The notes under the pieces: model-generated
Databases searched by the model: none
Seen by the model: only the letters and a program-made list of their open reading frames with translations
What the model was told of the DNA's origin: nothing
From: a virus
Strand: one strand, 5' to 3'
Virus record (IMG/VR): IMGVR_UViG_3300027773_000184
Location: 1 to 41,260 of that record
Length of the DNA stretch: 41,260 nt
In this document: one piece after another, positions 1 through 41,260 of the stretch
How the letters are laid out: every line of letters begins with the position of its first letter
Numbering within the stretch: the stretch's first letter is position 1
Made by a program: the position numbers and the translations under genes

Positions 1-177
1 TTCAAGGCAAAGCACAGTGCGGCAGCCCGCGAGCGGATGCGCCAGCTCAATGCCGATCCGGAGTTCAAGGCAAAGCACAGTGCGGCAGCCCGCGAGCGGA
101 TGCGCCAGCTCCATGCCGATCCGGAGTTCAAGGCAAAGCACAGCGAGCGGATGCGCCAGCTCCATGCCGATCCGGAG
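1..177 (+). repeat. In-frame tandem repeat, 63-nt unit
   Basis: Units begin with TTCAAGGCAAAGCACAG at 1, 64 and 127, and the next unit opening is at 178. The first two units are 63 nt and almost identical; the third is 51 nt because 12 nt (four codons) are missing. Near-identity at the nucleotide level, including third positions, points to recent expansion rather than ancient protein repeats. The window starts inside the array, so the true copy number is unknown. Confidence 0.9.
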
Positions 178-342
178 TTCAAGGCAAAGCAAGCCGGATT
201 AGTGGATATCAAGATCCCGGCATGGTGCCCGCTCTCTCTTTGGGGCGAATTCATCGATGTCGCAAAAGAGCAAGGCGAGTTTGCCGCGTGCGCCCATATT
301 CGCAAGCTCAAGCGCGAGATGGAGCGGGGAGCCTCGGAATGA
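1..342 (+). CDS. Conserved phage hypothetical protein, 5'-truncated, with tandem repeats
   Basis: Reading frame 1 is open from the first base, so the start lies outside the window; 113 residues are visible. The N-terminal part consists of near-identical units containing MRQLHADPEFKAKHS, resembling the short basic nuclease-associated modules seen in GIY-YIG and HNH proteins. The C-terminal part, with PAWCPLSLWGEFIDVAKEQG followed by AACAHIRKLKREM, resembles a small domain I associate with alphaproteobacterial prophage proteins placed near replication genes. No catalytic motif is visible in the retained part. The stop overlaps a 16-codon ORF that leads into the TSCPD gene, so it probably shares an early operon with it. 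A DNA-binding role is inference only; a complete nuclease domain could lie upstream of the window. Confidence 0.7.
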   Translation, partial: FKAKHSAAARERMRQLNADPEFKAKHSAAARERMRQLHADPEFKAKHSERMRQLHADPEFKAKQAGLVDIKIPAWCPLSLWGEFIDVAKEQGEFAACAHIRKLKREMERGASE

Positions 343-389
343 CCGCGCGGGCCGTGCGGGTCAGTGTGACGGTGAAGGAGCTGCCCTGA
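339..389 (+). CDS. 16-codon coupling ORF
   Basis: An ATG at 339 overlaps the stop of the preceding gene (ATGA) and the reading frame ends with a TGA that shares its last base with the ATG of the next gene (TGATG). The peptide would be MTARAVRVSVTVKELP. It contains the GAAGGAG ribosome-binding site of the next gene. It may be no more than a translational-coupling bridge; nothing suggests a functional peptide. Confidence 0.25.
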   Translation: MTARAVRVSVTVKELP

Positions 390-706
390 TGCGAAGGCGG
401 CTCCCTAACCGGCGCGAGACCGAGAGCTATCTGCTCCCCGGCGGGGATTATACCGTCTCGGTTGGCCGCTACGAAGATGGCGCGGCGGCGGAAGTTTTTA
501 TCTCGTCGCGCAAGCCGACGAGCGACGGCGCGGCGCATGCGCGCGACGGGGCGGTGCTGATCTCGCTCGCCCTTCAGCACGGCGTTCCGCTCGAGGATCT
601 GCGCGGCGCGATCACACGGCTGCACGATGGCAGCGCGGCGACGGTCATCGGCGCGGCGCTCGATCTGATTGCCGGAGCTGGCGAAGTTGCCGAGGGCGCG
701 CAATGA
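389..706 (+). CDS. TSCPD-domain protein
   Basis: This 105-residue product starts at the ATG at 389, seven to ten bases after a GAAGGAG ribosome-binding site; an in-frame upstream start at 257 would run through the preceding gene and is rejected. The opening MRRRLPNRRETE, the segment GRYEDGAAAEVFISSRKP and the ending LISLALQHGVPLEDLRGAI followed by IGAALDLIA match the pattern of small TSCPD proteins of alphaproteobacterial phages. TSCPD is the C-terminal domain of some B12-dependent ribonucleotide reductases, but the isolated phage form has no catalytic residues and no established function. It sits just upstream of primase and helicase genes, which suggests a replication or nucleotide-related role by context only. 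Confidence 0.75.
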   Translation: MRRRLPNRRETESYLLPGGDYTVSVGRYEDGAAAEVFISSRKPTSDGAAHARDGAVLISLALQHGVPLEDLRGAITRLHDGSAATVIGAALDLIAGAGEVAEGAQ

Positions 707-721
707 CGATTGCGGGGGTTG

Positions 722-897
722 TCATTCATCTCACGGCTGCAGGATCGGCGAGCGGCTTGGCCTGTCAAGGATGCTGCGCACCGCCGGAGGCGGCGCGAGC
801 CCTCCTCCTGAGGAGGCCGAAGGCCGTCTCGAAGGGGCTCGCGTCCTTGACAGCGCCAAACCCTCCTCGCCGCAAATGGCAGCCGAAAGATGAATGG
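722..897. repeat. Palindromic ~145-bp element, copy 1
   Basis: The element begins CATTCATCTCACGGCTGC and ends GCAGCCGAAAGATGAATGG, so the ends are inverted repeats. Inside lie a second inverted pair, CTGTCAAGGATGC and GCGTCCTTGACAG, and a GC-rich centre. Two further copies occur at 18011 (inverted) and 26323. This copy is about 30 bp longer because another small repeat (about 800-840, containing CCTGAGGAGG and GTCTCGAAGG) sits in its centre. It lies between the TSCPD gene and the zinc-type gene and has no coding content of its own that I trust. Confidence 0.85.
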
Positions 898-920
898 CTT
901 GATGCGAACGGGGGCCGTTC

Positions 921-1121
921 ATGTTTAGCATAAGCGCGCAAGAGCTGCTCTCGCAGGCCAGATTCTGCTGCGGATCCTGCTGTGTCATAGGACCGGCAAG
1001 CGAGGCGCGCTGTGTCGATGGCCATGCCTATTGCGCCTCCTGCGCGGCACGCCGCGCGGCGGAGTTGGAGCGCGAGAAAAAGCCTGAGCAAGCATCGCTC
1101 TTGGAAGAGGCCGCGCCATGA
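921..1121 (+). CDS. Small cysteine-rich, probably zinc-binding protein
   Basis: A 66-residue protein with cysteines at 17, 18, 21 and 22 (FCCGSCC), then CVDGHAYCASC, an arrangement typical of a small zinc-ribbon or treble-clef-like knuckle with a possible histidine ligand. A charged C-terminal tail, roughly ELEREKKPEQASLLEEA, follows. The stop overlaps the ATG of the primase gene (ATGA), implying translational coupling. The start codon lies 23 bases downstream of palindromic element copy 1, and the ribosome-binding site is weak. I do not recognise the family; a nucleic-acid-binding accessory role in replication is inferred from its neighbours only. Confidence 0.65.
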   Translation: MFSISAQELLSQARFCCGSCCVIGPASEARCVDGHAYCASCAARRAAELEREKKPEQASLLEEAAP

Positions 1122-2326
1122 CCGCGCGCGATCCCGCCTTTGAAGTCTGGATCGAGGAGGCGCGGCGGGTCACCGTGCAGCAAGAGATCATGCGGCGTGG
1201 GCTTTGGTCGCGGCTGATGCTCGGCGACAACGGCGTGCCCTGCCCCGGCTGCGGCGGGCGGGACCGCTTCGCGGTCAATCTGCGCAAAAATGTCTGGAAT
1301 TGCCGCGCCTCTGGCGTTGGCGGCGATGCGATCGCCCTTGCGCAGCATATCGATGGCACGGATTTTTTGCGCGCCGTCGAGACGGTGACGGGGAGGCCGC
1401 CGCCGAAGGCGCAAGCGATGAGCGCCGAAGAGCGGCGGGCGATCGAAGCGAGGGCCGAGGCGCGGCATCTTGCGGATTTGCGCAAAAGTGCAAACGACGA
1501 AAAAAAGGCCGCGCAGTTTCGCGAGAAAGAGCGGCTGAGGGCTTACGAGATTTGGCGCTCCTGCGAGCCCATCAAAGGCACGCTCGCCGAAGATTATCTC
1601 GCGCAGCGCGGCCTCATCGCGCAGCGCGAAGCAAGGCTGAGATTTCACCCCGGCGCCGCCTATTGGGATAGGCCTAAGGATCAGGGCGGCCGGATCCTGC
1701 ATCACGGTCCCGTGCTCGCGGCGGCGATCGAAGGGCCGGACGGGCGCTTTGCCGGCGTGCACCGCACCTGGATCGATCTGGCGCAACCGAATGGCAAGGC
1801 ACACATTATCGACTTAACGTCAGGCGATAAGTTGCCCGCCAAAAAGGTGCGCGGCTCGGTCAAGGGCGGCAGCATTTTGCTCGCCCGCCCTGGCGCGCCC
1901 AGGACGCTTTATCTCGGCGAGGGCATCGAGACGGTGCTCTCTGTTTTCTGCGCACTGAGGCGCAATAACCCGGCGGCCGACGCCGAATTCCGTGCCGCCG
2001 TGAGCCTCGGCAATATGGCGGGGCGCGCAGCCTATCGCGTGCGCCATCCCACAGCGACGCGCGCCGATTCCAAGGGCCGTATGCACCCCCTCTTTGTGCC
2101 GGGGCGCGAGCCGCTCGACGATCCGGACTGGCCTATTATTCCCGTGCCGGAGAGCGTCACCGAGCTCGTGCTCTTGGGCGACGGCGATAGCGAGCCCTTC
2201 TTTACCCGCATGGCCTTGCAGCGCGCGGTGCGGCGGTTCGCGAAGGCCTATCCGCATTTATCAATCTCGATTGTGCTCGCCGCGCCAGGCTCGGATTTCA
2301 ACGATATGCATGGAGAGGCCGCATGA
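1118..2326 (+). CDS. Phage DNA primase (zinc finger plus Toprim-like domain)
   Basis: This 402-residue protein would make RNA primers for phage DNA replication. The N-terminus has a zinc-finger-like segment: C42-P-G-C45, then GGRDRFAVN, then W-N-C62-R-A-S65 followed by GVGGDAI, the layout of CHC2-type primase zinc fingers. The fourth metal ligand expected at residue 65 is serine, not cysteine. The C-terminal half carries LYLGEGIETVLSV (about residues 264-276), which supplies the Toprim glutamate, and VLLGDGDSEPF (about 350-360), which supplies the acidic pair. A lysine/arginine-rich linker lies between. It overlaps the upstream gene by four bases and the helicase gene by four bases, so the three are a coupled operon. 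The call is secure at family level; activity with the altered finger is uncertain. Confidence 0.9.
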   Translation: MTARDPAFEVWIEEARRVTVQQEIMRRGLWSRLMLGDNGVPCPGCGGRDRFAVNLRKNVWNCRASGVGGDAIALAQHIDGTDFLRAVETVTGRPPPKAQAMSAEERRAIEARAEARHLADLRKSANDEKKAAQFREKERLRAYEIWRSCEPIKGTLAEDYLAQRGLIAQREARLRFHPGAAYWDRPKDQGGRILHHGPVLAAAIEGPDGRFAGVHRTWIDLAQPNGKAHIIDLTSGDKLPAKKVRGSVKGGSILLARPGAPRTLYLGEGIETVLSVFCALRRNNPAADAEFRAAVSLGNMAGRAAYRVRHPTATRADSKGRMHPLFVPGREPLDDPDWPIIPVPESVTELVLLGDGDSEPFFTRMALQRAVRRFAKAYPHLSISIVLAAPGSDFNDMHGEAA

Positions 2327-3978
2327 GCGGCGCCGATGACGTCTCCAGTGCCTTCCCTGGCGCAGAAATTCTCTCATTCCCGCGCGCCGCTTCGCCTGAG
2401 GCCGCCCGTCCGCCGCGCCGCGGTGGCTCGGCTTCATCCCGGCCGGGAGGATCGCGCGAAGCTTCTTCCTCCGGCGGCAAGGGGGAGGCCCCGGATGGCG
2501 GCGATCCTTTGGATTTTGAGTGCGCACGCCTGCCCTTGACCGACCTCGGCAATGCCGAGCGCTTCTCGAAGCGCTTCAAGGACCGCTTCCGCTTTTGCGA
2601 GTCGCTTGGCTGGCTCTATTGGGACGGCAAGCGCTGGGCGAAGGCGGGCGCGACCGAAAAGGTCAAAGAGGCCGAGCATGAGACCGTGCGCGCGATCCAG
2701 CGCGAGGCCGCTGCGATGCGCGGCGCGCCGGATGATGTGCTTGTCTCAAGCACGCGCGGCAAGGAGGTCTGGCTCTCGGATAAGATTGCCGCCTGGGGCC
2801 TCGCCTCCCAAGCGGCGGCGCGGATGGCGGCGATCTCGAACAGAGCTAGCGCGATGCTGACCGTCGCCGTCGAGGCGCTCGACGCCGATCCGATGAAGTT
2901 TTGCGTCGCCAACGGCACGCTTCATATCGCCAAGCGCGCGGACGGCCCTTATGTCACGCTGCACCCGCACGATCCGAACGACTTCATCACAAAGATTTCG
3001 CCCGTCGCTTTTGATCCGAAGGCCACATGCCCGCGCTTTGACCGCTTCATGGACGAGGTGCAGCCGCCCGATGACGGGCGCGCCGTGCAGCGTTTTCTCG
3101 ATCAATGGGCGGGGCTGTCGCTCACCGGCGATATTTCTGAGCAAAAGCTCACCTTCCATTATGGCAAGGGGCGGAACGGCAAATCGGTCTGGGTCAATAC
3201 GATTTCTTTCGTTGCGGGCGATTACGCCGATTCGATCCCCGTCGAGAGTTTCATGGATTCGGGGCGTGCGCGGGCCGGCGGACAGGCGACGCCCGATATC
3301 GCGGGCCTGCCTGGCGTGCGGATGCTCACGACGAGCGAGCCGAAGAAGGGCTCGGCCTTCGACGAGGGCCTGATCAAGCTCTGCACCGGCGGCGATAAGA
3401 TCAAGGCGAGGCATCTAAACCGGGATTTCTTCGGCTTCGTGCCGCAGGCCAAGCTCACCATGATCGGCAACTACCGGCCGAAGGTCTCGGGGACCGATGA
3501 GGGGATTTGGAACCGGCTCGTGCTCGTGCCCTGGCCGGTCTTCATCCCGCCGGAAAGGCGCGACCCGACACTTTTCGAGACGCTCAAAGGCGAGGCGGCG
3601 GGGATTTTAAACCGCCTCCTCGACGGGCTATGCACCTGGCTCGATGGCGGCCTTTCGATCCCGGGAGCGGTGGCGGCGGCGACGGCCGATTACCGCTCGG
3701 ATAGCGACCCTCTGGGGCGGTTTCTGGAGGCGTGCACGCGGCCGACGATCGGCAAGAAGGTGCAGGCCTCCGACATGCACGCCGTCTTCTCCGCCTGGGC
3801 GAAGGCCAATGGCGAGACGGTGTGGTCTGCCAAGGGCCTTTCGGCGGCGCTCAAAGAGCGCGGCATCGCGGCCAAGAAGTCGGTCAATGTCTATTGGCTC
3901 GACATCGAGCTCACCAAGGGCGTCTCGGACTTTTTGGACGTCAACGGCAATCCCGTGCGCCGGAGCGATGATGGATAA
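2323..3978 (+). CDS. SF3 replicative helicase (P4/D5 primase C-terminal family)
   Basis: A 551-residue protein of the phage/plasmid P4-type primase-helicase family. The first 60 residues are low-complexity and proline/serine-rich. A D5-N-like region follows (from about residue 80), then the ATPase core with Walker A GKGRNGKS at residues 281-288, a Walker B-like segment around LPGVRMLTTSEPKKG, and the sensor-like KLTMIGNYRPKV and NRLVLVPWPV that are typical of the family. The C-terminal 80 residues form a winged-helix-like domain (DPLGRFLEACTRP onward). It would unwind DNA at the phage origin, together with the primase encoded just upstream (four-base overlap). A short gene repeating its last domain starts before its stop codon, and a dense iteron cluster follows. 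Confidence 0.93.
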   Translation: MSGADDVSSAFPGAEILSFPRAASPEAARPPRRGGSASSRPGGSREASSSGGKGEAPDGGDPLDFECARLPLTDLGNAERFSKRFKDRFRFCESLGWLYWDGKRWAKAGATEKVKEAEHETVRAIQREAAAMRGAPDDVLVSSTRGKEVWLSDKIAAWGLASQAAARMAAISNRASAMLTVAVEALDADPMKFCVANGTLHIAKRADGPYVTLHPHDPNDFITKISPVAFDPKATCPRFDRFMDEVQPPDDGRAVQRFLDQWAGLSLTGDISEQKLTFHYGKGRNGKSVWVNTISFVAGDYADSIPVESFMDSGRARAGGQATPDIAGLPGVRMLTTSEPKKGSAFDEGLIKLCTGGDKIKARHLNRDFFGFVPQAKLTMIGNYRPKVSGTDEGIWNRLVLVPWPVFIPPERRDPTLFETLKGEAAGILNRLLDGLCTWLDGGLSIPGAVAAATADYRSDSDPLGRFLEACTRPTIGKKVQASDMHAVFSAWAKANGETVWSAKGLSAALKERGIAAKKSVNVYWLDIELTKGVSDFLDVNGNPVRRSDDG

Positions 3979-4207
3979 GATGCGCGACCCGCTGGGCGAG
4001 TTTTTGGCGGCGTGCACGCGGCGCTGCTTGGGAAATGATGTTCAAGCGTCTGTGCTCTACGCCCGATTTTGCGAATGGGCGGCGGCGAACGGCGAGCAAG
4101 TCTGGCCTATCAAGAAGTTCGCGCGGCTGATGAAAGCGCGCGGGATGCAGGCGAAGAAGAGCAACTTCATCCTTTGGGTCGATCTTGAGCTCAAACGCAG
4201 TTCTTGA
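3968..4207 (+). CDS. Small protein paralogous to the helicase C-terminal domain
   Basis: The 79-residue product reads DPLGEFLAACTRRCLGNDV, then VLYARFCEWAAANGEQVWPI, and ends ARLMKARGMQAKKSN-FILWVDLEL. The last 80 residues of the helicase encoded immediately upstream read DPLGRFLEACTRPTIGKKV, VFSAWAKANGETVWSA, LKERGIAAKKS and WLDIEL in the same order, so this gene is a duplication of that domain as a free-standing protein. Two adjacent ATGs at 3968 and 3971 both lie inside the end of the helicase gene, giving an 11-base overlap and translational coupling. A role as DNA-binding partner or modulator of the helicase is inference. Confidence 0.75.
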   Translation: MMDKMRDPLGEFLAACTRRCLGNDVQASVLYARFCEWAAANGEQVWPIKKFARLMKARGMQAKKSNFILWVDLELKRSS

Positions 4208-4518
4208 AGTGTTCTTTGTTACGTTTCGTGATCCTCCCGTCCCTCCCGGAAACGGGAGGATGGTCAGTTGGAATTCTGAAATGAAATCAACGGGCGCGGG
4301 AGGATAAGAGGTTCGGGAGCTTTTTGCAGACCTTCCGCATATGCGCGTGCGCGCGCGCACACACATTATGCGTAATGTGAAAAATCCTCCCGTTCTTCTT
4401 ATCCTCCCGTGGCCTTTGTAAAATAAGGAGAATTTCACTTGTAATCCTCCCGTATATCCTCCCGTGAATTTTATCATCCTCCCGTTCTTAACGAAAACAA
4501 AGGCTTAGGTGGCATCCC
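4208..4518 (+). other. Iteron cluster, candidate phage replication origin or operator region
   Basis: This gene-free stretch contains the 10-mer ATCCTCCCGT seven times without mismatch: plus strand at 4231, 4384, 4401, 4444, 4456 and 4476, minus strand at 4252-4261. A ninth-of-ten match lies at 4297-4305 on the minus strand. At 4242-4259 the copies build a perfect 7-bp stem with a GAAA loop (CCTCCCG-GAAA-CGGGAGG). A 31-nt alternating pyrimidine-purine tract lies at 4336-4366. The stretch is richer in A/T than its surroundings between 4370 and 4505. Position directly after primase and helicase genes fits an iteron-type origin; an operator array controlling the next gene is the alternative. Confidence 0.65.
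4336..4366. other. 31-nt alternating pyrimidine-purine tract (Z-DNA-capable)
   Basis: From C4336 to T4366 every step alternates pyrimidine and purine, running through CGCATATGCGCGTGCGCGCG and then a CA run. Such sequences can adopt left-handed DNA under negative supercoiling. It lies in the middle of the iteron cluster, next to a small CATTA/TAATG inverted repeat at 4364-4377. A strand-opening or supercoil-absorbing role is inference. Confidence 0.6.
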
Positions 4519-5433
4519 ATGTTTGAGCGGCGGCAACAGGTGATTGGTCTGGCAAAAGCGCATGGCGCGCCGCATCGCGTGGCGATGCCAAGGCCAAAGC
4601 GGCTGATTGGGATCGAGGCGCTGCTGCGCTGGGCCTATTCCGAGGAGCTACCGAAGGTGAGCGCCGGCGGCGCACTGTCGTTTTTGCCTGCGGGTTTTGT
4701 CACGGCCTCTTTTGCGGCAGAGGCCGGCGAAAACGTGCGCGTCAACCGCTTTGGCGTCGTGCCGGATTTCTCGGCGCCATGCGGGCCGCATGCCGATGCG
4801 CTAGCGATTGCCGGGGTGGTCAAGTCTCTCGATGAGTTCGAGCTTGCCATCCCGGACGGATGGGATCCGTTTGCCGATTTGGGCGAGATGGGCGGCCATC
4901 GAGCGGCGGCGATTGCTGATGTTTTGGCGCGCTTGACTGTGATTGGTCTTGACGGCAGGCGGCGGCTTAAGACAAAGCCATCGCGGCTGATTATGCGCCA
5001 TGCGATCCTGGGCGGCTGCCCGGACTGGCGCGCGGAAAAGCCGGAGGTGAAGTTCGTCTGCGCCGCGAACGGGAAACCGAGATGGTACGTTCGGCAGACC
5101 GTGCTCGACGTGAGCGGCATTCCGTTTGAGGTTGAGGCGGATGGTTATTCGAAGAGTGCCAAGCGGCCGGTCGCTGGCGCCTATCGCAAGACCTACCTTG
5201 ATCCCGATCCGGTCGAGGCCGGGGTCAAGCGCGGCGAATATGAGATTTGGCGCGCGGCGCTTGATCTGCTTGTCGGTGTGCTCGACGGCCAGCTTGAAGC
5301 GAATCAGGCGTTGCCGTGCGCCAGGCCGCAAAGGCCATGGGAAGGAAGTTATTCACCGCCGCGCGTGCTTCCGGTAGTGCCGGTCTATAGAGGGGAAACG
5401 GCGCTTTTGGCCTGTGTGGTCGAGACGGCCTGA
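4519..5433 (+). CDS. Unrecognised phage protein next to the iteron cluster
   Basis: A 304-residue protein that I cannot assign to a named family. The start at 4519 follows AGGTGG with about seven bases of spacing. Visible segments include IGIEALLRWAYSEELPK near the N-terminus, IPDGWDPFADLGEMG in the middle, and LILKHAILGG-like LIMRHAILGGCPDWRAE, followed by GKPRWYVRQ and KRPVAGAYRKTYLDPDP, a pattern I associate with alphaproteobacterial prophage hypotheticals. No transmembrane segment, no signal peptide and no clear HTH are visible. It is a single gene between the iterons and the packaging block, so it is a candidate for the iteron-binding initiator or a regulator of late transcription. Both ideas rest on position alone. 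Confidence 0.7.
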   Translation: MFERRQQVIGLAKAHGAPHRVAMPRPKRLIGIEALLRWAYSEELPKVSAGGALSFLPAGFVTASFAAEAGENVRVNRFGVVPDFSAPCGPHADALAIAGVVKSLDEFELAIPDGWDPFADLGEMGGHRAAAIADVLARLTVIGLDGRRRLKTKPSRLIMRHAILGGCPDWRAEKPEVKFVCAANGKPRWYVRQTVLDVSGIPFEVEADGYSKSAKRPVAGAYRKTYLDPDPVEAGVKRGEYEIWRAALDLLVGVLDGQLEANQALPCARPQRPWEGSYSPPRVLPVVPVYRGETALLACVVETA

Positions 5434-5443
5434 CAAATAACGA

Positions 5444-5472
5444 TTGACAATGTGCGTCTGGACTCATATCAA
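5444..5472 (+). promoter_or_regulatory. Candidate sigma-70-type promoter
   Basis: TTGACA at 5444-5449 matches the -35 consensus exactly. Seventeen bases later, TATCAA at 5467-5472 matches four of six bases of the -10 consensus. It points toward the terminase genes and precedes a 280-base stretch with no gene. It could drive the late (packaging and head) operon. Confidence 0.45.
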
Positions 5473-5600
5473 GAAATCAAATCATGGTAGTGTGAGAGTT
5501 GCGCCCGCTGCAAGGCAATGGGCGATGCTTGTTGGCCCCGTGTTGGGCCTTCCAAACCACACTCAAAACCGGCACGCGAGCTCTCCTTGCCCCCCGTCAC

Positions 5601-5656
5601 GGGTCCTTCCGGCCATTGTGACCATCCGCGGGCCGCAGCAGCCTGGTTTTTCGCTA
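5601..5656 (+). other. Lambda-like cos site (cosQ and cosN candidates)
   Basis: GGGTCCTTCCGG at 5601-5612 resembles the lambda cosQ sequence GGGTCCTTTCCGG, lacking one T. Exactly 17 nt later the stretch from 5630 (GGGCCGCAGCAG, then CCTGGTTTTTCGCTA) aligns with the lambda left end, which starts GGGCGGCGACCT and continues CGCGGGTTTTCGCTA; 17 nt is also the spacing in lambda as I recall it. By analogy, staggered nicks would leave a 12-nt overhang at about 5630-5641. The site lies just upstream of the small terminase gene, where cos belongs in lambda-like phages. The downstream cosB is probably at 5657-5712. Confidence 0.72.
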
Positions 5657-5712
5657 GTAAGCCTTTGAAAAAATAGGGTTGTGCTGGTTGGATAAGTTGT
5701 GAGAATGGCGTT

Positions 5713-6363
5713 GTGACGGTCCAACCTTTCCTGCTTTCCCCTACAGAATTCGCGCGCTCCATTGGCGTCTCGCAGCAAGCGGTCTCGAAGGCCATCAAGA
5801 TCGGCCGCATTCCGGCTTACGATGAGACCGGAGCGCGCGCCGCGCCCGGCTACAAGGGCCGCAAGCTCGTAAAGCCGGATGAGGCCAGAAGCGCCTTCCG
5901 CCTCTCGCGCGCCAGGATCGACGATTCTAAGCTCGCCGAACTTGCCGCCGAGATCGACCGCGACCTTGCCGCCGACATCGGCGAGCGCGCCCCGCCCGCG
6001 CCAACGCCCCAAGGCGATGCGCTCCCGCCAACCCTTGTCTCCGCCAAGACCGAGAAGGAGGCCCTCCAGGCCGATCTTCTCCGCCTCAGGCTCGAACGGG
6101 AGCGCGGCGAGCTCGTCCCCCGCCAGGCGCAGCTCGACGCCATGGAAACGGCCGGCCGTAAGGTCCTGCGCGCGCTCGAAGCCCTTCCAGCCTCGGCGGA
6201 GGAGCTCAACGCCCTCTGCCACTCCGGCGGGCTGCCCGCGCTCACCGCATGGCTGCGTGCCAAGGCGCACGATCTTGCTGGATTCGCCGCCGACCTAATC
6301 TCTGCCGCCGCGGACGAAGATGCAGACCCAAACAGTGGCGCAAACCCCGAGCCGGTTTCGTGA
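5713..6363 (+). CDS. Terminase small subunit (Nu1-like)
   Basis: A 216-residue DNA-recognition subunit of the packaging terminase. The N-terminus carries a winged-helix/MerR-like HTH, LSPTEFARSIGVSQQAVSKA followed by IKIGRIPAYDETG, as in lambda Nu1 that binds cosB. A charged coiled-coil-like segment (KTEKEALQADLLRLRLERER, about 114-133) should contact the large subunit. The only possible start is the GTG at 5713, because an in-frame TAG lies at 5674. No strong ribosome-binding site is seen. The gene overlaps the large subunit gene by 44 bases, which argues for coupled synthesis. The adjacent cos-like site agrees with the assignment. Confidence 0.85.
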   Translation: MTVQPFLLSPTEFARSIGVSQQAVSKAIKIGRIPAYDETGARAAPGYKGRKLVKPDEARSAFRLSRARIDDSKLAELAAEIDRDLAADIGERAPPAPTPQGDALPPTLVSAKTEKEALQADLLRLRLERERGELVPRQAQLDAMETAGRKVLRALEALPASAEELNALCHSGGLPALTAWLRAKAHDLAGFAADLISAAADEDADPNSGANPEPVS

Positions 6364-8332
6364 GGAGCGCGGCGCCCTCCTTAAGGCCTTCGCCAAGGGC
6401 CTGCGCCCGCAGCCCGTCGTCTCTCCCGCCGCTTGGGGGCGCGATCATTTCATCGTCCCCGTCGGCCCGGCCAAGGGCCAGCGCCTCGACCTAACGCTCA
6501 CACCTTACGTCCACGAGCCGCTCGAGCAACTCAGGGCCGATTCGCCGCACACCGAGATCGCGGTCAAAAAATCTGCCCAGACCGGCTTTTCGACCTTGGG
6601 CCTTGTCTGGATCTTTACCCTCATCGATACGGCGCCCGACGATATGATGATCGTCCAGCCCACAATCACCGCCGCGCGCGACTTCAACGAGGAGCGTCTC
6701 GACCCGGCGATCAAGGCAACGCCTGCGATTCGCCGCAAGATCCGCCCGCAGCGCTCGCGCTCGGCCGAAGGCTCGACGACGCTCTCGAAAAAATTCCAGG
6801 GAGGCCGCCTTATCCTCACCGGCGCCAATTCGGCGACAGACCTTTCGGCCAAAACGGTCCGCTACGCCTTGGCCGACGAGGTCGATCGCTGGCCGCAAGA
6901 CCTCGACGGCCAGGGCGACCCGATGGCCCTGCTCGATGCGCGGCAAATCTCCTTCTCGCGCACGGGCAGCCATAAGAAGCTCGTCATCTCGACGCCGACC
7001 ATTAAAGGTGCCTCGCGGATCGACAGGGCCTACGAGGCTGGCGATCAGCGCAAATGGCTGATGCCCTGCCCGCATTGCGGCACAGAGATCGATTTTCAGT
7101 TCTCGCAGATGCGCGGCGAGCGGGTCGCCCCGTTCGAGGCCCATTACATCGCCCAGTGCTGCGGGGCCCGGATCGATTCCTGGCAGCAGCGCGAGATGGT
7201 TTTGAAAGGCCGCTGGCAGCCAACCCGCCCGGGCCCCGGACGCCAGCCAAGTTATCATATCAACGCCCTCGCCTCGCTGCTGACCAGCTGGGACAAGATC
7301 TGGGCCGAGTGGCTGAAGGCTGACGGCGACCCGCTCGCCGAAAAAGGCTTCGTCAATCTCTGGCTCGGCGAGAGCTATGAGGAGCAGGGCTCCGATCTCG
7401 ACCCCTCGAAGATTGCGGTGCGCACCGAGGATTATCCGCGCAACACCGTGCCTCCGCATGTCGGCCGCACGGTCTTCGTGGTTGACGTTCAGGACGATAG
7501 GCTCGAATGGGCGCTCTGGGGTTTTGGGCCGCCTCCAACCGCCGTAACGCCCGAGCAATGGCTGATCGCCGCCGGCGCGATCGAGGGCGATCTCAATGGC
7601 GAGGCGCCCTGGATCGAGCTCGAAGCCTTGGCCGCACGCCAATGGCCCCATTCCGGAGGCCTTGCGTTCCCGGCCGATGCGCTCGGCATCGACACCGGCG
7701 GCCATCACACCCAAGCGGTCTATAAATTCGTCTGGCGCAAGCGCAAATGGCGCGCCCTTAAGGGCGCGTCGACCCGGGACGCTGTCCTCCTCTCCTCGCC
7801 GAAATGGATCGAGGTTAAAAACAATTTCGGCCGCCGCCTCTTTCGCGTGCCGCTCTACTTCGTCGGCACGCACGACTTGAAAGTCTGGCTCAACCGCGCG
7901 CTTAAAAGCATCGAGCAGGACCAAGACATGCCGGGGCGCCTGCATCTGTCGCGCGAGATCGCCGACGAGGCCTATATCGAGCAGATGGCGGCCGAGGTGC
8001 TCGTGGGGCGCGCGCGCCGCGACGGCCGGGTGGTCATGGAATGGAAAAAGATTAGGGCCCGCAACGAGGCCTTGGATCTTGCCGTCTATGCGAGAGCGCT
8101 CGCCTTCGGCCCGCATCCAAACGGGCTCGGCATCGACCGCGTCGGCCGCGCCCGCTGGTCTGAAATTCTCGCTGAGCGCCACGCCGCCCGGGGCGAAGTC
8201 AAGGACCTCTTCGCGCCGGAGAGGAGCCCTCAGCAAGAGGAGCGTAGCGTCTTGAAGGATGAAGGGCAGGTAAAACCGGCTGATCCAAAGCGCCCCTTCG
8301 CCGGCGGCCGCCGTAAGGGCTGGCTGAGCTAG
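6320..8332 (+). CDS. Terminase large subunit, GpA family
   Basis: This 670-residue ATPase-nuclease cuts concatemeric DNA at cos and pumps it into proheads. The Walker A-like motif KKSAQTGFST lies at about residues 83-92, and the Walker B pair is D186-E187 in VRYALADEVDRWPQD. A CPHC pair and a QCC group (about 249-282) form the zinc-like insertion of the GpA family. Nuclease acidic residues probably include those in FPADALGIDTGGHHT and near the C-terminus. Length is typical for GpA (about 640-680). The C-terminal tail (about residues 634-650) is encoded by DNA resembling a Rhizobiales intergenic palindrome. It overlaps the small subunit gene. Confidence 0.96.
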   Translation: MQTQTVAQTPSRFREERGALLKAFAKGLRPQPVVSPAAWGRDHFIVPVGPAKGQRLDLTLTPYVHEPLEQLRADSPHTEIAVKKSAQTGFSTLGLVWIFTLIDTAPDDMMIVQPTITAARDFNEERLDPAIKATPAIRRKIRPQRSRSAEGSTTLSKKFQGGRLILTGANSATDLSAKTVRYALADEVDRWPQDLDGQGDPMALLDARQISFSRTGSHKKLVISTPTIKGASRIDRAYEAGDQRKWLMPCPHCGTEIDFQFSQMRGERVAPFEAHYIAQCCGARIDSWQQREMVLKGRWQPTRPGPGRQPSYHINALASLLTSWDKIWAEWLKADGDPLAEKGFVNLWLGESYEEQGSDLDPSKIAVRTEDYPRNTVPPHVGRTVFVVDVQDDRLEWALWGFGPPPTAVTPEQWLIAAGAIEGDLNGEAPWIELEALAARQWPHSGGLAFPADALGIDTGGHHTQAVYKFVWRKRKWRALKGASTRDAVLLSSPKWIEVKNNFGRRLFRVPLYFVGTHDLKVWLNRALKSIEQDQDMPGRLHLSREIADEAYIEQMAAEVLVGRARRDGRVVMEWKKIRARNEALDLAVYARALAFGPHPNGLGIDRVGRARWSEILAERHAARGEVKDLFAPERSPQQEERSVLKDEGQVKPADPKRPFAGGRRKGWLS

Positions 8333-8373
8333 TCAGGCATGCGGGCATGCGGATGCGGGCATGGAGTGAGCCA

Positions 8374-8469
8374 ATGGATCAAGTCACCAAGGCGCGGATG
8401 ATCCTTGCCGTTCTCTTCGCGGCGGCAGTGCTTGTGATGCGGATTTGGCAGATCGGGGCCAAGGATTGA
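8374..8469 (+). CDS. 31-residue membrane microprotein
   Basis: ATG at 8374 to TGA at 8467-8469 encodes MDQVTKARMILAVLFAAAVL followed by VMRIWQIGAKD: one hydrophobic helix flanked by charged residues. The stop shares a base with the start of the gpW-like gene (TGATG), so translation is probably coupled. A weak GAG-containing ribosome-binding site precedes it. Function unknown; similar tiny membrane ORFs between terminase and portal genes are plausible but I cannot name a family. Confidence 0.45.
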   Translation: MDQVTKARMILAVLFAAAVLVMRIWQIGAKD

Positions 8470-8687
8470 TGAGCGGCCAAAGCCCCTTCACCCAGGCGCA
8501 GCTCGATGCTTTGACCAATGCCATCGCGCAGGGGGTCACCAGCGTCGAATATAACGGCCGCAAGGTGACCTATACCTCGATTCCGCAGATGATTGCGCTG
8601 CGCGACCGGATGATGCGCGAGCTCGCAAAACAATCCGATGGCGTGCCGCGCCCGCTCGCCAACCGCGCCGTGTTCGTCAGGCAGTAG
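8469..8687 (+). CDS. gpW-like head-tail joining protein
   Basis: A 72-residue protein with a predicted helix (FTQAQLDALTNAIAQG), a beta hairpin (VTSVEYNGRKVTYTSIPQMI) and a second helix (ALRDRMMRELAKQ). This alpha-beta-beta-alpha layout, the short length and the position between large terminase and portal are those of lambda gpW, which completes the filled head so that the tail can bind. The ATG at 8469 is preferred over an in-frame TTG at 8445 because it is coupled to the upstream stop. Confidence 0.75.
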   Translation: MSGQSPFTQAQLDALTNAIAQGVTSVEYNGRKVTYTSIPQMIALRDRMMRELAKQSDGVPRPLANRAVFVRQ

Positions 8688-8696
8688 CGCGCTCGC

Positions 8697-10205
8697 ATGG
8701 GCCTCTTCGACCGCGCGGCCGCTCTCTTTTCATCCAAAGCCGCGGCCAAGAGCCAATTGGCCGATCTTTCGCAAGAGATCGCCCGCAGTGTCCGTCTTGA
8801 ACTCGCCAAGCGCCATTACGACGCGGGCCGCGTCAGCCGCGCGACATGGGGTTGGCTTGCGCCCTCGACCTCATCGAACGCCGAGATCTATCACGCGCTT
8901 GTCACGCTCAGAAACCGCACCCGCGACATGGTGCGCAACAATCCGCACATGGCGAAGGCGCTTCGCGTCCTCGTCAACAATGCGGTCGGCACCGGCATCT
9001 CGGCCACGGCCCGTACTGGAGACGAGGCGCTCAATAAAAAAATCAACGAGCTTTGGAGCGCCTTTATCGAAGAGTGCGACTTCGCCGGCCAGCTGGACTT
9101 CTATGGCCTGCAGCGGCTCGCCGTGCGCTCGATGCTCGAGGGCGGCGAAACCCTCGTCCGCCGCCGGATCGCGCCGGATAAGCGTGTGCCCTTAGAGCTG
9201 CAGCTGCTTGAGGGCGACTATCTTGATCACCGCAAGAACGAGGAGCTAGAGACCGGCCGCATTCATCAGGGCATCGAATTCGATGGCAACGATAAGCGGC
9301 GCGCCTATTGGGTGTTCCGCAATCACCCGGGCGAATTCCCCTTCACGATCCCGATGTCCTTTGTCTCGGACCGGATTCCGGCGGCGCAAATTCTGCATCT
9401 CTACGAGATCCAGAGGATCGGCCAAATCCGCGGCGTCTCCTGGTTCGCGCCGGGCCTCCTGAAGGCGCGCGAGCTCGACACCTATGAGGAGGCCGAGCTC
9501 GTCCGCAAGAGGATCGAATCCTGCGTCACCGCGATCGTCATGGGCGCGGATGACGAATCCGAGGAGGGAATCGCCCCGAAGGTCGTCGACGCCAATGGCG
9601 ATAAGGTCGAGCAATTCGAGCCCGGCCTCATCGCCATTGCCCGCGGCTCGAAGGACATCAAATTCACCCAGCCCGCAGCAACCGGCGGCTATTCGGAATA
9701 TAAGCGCACCCAGCTACAGTCCCTCGCGGCCGCCTGGGACATGACCTACGAGCTTTTGACGGGCGATCTTTCCCGCGTCAATTTTTCTTCGATCAAGGCC
9801 GGAATCAACGAATTCCGCCGCTCGATCGAGGTCCTGCAATGGTCGACCATCATGCCGATGATGATGCGGCCCGTTTGGCGCTGGTTCATCGATCATGCGG
9901 TTGCGGCGGGCGAGCTTCCGGCGGGAACGCCCTCAGCGGTCGAATTTACGACGCCGAAATTCGAGGCGGTAGACCCTGTTAAGGAGACGGATGGCGATAT
10001 TGCCGCGGTGCGCGCGCTGTTGATGACGCCGCAAGAGGCGATCCGCCGCCGCGGCTATGATCCCGATCAAGTGCTGTCCGACAGCGCCGCCTGGCACAAG
10101 GCGCTCCTGAAGGAAGGCATCGTCTCCGATGCCGATGCGGCGCAGGTCGGCAAGGCGGGCGCGAATACGGTCGCGGCGGCTGCCGATACGGGCAGCGGCA
10201 ACTAG
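8697..10205 (+). CDS. Portal protein, lambda gpB family
   Basis: The 502-residue portal forms the dodecameric ring at one head vertex through which DNA passes. Family features are visible: WLAPSTSSNAEIYHALVTLR near residue 50, RDMVRNNPHMAKALRVLVNN, VGTGI, EGGETLVRRRI, the QLLEGDYLD strand, VPAAQILHLYE-like RIPAAQILHLYEIQRIGQIR followed by GVSWFAP, and LLTGDLSRVNFSSIKAGINE near residue 360. Length matches the family. It starts ten bases after the gpW-like gene and precedes the protease-capsid gene by twenty bases, in the lambda order. Confidence 0.95.
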   Translation: MGLFDRAAALFSSKAAAKSQLADLSQEIARSVRLELAKRHYDAGRVSRATWGWLAPSTSSNAEIYHALVTLRNRTRDMVRNNPHMAKALRVLVNNAVGTGISATARTGDEALNKKINELWSAFIEECDFAGQLDFYGLQRLAVRSMLEGGETLVRRRIAPDKRVPLELQLLEGDYLDHRKNEELETGRIHQGIEFDGNDKRRAYWVFRNHPGEFPFTIPMSFVSDRIPAAQILHLYEIQRIGQIRGVSWFAPGLLKARELDTYEEAELVRKRIESCVTAIVMGADDESEEGIAPKVVDANGDKVEQFEPGLIAIARGSKDIKFTQPAATGGYSEYKRTQLQSLAAAWDMTYELLTGDLSRVNFSSIKAGINEFRRSIEVLQWSTIMPMMMRPVWRWFIDHAVAAGELPAGTPSAVEFTTPKFEAVDPVKETDGDIAAVRALLMTPQEAIRRRGYDPDQVLSDSAAWHKALLKEGIVSDADAAQVGKAGANTVAAAADTGSGN

Positions 10206-10225
10206 CAACGTTTAAGAGGGAAACG

Positions 10226-12331
10226 ATGGCCGTAGAGACAGGCGAGAGCCATGCTCGCGATCCTGGCTTGGACATTGAAGTCTCCGTCCGCGAGAATGCG
10301 AGTGAAATGAGCGCCGGAGGCGCGCCGCTCTTGAGCCAAGAGGAAGATCACGTGGCCGAAGATATGGGCGATGAGGGCGAAGAAGGCCGGACGCCTCGCC
10401 CCAAGCGCCCCAAGCGCTCCCCGGCGATCGTCCTTGGCACCCGCGGCATGGAAATGGTGCCCTCATCGCTCAATGAGGAGGAGCGCACCATTGAGATGAC
10501 CGCGGCGACCGGGACGCCGGTGCGCCGCACGGACTTGTGGAGCGGCGATGAGTATGACGAAGTGCTCGACATGTCGGAGCGCTCGGTCCGCCTCGACCGC
10601 CTGAACATGGGCGCGCCGCTCCTCGATAGCCACGACTATTATAGCGGCACACGTGCGATCCTCGGCGCGATCGTTCCCGGCAGCGCGCGAGTTTCGGACG
10701 GCAGGCTCATTGCCAAGGCCAAATTCTCCCGCTCGGAGCAGGGCGAGCGCGCCTTCCGCGACGCCAAGGATGGAATCCTGCGCCACGTTTCGGTTGGCTA
10801 TCTCGTCCACAAGCGCAAAATTGACGATAAAACCTCCCCGCCCATTCACCTGGCCATCGATTGGGAGCCGCACGAAATTTCTGCGGTCGCCATCCCCGCC
10901 GACCATCACGCGGGTTTTCGCAGCGCTGAATTTCGCAGCGCGCCAGTAGCCTCCAAAGGAGAGCCCATGACCGAAGTGAAGGCGGAGGCTGCGCCCGCCA
11001 TGGATCAGCGCGCCATCGAAGAGACGATCAGGGCCCGCGTCGAGTCCGAGCTCAAAGCCGAGCAGGACCGCCGCGATGGTATTGCCGAAATTGCCCGCAA
11101 GCTCTCGCTCCCGGCGGAATTCGCCGAGGAGCACATTCGCGCCAAAACCTCGCTGGAGGAGTTCCGCGCCAAGGCCATCGACAAGACGGCCGAAATGGAG
11201 CGCGAGGCCCCGGCAAGCAGCCTCAATCCGCGCGGCTTTCCAGCCTATCTGCCGCTCGCCCGCCCCGGCCGCAAGGAGCCCGAGGCCGGCGCGCGCGCCA
11301 TGCGCATGATCTCCTGCGTCGGCATAGCCCGCAAGTTCGGCCTCTCCCCGATTGAGGTCGCAACCCGCAACATGGGCGACGATCCGGTTGGCCGCGACAT
11401 GGTCGTGCGCGCCATGCAGGCCTCGATTGGCTCGGCGGGCGGCTATCTCATCCCAACCGAGCTCTCGGCCGAGCTTATCGATCTCTTGCGCCCGCGCACG
11501 GTCGTGCGCAGGGCGACGCCCGCCTCGCGCCAAATATCGATCCCGCGCGGCAATCTGCGCATGGGCCGCATCAACCAAGGCGCGACCCTCGGCTATGTCG
11601 GCGAGGGCACGTCGAGCGCGGCGACCCAAGATGTTATCGGCGACATTAATTTCTCGGCCCGCAAGGCTAAGGCGATCGTGCCGATCTCGAACGATCTGAT
11701 CCGCTTCGCTCAGGGCTCGGCCGATGCGCTGGTGCGCGACGATCTCATTCGCCAGCTCGCCGTTCTCGAGGATACGGCCTTCCTGCGCGGCATGGGCACG
11801 CAATGGACGCCGAAGGGGATGCGCTTCCTCGCTGCCTCGGCGAATATTATCGCGTCGCAATCGGGCTATTCGACCGCCACGGCGATTTCCGACATGTCGA
11901 GCCTCGTCAATGCTCTCGAGGCAGCCGCGGTGCCGATGACCAATCCGCATTGGTTCATGTCGCAGCGCTCGAAGAACTTCCTCTATGATCAGCGCGACAG
12001 CGTCGGCGGGTTCCTGTTCCGGGCCGAGATGGACCGCGGCACATTCCGTGGCATTCCCTTCTCCTGGACGCAATCGATCCCCCAGAATCTGGGCGTCGGC
12101 GGCAATGCCTCCGAGATCTATCTCGTTGACATGGACGAATTCATCATCGCCGATGTTCCAGGCCTCATGATCGACGCCTCGCAGGAGGCCTCCTATTCGC
12201 CGGACGGGTCGAGCCTCGTCTCGTCCTTCGACAAGGATGAGACGGTGATCCGCGTCATCGCCGAGCACGACTGCAACGTCAAGCATACGGCGTCGGTTGG
12301 CGTCCTCACCAGTGTTCTTTGGGGCACCTGA
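10226..12331 (+). CDS. Fused prohead protease, scaffold and HK97-fold major capsid protein
   Basis: A single 701-residue frame covers three functions normally split over two or three genes. Residues about 80-235 resemble the HK97 prohead protease (family U35): LLDSH with H136 and HVSVGY with S189 as the probable catalytic His and Ser, and ISAVAIPADHHAGF at the domain end. Residues about 250-330 are charged and helical, as expected for a scaffold/delta domain. Residues about 345-701 read as an HK97-type capsid (MQASIGSAGGYLIPTELSAE, then ISNDLIRFAQGSAD, TQWTPKGMRF, MIDASQEASY). An in-frame ATG at 10967 with a strong ribosome-binding site could give a free 454-residue scaffold-capsid. RBS for the full frame is GAGGGAAACG before the ATG at 10226. 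Confidence 0.95.
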   Translation: MAVETGESHARDPGLDIEVSVRENASEMSAGGAPLLSQEEDHVAEDMGDEGEEGRTPRPKRPKRSPAIVLGTRGMEMVPSSLNEEERTIEMTAATGTPVRRTDLWSGDEYDEVLDMSERSVRLDRLNMGAPLLDSHDYYSGTRAILGAIVPGSARVSDGRLIAKAKFSRSEQGERAFRDAKDGILRHVSVGYLVHKRKIDDKTSPPIHLAIDWEPHEISAVAIPADHHAGFRSAEFRSAPVASKGEPMTEVKAEAAPAMDQRAIEETIRARVESELKAEQDRRDGIAEIARKLSLPAEFAEEHIRAKTSLEEFRAKAIDKTAEMEREAPASSLNPRGFPAYLPLARPGRKEPEAGARAMRMISCVGIARKFGLSPIEVATRNMGDDPVGRDMVVRAMQASIGSAGGYLIPTELSAELIDLLRPRTVVRRATPASRQISIPRGNLRMGRINQGATLGYVGEGTSSAATQDVIGDINFSARKAKAIVPISNDLIRFAQGSADALVRDDLIRQLAVLEDTAFLRGMGTQWTPKGMRFLAASANIIASQSGYSTATAISDMSSLVNALEAAAVPMTNPHWFMSQRSKNFLYDQRDSVGGFLFRAEMDRGTFRGIPFSWTQSIPQNLGVGGNASEIYLVDMDEFIIADVPGLMIDASQEASYSPDGSSLVSSFDKDETVIRVIAEHDCNVKHTASVGVLTSVLWGT
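10955..10969 (+). promoter_or_regulatory. Internal ribosome-binding site and start inside the protease-capsid fusion
   Basis: AAAGGAGAG at 10955-10963 is followed at a good distance by ATG at 10967, in frame with the long gene (codon 248). It falls exactly at the boundary between the protease domain and the scaffold/capsid domains; translation from here would give MTEVKAEAAPAMDQ onward. This mirrors lambda C/Nu3, where the scaffold is made from an internal start. Confidence 0.7.
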
Positions 12332-12333
12332 TA

Positions 12334-12369
12334 GCAAGCCGTCTCTCCTCGCGGGAGACGGTGGCTTGC
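12334..12369 (+). repeat. Hairpin after the capsid gene
   Basis: GCAAGCC at 12334 pairs with GGCTTGC ending at 12369, and CGTCTC pairs with GAGACG inside. The core CTCCTCGCGGGAGA is shared with the ~50-bp hairpin repeat found at 13781, 14791, 17278 and 17822. No T-run follows, so it is more likely to protect the capsid mRNA end or attenuate than to terminate. Confidence 0.65.
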
Positions 12370-12407
12370 TCATCGTCCTTCCCTCCGTTCCATAAGGAAA
12401 CCATCCC

Positions 12408-12830
12408 ATGCATCCCCGCTTTCTCGATATCGGCGGCTATCTCAAGACCATCGTCAGCGCGCTCAATGGCGCGGCTTCTGCAGCCGTCAACGGTTCTGCC
12501 GTTCAGCTCGTTGGCCCAGGTTATGATTATCAGAGCTGTCAATTTGTTGTCGCGAGTGGCGCCGCCACCGGCAGCCCGACTGGCATTTCTGTCGCCGGCA
12601 AGATTCAGGATAGCGCCGACGGATCGACCGGCTGGGCCGATGTCGCTGGCGCGGCGATCACCGCGATCACGCAATCGAATGGCCAGGCAAATATCAATGT
12701 CAATCTGCGCGGCACGCGCGGTTATATCCGCGCTGTTGTGACGCCAACTTTTACTGGCGGCGCCTCCCCAGCGATTCCCGTCGCGGGAATTCTCGTCCTC
12801 GGCGGCGCATCCGAAGATCCGGCTGTCTAA
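12408..12830 (+). CDS. Probable head decoration protein
   Basis: The 140-residue protein begins MHPRFLDIGGYLKTIVSALN and is otherwise beta-rich with many Ala, Gly, Ser and Thr residues, e.g. QSCQFVVASGAATGSPTGIS and RGYIRAVVTPTFTGG. Such small beta proteins directly after the major capsid gene are often head decoration or stabilisation proteins. A good ribosome-binding site (AAGGAAACC) precedes the ATG. Assignment rests on position and composition; no catalytic motif is visible. Confidence 0.6.
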   Translation: MHPRFLDIGGYLKTIVSALNGAASAAVNGSAVQLVGPGYDYQSCQFVVASGAATGSPTGISVAGKIQDSADGSTGWADVAGAAITAITQSNGQANINVNLRGTRGYIRAVVTPTFTGGASPAIPVAGILVLGGASEDPAV

Positions 12831-12844
12831 TCGGAGCCTAATTC

Positions 12845-13051
12845 ATGAAAATCGTCAGGTTTCTTAAGAACGATCTTCCTTATTTGAAGGGAGAGATCGC
12901 TGGGTTTCATGTCCAACGGGCGGACCATCTCATCGCCCTTGGCGTTGCCGAGCTTTATGGCGACGGCATGCCGAAAAAGGTGGGCGGCAGGCTGCCTCCG
13001 CAGCCAGGGGAGTTCGGCTGGGAGCCTCCGAAGGCGGGCAAAGCCGCGTGA
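12845..13051 (+). CDS. Small head-region protein
   Basis: A 68-residue product, MKIVRFLKNDLPYLKGEIAG then FHVQRADHLIALGVAELY, ending with a glycine/proline-rich tail. The N-terminal half resembles the short SH3-like proteins that follow capsid genes in alphaproteobacterial prophages, where residues such as Y-KGE and A..LI..GVAE recur. Its TGA overlaps the GTG of the next gene (GTGA). Function unknown; a head-completion accessory is the likeliest guess by position. Confidence 0.6.
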   Translation: MKIVRFLKNDLPYLKGEIAGFHVQRADHLIALGVAELYGDGMPKKVGGRLPPQPGEFGWEPPKAGKAA

Positions 13052-13377
13052 TTCTCGCCTGGCCCGACGTCCTAAAATCGCCAGCGGACGTCAAAAACGT
13101 TTCGCTCGATTGGACGAGCCTTCTGCCGGCGGGGACGCTCGCGATTGCGTCCCATTCGGTTGCGGTGGACGTCGAGAGCCTCTCCGGGTCCGGCTATGGA
13201 GACTTCATTCCGATCGGCATGGGCGGCGTGTCGGCCCTGGACAAGGGCGTCTCGGGCCTCGTGCAGACAATCCAAATCTCCGGCGGCAATCTCGACTCCT
13301 ATTCGGTTGTCTTTGCCACCGCGGGACTTGCCGACGGCACGCAGCTCACCCGCTGCTTTAAGGTTCTGGTCCGGTGA
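13048..13377 (+). CDS. Hypothetical head/connector-region protein
   Basis: This 109-residue protein starts at a GTG that overlaps the previous stop and ends in a GTGA overlap with the next gene, so it belongs to a tightly coupled set. The sequence is beta-rich: SLDWTSLLPAGTLAIASHSV, VQTIQISGGNLDSYSVVFAT, TRCFKVLVR. It resembles a small Ig-like or tail-associated fold but no family is recognised. Context between capsid and tail genes suggests a virion protein. Confidence 0.6.
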   Translation: MILAWPDVLKSPADVKNVSLDWTSLLPAGTLAIASHSVAVDVESLSGSGYGDFIPIGMGGVSALDKGVSGLVQTIQISGGNLDSYSVVFATAGLADGTQLTRCFKVLVR

Positions 13378-13778
13378 GCGTGGCGTTTCGCGGCTATGCG
13401 GCTGCCGCGGCACAAGTGCTTGACCAAATCTTCGGCGAGCCCTTCATCATCCTGCCGATGGCCTATGTTGGCGGCAAATATGTTGCCGACACGTCGCGCG
13501 CGCAGGCCTCGGTGACGGCGATTTACACAGAAAAGGCTGTATTTTCGCAGCCCATTGGGCAGAGAAACGCAGCGGCAACGTCGCAAACGATCGTTGCCGA
13601 GCATGCGACGGCCTATGATTCAATCGAAATTCTAAAAGCGGCCGTGCCTTACGATGTAAGGGCCAAGGACCGCTTCAAACGCCTGTCTGATAACACATTT
13701 TTTGAGGTCCAAGGCGTCTTGAACGACGATTTGGACCATGTGAGCTTCCGCGTCACCAAAATGGGCCCGCAGGTTTAA
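13374..13778 (+). CDS. Probable head-tail attachment protein (gpFII-like position)
   Basis: A 134-residue protein starting at a GTG overlapping the upstream stop. The C-terminal half (AVPYDVRAKDRFKRLSDNTF then FEVQGVLNDDLDHVSFRVTK) has the strand pattern of small head-tail joining proteins such as lambda gpFII, which record a property and its conversion near R..D.....F.V..V. Sequence identity to gpFII cannot be judged here. It is the last gene of the head block before a hairpin repeat. Confidence 0.6.
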   Translation: MSVAFRGYAAAAAQVLDQIFGEPFIILPMAYVGGKYVADTSRAQASVTAIYTEKAVFSQPIGQRNAAATSQTIVAEHATAYDSIEILKAAVPYDVRAKDRFKRLSDNTFFEVQGVLNDDLDHVSFRVTKMGPQV

Positions 13779-13780
13779 TC

Positions 13781-13830
13781 CCGTCTCCCTTCGCGGGAGA
13801 AGGTGGACGCGAAGCGGCCGGATGAGGGGT
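13781..13830 (+). repeat. Hairpin/RBS repeat, copy at 13.8 kb
   Basis: CCGTCTCCCTTCGCGGGAGA forms a stem-loop, then AGGTGGACGCGAAGCGGCC forms a second, and the copy closes with GGATGAGGGGT. The GAGGGG at 13824-13829 lies six bases before the ATG of the next gene, so the repeat supplies its ribosome-binding site. The same module recurs at 14791, 17278 and 17822. Confidence 0.85.
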
Positions 13831-13834
13831 TGTC

Positions 13835-14041
13835 ATGGCTTGGATGTGGCTCCTTGGCCTCATATGGGCGATTGGCTTTTTCGCCCTCGTCGAGGGCTAT
13901 GCGCTTCGCCATCCAGACCGGCAGTGGACGCTTTCCCGCACCATCGCCACCATTGGCGAGGCCTGGCCGCTGTCGATCTGGCTCTGCGGCGCTTTCGCCG
14001 GCGGCCTCGCGGTGCATTTTTTCTGGCATTGGTGCCCATAA
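13835..14041 (+). CDS. Small two-helix membrane protein
   Basis: The 68-residue product has two hydrophobic helices: WMWLLGLIWAIGFFALVEGY and WPLSIWLCGAFAGGLAVHFF, joined by a polar loop with RHPDRQWTLSRTIA. The ATG at 13835 uses a ribosome-binding site lying in the hairpin repeat. It is followed after one base by the start of the next gene. A conserved membrane protein in a phage structural operon, function unknown; holin activity is possible but the lysis genes lie elsewhere. Confidence 0.65.
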   Translation: MAWMWLLGLIWAIGFFALVEGYALRHPDRQWTLSRTIATIGEAWPLSIWLCGAFAGGLAVHFFWHWCP

Positions 14042-14042
14042 G

Positions 14043-14789
14043 TTGAGCGCCCTTTCCCGCACCTGCCTGCGGCTCGCCGCCTGCGCCGCGCTGCGCAATG
14101 CGACGATTGCGGGCGGGAATGTGTTCGACAGCCGGATTGAGGCTGTCGATCTTTCCGACGATCAGCCAATCGCCGGGGCAATCGCCGTCTATACCGAGCA
14201 GGACGACGGCGAGGCCTTGTCCTCCCAAAACGGCGGACCGCCCTTTGTCCAGGATGTCGAGCTCATTCTCGAAATCACCATGCAATGCCGCGTGGTGAAG
14301 GCCGATGGTTCTTACGCCGCCGCGACACCGGCGACCGATGACGAGCTTGAGGCGACGATTGATCTGATCGAGACCCAGGCCGAGCTTGCCCTTTTCCGCT
14401 CCTATGCGGCAGCCTCGGTCTTGTTCCGCACGGCCGCTAAGCGGCCGAAGCACAAAAGTTCGATTCGCTTCACCGATCCCAAGGCCGGAGAAAAGCTCGC
14501 CGTCCGCTATGTGACTTATAAAATCGAGATCGACGATCGCGAGATCCCGGTTACTGACGGGACGCAGACGGGCTTCAACCGGTTGCCCTATCCCTTTTCC
14601 GCCATTGCGCCCAAATGGCCGGATGGCCCGGAGAAGGAGAAGGCCACGGCGCTCGCCGCCCTCCTCGCCGGTCAAACGCCGCCCGCCTTCCTCGGAGTCA
14701 TTTCTACGGTGACACCGCCCGCATCGACGCAGGCAACGGGCACTCGGCCAGAGCCCAATCGCACCGAAACCTGGAGCCCGCCGCAATAG
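14043..14789 (+). CDS. Probable tail terminator/completion protein
   Basis: The 248-residue frame is taken from TTG at 14043, one base after the upstream stop; the frame is open much further upstream but that part overlaps two real genes and the repeat. The N-terminal region LSRTCLRLAACAALRNATIA then AGGNVFDSRIEAVDL is typical of proteins placed before the sheath gene in Mu-like phages (gpU/gp37 position), which cap tail polymerisation. DVELILEITMQCRVV and AVRYVTYKIEIDDRE form beta strands. The start has no clear ribosome-binding site, so translation is probably coupled. Function is inferred from position and general sequence pattern. Confidence 0.65.
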   Translation: MSALSRTCLRLAACAALRNATIAGGNVFDSRIEAVDLSDDQPIAGAIAVYTEQDDGEALSSQNGGPPFVQDVELILEITMQCRVVKADGSYAAATPATDDELEATIDLIETQAELALFRSYAAASVLFRTAAKRPKHKSSIRFTDPKAGEKLAVRYVTYKIEIDDREIPVTDGTQTGFNRLPYPFSAIAPKWPDGPEKEKATALAALLAGQTPPAFLGVISTVTPPASTQATGTRPEPNRTETWSPPQ

Positions 14790-14790
14790 A

Positions 14791-14840
14791 TCCTTCTCTC
14801 CTTACGGGAGAAGGTGGCTGCGAAGCAGCCGGATGAGGGG
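14791..14840 (+). repeat. Hairpin/RBS repeat, copy at 14.8 kb
   Basis: TCCTTCTCTCCTTACGGGAG starts the copy, GGCTGCGAAGCAGCC forms the second stem, and GGATGAGGGG closes it. Its GAGGGG (14835-14840) stands five bases before the ATG of the DUF2635 gene and is the only ribosome-binding site in view. Compensatory changes keep the second stem (GGCTGC/GCAGCC here, GGACGC/GCGGCC-like in other copies). Confidence 0.85.
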
Positions 14841-14845
14841 TCATC

Positions 14846-15079
14846 ATGCAAAAACTCTTTTTAAAGCCCGCCGTGCCGGGCGCGATCGTGCGCCAGCCAG
14901 ACCGCGACATGCGCCCGCTCGCGCAAGATGGAGAATGGGTGCAGGCCTCGACGTTCTGGCATCTGCGGCTTCTCAACGGCGACGTGATCGAGGCCGATCC
15001 GCCTAAGGAGTCTGCGGCTTCCGTTTCGTCCCCCGGTCTTTCCGTTGGGCCGTCGGAGGCAAAAGCCCCTGCCGCCTGA
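14846..15079 (+). CDS. DUF2635 family protein
   Basis: This 77-residue protein reads MQKLFLKPAVPGAIVRQPDR, then LAQDGEWVQASTFWHLRLLN and GDVIEADPP. The KPA-G--VR-P---R-L---G--V----FW-RRL-DGDV pattern is that of DUF2635, a small Mu-type tail protein gene nearly always found just before the sheath gene. The last 25 residues (Ser/Ala/Pro-rich) are unlike the family and are encoded by DNA that overlaps the 3' end of the antisense GIY-YIG gene by 77 bases. The C-terminus may therefore have been changed when that gene arrived. Confidence 0.8.
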   Translation: MQKLFLKPAVPGAIVRQPDRDMRPLAQDGEWVQASTFWHLRLLNGDVIEADPPKESAASVSSPGLSVGPSEAKAPAA

Positions 15080-15716
15080 GTTCGGCATTGCGTTTGCGCG
15101 CGGCGATAGCGGCCGCCGAGATGCGTTTGGTGAGTTCTGGCGAACGAGAGGCTTGGGCTTTCATGGCGCGCGCCGCGCGTTCTTCGGGAGACATCGCCTC
15201 ATATTCGGCCTTCATGCGGGCTGAGCGGAAGGCGGCCAATTGAGCTTTCGTTTCTTCGCTCATGTTTGCGGCGCGTGCTTTGGCGATCTCCGATTTTTGA
15301 TCTATAGACAAGCCAGATTGGCGCTGCTTAGCGATAGCTTCCCGCTCTTCTGGAGTGCGCGAGGCGTTCATAGCTTTCATCGCCTCACGTAATGAGGAAA
15401 TGCGCTGGACGCTTGGCGTATAATCTGAGTCTGTGTGGCCGCGAACAATCTGATTGTAAGCCTCTGCGCGGCGTTGCTCGATTAAAGCGACCTCCATCTG
15501 GCTTGCTGTGGCCCTGGAATCGAAAGTGCCTCTGATTTCGAAACGGAAGCAGTCCTCGCCGTATCTGCGAATTGCAGCGTAGAGCGGCAAGTCCTCTCCG
15601 TTGCGCGCTCGCCGCAAATGATCGCGCCAATGCCGCCAAGGCTTGATGGATTGACCAATGTAAACCGAACCATCGGCTGAATTGGTGATCTCATAAACAC
15701 TGAACGTATGCTTCAT
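15003..15716 (-). CDS. GIY-YIG endonuclease (free-standing homing-type)
   Basis: A 237-residue protein on the opposite strand to all neighbouring tail genes. The N-terminal GIY-YIG domain is visible: VYEITN at 7-12, VYIGQS at 18-23, HWRDHL around 29-34, LYAAIRRYGEDCFRFE at 45-60 and the catalytic glutamate E75 in SQMEVALIEQ. The C-terminal two thirds hold short basic helical repeats (TPEEREAIAKQRQS, SEETKAQLAAFRSARM, SPEERAARAMKAQ, SPELTKRISAAAIAARKRN) like nuclease-associated DNA-binding modules. It lies between DUF2635 and the sheath gene, a typical site for a homing endonuclease in a conserved late region. The start lacks a strong ribosome-binding site. It could spread itself or exclude related phages. 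Confidence 0.88.
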   Translation of the reverse strand: MKHTFSVYEITNSADGSVYIGQSIKPWRHWRDHLRRARNGEDLPLYAAIRRYGEDCFRFEIRGTFDSRATASQMEVALIEQRRAEAYNQIVRGHTDSDYTPSVQRISSLREAMKAMNASRTPEEREAIAKQRQSGLSIDQKSEIAKARAANMSEETKAQLAAFRSARMKAEYEAMSPEERAARAMKAQASRSPELTKRISAAAIAARKRNAELRRQGLLPPTAQRKDRGTKRKPQTP

Positions 15717-15748
15717 TTGTATCTTGCTCGTGAAAAAGGAGCTGAGCT

Positions 15749-17275
15749 GTGACTGTCTCGTTTAATAGAATGCCTACACAAACACGTGTACCATTCTTTT
15801 ATGCGGAAGTAAACGCCGGCCTCTCCTATTTTGCCGGTAATTCGAAGCACCTTATCATCGGCCAAAAGCTTTCCGCGGGCAGCGCGGCGGCGAATGTGCC
15901 GGTCATCGTGCAGACGAGCAATATCGAGGCGCTCTTCGGCGTGGGCTCGATGCTCGTCGATCAAATTTATACCGCGAAGGTCAACAATCCGGTTGGCGAG
16001 ATATGGGCTCTCCCCTTGGCCGATCCGGCGGGCGCCAGCGCCACGGGGCAAATCGCGCTCTCCGGCACGCCAACGCCCGGCACGCTTGTCGTTTACATCG
16101 CGGGCCAGAAGATCGCGATTGCCGTCACCGCCGCCGATACGCCAACGACGCTCGCCGCGGCGATGGCCGCGGCGATCAACGCGGGCTATGTCGATTTGAA
16201 TGGCAGGAGCCGCCTCTTCCCGGTCACCGCCGCCGTTGGCACCGGCACGCCGCCCGCAACGACCGTCGTGGTCACCGCCCGCCATGCGGGCTTGCAGCAC
16301 AATCTTGTCGCGATCGACAAGGATCTCGTGGGCGACGAAGGCCCGAACGCGGCGCTCATCGCCATCACCGGGATGGCGGGGGGCACCGGAACGCCAAGTC
16401 TGACCGCTGGCCTTGCCGCCTGCGGCTCGACCGAATTCGACATGATCTCTCTCCCCTATGCGGACACGACATCGCTCAATTCGCTGCGCGATTTCTTGGC
16501 CGATACGGGCGGGCGCTGGGATCCGACGGTTGATCTTTACGGCGGCGCTTTTACGGTCAATTTCGGCAATCTCTCGGCCCAATCGACCCTGGGCGCCGGG
16601 CGCAACGATCCGCATATGTCGATCATGGGCGTACAGTCCTCGCCGACCCCGCCCTGGGTATGGGCGGCGGCGATCGGCGCGCAGGTCCAGCTGCATAAAA
16701 ACCTTGGCGCCGATCTAGCGCAAGCTGGCGAAATCTCGCGCCCGATGCAGACGCTCATCTTGCTCGGCGTCAAGCCGCCGAAGCTTGTGTCGCAATATTG
16801 GGCGCAGTCCGACCGCAACACGCTCTATTACGACGGCATCTCGGCTTTTTATGTCACGCGCGACGGCCAGGTGGCGATTGACCGGCTCATCACAACCTAC
16901 CAGACGAATGCCTGGGGCGTCATCGATTCCACGTGGCTCGACATCGAGACGCTCTATCAGACTGCCTATGCGCTGCGCTATTTCAAGCTGATCATCACGC
17001 AATCTTATCCGCGCAGCGCCTTGGTGCCGGATAATCCCGGCGCGCTGCAGGGTTTTGTCACGCCCTCGGACATCAAGGCGACCCTGGCGCATGCTTATAG
17101 CGCGCTTGTCAAGGCGGGCGTGATGAAAAACGCGCAGCTCTTCGCCGACAGTCTTGTCGTCGAGCAGGCGGCCGATCCGAACCGCGTCAACGCCTATCTG
17201 CCGCTCGATGTCGTCAATCAGCTGCGCATCTTCGCCGCCAACGCCACGACCTTCCTTAACGCCGCCGCCAACTAA
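15749..17275 (+). CDS. Contractile tail sheath protein, Mu gpL family
   Basis: The 508-residue sheath subunit starts at GTG 15749, seven bases after AAGGAG. Family landmarks: the opening MPTQTRVPFFYAEVNAGLSY, IIGQKLSAGSAAANVPVIV, FGVGSMLVDQIYTAKVNNPV, FDMISLPYADTTSLNSLRDF, WVWAAAIGAQVQLHKNLGAD, LLGVKPPKLVSQYW and the C-terminal LPLDVVNQLRIFAANATTFL. This makes the phage a myovirus. A Mu-type gene order continues downstream (tube, chaperone, tape measure), with gcrA and a toxin-antitoxin module inserted before the tube. Confidence 0.95.
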   Translation: MTVSFNRMPTQTRVPFFYAEVNAGLSYFAGNSKHLIIGQKLSAGSAAANVPVIVQTSNIEALFGVGSMLVDQIYTAKVNNPVGEIWALPLADPAGASATGQIALSGTPTPGTLVVYIAGQKIAIAVTAADTPTTLAAAMAAAINAGYVDLNGRSRLFPVTAAVGTGTPPATTVVVTARHAGLQHNLVAIDKDLVGDEGPNAALIAITGMAGGTGTPSLTAGLAACGSTEFDMISLPYADTTSLNSLRDFLADTGGRWDPTVDLYGGAFTVNFGNLSAQSTLGAGRNDPHMSIMGVQSSPTPPWVWAAAIGAQVQLHKNLGADLAQAGEISRPMQTLILLGVKPPKLVSQYWAQSDRNTLYYDGISAFYVTRDGQVAIDRLITTYQTNAWGVIDSTWLDIETLYQTAYALRYFKLIITQSYPRSALVPDNPGALQGFVTPSDIKATLAHAYSALVKAGVMKNAQLFADSLVVEQAADPNRVNAYLPLDVVNQLRIFAANATTFLNAAAN

Positions 17276-17277
17276 AA

Positions 17278-17316
17278 TCCTTCTCCCCTCGCGGGAGAAT
17301 GGCAGGGATGAGGGGG
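17278..17316 (+). repeat. Hairpin/RBS repeat, short copy at 17.3 kb
   Basis: TCCTTCTCCCCTCGCGGGAG keeps the first stem, but the second stem is reduced to GGCAGG before GATGAGGGGG. The GAGGGGG lies six bases upstream of the gcrA ATG, so the repeat end is again the ribosome-binding site. Confidence 0.8.
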
Positions 17317-17321
17317 TGCTT

Positions 17322-17867
17322 ATGAAAGGCTGGACCGAGGAGCGCATCGCGCTCGCCGTCAAGCTCTGGGCCGAAGGCAAGACGGCAGCGGCCATCGCAG
17401 AGGCGATCGGCTGGGGCATGACCCGCAACGCCGTCATCGGCATGCTCAACCGCCGCAAGCTCAAGATCAATGGCAAGAAGGCCGGACCTGGGCGGGTGAG
17501 CAAGCTGGTTCTTGGAGCGCGCGCCCCAAAGCCGCATGCCCCTGCTAAGCGCCAGCTGCCAGCCATTCGCCCGGCAAGGGAAGAAACGATCTTCATCCCC
17601 CGCTGTGTGGTCCCGGCGCGGCCTTCGAGGCCTGCTTCGCAGTGTGCCATCTCGAAGAATGAGGCATCACCGGAAGCCGCAGAGCGCGTCCTTGCTCTGA
17701 AGCCAGGCCAGTGCCGCTATCCATTGGGGGATCCTTTAGACCCCGCGTTCCGCTTCTGCGCGGCGCCCATCAAGGCCGAAGGCAAGCCCTATTGCGCGGC
17801 GCACCACCGGCTTTGCCATCGCCCTTCTCCCTTCGCGGGAGAAGGTGGACGCGAAGCGGCCGGATGA
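17322..17867 (+). CDS. gcrA: GcrA-like cell-cycle regulator
   Basis: The 181-residue protein opens with WTEERIALAVKLWAEGKTAA, then TRNAVIGMLNRRKL, the DNA-binding domain of GcrA, the alphaproteobacterial regulator that binds RNA polymerase with sigma-70 and acts at promoters bearing CcrM-methylated GANTC. The C-terminal domain is also present: CRYPLGDPLDPAFRFCAAPI, then GKPYCAAHHRLC, with the four-cysteine/His pattern of the family. The linker (about 95-125) is encoded by DNA resembling a Rhizobiales palindrome. The last 15 residues come entirely from the hairpin repeat at 17822, whose TGA ends the gene. Start at 17322 uses the RBS of the preceding repeat. Phage copies of gcrA are known; this one could steer host or late phage transcription. 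Confidence 0.9.
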   Translation: MKGWTEERIALAVKLWAEGKTAAAIAEAIGWGMTRNAVIGMLNRRKLKINGKKAGPGRVSKLVLGARAPKPHAPAKRQLPAIRPAREETIFIPRCVVPARPSRPASQCAISKNEASPEAAERVLALKPGQCRYPLGDPLDPAFRFCAAPIKAEGKPYCAAHHRLCHRPSPFAGEGGREAAG

Positions 17868-17870
17868 GCG
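17822..17870 (+). repeat. Hairpin/RBS repeat overlapping the gcrA 3' end
   Basis: CCTTCTCCCTTCGCGGGAGA and GGACGCGAAGCGGCCGGATG are almost identical to the copy at 13781. Here the repeat is read through in the gcrA frame (RPSPFAGEGGREAAG) and the TGA of GGATGA stops the gene. The end is GATGAGCGG rather than GATGAGGGG, so the ribosome-binding signal for the next ORF is weaker. Confidence 0.85.
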
Positions 17871-17879
17871 GCTGGCCGC

Positions 17880-18146
17880 ATGACCCCGCTCGACATCTCC
17901 GCCGCCTTCGCGGTCTTTCTGCCGCCGTGGCTCTCGATCAATGCGGCTGGCCTCCTCATCGCCGCGCCAAACGTCGCGAATGAGTTTGCCGCCCGCCTTC
18001 ATTCAACGGCCCATTCATCTTTCGGCTGCGATGATCGGCGAGCCGCCCAGCCAGTCAAGGACGCGAGCCACGCGCGCGCCGCCTCCGGCGGTGCGAATGC
18101 ATCCTTGACTGGCCCGAAGCGGCCTCGCCGCAAAAAGCAGCCGTGA
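17880..18146 (+). CDS. Small hydrophobic ORF running into palindromic element copy 2
   Basis: An 88-residue frame. Residues 1-43 (MTPLDISAAFAVFLPPWLSI then NAAGLLIAAPNVANEFAARL) include a hydrophobic stretch that could be a membrane helix. Everything after residue 43 is encoded by the ~145-bp palindromic element at 18011 and ends at a stop within it. It may be a small membrane gene whose 3' end was replaced by the repeat, or a chance ORF. No family is recognised and coding status is uncertain. Confidence 0.35.
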   Translation: MTPLDISAAFAVFLPPWLSINAAGLLIAAPNVANEFAARLHSTAHSSFGCDDRRAAQPVKDASHARAASGGANASLTGPKRPRRKKQP

Positions 18147-18164
18147 GATGAATGGCAAAATCTG
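18011..18164. repeat. Palindromic ~145-bp element, copy 2 (inverted)
   Basis: Ends CCATTCATCTTTCGGCTGC and GCAGCCGTGAGATGAATGGC are inverted repeats; inner arms CAGTCAAGGACGC and GCATCCTTGACTGG form the second stem. Read on the minus strand, its ends and centre (GCACCGCCGGAGGCGGCGCG) match copy 1 and copy 3, so it is in the opposite orientation. The ATGGC-AATCTGA end is shared with copy 3. It sits between the 17880 ORF and the 3' end of the antitoxin gene, where it may act as a transcription barrier between converging genes. Confidence 0.85.
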
Positions 18165-18168
18165 AACG

Positions 18169-18540
18169 TCAGACGAGCCAAGACGGGTCGATTTCGAGCG
18201 CCTTGGCGATCTGCTCCAAGGTCTCCTTCGTGCCCCTGCGGCGCTTTGCTTCGATGTCGCTGATATAGCCCTGGCCAAGGCCAGTCCGCGAGGCGAGATC
18301 CATCTGGGTCAGGCCGCGCCATTTGCGGATCGCTTTCAAAAGACTATCGCCGCGCATCATCGCGTCTGAGACTTCTTGCGGAAGGATGGAATAGCGGCCC
18401 TCTTTGAGCGCGGTCATACGCTCCTCGGCGATCGCAATGTCTTGCAGCTCCTCTCGTGCTTCGAGCAGCGCTTCATATTCGGCGCGCGTAATGATGACGA
18501 GCTCCTCGCCGTTCGGCGCTTTGATGATTTGCGGTTCCAT
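18169..18540 (-). CDS. Antitoxin with Xre-type HTH (HigA-like)
   Basis: A 123-residue protein whose C-terminal half is an Xre-family helix-turn-helix: LKAIRKWRGLTQMDLASRTG, LGQGYISDIEAKRR, LEQIAKALEIDPSWL. The N-terminal half (NGEELVIITRAEYEALLEAR) has a Phd-like look common to antitoxins encoded after RelE-type toxins. The start at 18540 is chosen over one nine codons upstream because AGGAGG lies six to ten bases before it, inside the end of the toxin gene. It should neutralise the toxin and repress the pair by binding the operators at 18793-18843. Order toxin-antitoxin is that of higBA. Confidence 0.85.
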   Translation of the reverse strand: MEPQIIKAPNGEELVIITRAEYEALLEAREELQDIAIAEERMTALKEGRYSILPQEVSDAMMRGDSLLKAIRKWRGLTQMDLASRTGLGQGYISDIEAKRRRGTKETLEQIAKALEIDPSWLV

Positions 18541-18541
18541 T

Positions 18542-18793
18542 TCAGTGCCTCCTGTAGGTCTCCTCACCGCGTTTGCCGATATAGATGGCGAGGACGGTTG
18601 TTGAGTCTTCGGTAAAGATGACCCGGTACCGGCCGATGCGCAGGCGCAGTTCCGGCCGGCCTTTGAGCTTTTTCACGTCGCCCTTGCCGCTGATCGCATA
18701 GGCGGAAAGACCGGCCATAATCGCTTCTTGGCTAGAGGCTTCGATGGCGTCGAATTCTTTTGCGGCTGCGTGGGTGAAAGAGATCGTCTTCAT
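18542..18793 (-). CDS. RelE/HigB-like toxin
   Basis: An 83-residue protein of the RelE/ParE fold: MKTISFTHAAAKEFDAIEAS at the N-terminus, then VKKLKGRPELRLRIGRYRVI and FTEDSTTVLAIYIGKRGEET. The K-L-G-----R-R-G-YRV-F------V---I--RG pattern is the family signature. RelE-type members cut mRNA on the ribosome, but the target cannot be decided from sequence. The first codon overlaps the palindromic operator, so repression of the pair by the antitoxin is likely. The two genes read against the tail operon and are separated by one base. Confidence 0.85.
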   Translation of the reverse strand: MKTISFTHAAAKEFDAIEASSQEAIMAGLSAYAISGKGDVKKLKGRPELRLRIGRYRVIFTEDSTTVLAIYIGKRGEETYRRH

Positions 18794-18843
18794 GAGCGAT
18801 AATATCGCTCATCGCGGCGATAAAGTCAAGCGATAATATCGCT
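18793..18843. promoter_or_regulatory. Twin palindromic operators of the toxin-antitoxin pair
   Basis: AGCGATAATATCGCT occurs twice, at 18795-18809 (extended to 19 bp, 18793-18811, as TGAGCGATAATATCGCTCA) and at 18829-18843. Centres are 34 bp apart, roughly three helical turns. On the minus strand, TTGACT lies between the operators and TATTAT falls within the proximal one at a spacing of about 19, a plausible promoter for the toxin gene. The tail tube gene starts 16 bp beyond the distal operator on the other strand, so its transcription might also be affected. Confidence 0.8.
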
Positions 18844-18859
18844 ATTATAGAAGGAGGCC

Positions 18860-19252
18860 ATGACATTGCATCAGGCTGGAGGCCGAATCACCATCACCAT
18901 CGGCGGGGTGCGCTATTCGCCACGCGGCAAGGCGACGATCAAACCCGGCCGCCTGCATCATACGGCGCAGACGAACCATGATGGCACCGTCGCGCGTTCG
19001 ACGGCGGCGAAGCCCGCCGAGGCGGAGTTGACCTTCGACCGCGGCGCGGCCTCGAACGGCACGCAAAGGCCGAAATGGGACGAAGCCTTTCTCTTGCCCT
19101 TCTACGACATCTCGATCGCCGAGACCGACGCCAAGGTGCTGCATCTCTTCACAGGCGCGATGATCATCGGCGAGCCAACGATCGACACCGAGACCGGCGA
19201 GGTCACCGGGCTGTCGATTGCGACGGATAATTACACGCAGACGAGTCTCTAA
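18860..19252 (+). CDS. Tail tube protein, Mu gpM family
   Basis: The 130-residue product forms the inner tube of the contractile tail. Characteristic segments are GGRITITIGGVRYSPRGKAT near the N-terminus, then DISIAETDAKVLHLFTGAMI and IIGEPTIDTETGEVTGLSI. The ATG at 18860 has AAGGAGG only two bases upstream; the in-frame TTG at 18866 would have a better spacing of eight bases and may be the true start. It overlaps the next gene by one base. It follows the sheath gene in Mu-like order once the inserted gcrA and toxin-antitoxin genes are set aside. Confidence 0.9.
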   Translation: MTLHQAGGRITITIGGVRYSPRGKATIKPGRLHHTAQTNHDGTVARSTAAKPAEAELTFDRGAASNGTQRPKWDEAFLLPFYDISIAETDAKVLHLFTGAMIIGEPTIDTETGEVTGLSIATDNYTQTSL

Positions 19253-19623
19253 TGGCCAAAACCATCGAACTCACTGAGCCGATTAAAGGCCACCGCGGGC
19301 AGCCGATCAAGGCGGTCACGCTGCGCGAGCCCAAATATCTCGACTATATGGAGCTGGGCCTGCCAGTCGCCTGGATTTCGCTTGAGAGCGGCGGTTTCGA
19401 GCAGGAGGAGCCATCTCTCATTCAAAGATGGATCGAGCGGCTCTGCGACTGCGACCCGAACTTTCTGCCGCAGCTGAATTTGCGTGATACGCTTGCGTTA
19501 CGGAATGCGGTCACAAGTTTTTTCCGCGAGGCCCTGAATCCGGGGGAGCCGGGGCCGTCCACAAATTCGCAAGAGTCTTCGTCTTCTCCCTCGGCTGGGA
19601 CGTTCGAGCCGTCAAGGATATGA
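19252..19623 (+). CDS. Tail assembly chaperone (FluMu gp41-like), unshifted product
   Basis: A 123-residue protein resembling the phage tail assembly chaperone family (gp41 of FluMu): IELTEPIKGHRGQPIKAVTL, then REPKYLDYMELGLP and IERLCDCDPNFLPQLNLRDT. Position between tube and tape measure fits. After SFFREALNPGEP the frame becomes Ser-rich and probably non-conserved, whereas the -1 frame keeps a protein-like sequence. The functional long form is probably made by frameshifting at 19518-19524. Confidence 0.85.
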   Translation: MAKTIELTEPIKGHRGQPIKAVTLREPKYLDYMELGLPVAWISLESGGFEQEEPSLIQRWIERLCDCDPNFLPQLNLRDTLALRNAVTSFFREALNPGEPGPSTNSQESSSSPSAGTFEPSRI

Positions 19624-19706
19624 CGCTCTCCGAGATCTCGTTTTGGGCCGAAGCCTTGAACCGGCACGCGGAAGAAATGGACCATGGCCGAGGCCATCGC
19701 CGTTAA
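19524..19706 (+). CDS. Frameshift extension of the tail assembly chaperone (-1 frame)
   Basis: The heptamer T TTT TTC at 19518-19524 is in the right phase for the upstream gene (codons TTT at 19519 and TTC at 19522) for simultaneous -1 slippage. After slippage the reading continues in frame to TAA at 19704-19706, giving a fusion of about 151 residues. The extension contains VHKFARVFVFSLGWDVRAVK and MTLSEISFWAEALNRHAEEM, matching the second component (gpE'/gpT-like) of tail chaperone pairs. An independent start at ATG 19620 would give only 28 residues. The extension overlaps the start of the next gene by 23 bases. Confidence 0.75.
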   Translation, partial: PRGPESGGAGAVHKFARVFVFSLGWDVRAVKDMTLSEISFWAEALNRHAEEMDHGRGHRR

Positions 19707-20220
19707 GGTCGAATTCACCAAGGAGTTGTCGAAGCTCTTCGGCGAGGCTGCATCCGGAGCCTCTTATGCCGTTGCTAAGGCGGTTGACGAGGTGGGCAAC
19801 AAGACCAAGACGCAGGTCGTCCGCGCGGTGGCGGCGCAGGCCGGCGTCAAATATGGCCGCGCCCTTTCCGTCATCGGCTCGCGCCAAGCAATGGGGACCG
19901 GTAACGGCAGTTACGAGATCGTGGCGCGCGACGTGACCATGAGCCTCAAAGAATTTGCACCCCGCCAAGCGGCGGCGGGCGTAGAGGCCGCTCCTTGGGG
20001 CAAGCGGCGTGTGTTTGCCCATACCTTCATTGGCCCCAACGGCCATGTGTTCGTGCGGGTTGGAAAAGCGCGATTGCCGATCCGCAAGCTCTTCGGCCCG
20101 GCAATTCCGAAGGAGATGGTAAAGGACGAGGCGGAGGCGACGTTTTACCGCGCGGCAGGCGAGCTGCTCGCCCCCGCCGTCGAGAAATGGCTGCTGCGGC
20201 AGATCGCTAAGGACGCCTAG
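19684..20220 (+). CDS. Prophage minor tail protein Z-like
   Basis: The 178-residue protein resembles the gpZ minor tail protein family: VEFTKELSKLFGEAASGASY then AVAKAVDEVGNKTKTQVVRA, and VRVGKARLPIRKLFGPAIPK, with the R-PI--L-GP-----M motif typical of these proteins. In lambda gpZ helps complete the tail end that joins the head; in this group of phages it is often encoded just before the tape measure gene, as here. The stop is followed three bases later by the tape measure ATG. Confidence 0.8.
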   Translation: MAEAIAVKVEFTKELSKLFGEAASGASYAVAKAVDEVGNKTKTQVVRAVAAQAGVKYGRALSVIGSRQAMGTGNGSYEIVARDVTMSLKEFAPRQAAAGVEAAPWGKRRVFAHTFIGPNGHVFVRVGKARLPIRKLFGPAIPKEMVKDEAEATFYRAAGELLAPAVEKWLLRQIAKDA

Positions 20221-20223
20221 ACG

Positions 20224-22173
20224 ATGGCGCTAAAGACAATCGAAACTAAGGCTGTCGTCACCGCTCAAGACAATGCCTCGCCTGTTCTGCGCAAGGTCGG
20301 AGCGGAATTCTCCGAGCTCGAAAAGCGTGCGGCCGCGGCGGGCAAGCGGGTCGGCGCGGCCGATGCGCTCGCTGCGCGGGCCGCGGAACGTGTTGGGCGG
20401 GCCCAAGGACCGACACGCCGCGCGGCGGCCTTTGGCGGCGCTGCTGGCGCGGCGGCTGGAGGCCTTGCCGCAACGGCGGCGGCGCATATCGGCGTGGCGA
20501 TGGAGAATGCGAAAAAATTCGACGATGCCGCGCGGGCGACGAGTGCGATTCTTGAACTGAATAATGAGCAGGCCGCCTCGCTACGGCGACAAGCGATGCA
20601 GCTCGGCTCGACGACAAAATTCGATGCGGTGCAGGTCGCCGAGGCCCAAAAGGCGCTTGCCGGCCGGATCAGCGATCCGGAGATCATCAAGCGCCTTGTC
20701 GATGTTGGCGCCGAATGGGGCCAGGCGATGGGCACCGATTTGCCGACCGCGGTGAAGGCGCTCGAGTCGATCATCTTCTCGACCGGGCAAGCGGTCGAGA
20801 CGGCAGACGAAGCAACGAAGGTTGCCCGCCGCCAGAGCGCAATCATGCTGAAGACCGCCAAACTTGGCGGTATCACCGATGCAGGCGAGCTTATGGAGGC
20901 CTTCAAGTTCGGCGGCACGGCCGGGCATGTGGCGGGCCTCTCAAACCCGGCCATGGGAGCGCTGATCGCGCTCATGCACCGGGCAGGAATATCGGGCCCG
21001 GAGACTGGCGTTGCGGTCAGGTCGATTTCTGGCTCGTTGCTCTCTCCGACAAAAAACGCGCTGATGGCGATGAATGCGCTGGGTATCAATTACGCGAGCT
21101 ATGTGAAAGAGGGCGGCGGCCTAACGGCAGAAAATTTGAATTTTGCCCTGAAACGTCAGCTCGGAAAGGAAATCGGCTCCGCGCAAATGGAGCGCATCCG
21201 CGCGATTCTTGATAATCCGGACGTTGTTGCGTCTCAGGAAGAATTCACGAAGGGGGTTACAGAGGCCCTTGGAGGCTCAGAATTAAGACCGCAAGACGCC
21301 CGCGTCCTGAGCAAAGCTGCAGGAGCCTTTTGGAAAGCTGCAATCGCGAAGGTCGACACCGACAGATTGCTGCGCGACATCATTGCGGCCGGGCCGTCAG
21401 CCGCGCAAGCCAATGCGCTTTTTACGAAGCAGCAAGGCGGGCGGTTCGAAAGTGCGGCCCAATATGGCCTTGGCGAGTATTTGAAATATGTTAAAGCCAT
21501 CAATGAGGTACCTGACACATTTCCGGCGCAGATCGCATCCGAGCGCATGGCTGGCATCGCCGGAGCCTCGGCGAGGCTGCAAGGAGCGCTGACCAATTTG
21601 GGCCTGAGCTTCGAGCGCGCCAATGAGGTCTGGCTGATCCCATCCATCAATAAGGCGACTGACTTTGTAAATGCGCTGAGCGGAATGGGCGACACGGCCA
21701 AGCTCTCCGCAAGCGCGCTGGTTGGGCTCGCCGGGGCGGCGGCGGCGCTCAAAACGGCTTTGGCCGGCATCAACTTGGTCAAGTATCTCACCGCGGCACC
21801 GGCAGGCGCGGCGGTTGCGGGCGGAGCGGCTGGAGGCGGTCTGATTAGCTCGGTAGTGAGCGCCGCGCCGTCATTTGCCCTTGGTGTCGGCGCGCCGGCC
21901 GCCGCCTTCGGGCTCGGAACAACGTACGCTACCCCAGCGGGGGAAAAAACCGAGGAGAAAGACCGGCAACAATTGCTTGGCGCCGATCCGCGCGCGCCAT
22001 GGGCTTCACCCTGGAACCGCGCGCTCCCGCAGCGCGTCGAGACACAGCTCACGGGCCAGGCCAATCTCGATGTGCATATGCGCGTCGAGCTCGATCCAGG
22101 ATTGATCGCGCGCGAGGTGCAGAAAACGACCACCAATGATGTTGGAGTGACGATGGCTCCGGGGGCACCATGA
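20224..22173 (+). CDS. Tail tape measure protein
   Basis: At 649 residues this is a fairly short tape measure for a myovirus. The N-terminus is a coiled-coil-like region (VLRKVGAEFSELEKRAAAAG), followed by the TP901 core: KFDDAARATSAILELN, RQAMQLGSTTKFDAVQVAEA, FKFGGTAGHVAGLSNPAMGA and ALIALMHRAGISGPETGVAV, then RSISGSLLSPTKNALMAM. A hydrophobic Ala/Gly-rich stretch at about 495-560 may insert into the host membrane during injection. It sets tail length and its stop overlaps the start of the M15 peptidase gene. Confidence 0.9.
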   Translation: MALKTIETKAVVTAQDNASPVLRKVGAEFSELEKRAAAAGKRVGAADALAARAAERVGRAQGPTRRAAAFGGAAGAAAGGLAATAAAHIGVAMENAKKFDDAARATSAILELNNEQAASLRRQAMQLGSTTKFDAVQVAEAQKALAGRISDPEIIKRLVDVGAEWGQAMGTDLPTAVKALESIIFSTGQAVETADEATKVARRQSAIMLKTAKLGGITDAGELMEAFKFGGTAGHVAGLSNPAMGALIALMHRAGISGPETGVAVRSISGSLLSPTKNALMAMNALGINYASYVKEGGGLTAENLNFALKRQLGKEIGSAQMERIRAILDNPDVVASQEEFTKGVTEALGGSELRPQDARVLSKAAGAFWKAAIAKVDTDRLLRDIIAAGPSAAQANALFTKQQGGRFESAAQYGLGEYLKYVKAINEVPDTFPAQIASERMAGIAGASARLQGALTNLGLSFERANEVWLIPSINKATDFVNALSGMGDTAKLSASALVGLAGAAAALKTALAGINLVKYLTAAPAGAAVAGGAAGGGLISSVVSAAPSFALGVGAPAAAFGLGTTYATPAGEKTEEKDRQQLLGADPRAPWASPWNRALPQRVETQLTGQANLDVHMRVELDPGLIAREVQKTTTNDVGVTMAPGAP

Positions 22174-22928
22174 TCGTTACGATCGAGGCGCGCTATCCGA
22201 TTGCTTCGAAGGGCAGGCCATCGTCTCCCGGCGGGACTGTGACTGCCTCTCTCGAAGTGCCGTCCCCGGCGAGCGCCCCTTTAGGGGGCTTCCAGCACCT
22301 CGGGGGTGAGGCTGGGGGCGTGCTGCGCCATCCATTGCCCCATGGCGAGACTCCGGCGGCGCCGCGCGCGCCGCAAACGCCCGGCCATCGCCGGCATGGG
22401 CATTTAACGCCTTCCTCCCCGAAGGCGGAGAGCACGCCAGGGTCTAGCTCAGAGACCACGCCGCAAGCGCGGACGAAAGACATAGGAGCGATCCCTTTGA
22501 CCGGCTCGGCGGCGGCTGCCGGGCGCGGTTACGCGCTCGGGCACATGCAGCCTGAGTTCCGTAACCGTCTGGCGGCCATGATGGAAGCCGCCAAGGCTTC
22601 CGGCCATCCGCTGTCCGTTTTCAGCGGCTACCGCTCGCAGGAGCATCAGAATAGGCTCTTTGCGGCCTCGGACCGTTCCGGCCATCGGGTCGCGCGCCAC
22701 TCGCATCATACGGCGGGGATCGCCGCCGATCTGCGCGGCGATCTCCGCTGGGCGCATCAGCATGCGCGCGAATTCGGGCTCCGCTTTCCGATGTCTTGGG
22801 AGAATTGGCATATCGAGCCTGCGCCAGGCCGCGCTCCGGCCGCGGCGCCAGTATTGGCCACGAAACCAGCAACGCAGTCCTCAACGGCGAGCGCGGAGGC
22901 TCCGCCGCCGGAGAAGAATGAGCCTTAG
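22170..22928 (+). CDS. M15 (VanY-like) peptidoglycan peptidase, probably tail-associated
   Basis: A 252-residue protein with a Pro/Ser-rich N-terminal half (1-110) and a C-terminal M15 peptidase domain. LSVFSGYRSQEHQNRLFAAS precedes the zinc motif SxHxxGxAxD (S178, H180, G183, A185, D187), and ExxH closes with E211 and H214 in ENWHIEP. The family cleaves peptide cross-links in peptidoglycan. The ATG overlaps the tape measure stop (ATGA) and the gene lies among tail genes, well away from the lysozyme-holin block, which argues for a cell-wall-opening role during DNA injection rather than lysis. No signal peptide. Confidence 0.85.
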   Translation: MIVTIEARYPIASKGRPSSPGGTVTASLEVPSPASAPLGGFQHLGGEAGGVLRHPLPHGETPAAPRAPQTPGHRRHGHLTPSSPKAESTPGSSSETTPQARTKDIGAIPLTGSAAAAGRGYALGHMQPEFRNRLAAMMEAAKASGHPLSVFSGYRSQEHQNRLFAASDRSGHRVARHSHHTAGIAADLRGDLRWAHQHAREFGLRFPMSWENWHIEPAPGRAPAAAPVLATKPATQSSTASAEAPPPEKNEP

Positions 22929-23218
22929 TGCCTTGCCGAGTCCACCATGATTTTAATGCATAAAGCCGCGGCAGTGGATACAGAAAGGTTCCAGGTTTCT
23001 TTCCCCTTTGCCGTCTCGTCGAGGCATTCTTTTAGGTCAATATCGGAAATTGCTCTTGTCTCTGGCGACTGTGCGTGAACCATGGCTATGGCTGCTCCAG
23101 CGTAAGCAGTTTTAATATTGTCGTCTTGCGTGGCATACCAGCCCATTGTCCGGTCTAACGCACTGGACGGCGAGGCGATGGCACTGCAAAATAAAACTGC
23201 GGCAGTGAAAAATTTCAT
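22925..23218 (-). CDS. Small secreted/periplasmic protein on the opposite strand
   Basis: A 97-residue protein starting at the ATG at 23218, ten bases after AGGAG; a TTG at 23227 would sit too close. The signal peptide MKFFTAAVLFCSAIASPSSA is followed by LDRTMGWYATQDDNIKTAYA and two cysteines (ECLDETA and AALCIKIM) that could form a disulfide. Its stop overlaps the M15 peptidase stop by four bases, and it is divergent from another exported small protein. I recognise no family. A periplasmic immunity or superinfection-exclusion factor against a cell-wall enzyme is speculation from location. Confidence 0.6.
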   Translation of the reverse strand: MKFFTAAVLFCSAIASPSSALDRTMGWYATQDDNIKTAYAGAAIAMVHAQSPETRAISDIDLKECLDETAKGKETWNLSVSTAAALCIKIMVDSARH

Positions 23219-23239
23219 TTGGCTCAAGCTCCTAGTTCA

Positions 23240-23449
23240 ATGCGGACGAAACTGTATTCTCTTGCGATCCTCGCAATTTTGTCAATTTGCGTTGGGTATG
23301 GCGCGGCGACTGCGAGCGCTTGCTCCGGCTGCGGATGCAATGGCGGCCCTGGCTATCGCGGTCCTGATGGCAGATGTGTCGGCTGGGCCAATTTGCAGAA
23401 AGTCTGCGGATCGCCGCCTATAACTTCTTGGAAAATCAAGATTTTGTAG
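23240..23449 (+). CDS. Small cysteine-rich exported protein
   Basis: A 69-residue product with signal sequence MRTKLYSLAILAILSICVGY then GAATASA, followed by ACSGCGCNGGPGYRGPDGRC and VGWANLQKVCG. The mature part of about 40 residues holds five cysteines, suggesting a disulfide-rich fold or metal binding; the GCGC-GGPGYRGP-G-CVGW--L-K-CG pattern is one I associate with small exported proteins of Hyphomicrobiales. There is no clear ribosome-binding site before the ATG. The start is 22 bases from that of the divergent secreted protein. Probably a lysogenic-conversion gene; function unknown. Confidence 0.6.
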   Translation: MRTKLYSLAILAILSICVGYGAATASACSGCGCNGGPGYRGPDGRCVGWANLQKVCGSPPITSWKIKIL

Positions 23450-23509
23450 TTTTCGCCAATTTTGGCGAAAACCCCTCTGGCGGCCGCCCGGCAAAGGAGT
23501 ACGCCCAGC

Positions 23510-24691
23510 ATGAGGGATTGGCGCTGGCGCAAGGCAAGCTTCGATGGCCTTGGCTTTTATGTTAACACCGGCGAGCTGCCAGGCAGCCGGCGCATCGTCA
23601 AGCACGAATATCCTGGCTCCGACAAGTGGGATTTGGAGGATCTCGGCCGCTGCGCGCCCTCCCTTGAGGTCACCGCCTATTTCTTAAGCGAGACGGCGGA
23701 TAGCGATTCCGCCGCGCTCCGTGCCCGGCTTGAGCTTTCCGGGCCTGGCCTCTTGATCCTGCCGATGTTCGGCGCGCGCCTCTGCCGGGCGATCAAATGG
23801 GCGCCCCGCTGGGAAAAGGAGGCTCTCAACTACGTCGGCTTTTCGATCTCCTTCCTCGAGGAGGGGAAGGCCGGAGCGCCAGTTGCTCTTGGCCTTGGCG
23901 CGGCGCAGCTCGCGCTCATGGGCGCGGGGCTCGCCCCGATCTTCGGCGGGGCGATTGGCCAGGCGCTCACCGGCGCGCAGCAGACAAGCTTTCTGCGCTC
24001 CGATATGGCGGCGCAGGTGGCAAGCCTCGGCGCTCAGATCGAGATCGTGCGCCAGTCCGTGCCCTTGCCGGATGCTGTTTCGAGCGCGGCGCAGCTTGCC
24101 ATCGCGGACGCTGTCGCCTCGCTCTCTGGCGGCCCCGCCGTCAATCTGGGGGCCATCGCAACCGGGCTTTTTGCCCAGCTCGACACTATCGTGGCTGAGC
24201 AGGCGGGCGGCGCTCCGGCCTCTGTGCTCGCAACCGCGATGACGGACTCGCTCGCCGCCTATTCGGCAAGCCTTTCCCATTGGGGCACCTCGCCGCTGGT
24301 CTCGATTGTGCCGCTCGCGAGCGCCACGGTCTTTGCTGCTGAGGCCGCGCGCCTCCTCGCCACGGCCCCCTATACGAACCGGCAAGAGGCGGTTGCCGCC
24401 CGCACGATGATCGCCGCGCTCACCGGGCAAATCCTGCCGCTCTACCAGCCGCTCGGCCCGGATGCGACGGATGCCTTTGACGAGATGTATGGCAAGGCGG
24501 CGGAGCACATCTCAAGCGCGATCATCAATCTCGCGCCCGTCGTTTTGGTTGAAACCAATGTCGCGCTGCCCGCGAATATCTTGGCGTGGCGTCTTTATGC
24601 GGATCCGAACCGGAGCCAAGAGCTCGTCGATCGCAACCGGGTCGCGACGCCAGCGTTCATGCCGCTCCAATTTGAGGCGGCATCAAGCTAA
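23510..24691 (+). CDS. DNA circularisation/tail protein, Mu gpN family
   Basis: The start at 23510 follows AAAGGAG at ten bases; further upstream in frame lies non-coding sequence. The 393-residue product opens with RDWRWRKASFDGLGFYVNTG, then ELPGSRRIVKHEYPGSDKWD, the DNA_circ_N signature of Mu gpN-like proteins, which are structural (tail/baseplate) components in spite of the name. A hydrophobic Ala/Gly-rich stretch (GLGAAQLALMGAGLAPIFGG) follows. VVLVETNVALPANILAWRLY and NRVATPAFMPLQF close the protein. It overlaps the hub gene by one base, as in Mu order N-P. Confidence 0.9.
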   Translation: MRDWRWRKASFDGLGFYVNTGELPGSRRIVKHEYPGSDKWDLEDLGRCAPSLEVTAYFLSETADSDSAALRARLELSGPGLLILPMFGARLCRAIKWAPRWEKEALNYVGFSISFLEEGKAGAPVALGLGAAQLALMGAGLAPIFGGAIGQALTGAQQTSFLRSDMAAQVASLGAQIEIVRQSVPLPDAVSSAAQLAIADAVASLSGGPAVNLGAIATGLFAQLDTIVAEQAGGAPASVLATAMTDSLAAYSASLSHWGTSPLVSIVPLASATVFAAEAARLLATAPYTNRQEAVAARTMIAALTGQILPLYQPLGPDATDAFDEMYGKAAEHISSAIINLAPVVLVETNVALPANILAWRLYADPNRSQELVDRNRVATPAFMPLQFEAASS

Positions 24692-25746
24692 TGGCATTCG
24701 AACTCGTCACCGTCGAGGCCGGGGGATACCAATACTCGACTTGGACCGAAGCAACAGCGGAAGCTGGCGCGCAGCAGGCCGCGCGGTCCTTCTCGATCAT
24801 CGCCTCGGAGCCGGATCAGCTCTTTTCCGAGGCCTGGCCGCTACGGCCGGGAACGGACGTCGCGGTCAAGGCCTCTGGCTCGCTGATCGTCAAGGGATAT
24901 ATCGACACCTATTCTCCAGAGTTCGGCGACGGCTATCACCGCGCAGTCATCTCTGGCCGCTCGAAAACCAAGGATGTGATCGACTCCTCGGCCATTCATA
25001 AGACCGGAGAATTTAAAAAAAAGACAATCCTCGACATCGGCAAGGAGCTGCTCAAGGATTTCAACGTCGAGCTGCAAAGCGCGATTGCCGATCTGACGAA
25101 ATTCCCGGTCTGGCGGCTGGCTCCTGGCGCGACCGTCTTCAACGAGCTCGAAGTGATGGCGCGCCAAGACCGGGCACTTTTGATTGGCACGGCGGACGGC
25201 AATTTGAAGCTGACGCGGGCCGATCAATTTCAAATGCATGCGGGTGCCTTGATCGAGGGCGTCAATATCCAGCAGGCCTCGGCGCAGCTCTCCGAGAAGC
25301 ACCGCCACGATAAGGTCCATGCGCGAGGCCAAAAGAGGCTCGGATCCGGCGAGGATGCGCACCGTCTTGAATATGTCTCGCGCGACAAGACGGTCGAGCG
25401 CCATAGGCCCCTTTTGGTTTTGGCCGAGGGCGACACCGATAAAGACAGGCTAAAAAACCGCGCCAAATGGCAGGTCGCCCGCGCGGCCGGCTGGTCGACA
25501 CAGGCGACGATTGTCGTGCCCTCCTGGCGCGACGAAGCGGGCGAGCTCTGGGATCCGGAAAAGCTCGTCTTTGTCGAGAGCCGCAAGCTCAAGATCTCGC
25601 AAGTGATGGCAATCCGGCAGGTGCGCTTTTTGCAAAACAACGATCAGGGCACCATCGCGACGCTCACCCTTGTCGATCCGCAGGCGCTTGGCGGCAAGGA
25701 TGCCAAGGGCCAATCGAATGACGCGTGGGATACAGGCGAGGAATAA
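24691..25746 (+). CDS. Baseplate hub protein, Mu gpP-like
   Basis: This 351-residue protein belongs to the gpP/gp44-like hub group: FSIIASEPDQLFSEAWPLRP then GTDVAVKASGSLIVKGYID near the N-terminus, and DIGKELLKDFNVELQSAIAD, FNELEVMARQDRALLIGTAD and GNLKLTRA in the middle. The hub connects tube, spike and baseplate. Stop and next start share a base (TAATG). Order gpN-gpP-gp45 is that of Mu. Confidence 0.9.
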   Translation: MAFELVTVEAGGYQYSTWTEATAEAGAQQAARSFSIIASEPDQLFSEAWPLRPGTDVAVKASGSLIVKGYIDTYSPEFGDGYHRAVISGRSKTKDVIDSSAIHKTGEFKKKTILDIGKELLKDFNVELQSAIADLTKFPVWRLAPGATVFNELEVMARQDRALLIGTADGNLKLTRADQFQMHAGALIEGVNIQQASAQLSEKHRHDKVHARGQKRLGSGEDAHRLEYVSRDKTVERHRPLLVLAEGDTDKDRLKNRAKWQVARAAGWSTQATIVVPSWRDEAGELWDPEKLVFVESRKLKISQVMAIRQVRFLQNNDQGTIATLTLVDPQALGGKDAKGQSNDAWDTGEE

Positions 25747-26300
25747 TGCGCGGCTATTATCCCGAGGTCGCCTTGGGCGAGATCACGGACGTCGATGATT
25801 CCGGCAAGCAGCAGACCGTCTCGCATTATGCCTTTGCTGGCGAGCTGCATTCGGAGGTTTACCGGCCGCAAGTGTTCGGCCTGTCCTCACGTCCGCCCAA
25901 GGGATCGACGGGGGTTGTCGTTGCGCTTGGCGGCGAGCGCTCGCGCTCGGTTTTTCTCGGCGGCGAGCATGACGATCACCGCCCCAAGGGCTTAAAGGAA
26001 GGCGAGGCAAAGCTCTACGATGCGGAGAAAAATTCGCTGTATTTCGCCCGCAAGAACGGAGTGATGCTGACCACATCCAAGGGCGACACCAAGGTCGAGA
26101 CCAAGGAGGGCAAGATTACCGTCACAGCGAAGGGCGATATCGAGGTCAAAACGTCTGGCGGCAAGGTGACGCTCTCCGCCGATGGCAACCTCTACGTCAC
26201 GGCCTCCGGTAATATCTATTTGGGCTCAAGCGACGGCTCCGGCACGTCGGCGGTCGAGACCGTGAACGGCCCCTCGTCGAAGGTTTTCGCGGCGCTCTGA
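25746..26300 (+). CDS. Baseplate spike/assembly protein, Mu gp45 family
   Basis: The 184-residue product has an N-terminal OB-like domain (ITDVDDSGKQQTVSHYAFAG, then VFGLSSRPPKGSTGVVVALG and SRSVFLGGEHDDHRP) and a C-terminal repetitive beta region (VMLTTSKGDTKVETKEGKIT, VTAKGDIEVKTSGGKVTLSA, NLYVTASGNIYLGSS), which would wind into a triple-stranded beta-helix needle. This is the layout of Mu gp45, the membrane-piercing spike. No iron-binding HxH tip is evident. The palindromic element copy 3 follows within 25 bases of the stop. Confidence 0.92.
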   Translation: MRGYYPEVALGEITDVDDSGKQQTVSHYAFAGELHSEVYRPQVFGLSSRPPKGSTGVVVALGGERSRSVFLGGEHDDHRPKGLKEGEAKLYDAEKNSLYFARKNGVMLTTSKGDTKVETKEGKITVTAKGDIEVKTSGGKVTLSADGNLYVTASGNIYLGSSDGSGTSAVETVNGPSSKVFAAL

Positions 26301-26322
26301 TGCTGCGCCCAATCGCATCAAG

Positions 26323-26475
26323 CCGTTCATCTGGCTGCAGAATTTGCGAGCGCTCCGGCCTGTCAAGGATGCTTCGCACCGCGGATGGCGGCGCGAGCCT
26401 TGCTCGCTTCCTTGACAGGACCGGCAGCGCCTCGCGGAAAATGGCAGCCATTGAGATGTATGGCGGAATCTGAAA
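26323..26475. repeat. Palindromic ~145-bp element, copy 3
   Basis: The copy runs from CCGTTCATCTGGCTGCAG to GGCAGCCATTGAGATGTATG, with inner arms CTGTCAAGGATGC and CTTCCTTGACAGG and centre GCACCGCGGATGGCGGCGCG. Orientation is the same as copy 1. ATGGCGGAATCTGAA at the right end corresponds to ATGGCAAAATCTGAA of copy 2, which places the element boundary slightly beyond the palindrome. It fills the 190 bp between the spike gene and gp46, and the gp46 start lacks a clear ribosome-binding site. Confidence 0.85.
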
Positions 26476-26491
26476 CGGGCTTATTGAACTT

Positions 26492-27031
26492 ATGTCCGTC
26501 GCCATCACTATCATCGACGAGACGGTCCTCGCGCCAAATCTGCTTTGGGATACCGTCTGGGATGGGTTCATCGGCGATTGGGCCCCGGCCTCGCCAAACG
26601 AGCCTTCAAACAATGGCGGCCTTCGCGCGCGCGCACCTCTGCAAACAGCGGTGCTCCTCTGTTTGATGTCCGACCGCCGCGCCGGGCCGAATGATTTCAT
26701 CCCCGACGGCTCGGGCGATCCGCGCGGCTGGCCGGGCGACGGCATCGATCCCTCGATTGCGCCCTTGGGCTCGCGCCTATGGCAGCTCCGCCGCCGCGAG
26801 CTGACGGCAGAGATTGCCGATCTCGCCGCGATCTATGCCCGCGAGGCGCTGCAGACCTTGGTCGATCAGGGCGCCGCGGCATCGGTTGAGGCTTCCGCCA
26901 ATGCCGTGCTCGATGCGGGGCGCTTGGAGCTTTCTGTCTCTCTTTTCCGCCAAGATGGCGCGCTCGCGGCGGCCATGAATTTCTGGGTTCTTTGGAAGAA
27001 TAATGGCCTTCTCGACCCCCTCGCTCCTTGA
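26492..27031 (+). CDS. Mu gp46-like baseplate protein
   Basis: A 179-residue protein of the phage GP46 family: QTAVLLCLMSDRRAGPNDFI, then PDGSGDPRGWPGDG and SRLWQLRRRELTAEIADLAA, IYAREALQTLVDQGAAASVE. In Mu this is a wedge-type baseplate protein comparable to the gpW/gp25 type. No ribosome-binding site is visible before the ATG at 26492; the repeat copy lies directly upstream. It overlaps the baseplate J gene by 29 bases. Confidence 0.9.
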   Translation: MSVAITIIDETVLAPNLLWDTVWDGFIGDWAPASPNEPSNNGGLRARAPLQTAVLLCLMSDRRAGPNDFIPDGSGDPRGWPGDGIDPSIAPLGSRLWQLRRRELTAEIADLAAIYAREALQTLVDQGAAASVEASANAVLDAGRLELSVSLFRQDGALAAAMNFWVLWKNNGLLDPLAP

Positions 27032-28115
27032 TGTCTGGACCAGGCTGCGCAATTCGATGCGCGCCTTCCTGCCTGGCACCGACGCTTGGATCGAGCCCAA
27101 CAATCTTTCGATTGCCGGCCGCTCGTTCACGCTCACCATCGGCAGCGTTTACGAACGCGTCCTTTATCTATACCGCCAGCTCTTTGCCTCGACGGCCGAC
27201 GGCTACCATCTCGAATACCGCCACGCGTTTGAGTATGGGCTGACCCGCAAGCCATCCGCCCCGGCGCAGGGCCAGATTAGCTTCACGCAAACGGGGAGCG
27301 GGCCTTTCGTCACCATCCCCGCGGGCTACACGGTCACCGGTCCGGACGGAACGGTCTTTTCCTTCCTCGCCGATGCTATCCCAGATTCGAAAGGCAATTG
27401 CACCGTCATGGTGCGCGCGAATGTCTCCGGCGCCTTTACCAACACGCTCCCGAACACGCCGCTTTCGTTTGCCGCGGATCCGTCCTATCCCACGCTTCCC
27501 AGCCAAGCGATCGTTGGTGCCCAGGGCCTTGGCGGCGGCGCGGATGCCGAATCCTATGATGAGCTCCGCACCCGGGTGTTGCTGCGCAAGCAATTCCCGC
27601 CGCATGGCGGCGCGAAATCGGATTATGTCGAATGGGCGCTCTCAGTTCCAGGCGTCACCCGCTGCTTTGTCTCGCCCTTCCATGCGTCCGACCCAAACCA
27701 AGTGGCCTCGCCGCTCACCGTCTTTCCGCTCTTCGATAACACCCGCGTCAACGGCATTCCGACCTCGCTTGATCTTCTCGCTGTGGCGCAGGCAATCGAC
27801 CAGCAAAGGCCGGTGACGGCGCGGGTCTATATCGTGGCCCCGCAGCCGGTTCCTGTCGATATTCAGATTGCGGCTCTTAAGATCGATAGCCCGCAGCTGC
27901 GCGCCTCAATCGAAGCCAATCTCGCCGCCATGTTCTTCGAGCGCGTCCCGGTCGTCACCGCCGATAATCAGTTCACCCTGCCTGTTGCCTGGATCGACGA
28001 GGCGATTGCGAGATCTGACGGCTATGCCCGCCACCGGCTTGCCGCGCCAACGGATGATGTTTTTTTCAATCCAGGCCAGCTGCCGGTCTTGGGCCAAGTG
28101 ATCTTCGGGGCTTAA
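27003..28115 (+). CDS. Baseplate J-like protein, Mu gp47 family
   Basis: The 370-residue baseplate wedge protein has the expected motifs: ERVLYLYRQLFASTADGYHL, then RHAFEYGLTRKPSAPAQGQI, GSGPFVTIPAGYTVTGPDGT, GAQGLGGGADAESYDELRTR and GGAKSDYVEWALSVPGVTRC. The GAD-E--E-LR-R and GG----Y--WA-----V segments are hallmarks of baseplate_J. The start at 27003 has GGAAGA upstream and overlaps gp46. Order 45-46-47-48 follows Mu. Confidence 0.94.
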   Translation: MAFSTPSLLDVWTRLRNSMRAFLPGTDAWIEPNNLSIAGRSFTLTIGSVYERVLYLYRQLFASTADGYHLEYRHAFEYGLTRKPSAPAQGQISFTQTGSGPFVTIPAGYTVTGPDGTVFSFLADAIPDSKGNCTVMVRANVSGAFTNTLPNTPLSFAADPSYPTLPSQAIVGAQGLGGGADAESYDELRTRVLLRKQFPPHGGAKSDYVEWALSVPGVTRCFVSPFHASDPNQVASPLTVFPLFDNTRVNGIPTSLDLLAVAQAIDQQRPVTARVYIVAPQPVPVDIQIAALKIDSPQLRASIEANLAAMFFERVPVVTADNQFTLPVAWIDEAIARSDGYARHRLAAPTDDVFFNPGQLPVLGQVIFGA

Positions 28116-28118
28116 GGC

Positions 28119-28307
28119 ATGCAATCGCGGCTGATGTCTGCCATCGAGACGGCCGCAGGAACGGCTGGGAGCATCATTCTTGCGCAGGCGATCCTTTGGT
28201 GGAACGAAGTGCCTGTAAGCCACGCGCTTGCCTGGAACCTTGAGATTCTCGCGGTCACGGCGCTCTACCGCTATGGCCTGCGGCGCCTCTTTGCGAGGGC
28301 GCAGTGA
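28119..28307 (+). CDS. Small membrane protein (DUF7220-like)
   Basis: A 62-residue protein with two hydrophobic helices: SIILAQAILWWNEVPV and LEILAVTALYRYGLRRLFAR. MQSRLMSAIETAAGTAGSII at the N-terminus and the ending YGLRRLFA match a widespread phage membrane protein group (MQSR-MS--E---N------ / --S--RSY-LRRLF). Its TGA overlaps the GTG of the gp48 gene. Function unknown; it lies between two baseplate genes and is an insertion relative to Mu order. Confidence 0.75.
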   Translation: MQSRLMSAIETAAGTAGSIILAQAILWWNEVPVSHALAWNLEILAVTALYRYGLRRLFARAQ

Positions 28308-29065
28308 CCGCTTGCCCGCCGCCGCCGGGCACACCGCCGCAATTTTCGGATGCCCTGACCGCTCCCTCTGGCGAGCAGCTGCTGCCGTCGATCCTGGCGC
28401 AGACGCCGCGCGGCGCCGCCTGGCGCACCGACGATGTCCAAGACGCGGACCACAACAGCTTTCAGCACCGCTTTTGGCGCGCGGCCGCTGATCCGGTGGC
28501 CGATCTCTACGCCAAGCTCTGGAAGCTCGCCTTCGCCTCGACGGCCTGCACGCTCTCAGGCCCCGAGGATCCTGCTAACGATGCGCTCGAAGATTGGGAA
28601 GCCGAATTCGGACTGCCAGACGCCTGCACGGCCTTTGCCAATCTCACTGTGGCGCAACGCAAGCTCATCTTGCGGCAAAAGATTGCGCAAGCGGAAATTG
28701 TTGCCTGGGGCGGCCAATCGGCGAACTATTTCATCTGCCTCGCCGCGACGCTCGGCTATCAGATCACGATCGCGGAATACCGGCCCTTCCGCTGCGGCCA
28801 GGCGCGCTGCGGCTGGCATCAGGCGGGCGGGCCGAACAACGAGGTCTTCTGGCAAGTCTTCATCCGGACGCCAAGCATCAATTATTTTCACTGCGGCAAG
28901 GGCATGTGCGGGCGCGATCCTTTAGGAAGCTTCGGCCGCCATCTCGATCTTGAATGCCTCCTCAATCAATGGAAGCCCGCGCATACGCAGGTCCGCTTCC
29001 ATTACACCACGCCGCTTCTTGCGGGCGGCCGCTCGGCCGATTGGTTTCTCCTCCTCGTAGGGTAA
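28304..29065 (+). CDS. Mu gp48-like baseplate protein
   Basis: The 253-residue product, from a GTG overlapping the upstream stop, resembles the Mu gp48/DUF2313 family: LLPSILAQTPRGAAWRTDDV, then FWRAAADPVADLYAKLWKLA, DALEDWEAEFGLPD, LTVAQRKLILRQKI and LAATLGYQITIAEYRPF. The C-terminal CGKGMCGRDPLGSFG with several cysteines (also CGQARCGW) is a common ending. It probably links the baseplate to the receptor-binding fibres encoded next. Confidence 0.9.
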   Translation: MTACPPPPGTPPQFSDALTAPSGEQLLPSILAQTPRGAAWRTDDVQDADHNSFQHRFWRAAADPVADLYAKLWKLAFASTACTLSGPEDPANDALEDWEAEFGLPDACTAFANLTVAQRKLILRQKIAQAEIVAWGGQSANYFICLAATLGYQITIAEYRPFRCGQARCGWHQAGGPNNEVFWQVFIRTPSINYFHCGKGMCGRDPLGSFGRHLDLECLLNQWKPAHTQVRFHYTTPLLAGGRSADWFLLLVG

Positions 29066-29068
29066 GAC

Positions 29069-29737
29069 ATGACCGCAATCTTGGATGCCCGGACGGGCCT
29101 TCCGGCCGACATCTCGACGACCACCAATCCGCTCGACGGCGGCAAGATCGTCGGCTCGACCTGCGTCACGGATCCCAACACGGGCGTCAAAGGCTTTGTG
29201 ACCGCGCCCGGCGCGCAGCTCGTCGCGCTCGATGGCGGCGCAAGGGCTTCCTACCGCGCTGGCCATTCCTTTTTGCTCGCCGCCAATCCGACCGATGTTT
29301 TCGTGCTGCAGGGCTCGGCCTCGAAAACCGTGCGGATTAGGCGCATCGTGCTCTCTGGCTTTGCAGCGGTGACGCCCGGACAGTTCCTTTGGAGCTTTTT
29401 GAAGCGCTCCTCGGCGAACACCGGCGGCACCACCTCGGCGCGCGCAGCGCTCCCATGCGACCCCAATGATGCGGCGGCATCGGCGCTCGCTACGGCCTAT
29501 ACGGCCAACCCGTCCGCGCTCGGCACGCTCGTTGGCACCGCCGGGATGCGGCGGATGTTTTTTGCTTTGCTGACGCGGCAAAACGACCGGCTCGTCTTCG
29601 AGCCGCGGCTCGACGGCAAGGCCTATGTGCTGCGCGGCAGCTCGCAGTTCTTTTGCGTCAACGGCGCGGGCGCGGCGCTGCCCGACCCAAATACCACGCT
29701 CGATATCGAGATCGAATGGGATGAGGATTTGAGCTAG
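29069..29737 (+). CDS. Putative virion protein of the fibre region
   Basis: A 222-residue, beta-rich protein without clear family: KIVGSTCVTDPNTGVKGFVT, RIRRIVLSGFAAVTPGQFLW, AYTANPSALGTLVGTAGMRR and DNTTLDIEIEW-like PDPNTTLDIEIEWDEDLS at the end. The composition and place between gp48 and a tail fibre gene suggest a baseplate or fibre-attachment protein. No catalytic motif or signal peptide. Confidence 0.65.
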   Translation: MTAILDARTGLPADISTTTNPLDGGKIVGSTCVTDPNTGVKGFVTAPGAQLVALDGGARASYRAGHSFLLAANPTDVFVLQGSASKTVRIRRIVLSGFAAVTPGQFLWSFLKRSSANTGGTTSARAALPCDPNDAAASALATAYTANPSALGTLVGTAGMRRMFFALLTRQNDRLVFEPRLDGKAYVLRGSSQFFCVNGAGAALPDPNTTLDIEIEWDEDLS

Positions 29738-29740
29738 CCC

Positions 29741-31090
29741 ATGAAATATATCCAGCCCTACGACCAGCCCTCGAATCCGGTTGCGCCCTATGTCGATCTC
29801 AACGCGGCGATGGGCGTCGACGGATCGATCCCGCCCGCCAAATTCTTTAATAATGTCCAGGCGGAGATTTTAAGCGTCATTACCCATGCCGGGCTGACCC
29901 CGAGCGATGCGGATCTGACCCAGCTCTGGCAAGCGATCATGGCGCTCATCCCGTCGTCGAGCGGGCCGCCGGACGCCGCGCTTCTTCACTACGGTGAAGA
30001 TTCCGGGGCGGTGAATGCGCTTGTCGTGACGCCCTCGCCCGCCGCCGCGGCGGTCAACAAAGGTTTTGCAATCGGCGTCTTGCCCGCCAACACCTGCACC
30101 GGGCCGTCCGCGATCACGCTCAATCTTGCGGGCGGCGTGCAGGTCACGAAAAATATCGTCGCCATGGACGGCTCGCCGCTTCTGCCTGGCGATATCACCC
30201 TTAATTCCATCGCGCTTATGCAATATGATGGCACAGCGATCCGTCTGCTTAACCCCTACCGCCAGCCGCTCGTTTTTTCGTCGAACGCTGTTTTTTATGT
30301 CAACTCTACCACGGGGAGCGATAGCAACACGGGGACATCGGCGGGACAGGCCTGGCAAACCGTCCAGCACGCCATCGATGTGATCTCGCGCTATAACCTC
30401 AATGGTTATGGAATTACCATCTATTGCTCGGACGGGGTCTACGGCGGCGTCACCCTCAAGCCGGCGGGCGGGGTCGGCAAAATTAACTGTATCGGCAATA
30501 TGGGGGTTCCGCCAAACTGTATTCTTCGCGGCGCAAACAAATCGGCAATTTACGGCACCGCGGCTGGCGGCCAATATAGCTTTAGCGGGTTCTCGCTGCA
30601 GGTGACCGGCACGCCAGTTGGCCCAAACGATATCGGCGCGGGCGTCTTTGCGGCCAATGGCACGCAGATCAGCCTCAGCAACATCGATTTCGGGGCCTGC
30701 CAGGGCGCACATCTCTATGCCCAGCAGGCCGTGATTAGCCTCGCGGCGGCGCCGTTCACGATCAGCGGCGGCGCCGTTCCCGTATCGGGGTCCATGGGCA
30801 ATTCCCCCGGATGCTTCGCCTATTCGGTCGACGGAGGGTTTATTACCTCCGGGTCGGTCTATCCGAGTTTGACGGTCCTCAATCCGGTCTCGATCCCGAT
30901 TTTCGTTTATGCGGCCGCATGCGGGATCACGGGCCTTCTCTTCACCGGCATCACCAACCCTTCGAATGTCACCGGGCAAAAATACTATGCGGATGCAAAC
31001 GGCGTGATCAACACCAATGGCGGGGGCCCGAATTATTATCCCGGCACAATCGCTGGCTCCCTCGGCAGCAACGGCGGCCGCTACGTCTAA
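29741..31090 (+). CDS. Tail fibre with beta-helix region
   Basis: A 449-residue fibre. The N-terminus (MKYIQPYDQPSNPVAPYVDL, then DGSIPPAKFFNNVQAEILSV and LTQLWQAIMALIP) is the typical virion-attachment segment of tail fibres in this phage group. From about residue 185 the sequence FYVNSTTGSDSNTGTSAGQA then WQTVQHAIDVIS and VTLKPAGGVGKINCIG is that of a right-handed beta-helix (DUF1565-like) as used in polysaccharide-binding or degrading tailspikes. Gly/Asn/Ser-rich turns continue to the end. No catalytic residues can be named. Confidence 0.8.
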   Translation: MKYIQPYDQPSNPVAPYVDLNAAMGVDGSIPPAKFFNNVQAEILSVITHAGLTPSDADLTQLWQAIMALIPSSSGPPDAALLHYGEDSGAVNALVVTPSPAAAAVNKGFAIGVLPANTCTGPSAITLNLAGGVQVTKNIVAMDGSPLLPGDITLNSIALMQYDGTAIRLLNPYRQPLVFSSNAVFYVNSTTGSDSNTGTSAGQAWQTVQHAIDVISRYNLNGYGITIYCSDGVYGGVTLKPAGGVGKINCIGNMGVPPNCILRGANKSAIYGTAAGGQYSFSGFSLQVTGTPVGPNDIGAGVFAANGTQISLSNIDFGACQGAHLYAQQAVISLAAAPFTISGGAVPVSGSMGNSPGCFAYSVDGGFITSGSVYPSLTVLNPVSIPIFVYAAACGITGLLFTGITNPSNVTGQKYYADANGVINTNGGGPNYYPGTIAGSLGSNGGRYV

Positions 31091-31107
31091 AGGCAAGGCA
31101 ATCGCTC

Positions 31108-31632
31108 ATGCCGACGCAAATCGTCATCGACATCAATGATCCCAACAACACCGATGCCTGGGGCCTGCATCCCGTGCCGGGCGGCGCTTGGGTGCCGGGC
31201 AATTACGTCAAGGGCTCGGTTGCGAGCTACGGCAATTCGCTGTGGCTTGCGCTCAATCAAACGTCCGGGACGCCCGGGAGCAGCGCCGATTGGGTGGCCT
31301 TGGTCTCGGCGCCGCCAAGCGCGTATGATCCGAACAGCTTTATCCCCATGGCCAATTTGCCCGTCACGCGCGGCCAGGGGCGCCGGGCGCTGCGGGCGAA
31401 TGGCGGCACCGGCGGCGTCGCCTGGCCTGGCGCCAACAATTGGCTCAAAATCGTCGAGAACGCTCTTGGCGCCGATGAAGGCGACGCCAATGTGATCGCC
31501 TTCGATGATGCCTTTTGGCCAATCGGCGGCGCGGTCTGGACCTTCATTCAGGCTGCGCTCGCTGCGGCGCTCGGCTCGTTCACGAGCACGCAGCTCACCA
31601 GTCTTCAATCCTATGCCATCACCAACCGTTGA
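31108..31632 (+). CDS. Fibre-associated protein with carbohydrate-binding-like module
   Basis: The 174-residue product starts at ATG 31108; the frame is open upstream through the previous gene but that part is a shadow. GGAWVPGNYVKGSVASYGNS then LWLALNQTSGTPGSSADWVA has the spacing of aromatic residues found in chitin-binding type-3 (CBM5/12) modules, W--G-YV-G--V-Y-G--W-A------P----W. The rest (VTRGQGRRALRANGGTGGVA) and a C-terminal helix have no known match. Probably a receptor-binding accessory of the tail. Confidence 0.65.
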   Translation: MPTQIVIDINDPNNTDAWGLHPVPGGAWVPGNYVKGSVASYGNSLWLALNQTSGTPGSSADWVALVSAPPSAYDPNSFIPMANLPVTRGQGRRALRANGGTGGVAWPGANNWLKIVENALGADEGDANVIAFDDAFWPIGGAVWTFIQAALAAALGSFTSTQLTSLQSYAITNR

Positions 31633-31636
31633 GCCC

Positions 31637-32779
31637 ATGAAGCGCCTCAGATTTCTCCTCTCTCTGCTCCTGGCCGCCCCGGCGGCCGCGGCCACATGGG
31701 ATACGCGCGTTCAAGAAATGACGCCCGCTGCTGGCTATTGCGTGACCGGGCTCATCGCCGGGCAGATGCAAACGGCCGCCTGCACGAGCCTGGTGACGCC
31801 GGGGTTCGGCCTCGCAGGCGGCTCCGCCCTCGCCTACGATCCGACACAAATCTCTTGGGCGCCGCGCAACCGGCTCTTGAACAGCGGATTTGCCATCGAC
31901 CAGCGCAACAATGGCGCGGCCTGCACAATCGGCGTCGCCTCGGGGACGGCGCATTATTGCCAAGACCGGTGGGCGATCGTGGAGAGCGCGAGCGGGTCCG
32001 GCCTCACGGCGGCGCGCACCGCGATCATGGCTGGCGGCATCGCCTATGCTGGTCGAATCCAGCGCGCCGCCTCGTCGATGAACACCAACACCGTAACGCT
32101 CGCCCAGGTCCTCGAGAGCGCGCCGAATATTGACCTGCAAGGCAAGGCTGTAACATTTTCGTTTCGCGCCCGCGCCGGGGCGAATTGGTCTGGGGGCAAT
32201 CCCGTCGCGGCCATTGTGACGGGCATCGGTGCCGACCAAAGCTCGGCCTCGTTCTTTGCGGGGAGCTGGCCGGGGCAGGCCACATGCGGCAGCACCTCGG
32301 CCTCGCTCACCGCCTCATTCGCCTTCTACACGGTCAATTGCACGATCCCCGTGGGGGCGGTGCAGATTGGCATTTCTCTCTCCTGGGCCTGGTCCGGGAC
32401 GGCGGGGGCGGCCGACTATATCGATATCACCGATGTCGAGCTCGTATCCGGCACATATAGCGCGGCGCAAATCGTGCCCGAGCGCCCTGCACCCGGAAAG
32501 GTGCTCTTTGACTGCAGGCGCTACTACGAGAGCATTCCGGCCGCGGCGGGGGCCTCTTATGCGCCTGCATCCGGATGGGGATTCCCGACCTATTTTTCCT
32601 TTGCCGCCCATAAGCGCGCAATGCCAACGGTCACTCTCGTTTCGGTATCGGCGACAGGGGGGACTGTGACGGTTTATAACATCACCCAAGATCAAGTCGC
32701 CGTGCAGATCACCTCGACCGGGTCCGGCGTGATCTTTTGGCGCACCACCAGCGGCATAATCGCCGACGCGGAGCTTTGA
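31637..32779 (+). CDS. Fibre-like protein with an N-terminal signal peptide
   Basis: The ATG at 31637 gives a 380-residue protein beginning MKRLRFLLSLLLAAPAAAA, a classical Sec signal peptide. From about residue 75 it reads APRNRLLNSGFAIDQRNNGA, then YCQDRWAIVESASGSGLTAA and LDLQGKAVTFSFRARAG-like segments, a domain common in tail fibres and surface-binding proteins (N-L-NG-F-I-QR-NG). Further beta-rich sequence follows, ending FWRTTSGIIADAEL. A signal peptide on a virion component is unusual, because phages assemble in the cytoplasm. The protein may be exported to the cell surface or, less likely, the hydrophobic start may anchor in the tail. Confidence 0.75.
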   Translation: MKRLRFLLSLLLAAPAAAATWDTRVQEMTPAAGYCVTGLIAGQMQTAACTSLVTPGFGLAGGSALAYDPTQISWAPRNRLLNSGFAIDQRNNGAACTIGVASGTAHYCQDRWAIVESASGSGLTAARTAIMAGGIAYAGRIQRAASSMNTNTVTLAQVLESAPNIDLQGKAVTFSFRARAGANWSGGNPVAAIVTGIGADQSSASFFAGSWPGQATCGSTSASLTASFAFYTVNCTIPVGAVQIGISLSWAWSGTAGAADYIDITDVELVSGTYSAAQIVPERPAPGKVLFDCRRYYESIPAAAGASYAPASGWGFPTYFSFAAHKRAMPTVTLVSVSATGGTVTVYNITQDQVAVQITSTGSGVIFWRTTSGIIADAEL

Positions 32780-32780
32780 C

Positions 32781-33167
32781 GTGACCTATACGCTCACGCA
32801 TGAGAATGGCGTCCTCCGCGACACAGATGGCGCCTTCATCCCGGCCGACCCGGCCAATGCCGACTGGCGGTCCTATCAGGCCTGGCTCGCCGCCGGCAAT
32901 ACGCCCAATCCGGCCCCGGCAGTCATTCCGCCGCCGGTCCGGCTCACGTTTCTGCAGTTTCTCGCGCTCTTCACGCAGGCCGAGCAGACGGCGCTCATCG
33001 GATCGGCCGATCCTCAAATGAAGCTCTTCATCCTCGAGGCAGCGGGCACCGGCGATATCACGCTCGACGATCCGCGCGTCAAAGCCGGGCTCGATTATGC
33101 CGTCTCATTGGGCCTCATCACCGCCGCCCGAGAGGCGCGGATCCTCGCAGGCCAGACGCCGTCCTGA
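32781..33167 (+). CDS. Tail fibre-associated protein or fibre chaperone-like
   Basis: A 128-residue protein from GTG 32781, with GGAG seven bases upstream. The opening TYTLTHENGVLRDTDGAFIP, then ADPANADWRSYQAWLAAGNT and PNPAP is the common short segment of proteins encoded after tail fibres (L-D-G--IP-D--N-D---Y--WL--GN-P-P). The C-terminal half (FLQFLALFTQAEQTALIGSA, VKAGLDYAVSLGLITAARE) is helical. It may assist fibre folding or attachment. Confidence 0.7.
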   Translation: MTYTLTHENGVLRDTDGAFIPADPANADWRSYQAWLAAGNTPNPAPAVIPPPVRLTFLQFLALFTQAEQTALIGSADPQMKLFILEAAGTGDITLDDPRVKAGLDYAVSLGLITAAREARILAGQTPS

Positions 33168-33181
33168 TTCCGGAGCCATCC

Positions 33182-33430
33182 ATGGCCAGCACGCAATCGA
33201 TCACCGTGACGCCCGCCGCCTTTAGCTCGCTTGGGCAAGGGCCGCTCCTCGTCGAGGCGCTCAACGCGCCCATTCTCATCGCGATCTCCGATAGCCAGCC
33301 ATCTGCCGGGAGCTCCGGCCTCGTGATCCTCCCCGGCGGCCTCAAGGAGATCAAGGTGCAGGCTAATATCTGGGCCTCGACGCAGGCGCCCTCGGCCAGC
33401 CTCGTCTATGCGCCAAGCGCGAGTTTTTGA
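33182..33430 (+). CDS. Free-standing paralog of the SGNH fibre N-terminal domain
   Basis: An 82-residue protein: TQSITVTPAAFSSLGQGPLL, then VEALNAPILIAISDSQPSAG and VILPGGLKEIKVQANIWAST. The first 82 residues of the SGNH fibre gene downstream repeat this almost line by line (ITVTPSAYTALGTGPLLVAA, LNAPVLISVSDAQPSAGSAG, KEIKASANVWASS). It probably represents a virion-docking beta domain made alone. RBS CGGAG precedes the ATG. An intrinsic terminator follows. Confidence 0.8.
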   Translation: MASTQSITVTPAAFSSLGQGPLLVEALNAPILIAISDSQPSAGSSGLVILPGGLKEIKVQANIWASTQAPSASLVYAPSASF

Positions 33431-33456
33431 GCAAAACGATCCCGGTTAAGGCATGC

Positions 33457-33480
33457 AAGCCGCCCTTGGGCGGCTTTTTT
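33457..33480 (+). terminator. Rho-independent terminator within the fibre cassette
   Basis: AAGCCGCC (33457-33464), loop CTTG, GGCGGCTT (33469-33476), then a T-run (33475-33480) followed by ATT. The stem is eight perfect base pairs, six of them G-C. It is the only clear intrinsic terminator in the window and lies between two paralogous fibre genes. Confidence 0.9.
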
Positions 33481-33493
33481 ATTGGAGAGCCAA

Positions 33494-35317
33494 GTGGCGA
33501 GCCAAACCACAATTACCGTCACGCCATCGGCCTATACCGCGCTCGGGACCGGGCCGCTGCTTGTCGCCGCCCTCAATGCGCCGGTCTTGATTTCTGTCTC
33601 GGACGCTCAGCCGTCCGCCGGGAGCGCCGGCTTTGTGCTGCTGCCGGGCGAGCCGAAGGAGATCAAGGCCTCGGCGAATGTCTGGGCCTCCTCGGTCGCG
33701 GGCCCGGCAAGCCTTACCTATGGCCCGCTTTCCGGCCCGTCGATGAGCAACATCTCGGGGCTCGCGGCTGTGCTCGCCAATGGCGGCTGGCAGATCTTGG
33801 GTGATAAGCCCTCCTGCCAGGATCATGCCTCGCCGATCACGCTTTCCTCCTTTAAGCCCGGCGCGCCCCCCTATACGGTGCGCTGGCGTATCCGGGCGAT
33901 GTTTGCCTCGCATCATATCGTGCTCGTCTTCGGCAATTGGGGCGACCCGGCGAGTGGCATTTTAGGCGCGGCGGGGCGCAACCGCGTCCGCATCTACGCT
34001 GCGATCCAGAAGATGGGCGCCTCCGGCTACACCGACGCGAGCGGCGATCAAGTGCCAGTCACCTTCGGCGGCAGCCGCTTTGGCGAGATCCCGCATAACG
34101 GCCCGCTTTATTCCGATCCCATTCCCTTCGAGGTGGCGCAAAACGAGGTCTTCTTTGTCAATCATGCCAGGTTTACGCCGGGGCCGAACTGCCCGGTCAA
34201 TGTCCATACCGGCGTCGCCGGCGGAACGGGCGCGGGAGGCCTCAACAATGGCGAGGGCTGGGTTGCGGGAAACCTCGTCGATAGCCCCGCCTCGATCACC
34301 CAGACGGCCGATCAGTGGAACTTCTCGGGCGGCCCCGTCGCCGTGCTTGGCTTCTCTGCCTCGCCGCAAAAGACGGTCGCGCTCATCGGCGATTCGATCT
34401 GCGTTGGCCTCAACGACGGCGGGATCGAGGCCTACCGCGGCGGCTATCTCTACCGGCTGATGCGCAATTATACGGTGCAGACGCTCAATTCCGCGATCGA
34501 GCAAAACACCATCGCCAATTTCCCCTTCGTGCAATGCGCGCAGGGCGGCATTCTCGCCTCGCAATTCGCCACTCGCCTCAACTCCTGGAAGTCGATGCGG
34601 ATCGCCGAGATGGCCTCGACCATCATCTTCGAGTTCGGCACCAACGACGTCTATAGCGGCACCTCGCTTGCGGCGATGCAGGCCAATCTCTTGAAGATCG
34701 CCAATTGGTTCATCGCTCGCGGCAAAAAATTCATCGCCTGCACGCTGCTTCCCCGCACCAATACCTCGGACGGCTGGCAGACCATCTCAGGCCAGAGCTT
34801 CCAGAATTCTGGCTATGAGACGGTGCGGCAGAATTACAATGCATGGCTCCGGGACGGATCGGCCTCTGGCTTCATCGCGCAGGCGGGCGGCTCTTCGGCA
34901 GCCGATATTTTCGACGCGGCCGCCGCCGTCGAGGTCAATTCCTCCGGCGTCTTGACGCTCAACGGCGGCTATTGGCCGGCCGCTTTGCCGGGACCCAATT
35001 TCACCGGGGCGATCACCTCCGCGCCCTCGGTTGGCGGCTTCACCGATACCTCGATCACCGGCACCGACACCTACCGCGGCCACACGGTGCGCTTCACCTC
35101 CGGGGCCCAGAACAACGCCGTCGCCAATATCAACTATCACACCTCGGGCGGCGCCGTGACCTTTGTCGATGCGCTCGCGGGCGCGCCCGCAGTTGGCGAC
35201 ACTTATGTGATCCTCGACGCCTACACGGGCCGCGACGGCACGCATCCTTCGGCGCTCGGGCATATGACAATCGCAAATTATCTCAACACGCCCGCCAATC
35301 TCGCCAAGATCGTTTAG
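33494..35317 (+). CDS. Tail fibre with SGNH/GDSL esterase domain
   Basis: Start taken at GTG 33494, parallel to the start of the small paralog upstream; a TTG at 33482 is also possible. The product has 607 residues. The N-terminal 80 residues are a docking domain. The SGNH hydrolase core spans about 296-590 with catalytic blocks GDS (D300, S301) in VALIGDSICVG, GTND (G382-D385) in FEFGTNDVYSG, and D581/H584 in RDGTHPSALGH. Such domains in fibres deacetylate surface polysaccharide such as capsule or O-antigen. An inserted beta domain (about 490-570) separates blocks III and V. The preceding terminator means part of transcription may not reach this gene. Confidence 0.88.
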   Translation: MASQTTITVTPSAYTALGTGPLLVAALNAPVLISVSDAQPSAGSAGFVLLPGEPKEIKASANVWASSVAGPASLTYGPLSGPSMSNISGLAAVLANGGWQILGDKPSCQDHASPITLSSFKPGAPPYTVRWRIRAMFASHHIVLVFGNWGDPASGILGAAGRNRVRIYAAIQKMGASGYTDASGDQVPVTFGGSRFGEIPHNGPLYSDPIPFEVAQNEVFFVNHARFTPGPNCPVNVHTGVAGGTGAGGLNNGEGWVAGNLVDSPASITQTADQWNFSGGPVAVLGFSASPQKTVALIGDSICVGLNDGGIEAYRGGYLYRLMRNYTVQTLNSAIEQNTIANFPFVQCAQGGILASQFATRLNSWKSMRIAEMASTIIFEFGTNDVYSGTSLAAMQANLLKIANWFIARGKKFIACTLLPRTNTSDGWQTISGQSFQNSGYETVRQNYNAWLRDGSASGFIAQAGGSSAADIFDAAAAVEVNSSGVLTLNGGYWPAALPGPNFTGAITSAPSVGGFTDTSITGTDTYRGHTVRFTSGAQNNAVANINYHTSGGAVTFVDALAGAPAVGDTYVILDAYTGRDGTHPSALGHMTIANYLNTPANLAKIV

Positions 35318-35327
35318 GAATATCATC

Positions 35328-36104
35328 ATGCACATGCTCTGGCTGGCCGATAGCACAGTACCCGCCGGGAATCAGATCACCAACACGGCCGCGGAGACTG
35401 CATTTTCGTCCGTCGCGCCAGTGATTTGGACGAATACAGACCAAGGGCCTAATGTAGGAAGAAGCTTTAAAATCGAGGCTTATGGATATTATTCCACGGC
35501 CGCTTCTTCCCCCGGAACCCTCACCTTCCGGGTCAAACTCGGAACAACGTTACTCCATGCAACTGTTCCTGCACTCGCACTTCCCGCTAGTGTCGTCAAT
35601 GCAGGCTGGGCAATCAAAGGATATATGCAGATCACGAAGACCGGACCCGCAGGCGGAACGGTCAATACGAACGCTGCAACACCGTCCGGCAATGTCCTTA
35701 ATTTCGCGGCGGTTCCAGGTTTCGTTGCAGTTGGAATGTTTGCCAAGGATCTAACTGCGGCTGCTGGTGTGATTCCGGGTGGCGCGACTGTCACTGCAAA
35801 AGGAACTAGCACAGTAACTTTATCTCAAAACGTGACGGGCGCCGGTGTCGGCAATGGCGACACTATTGCATTCGCAAACGGGGCGGTTTCCTTCCAGGCC
35901 GAAGGATGGTTGAACCAGGGAGTCTCTGGAAACCAGGGGACTCCTTTGATGTTCGACCTAATCAATCCTGGGACTGGCACATCTGGTCAGATGCTTCTGG
36001 GAACTCAAAGCCCAGCCAATATCTCGCTCACAGCACAATTCAGCGTGGCATCAGCGAGCAACATTGTTACGATGACCCAATTACTCGTCGAGGAGATTGG
36101 TTAA
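35328..36104 (+). CDS. Fibre-region protein with lower GC content
   Basis: The 258-residue product is Ala/Gly/Thr/Asn-rich and beta-like: TLTFRVKLGTTLLHATVPAL, KTGPAGGTVNTNAATPSG, VTAKGTSTVTLSQNVTGAGV. It begins with MHMLWLADSTVPAGNQITNT. Third positions are clearly more A/T-rich (for example GCA, ACT, GGA codons) than in genes on either side, suggesting a separate origin. No enzyme motif is visible. It overlaps the next ATG (TAATG). Confidence 0.7.
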   Translation: MHMLWLADSTVPAGNQITNTAAETAFSSVAPVIWTNTDQGPNVGRSFKIEAYGYYSTAASSPGTLTFRVKLGTTLLHATVPALALPASVVNAGWAIKGYMQITKTGPAGGTVNTNAATPSGNVLNFAAVPGFVAVGMFAKDLTAAAGVIPGGATVTAKGTSTVTLSQNVTGAGVGNGDTIAFANGAVSFQAEGWLNQGVSGNQGTPLMFDLINPGTGTSGQMLLGTQSPANISLTAQFSVASASNIVTMTQLLVEEIG

Positions 36105-37468
36105 TGCGCAAAGTCTTTTTTGCGGCCCTTGCGATTTTCTCTTTCTCCTCTCCGGTTTTCGCCGACGCTCCCGTTGTCCCCGCCCGCGTAACAGGGGTCT
36201 ATACCTGCACTGTCAATCGCTATGTCGATGCGGTTAATGGATCAGATACGAACGACGGAACGGGGCCTGATTCGGCCCATGCTTGGGCGACTATCACCAA
36301 GGCCAAGAATGTCATGACCGGATACGGCAATGGCGGCGTGTGCGTCAATGTCGCTCCGGGGGTTTATAACAACAGTTACATCTATATGCAGGACCAAGGG
36401 GGCTCCGCCGATACCCCAACGGGCTATCTGGTGTTCCGCTCCTCCGTTCCTAAAGCGGCCAAGATAACCATCCCCGCCGGGCAATTCGGCAATCACATCA
36501 TCACCGCGGGCCAGGGCACGCGCTATGTGATCTTCGACGGCTTTGATGTCTATGCGAGCAATGCCGCCTCGATCACAGGCGCCGCCGCGTTCGCCTTTGG
36601 CACCAGCACCGACTACACGCATCACGTTAAATTCCTCAACATGCATGTGCACGACGTCGGCGGCCAGGGAATCGCCGGGTCGAGCTATGTCGACTATCTC
36701 GATTTCCGCGGCAATCTCGTCCACGATTGCGCGGGCTACCGCACGCCGCAGACCTCCTGCATGACGATCTTCGCGCCGGTCAATTCCGACGGCACCACGG
36801 CGGTCCACAACAATGTATCCGGCAATGTGGTCTATCAGAGCCTGAACCGCCAGTCCGGGAATCACACGGAGGGCACCGGCTTTGCGGCCGATACCTTTGA
36901 TTCGCTCGGGGTTTACACCGCGCAGACGATCATCGAGAACAATGTGGTTTTTCACAATGGCGGCGTGTGCATGTACGCCTATAAGAGCCGCAATGTGACG
37001 CTCCGCTTCAACACCTGCTACAAAACCGGCCTCGATACGACGCTCACCGCGCTCGCCCATGGCGAGCTCGAATTGGTGCAGGCGAATAATTGCACCGTCG
37101 CCAACAATATCGTGGTGATGCAGGACGGGCCTCAAACAAACGATTGGGGGCTGGACGATGACCCGCAGGGCCAAGGCGAGACCGGCAATGTCTGGGCCTA
37201 TAACATCGTCTGGGGCGCGACTTATGACGGCGCCACGGCGCAAAAAACCCAGCTCACACGCGTGACCTCTGGCGGCGCCGATCCTGCCGCGGGCGCCGGC
37301 AATTTGATCGGCGTCAATCCGAAGCTCGTGCAGGGAGGGATCGGCTATCTCTATCCCGGCCCCGGCAGCCCGGCCAAGAACGCCGGCACCACCGCCTATG
37401 GCGTCCCGGCGGCGGACGCCGCGGGCGTTGCGCGCGGCGCCAGCCCGAGCATCGGCGCCCTGCAGTAA
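36104..37468 (+). CDS. Exported right-handed beta-helix protein
   Basis: A 454-residue protein with signal peptide MRKVFFAALAIFSFSSPVFA, then DAPVVPARVTGVYTCTVNRY. The mature part has a beta-helix pattern: RYVDAVNGSDTNDGTGPDSA, then VCVNVAPGVYNNSYIYMQDQ, LVFRSSVPKAAKITIPAGQF and repeated coils such as KFLNMHVHDVGGQGI, GNVVYQSLN, ENNVVFHNGGVCMY, ANNIVVMQDG. This is the pectate-lyase/DUF1565 style also used in tailspikes. The first beta-helix segment resembles that of the fibre at 29741. GAGGAG precedes the start at 36104, eight bases away. An exported polysaccharide-binding or degrading protein is likely; catalytic residues are not identified. Confidence 0.8.
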   Translation: MRKVFFAALAIFSFSSPVFADAPVVPARVTGVYTCTVNRYVDAVNGSDTNDGTGPDSAHAWATITKAKNVMTGYGNGGVCVNVAPGVYNNSYIYMQDQGGSADTPTGYLVFRSSVPKAAKITIPAGQFGNHIITAGQGTRYVIFDGFDVYASNAASITGAAAFAFGTSTDYTHHVKFLNMHVHDVGGQGIAGSSYVDYLDFRGNLVHDCAGYRTPQTSCMTIFAPVNSDGTTAVHNNVSGNVVYQSLNRQSGNHTEGTGFAADTFDSLGVYTAQTIIENNVVFHNGGVCMYAYKSRNVTLRFNTCYKTGLDTTLTALAHGELELVQANNCTVANNIVVMQDGPQTNDWGLDDDPQGQGETGNVWAYNIVWGATYDGATAQKTQLTRVTSGGADPAAGAGNLIGVNPKLVQGGIGYLYPGPGSPAKNAGTTAYGVPAADAAGVARGASPSIGALQ

Positions 37469-37795
37469 TTGCGAGTACTTCTGATGACCGCTTGGCTCTG
37501 CGCCATTGCGCCGGTCCGGGCGGAAGTGTGCGTGGCTTCCTGGTATGGCCGCGAATCGGGCCGCGTGACGGCCTCCGGCGAGCGGTTCCACCCGCCCGGG
37601 CTAACTGCGGCCCATAGAAGCCTGCCATTTGGCGCGCGGCTGCGGGTGAGCCTTCATAGCCGCAGCGTGGGCGTGCGCATCAACGATCGCGGCCCGGCGG
37701 CCTGGACGGGCCGTTGTCTCGATCTTTCGCAAGGCGCTGCCCGCGCGCTCAGGATGCGCGGCGTGGCCCGCGTCAAAATTCAACGCTTGAAATGA
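37469..37795 (+). CDS. RlpA-like double-psi beta-barrel protein
   Basis: The 108-residue protein starts at TTG 37469, next to the preceding stop; an ATG at 37484 would remove the arginine from the signal peptide MRVLLMTAWLCAIAPVRA. The mature part is a compact RlpA domain: ASWYG at 23-27, TASGERF, LTAAHRSLPFGARLRV with H49, and VRINDRGP with D73, then LDLSQGAARAL. RlpA domains act as lytic transglycosylases on denuded glycan strands in some bacteria. No SPOR domain is present. Location between fibre and lysis genes suggests a cell-wall role in entry, exit or lysogen surface change. Confidence 0.88.
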   Translation: MRVLLMTAWLCAIAPVRAEVCVASWYGRESGRVTASGERFHPPGLTAAHRSLPFGARLRVSLHSRSVGVRINDRGPAAWTGRCLDLSQGAARALRMRGVARVKIQRLK

Positions 37796-37802
37796 GTGTC
37801 TT

Positions 37803-38738
37803 ATGGATCCCTCGAAACTTTATGTCGTGACCGTCGTCTCGAACCCCGTCCGCTGGCAGAGCCGGATCGATCTCTATAAGCGCTTCGAGGAGCATATGCT
37901 CGACAGCGGTGTCGATCTCACCACTGTCGAGGTTTCCTTCGGCGAGCGGCCGCCTGAGCTCACCAATCCGCGCGTCCGGCACGTCAAGATCCGCGCTAAC
38001 GGGCATGCCATCGCATGGCATAAGGAATCGGCCCTCAACATCGGCATTTCGCGGCTGCCGCCGGAGGCAAAATACATCGCGACGATCGATGCCGATATCG
38101 AGTTCCGCCGCAAGGACTGGGCCTCCGAGACCGTCCATCTACTGCAGCACTATCATGTGATCCAGCCCTGGTCCGATTGCTACGACTTGGGCCCGAACGG
38201 CGAGCATTTGGAGCACCACGTGTCCTTTTGCAGCCTTGTTGCCAATAACAAGCCAATCCTTCAGGGCCCAAAGTGCAACAAGTCCTATACCCGCTTCGGC
38301 CATCCAGGCTACGCCTGGGCCTGGACGCGCCAGGCTCTTGAATGGGTTGGCGGATTCATCGAAACTGCGGCGCTCGGCGCGGCCGATCATCATATGGCGA
38401 TGGCGCTCATCGGCCGCGTGCAGGATTCGATCCCGGGCAATATCGGCCCCGGCTATAAGGGTCTGCTTTATCAATGGCAGGACCGCGCCTCGCGCCAGAT
38501 CCTGAAAAACATCTCTTATCTGCCGGGCACAATCGAGCACCATTTCCATGGGCCCAAGGGCGCGCGCGCCTATATCGACCGCTGGGGAATTTTGCTCAAG
38601 CACGGCTTCGATCCGCACACGGATTTGAAGCGCAACACCTATGGGCTCGTCGAACTCTCAGGCAATAAGCCGGGGCTCAGGCACGATATTGACCGCTATC
38701 TGCGCTCGCGGCGCGAAGATTCGAACATGGCGGATTGA
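37803..38738 (+). CDS. Family-2-like glycosyltransferase
   Basis: A 311-residue protein with a GT-A fold pattern: LYVVTVVSNPVRWQSRIDLY at the N-terminus, the DxD metal-binding motif D96-A-D98 in YIATIDADIEF, then LVANNKPILQGPKCNKSY, HPGYAWAWTRQALEWVGGF and AADHHMAMALIGRVQ near residue 200, and HHFHGPKGARAY. It would transfer a sugar from a nucleotide donor. In a prophage such enzymes typically modify the host surface polysaccharide (serotype conversion), or possibly glycosylate a virion protein. No transmembrane helix. It is placed after the fibre cassette, which targets the same surface. Confidence 0.8.
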   Translation: MDPSKLYVVTVVSNPVRWQSRIDLYKRFEEHMLDSGVDLTTVEVSFGERPPELTNPRVRHVKIRANGHAIAWHKESALNIGISRLPPEAKYIATIDADIEFRRKDWASETVHLLQHYHVIQPWSDCYDLGPNGEHLEHHVSFCSLVANNKPILQGPKCNKSYTRFGHPGYAWAWTRQALEWVGGFIETAALGAADHHMAMALIGRVQDSIPGNIGPGYKGLLYQWQDRASRQILKNISYLPGTIEHHFHGPKGARAYIDRWGILLKHGFDPHTDLKRNTYGLVELSGNKPGLRHDIDRYLRSRREDSNMAD

Positions 38739-38741
38739 TCC

Positions 38742-38939
38742 ATGGCCTTCAACATCGGCAAATTGCAGTGCGATCTCATTGCTGTTGAGCGCTTTGTTTT
38801 GATGGGCGGCCCGCCGGGCGCCAAGGAGCAAGTTAAGCTGCAACTCACCGGCCTCGCCGCTTTTCTCGCCGCTTGCAAGATGCGCGAGGAGGAGATCGAG
38901 GCGGCGCTCAACTGGCGCCGCAGCGAGGGCCGAAGGTGA
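38742..38939 (+). CDS. Hypothetical small protein
   Basis: A 65-residue protein: MAFNIGKLQCDLIAVERFVL, MGGPPGAKEQVKLQLTGLAA and a helical end CKMREEEIEAALNWRRSE. It follows the glycosyltransferase by three bases and overlaps the next small ORF (GTGA). No family recognised. It may be linked to the endolysin-holin group downstream. Confidence 0.55.
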   Translation: MAFNIGKLQCDLIAVERFVLMGGPPGAKEQVKLQLTGLAAFLAACKMREEEIEAALNWRRSEGRR

Positions 38940-39159
38940 GGCTCTCCTGGCCGGTGATCCTCGCCGGCTGGCTCATTTTGACGGCATGGGATGCGCTGCG
39001 GCGGCTTGGATTCGCGAAATGAACGTGCGCCTCGGCCTTCTCTGCGGCCTCGACAGCCTTCTTGGCCGCGGCCTCGACCGCGCCCCACAGGCCGAGCTTT
39101 TGCCCGGCGTGCCGGGCGGCCTCGGTGACTGCCGGTAAAGCTTTTTCTTTCTTGCTCAT
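38908..39159 (-). CDS. Alanine/lysine-rich small protein on the minus strand
   Basis: An 83-residue frame read from 39159, with a good ribosome-binding site (AAAGGAA) six to seven bases before the ATG. MSKKEKALPAVTEAARHAGQ, then LGLWGAVEAAAKKAVEAAEK is strongly helical and charged; the C-terminal part overlaps two small plus-strand ORFs and may be less constrained. A large inverted repeat (39170-39233) lies directly upstream and would cover its promoter. Possibly a regulator or a lysogenic-conversion gene; no family is recognised. Confidence 0.45.
   Translation of the reverse strand: MSKKEKALPAVTEAARHAGQKLGLWGAVEAAAKKAVEAAEKAEAHVHFANPSRRSASHAVKMSQPARITGQESLTFGPRCGAS
38936..39022 (+). CDS. 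28-residue membrane microprotein
   Basis: GTG at 38936 overlaps the preceding TGA and encodes VRLSWPVILAGWLILTAWDA followed by LRRLGFAK: one hydrophobic helix with basic ends. It overlaps the 3' part of a minus-strand gene. Coding status rests on the coupled start and membrane-like composition. Confidence 0.35.
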   Translation: MRLSWPVILAGWLILTAWDALRRLGFAK

Positions 39160-39169
39160 GTACTGTTCC

Positions 39170-39233
39170 TTTACTTGTGAATAGCTGTTTGTTCTGCTTG
39201 CGACGGCGAGAACATCTATTCACATAAAGTAAA
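39170..39233. promoter_or_regulatory. Large two-part inverted repeat, candidate operator
   Basis: TGTGAATAG (39176-39184) pairs with CTATTCACA (39216-39224), and TTTACT (39170-39175) pairs with AGTAAA (39228-39233); the outer arms are offset by three extra bases on the right. The smaller pair TGTTCT/AGAACA lies inside. The repeat starts 11 bases upstream of the minus-strand gene at 38908-39159 and faces a 30-residue ORF on the plus strand, so it is well placed to control both. Confidence 0.65.
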
Positions 39234-39284
39234 TAACGGCGCATGGCAAGAGGTTTCCTGCGCAATAGGCAATGGAGCTGAACG

Positions 39285-39377
39285 ATGGTTGCCCATGATC
39301 ATGCCGAAGGCTGGTATGCGATCACCAATGTCGCGGGCTGGCCAGAGTATTTCTTGGCGCCGTACTGGGGCGCATAA
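39285..39377 (+). CDS. 30-residue aromatic-rich microprotein
   Basis: ATG at 39285 with GGAG eight bases upstream encodes MVAHDHAEGWYAITNVAGWP then EYFLAPYWGA, with three Trp and three Tyr residues. The stretch 39160-39421 otherwise contains only the inverted repeat, so this is its best coding candidate. Function unknown. Confidence 0.4.
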   Translation: MVAHDHAEGWYAITNVAGWPEYFLAPYWGA

Positions 39378-39421
39378 GAATTGACCAGCGGTCTAATCTC
39401 ACCAAAAGAAAGGATAATCTG

Positions 39422-39670
39422 ATGAGCGATCAAAGCGGAACTACACTGGCCATTCCATCCCTCGATGGCGTGCTCGCCAAGCTGCAGCAACTTGCGGCCC
39501 ATAATGAAGAGCTGAAGGGCCTCGCGCCCGATCTTTCAAAAGTGGACGACTTTTTAAAAAAGTTGCCGGCCGTGCTGGTCCAGATCGAGGCCGGCACGGA
39601 GGAGGCGATTACAATCTACCAGACTCTCGCTCCGGTGATCCGGGCGCTGACCGCGCTGGTCCCGAAGTGA
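39422..39670 (+). CDS. Helical small protein upstream of the endolysin
   Basis: An 82-residue protein with AAAGGA about seven bases before the ATG. IPSLDGVLAKLQQLAAHNEE, then LSKVDDFLKKLPAVLVQIEA and TIYQTLAPVIRALTALVPK form amphipathic helices with no membrane segment clearly long enough for a holin. Its TGA overlaps the GTG of the endolysin gene. Likely part of the lysis operon; role unknown. Confidence 0.65.
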   Translation: MSDQSGTTLAIPSLDGVLAKLQQLAAHNEELKGLAPDLSKVDDFLKKLPAVLVQIEAGTEEAITIYQTLAPVIRALTALVPK

Positions 39671-40497
39671 GCGCGCAGGACGCGGCCGCCCGGGCGCGGA
39701 TCGCGGCCTATCCGGCTGCGCGCCAAGTCGCCGAATGGTTCCTCATCTGCGGCCTGTCCAAAGAGGGCGCGGCGGCGATGGCCGGCAATGCCGGCCAAGA
39801 GTCCGGCTGGAATCCGCTTGCCGCGAGCAATCCGCGCGAGGCCTCGATCGGCCTGTTCCAATGGCGTGACGCTGGGGTCAAGCGGCGTTCTAATCTTGTC
39901 GCTTGGTGCGCCCGCAACTGGCTCGACTGGCGCACGATCGAGGGACAATGCAAGTTCGCCGTTGCCGAGCTGCAAAGCGACTACAAGGCTCTCTATCAAG
40001 AGCTCGTCTCAGGAACGGCCGGGGTCGCGCCGCTCGCGTCAAAGGTCTGCTGGGAATATGAGCGCCCGGCCAAAAGCGCGGCGAATGAGAGGCGGCGCAT
40101 TAAATATGCGAAGCAAATCTATGCCGGGCTTGGGTCCGAGCCCGCCGCCGCCAATCCTCCGAATGTGCCCGCTGGCCCCATTCTGACGGGCGCCGGGGCT
40201 GGCACGGCGGCAGGTGGCGGCGCGGCGCTGGAATGGCTGCACGGCCCCGGCCTTTGGGTCGCGGCGCTGGCATCGGCCGCGGCGATCTTCCTCGCCCTTT
40301 GCCTGTGGTTGATGCGCTCCAAGCCAGATGCGGAGCAAGCGTCCCCGGCGCTGCTAGATCAGCTGAAGCAGCTCCTGGCCGCGCGCGCCGCCCTCGACGA
40401 CAAGATCGCCGCCCTAAAGAAACAGGTTGAAGATGAGGTCGCCTTCTCGAAAAGCCTTCTTGAGTCGGCCGCCGCGATTGGAGAACCCCATGCTTAA
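39667..40497 (+). CDS. Lysozyme-like endolysin with C-terminal membrane segment
   Basis: A 276-residue protein starting at GTG 39667. Residues about 18-155 match the phage tail-lysozyme/lysozyme-like domain: VAEWFLICGLSKEGAAAMAG, NAGQESGWNPLAA with probable catalytic E45, then IGLFQWRDAGVKRRSNLVAW. A Gly/Ala/Pro-rich linker follows, a single transmembrane helix at about 196-216 (LWVAALASAAAIFLALCLWL), and a coiled coil at 226-262. A membrane anchor after the catalytic domain is unusual for an endolysin and suggests N-out orientation controlled by the holin or a SAR-like release. Position with holin-like gene supports lysis. Confidence 0.82.
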   Translation: MSAQDAAARARIAAYPAARQVAEWFLICGLSKEGAAAMAGNAGQESGWNPLAASNPREASIGLFQWRDAGVKRRSNLVAWCARNWLDWRTIEGQCKFAVAELQSDYKALYQELVSGTAGVAPLASKVCWEYERPAKSAANERRRIKYAKQIYAGLGSEPAAANPPNVPAGPILTGAGAGTAAGGGAALEWLHGPGLWVAALASAAAIFLALCLWLMRSKPDAEQASPALLDQLKQLLAARAALDDKIAALKKQVEDEVAFSKSLLESAAAIGEPHA

Positions 40498-40684
40498 AAA
40501 CTACCTGATCGAGCGCGCTAAAGAGGCCTCGACCTGGACCGGCATTCTCCTCTTCATTGAGGCTACGGCCGGGATTCATGCCTCGGATGGGTTCAATTCT
40601 GCCGCCGCTGGCGCCATCCTCGCCGCCATTGGACTCGGCGCGGCGGCGGTTAAGGAGCCCTGGTTCCGGGGGCTTTTCAAGTGA
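40490..40684 (+). CDS. Holin-like small membrane protein
   Basis: The 64-residue product starts at ATG 40490 (GGAGAA upstream, inside the endolysin 3' end). Two hydrophobic stretches, TWTGILLFIEATAGI and AAAGAILAAIGLGAAAV, with a short polar loop and a basic C-terminus (KEPWFRGLFK), fit a class II-type holin. It overlaps the endolysin gene by eight bases and the next microORF by four. Confidence 0.7.
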   Translation: MLKNYLIERAKEASTWTGILLFIEATAGIHASDGFNSAAAGAILAAIGLGAAAVKEPWFRGLFK

Positions 40685-40770
40685 AGGCTAATCTTTTCCT
40701 CGCCGCCTTCGCTCGTCGCGCCGTGGCCGCGCCTCTTGCGGCCATGGTGCTGGGGTTTTTGCTGCGCTAG
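40681..40770 (+). CDS. 29-residue membrane microprotein after the holin
   Basis: GTG at 40681 overlaps the holin-like stop and encodes VKANLFLAAFARRAVAAPLA then AMVLGFLLR. It is basic and hydrophobic, like a truncated lipobox-less spanin or a holin partner, but too short to identify. Coding is suggested by the GTGA overlap. Confidence 0.35.
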   Translation: MKANLFLAAFARRAVAAPLAAMVLGFLLR

Positions 40771-40781
40771 GCATTTCAAGC

Positions 40782-40817
40782 GGGCCGCCCGGCGTCTGCA
40801 ACACGCCCGGACGGCCC
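40782..40817 (+). terminator. GC-rich hairpin after the lysis genes
   Basis: GGGCCG (40782-40787) pairs with CGGCCC (40812-40817), and CCGG (40789-40792) with CCGG (40807-40810), with one mismatch between. No T-run follows, so it would act as a weak terminator or mRNA-end protector at most. Confidence 0.35.
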
Positions 40818-40845
40818 TAACCATCACGCGCGCGAGGGGCGCATC

Positions 40846-40947
40846 ATGGCTGGAAGATTATTGTTATTAAATTTGACGGAGACCATCCCTCAAATGGGTG
40901 TTGCCGATGCCGTTACCGGTCCTGGAACTCGACATGCCGCCGTCTAG
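40846..40947 (+). CDS. 33-residue ORF with good ribosome-binding site
   Basis: ATG at 40846 preceded by GAGGGG encodes MAGRLLLLNLTETIPQMGVA then DAVTGPGTRHAAV. It overlaps the start of the next gene in another frame. The local sequence is A/T-rich (TTATTGTTATTAAATTTG). It may be a leader peptide or chance. Confidence 0.3.
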   Translation: MAGRLLLLNLTETIPQMGVADAVTGPGTRHAAV

Positions 40948-41260
40948 CGCTGGCAGAGAGCAGCGCATGACGCGCGAGGAAGTAAAGGACCTTGTGAAAG
41001 AGGCCCTTATCGAATCTGCGCCCGCAATTGTGCGGGCGGAGACAAGCAGGGTAATTAGCGAGACGCTTCAGGGCTTGGGGATCAATATTAAAGACACGGA
41101 GAGATGGCAGAAGAACATGGCGCAGCTCGACTTCTGGCGGAGGTGTTTTGAGGCTATGGCCATGAAGGCCGCTTTGGCAATTGTGTGGATTTTCGTCACA
41201 GGTATTGTCAGCGCCGTCATTATTGGCTTCAAGGACGAGCTCGGCATTTGGCGGAAGTGA
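40907..41260 (+). CDS. DUF6127-like coiled-coil membrane protein
   Basis: A 117-residue protein, start taken at ATG 40907 (an internal ATG at 40967 gives the more conserved-looking MTREEVKDLVKEAL). The N-terminal MTREEVKDLVKEALIESAPA helix, a middle coiled coil and one C-terminal transmembrane helix (ALAIVWIFVTGIVSAVIIGF) follow the layout of small phage proteins of the DUF6127 type found in lysis regions. The stop coincides with the window end. It could be an antiholin or Rz-like accessory, but neither is shown. Confidence 0.6.
   Translation: MPLPVLELDMPPSSAGREQRMTREEVKDLVKEALIESAPAIVRAETSRVISETLQGLGINIKDTERWQKNMAQLDFWRRCFEAMAMKAALAIVWIFVTGIVSAVIIGFKDELGIWRK

Follow-up and report, generated by a model that had tools for sequence, protein, structure and literature searches.

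The helicases encoded by SaPI and SCCmec elements read iterons located 3' of their own genes through the C-terminal domain (PMC7581432), and in PICI origins two sets of iterons flank a core (PMC6092414; also PMC7581432). The pRN1 Orf904 origin and the predicted origin of Bordetella phage BIP-1 also lie immediately 3' of an SF3 helicase gene (PMC4234260). Phage P4 unites a Toprim primase, an SF3 helicase and a winged-helix origin-binding domain (structure 1ka8) in a single protein, alpha. The type I iteron of P4 is GGTGAACAG, and its replication system includes a second winged-helix protein, Cnr.

The DNA analyzed here, a 41,260-bp IMG/VR virus record (hereafter, the window), appears to carry a SaPI/PICI/P4-like scheme on a complete phage, a combination that may have been noticed earlier in the subscription literature. 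The record encodes terminase, portal, major head, tape measure, baseplate and tail proteins and therefore represents a tailed phage with a full set of structural genes, in contrast to SaPI/PICI and related elements, being neither a satellite nor a cassette. Within its otherwise plus-strand structural module, a minus-strand block of three genes (positions 15003 to 17650) encodes a GIY-YIG homing-type endonuclease (15003 to 15716) and two ORFs (327 and 311 aa), for which no family match was found; the block has the appearance of a mobile or cargo insertion.

The candidate origin follows a set of plus-strand replication genes. A 402-aa Toprim-type primase (1118 to 2326; Pfam DUF7146 and Toprim_3, CHC2-like zinc finger; PHROG 510, DNA primase) precedes a 551-aa D5-type SF3 helicase (2323 to 3978; Pfam D5_N, E value of 2e-28, with Pox_D5 at the C terminus; PHROG 1156), which is the proposed initiator. 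An SF3/D5-type helicase with an adjacent or fused primase is likewise typical of SaPI/PICI, and SaPI5 Rep and Cch2 are D5_N-type helicases as well. However, the window has a separate Toprim primase, whereas SaPI/PICI employ an AEP and pRN1 and BIP-1 also encode archaeo-eukaryotic-type primases. With P4 alpha it shares the set of Toprim primase, SF3 helicase and winged-helix origin-binding domain but differs in encoding the primase and the helicase as separate ORFs. The helicase ends in a putative origin-binding winged helix (3703 to 3975, plus strand), assigned from its co-variation with the iterons and its homology to the 78-aa protein encoded next (3971 to 4207, plus strand). The latter, 52% identical to the Pox_D5-like C-terminal domain of the helicase itself, is an extra, stand-alone copy of the domain, which distinguishes the window from SaPI/PICI, while a second winged-helix protein is a feature shared with P4. 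A winged helix at the end of the helicase, with the origin 3' of its gene, is also the arrangement in pRN1 and BIP-1 (PMC4234260). The start of the 78-aa ORF overlaps the helicase stop, and the first repeat comes 24 bp past this ORF. The earlier note on this DNA was thus right to place the repeats downstream of an SF3 helicase, but not directly so. Beyond the array, a 304-aa protein of unknown function (PHROG 9306) is encoded at 4519-5433; it has no Pfam match, and a scan of viral contigs returned no relatives of it. None of the four proteins neighboring the iterons showed a Rep-type Pfam match of the kind expected for a classical iteron plasmid initiator.

The array itself consists of a 10-mer, ATCCTCCCGT, with seven exact copies, all within 4231-4485; no further exact copy was found anywhere in the record. 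Base composition predicts about 0.0006 exact copies per 255 bp. The CCTCCC/GGGAGG core of the 10-mer makes nine boxes in 4233-4483, compared with 13 scattered over the remaining 41 kb. The left arm comprises an exact iteron at 4231 to 4240 (plus strand), a degenerate box at 4240 to 4249 (plus strand, with the CCTCCC core at 4242), a second exact copy at 4252 to 4261 (minus strand), and a copy with one mismatch, ATCCTCCCGC, at 4296 to 4305 (minus strand). The right arm contains five exact copies, all on the plus strand (4384 to 4393, 4401 to 4410, 4444 to 4453, 4456 to 4465, and 4476 to 4485), whereas the two left-arm boxes closest to the core are on the minus strand. The outermost boxes of the left arm build a 7-bp hairpin with a GAAA loop (CCTCCCG-GAAA-CGGGAGG, 4242 to 4259), in which the degenerate box supplies the left side; an alternative, longer stem pairs 4231-4240 with 4252-4261. 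Folding of 4225-4270 was better than that of all 200 of 200 shuffled sequences (z = -3.0). On all these points the earlier note, made from the sequence alone, was accurate: it had listed seven exact 10-mers in about 255 bp in both orientations, the hairpin, a Z-DNA-capable tract, and a clustering far beyond chance, and the spacings that it gave for the clustered part (12, 17, and 20 nt) are correct, with one additional 43-nt gap from 4401 to 4444. Its remark that the 10-mer resembles no familiar iteron family can be amended: the repeats are of a recognizable kind, the lineage-specific helicase iterons seen in SaPI/PICI and P4. The type I iteron of P4, GGTGAACAG, has no copy in the window, and the layout of the P4 origin is a different one. 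The two iteron sets around a central region are as in SaPI/PICI; pRN1 and BIP-1 instead have a long stem-loop without iterons, in contrast to the iterons and short, box-made hairpin of the window.

The two arms enclose a core of some 80 bp, which contains a 31-bp alternating purine/pyrimidine tract, CGCATATGCGCGTGCGCGCGCGCACACACAT (4336 to 4366), the Z-DNA-capable element mentioned above. It is the longest alternating run in the window, the next one being 16 bp. The SaPI/PICI core has been described as AT-rich. In the window, the GC content of the core is 50-53%, against 62% for the genome, but that of the alternating tract itself is 68%. The tract is GC-rich and offers no obvious melting site. 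The region from 4200 to 4500 as a whole has 48% GC versus 62%, which amounts to only a moderate AT enrichment; a stretch with 33% GC inside the right arm (4411 to 4443) is a possible melting site on the basis of its composition. A search of the open literature returned nothing direct on Z-DNA in phage origins. Beside the iterons, the DnaA box TTATNCACA is absent. A relaxed DnaA-box-like word of the form TTWTNCACA, TTTTTCACA, is located inside the candidate origin region at 4376-4384 on the minus strand; it may be there by chance, because the 41-kb window has one other. Cumulative GC skew along the window has a turning point near 6 kb, which is not interpretable as evidence for an origin, and skew was rejected as uninformative.

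The earlier note had proposed looking for conserved iteron clusters in related phages, and these were indeed found. Relatives of the helicase were drawn from viral contigs, genome contigs and phage records, giving 126 non-redundant loci (<85% identity); in each, the 480 bp after the helicase stop were inspected for a repeated 7-mer and an alternating tract, both judged against dinucleotide shuffles. An array of short repeats is present directly 3' of the helicase in 97 of the 126 loci, or about three quarters of them, whereas 29 have no array within the 480 bp. An alternating tract is found in 71 loci, 68 of which also have an array, and in 67 of these 68 the tract lies between the repeats; its start is, by the median, 115 bp past the helicase stop codon. 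The arms show a net inverted arrangement in 60 of 64 loci and the opposite sense in 4. These features are specific to the location: at least five repeat copies are found in 74% of the helicase-3' regions, compared with 3.5% of 346 other intergenic regions from the same loci, and for alternating runs of 14 or more the figures are 49% and 2%, respectively. The repeat words are lineage specific and include CCTCCC, CCTTCC, CCTTGC, TGCTCC, CTCTCC, CGTCCC and GCCTCCC, along with TCCTTCC in locus L074 and others. Short, lineage-specific iterons 3' of the gene for the initiator helicase are also what is found in SaPI/PICI and at the putative origin of SCCmec Cch2, where the C-terminal domain is the reader, a role predicted for that domain here. 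Inspection by eye revealed opposed sets of repeats in the same place in phages of Mycobacterium, Staphylococcus, Lactobacillus, Acidithiobacillus and cyanobacteria, whereas for phiC31, Arthrobacter phage DrSierra and Vibrio phage 1.196.O it showed no such array immediately after the helicase gene. Fionnbharth and phiSP15-1 carry equivalent arrays 3' of the helicase.

The closest helicase relatives come from Methylocapsa aurea (73% identity) and Methylocella silvestris (74%), and the host is likely in or near this group. The M. aurea locus (L090) has the same repeat word and the same layout as the window, directly after the helicase and without the 78-aa ORF; in the M. silvestris locus, the same word appears just past the helicase stop, where the contig ends. 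A candidate origin immediately 3' of the helicase, the position of the origin in SaPI/PICI, is found in L090 and most other relatives. The genes that follow the array vary and include those for a NusG-like antiterminator, PHROG 9306, DUF6362, the terminase small subunit, and DNA polymerase, but the array stays behind the helicase. The gene for the 304-aa protein follows the array also in several relatives (RR1-A, AmM-1, L029, L035 and L137). A NusG-like transcription antiterminator is encoded directly after the array in L001 (1961-2578), L011 (7071-7601), and L019 (6835-7578). L001 additionally has four copies of another short repeat, CGGTTGACG, which bears no relation to the boxes of the candidate origin; they are clustered within about 90 bp around the point where a downstream gene begins (2746-2843).

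The repeats co-vary with the C-terminal domain of the helicase. In Mantel tests, whose values are inflated by shared ancestry, iteron distance correlated with winged-helix distance once the helicase body had been corrected for (partial r of 0.35 in 96 loci and 0.34 in 130 loci; P = 0.001), whereas the rest of the helicase added little (0.07, P = 0.13, and 0.10, P = 0.03, respectively). Among 50-column segments slid along the helicase, the top scores (0.27-0.38) fell inside the winged helix, and those wholly outside it reached at most 0.16. The winged helix is the coding segment nearest to the repeats, and therefore linkage could contribute to this signal. One position in the wing is nearly diagnostic of the repeat word in the loci compared: all 44 loci with CCTTCC boxes have a glycine there, as against none of the 32 with CCTCCC, every one of which has another residue. 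On the tree of helicase bodies, the wing residue and the repeat word each change five times, always together; three of these concordant changes fall on branches with strong support, and neither these three nor all five are enough for a sign test, which would need at least six independent switches to reach significance. The clearest case is provided by loci L040 and L189, sisters at 98% SH-aLRT with helicase bodies that are 71% identical and origins that can be aligned. All seven clearly aligned boxes differ between them by a C-to-T change at the same position, one box having a second change, and the wing reads S-D-V in L040 and S-N-G in L189. Such a concerted change across separate boxes is what would be expected if a single protein reads all of them.

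The AlphaFold2 model of the 78-aa protein is a winged helix (pLDDT of 92). In a fold search it came closest to RFX DNA-binding domains, the ASFV primase-helicase tail, and the origin-binding domain of P4, 1ka8 (Z score of 9.0, rmsd of 2.0 Å over 73 residues, 20% identity). RFX domains score as well as 1ka8, and therefore the fold alone is not specific; searching the PDB by sequence, with a profile of the winged helix, gave nothing above chance. RFX1 reads DNA through its wing, reportedly a new mode of DNA binding, and this fits the wing position identified by co-variation in the helicase. Of 170 loci, just two carry the domain outside the helicase: the window and Rhizobium phage RR1-A. In the latter, RHXG_00065 (L006, 5842-6570), annotated as an antirepressor, has a C-terminal part that corresponds to the winged-helix domain of D5 helicase tails, fused, in our reading of the sequence, to a BRO-type N-terminal part; its gene stands directly before a CTGTCC/GGACAG cluster (read by eye), and this cluster is separated from the helicase by a distance of two genes. 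The P4 regulator Cnr, also a winged-helix protein, is thought to pair with the origin-binding domain, and a 2002 study by Yeo et al. is said to deal with these two partners. By analogy, we infer that the 78-aa protein acts as a competitor or a partner of the helicase domain.

Three things are established at the level of sequence, namely the anatomy of the array, its recurrence behind helicases of this family, and the co-variation between repeats and helicase domain, and they support the earlier note's proposal of a candidate phage origin beside primase and helicase genes. In our assessment, the region is very probably the replication origin of the phage, with the D5-type helicase encoded just upstream as the initiator. 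The likely binder of the iterons is the helicase itself and possibly also the 78-aa protein, a copy of its putative origin-binding domain. Binding by the 304-aa protein is unlikely, given that other relatives keep the repeats with unrelated genes in its place. Run-off replication in Bartonella was considered as experimental support and discarded, as the helicase involved has been described as Twinkle-like and belongs to another family.

Several other explanations need to be weighed against a replication origin. The repeats could be operators through which the 78-aa protein, the 304-aa protein or the helicase regulates transcription over the 4.2- to 4.5-kb gap, with replication starting elsewhere. 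The array does lie upstream of a gene and adjoins that for a small protein with a DNA-binding domain, and in RR1-A a BRO-type protein with the same domain directly precedes a repeat cluster. Yet the downstream gene differs among relatives while the array stays behind the helicase, opposed arms around a conserved core together with the helicase-domain co-variation fit an initiator better, and a scan of 3900-4700 for sigma-70-like promoters, a weak test, found none. We regard a purely regulatory function as improbable, although the repeats may have an additional regulatory role besides that of an origin. It is appreciably harder still to see the region as a cos/pac packaging or end site read by the terminase, whose small and large subunit genes begin about 1.2 and 1.8 kb downstream: the array of RcapNL is indeed close to its annotated cohesive end, but those of Fionnbharth and phiSP15-1 have annotated neighbors other than terminase, and it is the helicase domain that the repeat sequence follows.

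A role in RNA, with the box hairpins terminating an early transcript or giving rise to structured RNA, would draw on the stable hairpin formed by the outermost boxes. This is the only such hairpin, however, and no T run comes after it; the plus-strand scan found no terminator-like site there, most boxes of the right arm share one orientation, which keeps them from pairing among themselves, and the co-variation partner is a DNA-binding domain. This, too, seems very unlikely. Finally, slippage can spread short repeats, but functionless amplification or chance would have to account for a word expected about 0.0006 times per 255 bp, for irregular spacing and both orientations, for the same location in about three quarters of the relatives, and for the box-by-box concerted change between L189 and L040; its probability appears negligible.

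If the region is an origin with the helicase as its initiator, replication could proceed as follows. The C-terminal winged helix of the helicase would read the 10-bp repeats, largely via its wing, and the opposed repeats on either side of the ~80-bp core would assemble two helicase rings. The rings might melt the core or the neighboring AT-rich stretch and then, once loaded on the strands, unwind bidirectionally, and the separate Toprim primase would supply the primers. The stand-alone 78-aa copy may tune initiation by competing for the repeats or by pairing, Cnr-like, with the helicase domain. A still broader proposal, which we offer tentatively and rate below an even chance, is that the window exemplifies a widespread class of phage origins whose organization has so far been described as peculiar to PICIs. 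According to this proposal, a wing code fixes the iteron (glycine reading CCTTCC, valine-like residues reading CCTCCC, and further residues reading other words), an alternating core, maybe via Z-DNA, takes over the unwinding function of an AT-rich element, and regulation of the origin is the dedicated task of detached copies of the domain.

Most origins of tailed phages remain unmapped. If the above is true, origins could be read from the sequence 3' of the D5 helicase gene across a large group of alphaproteobacterial phages and prophages and, apparently, in some phages of Firmicutes, mycobacteria, Acidithiobacillus and cyanobacteria. A conserved alternating core, where an AT-rich melting site would be expected, turns the mechanism of unwinding into a question that can be tested. 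The pairing of helicase and iterons would explain replicon specificity among related phages and yields concrete single-residue predictions, and P4, SaPI/PICI, SCCmec and ordinary phages would be joined under one scheme of initiation.
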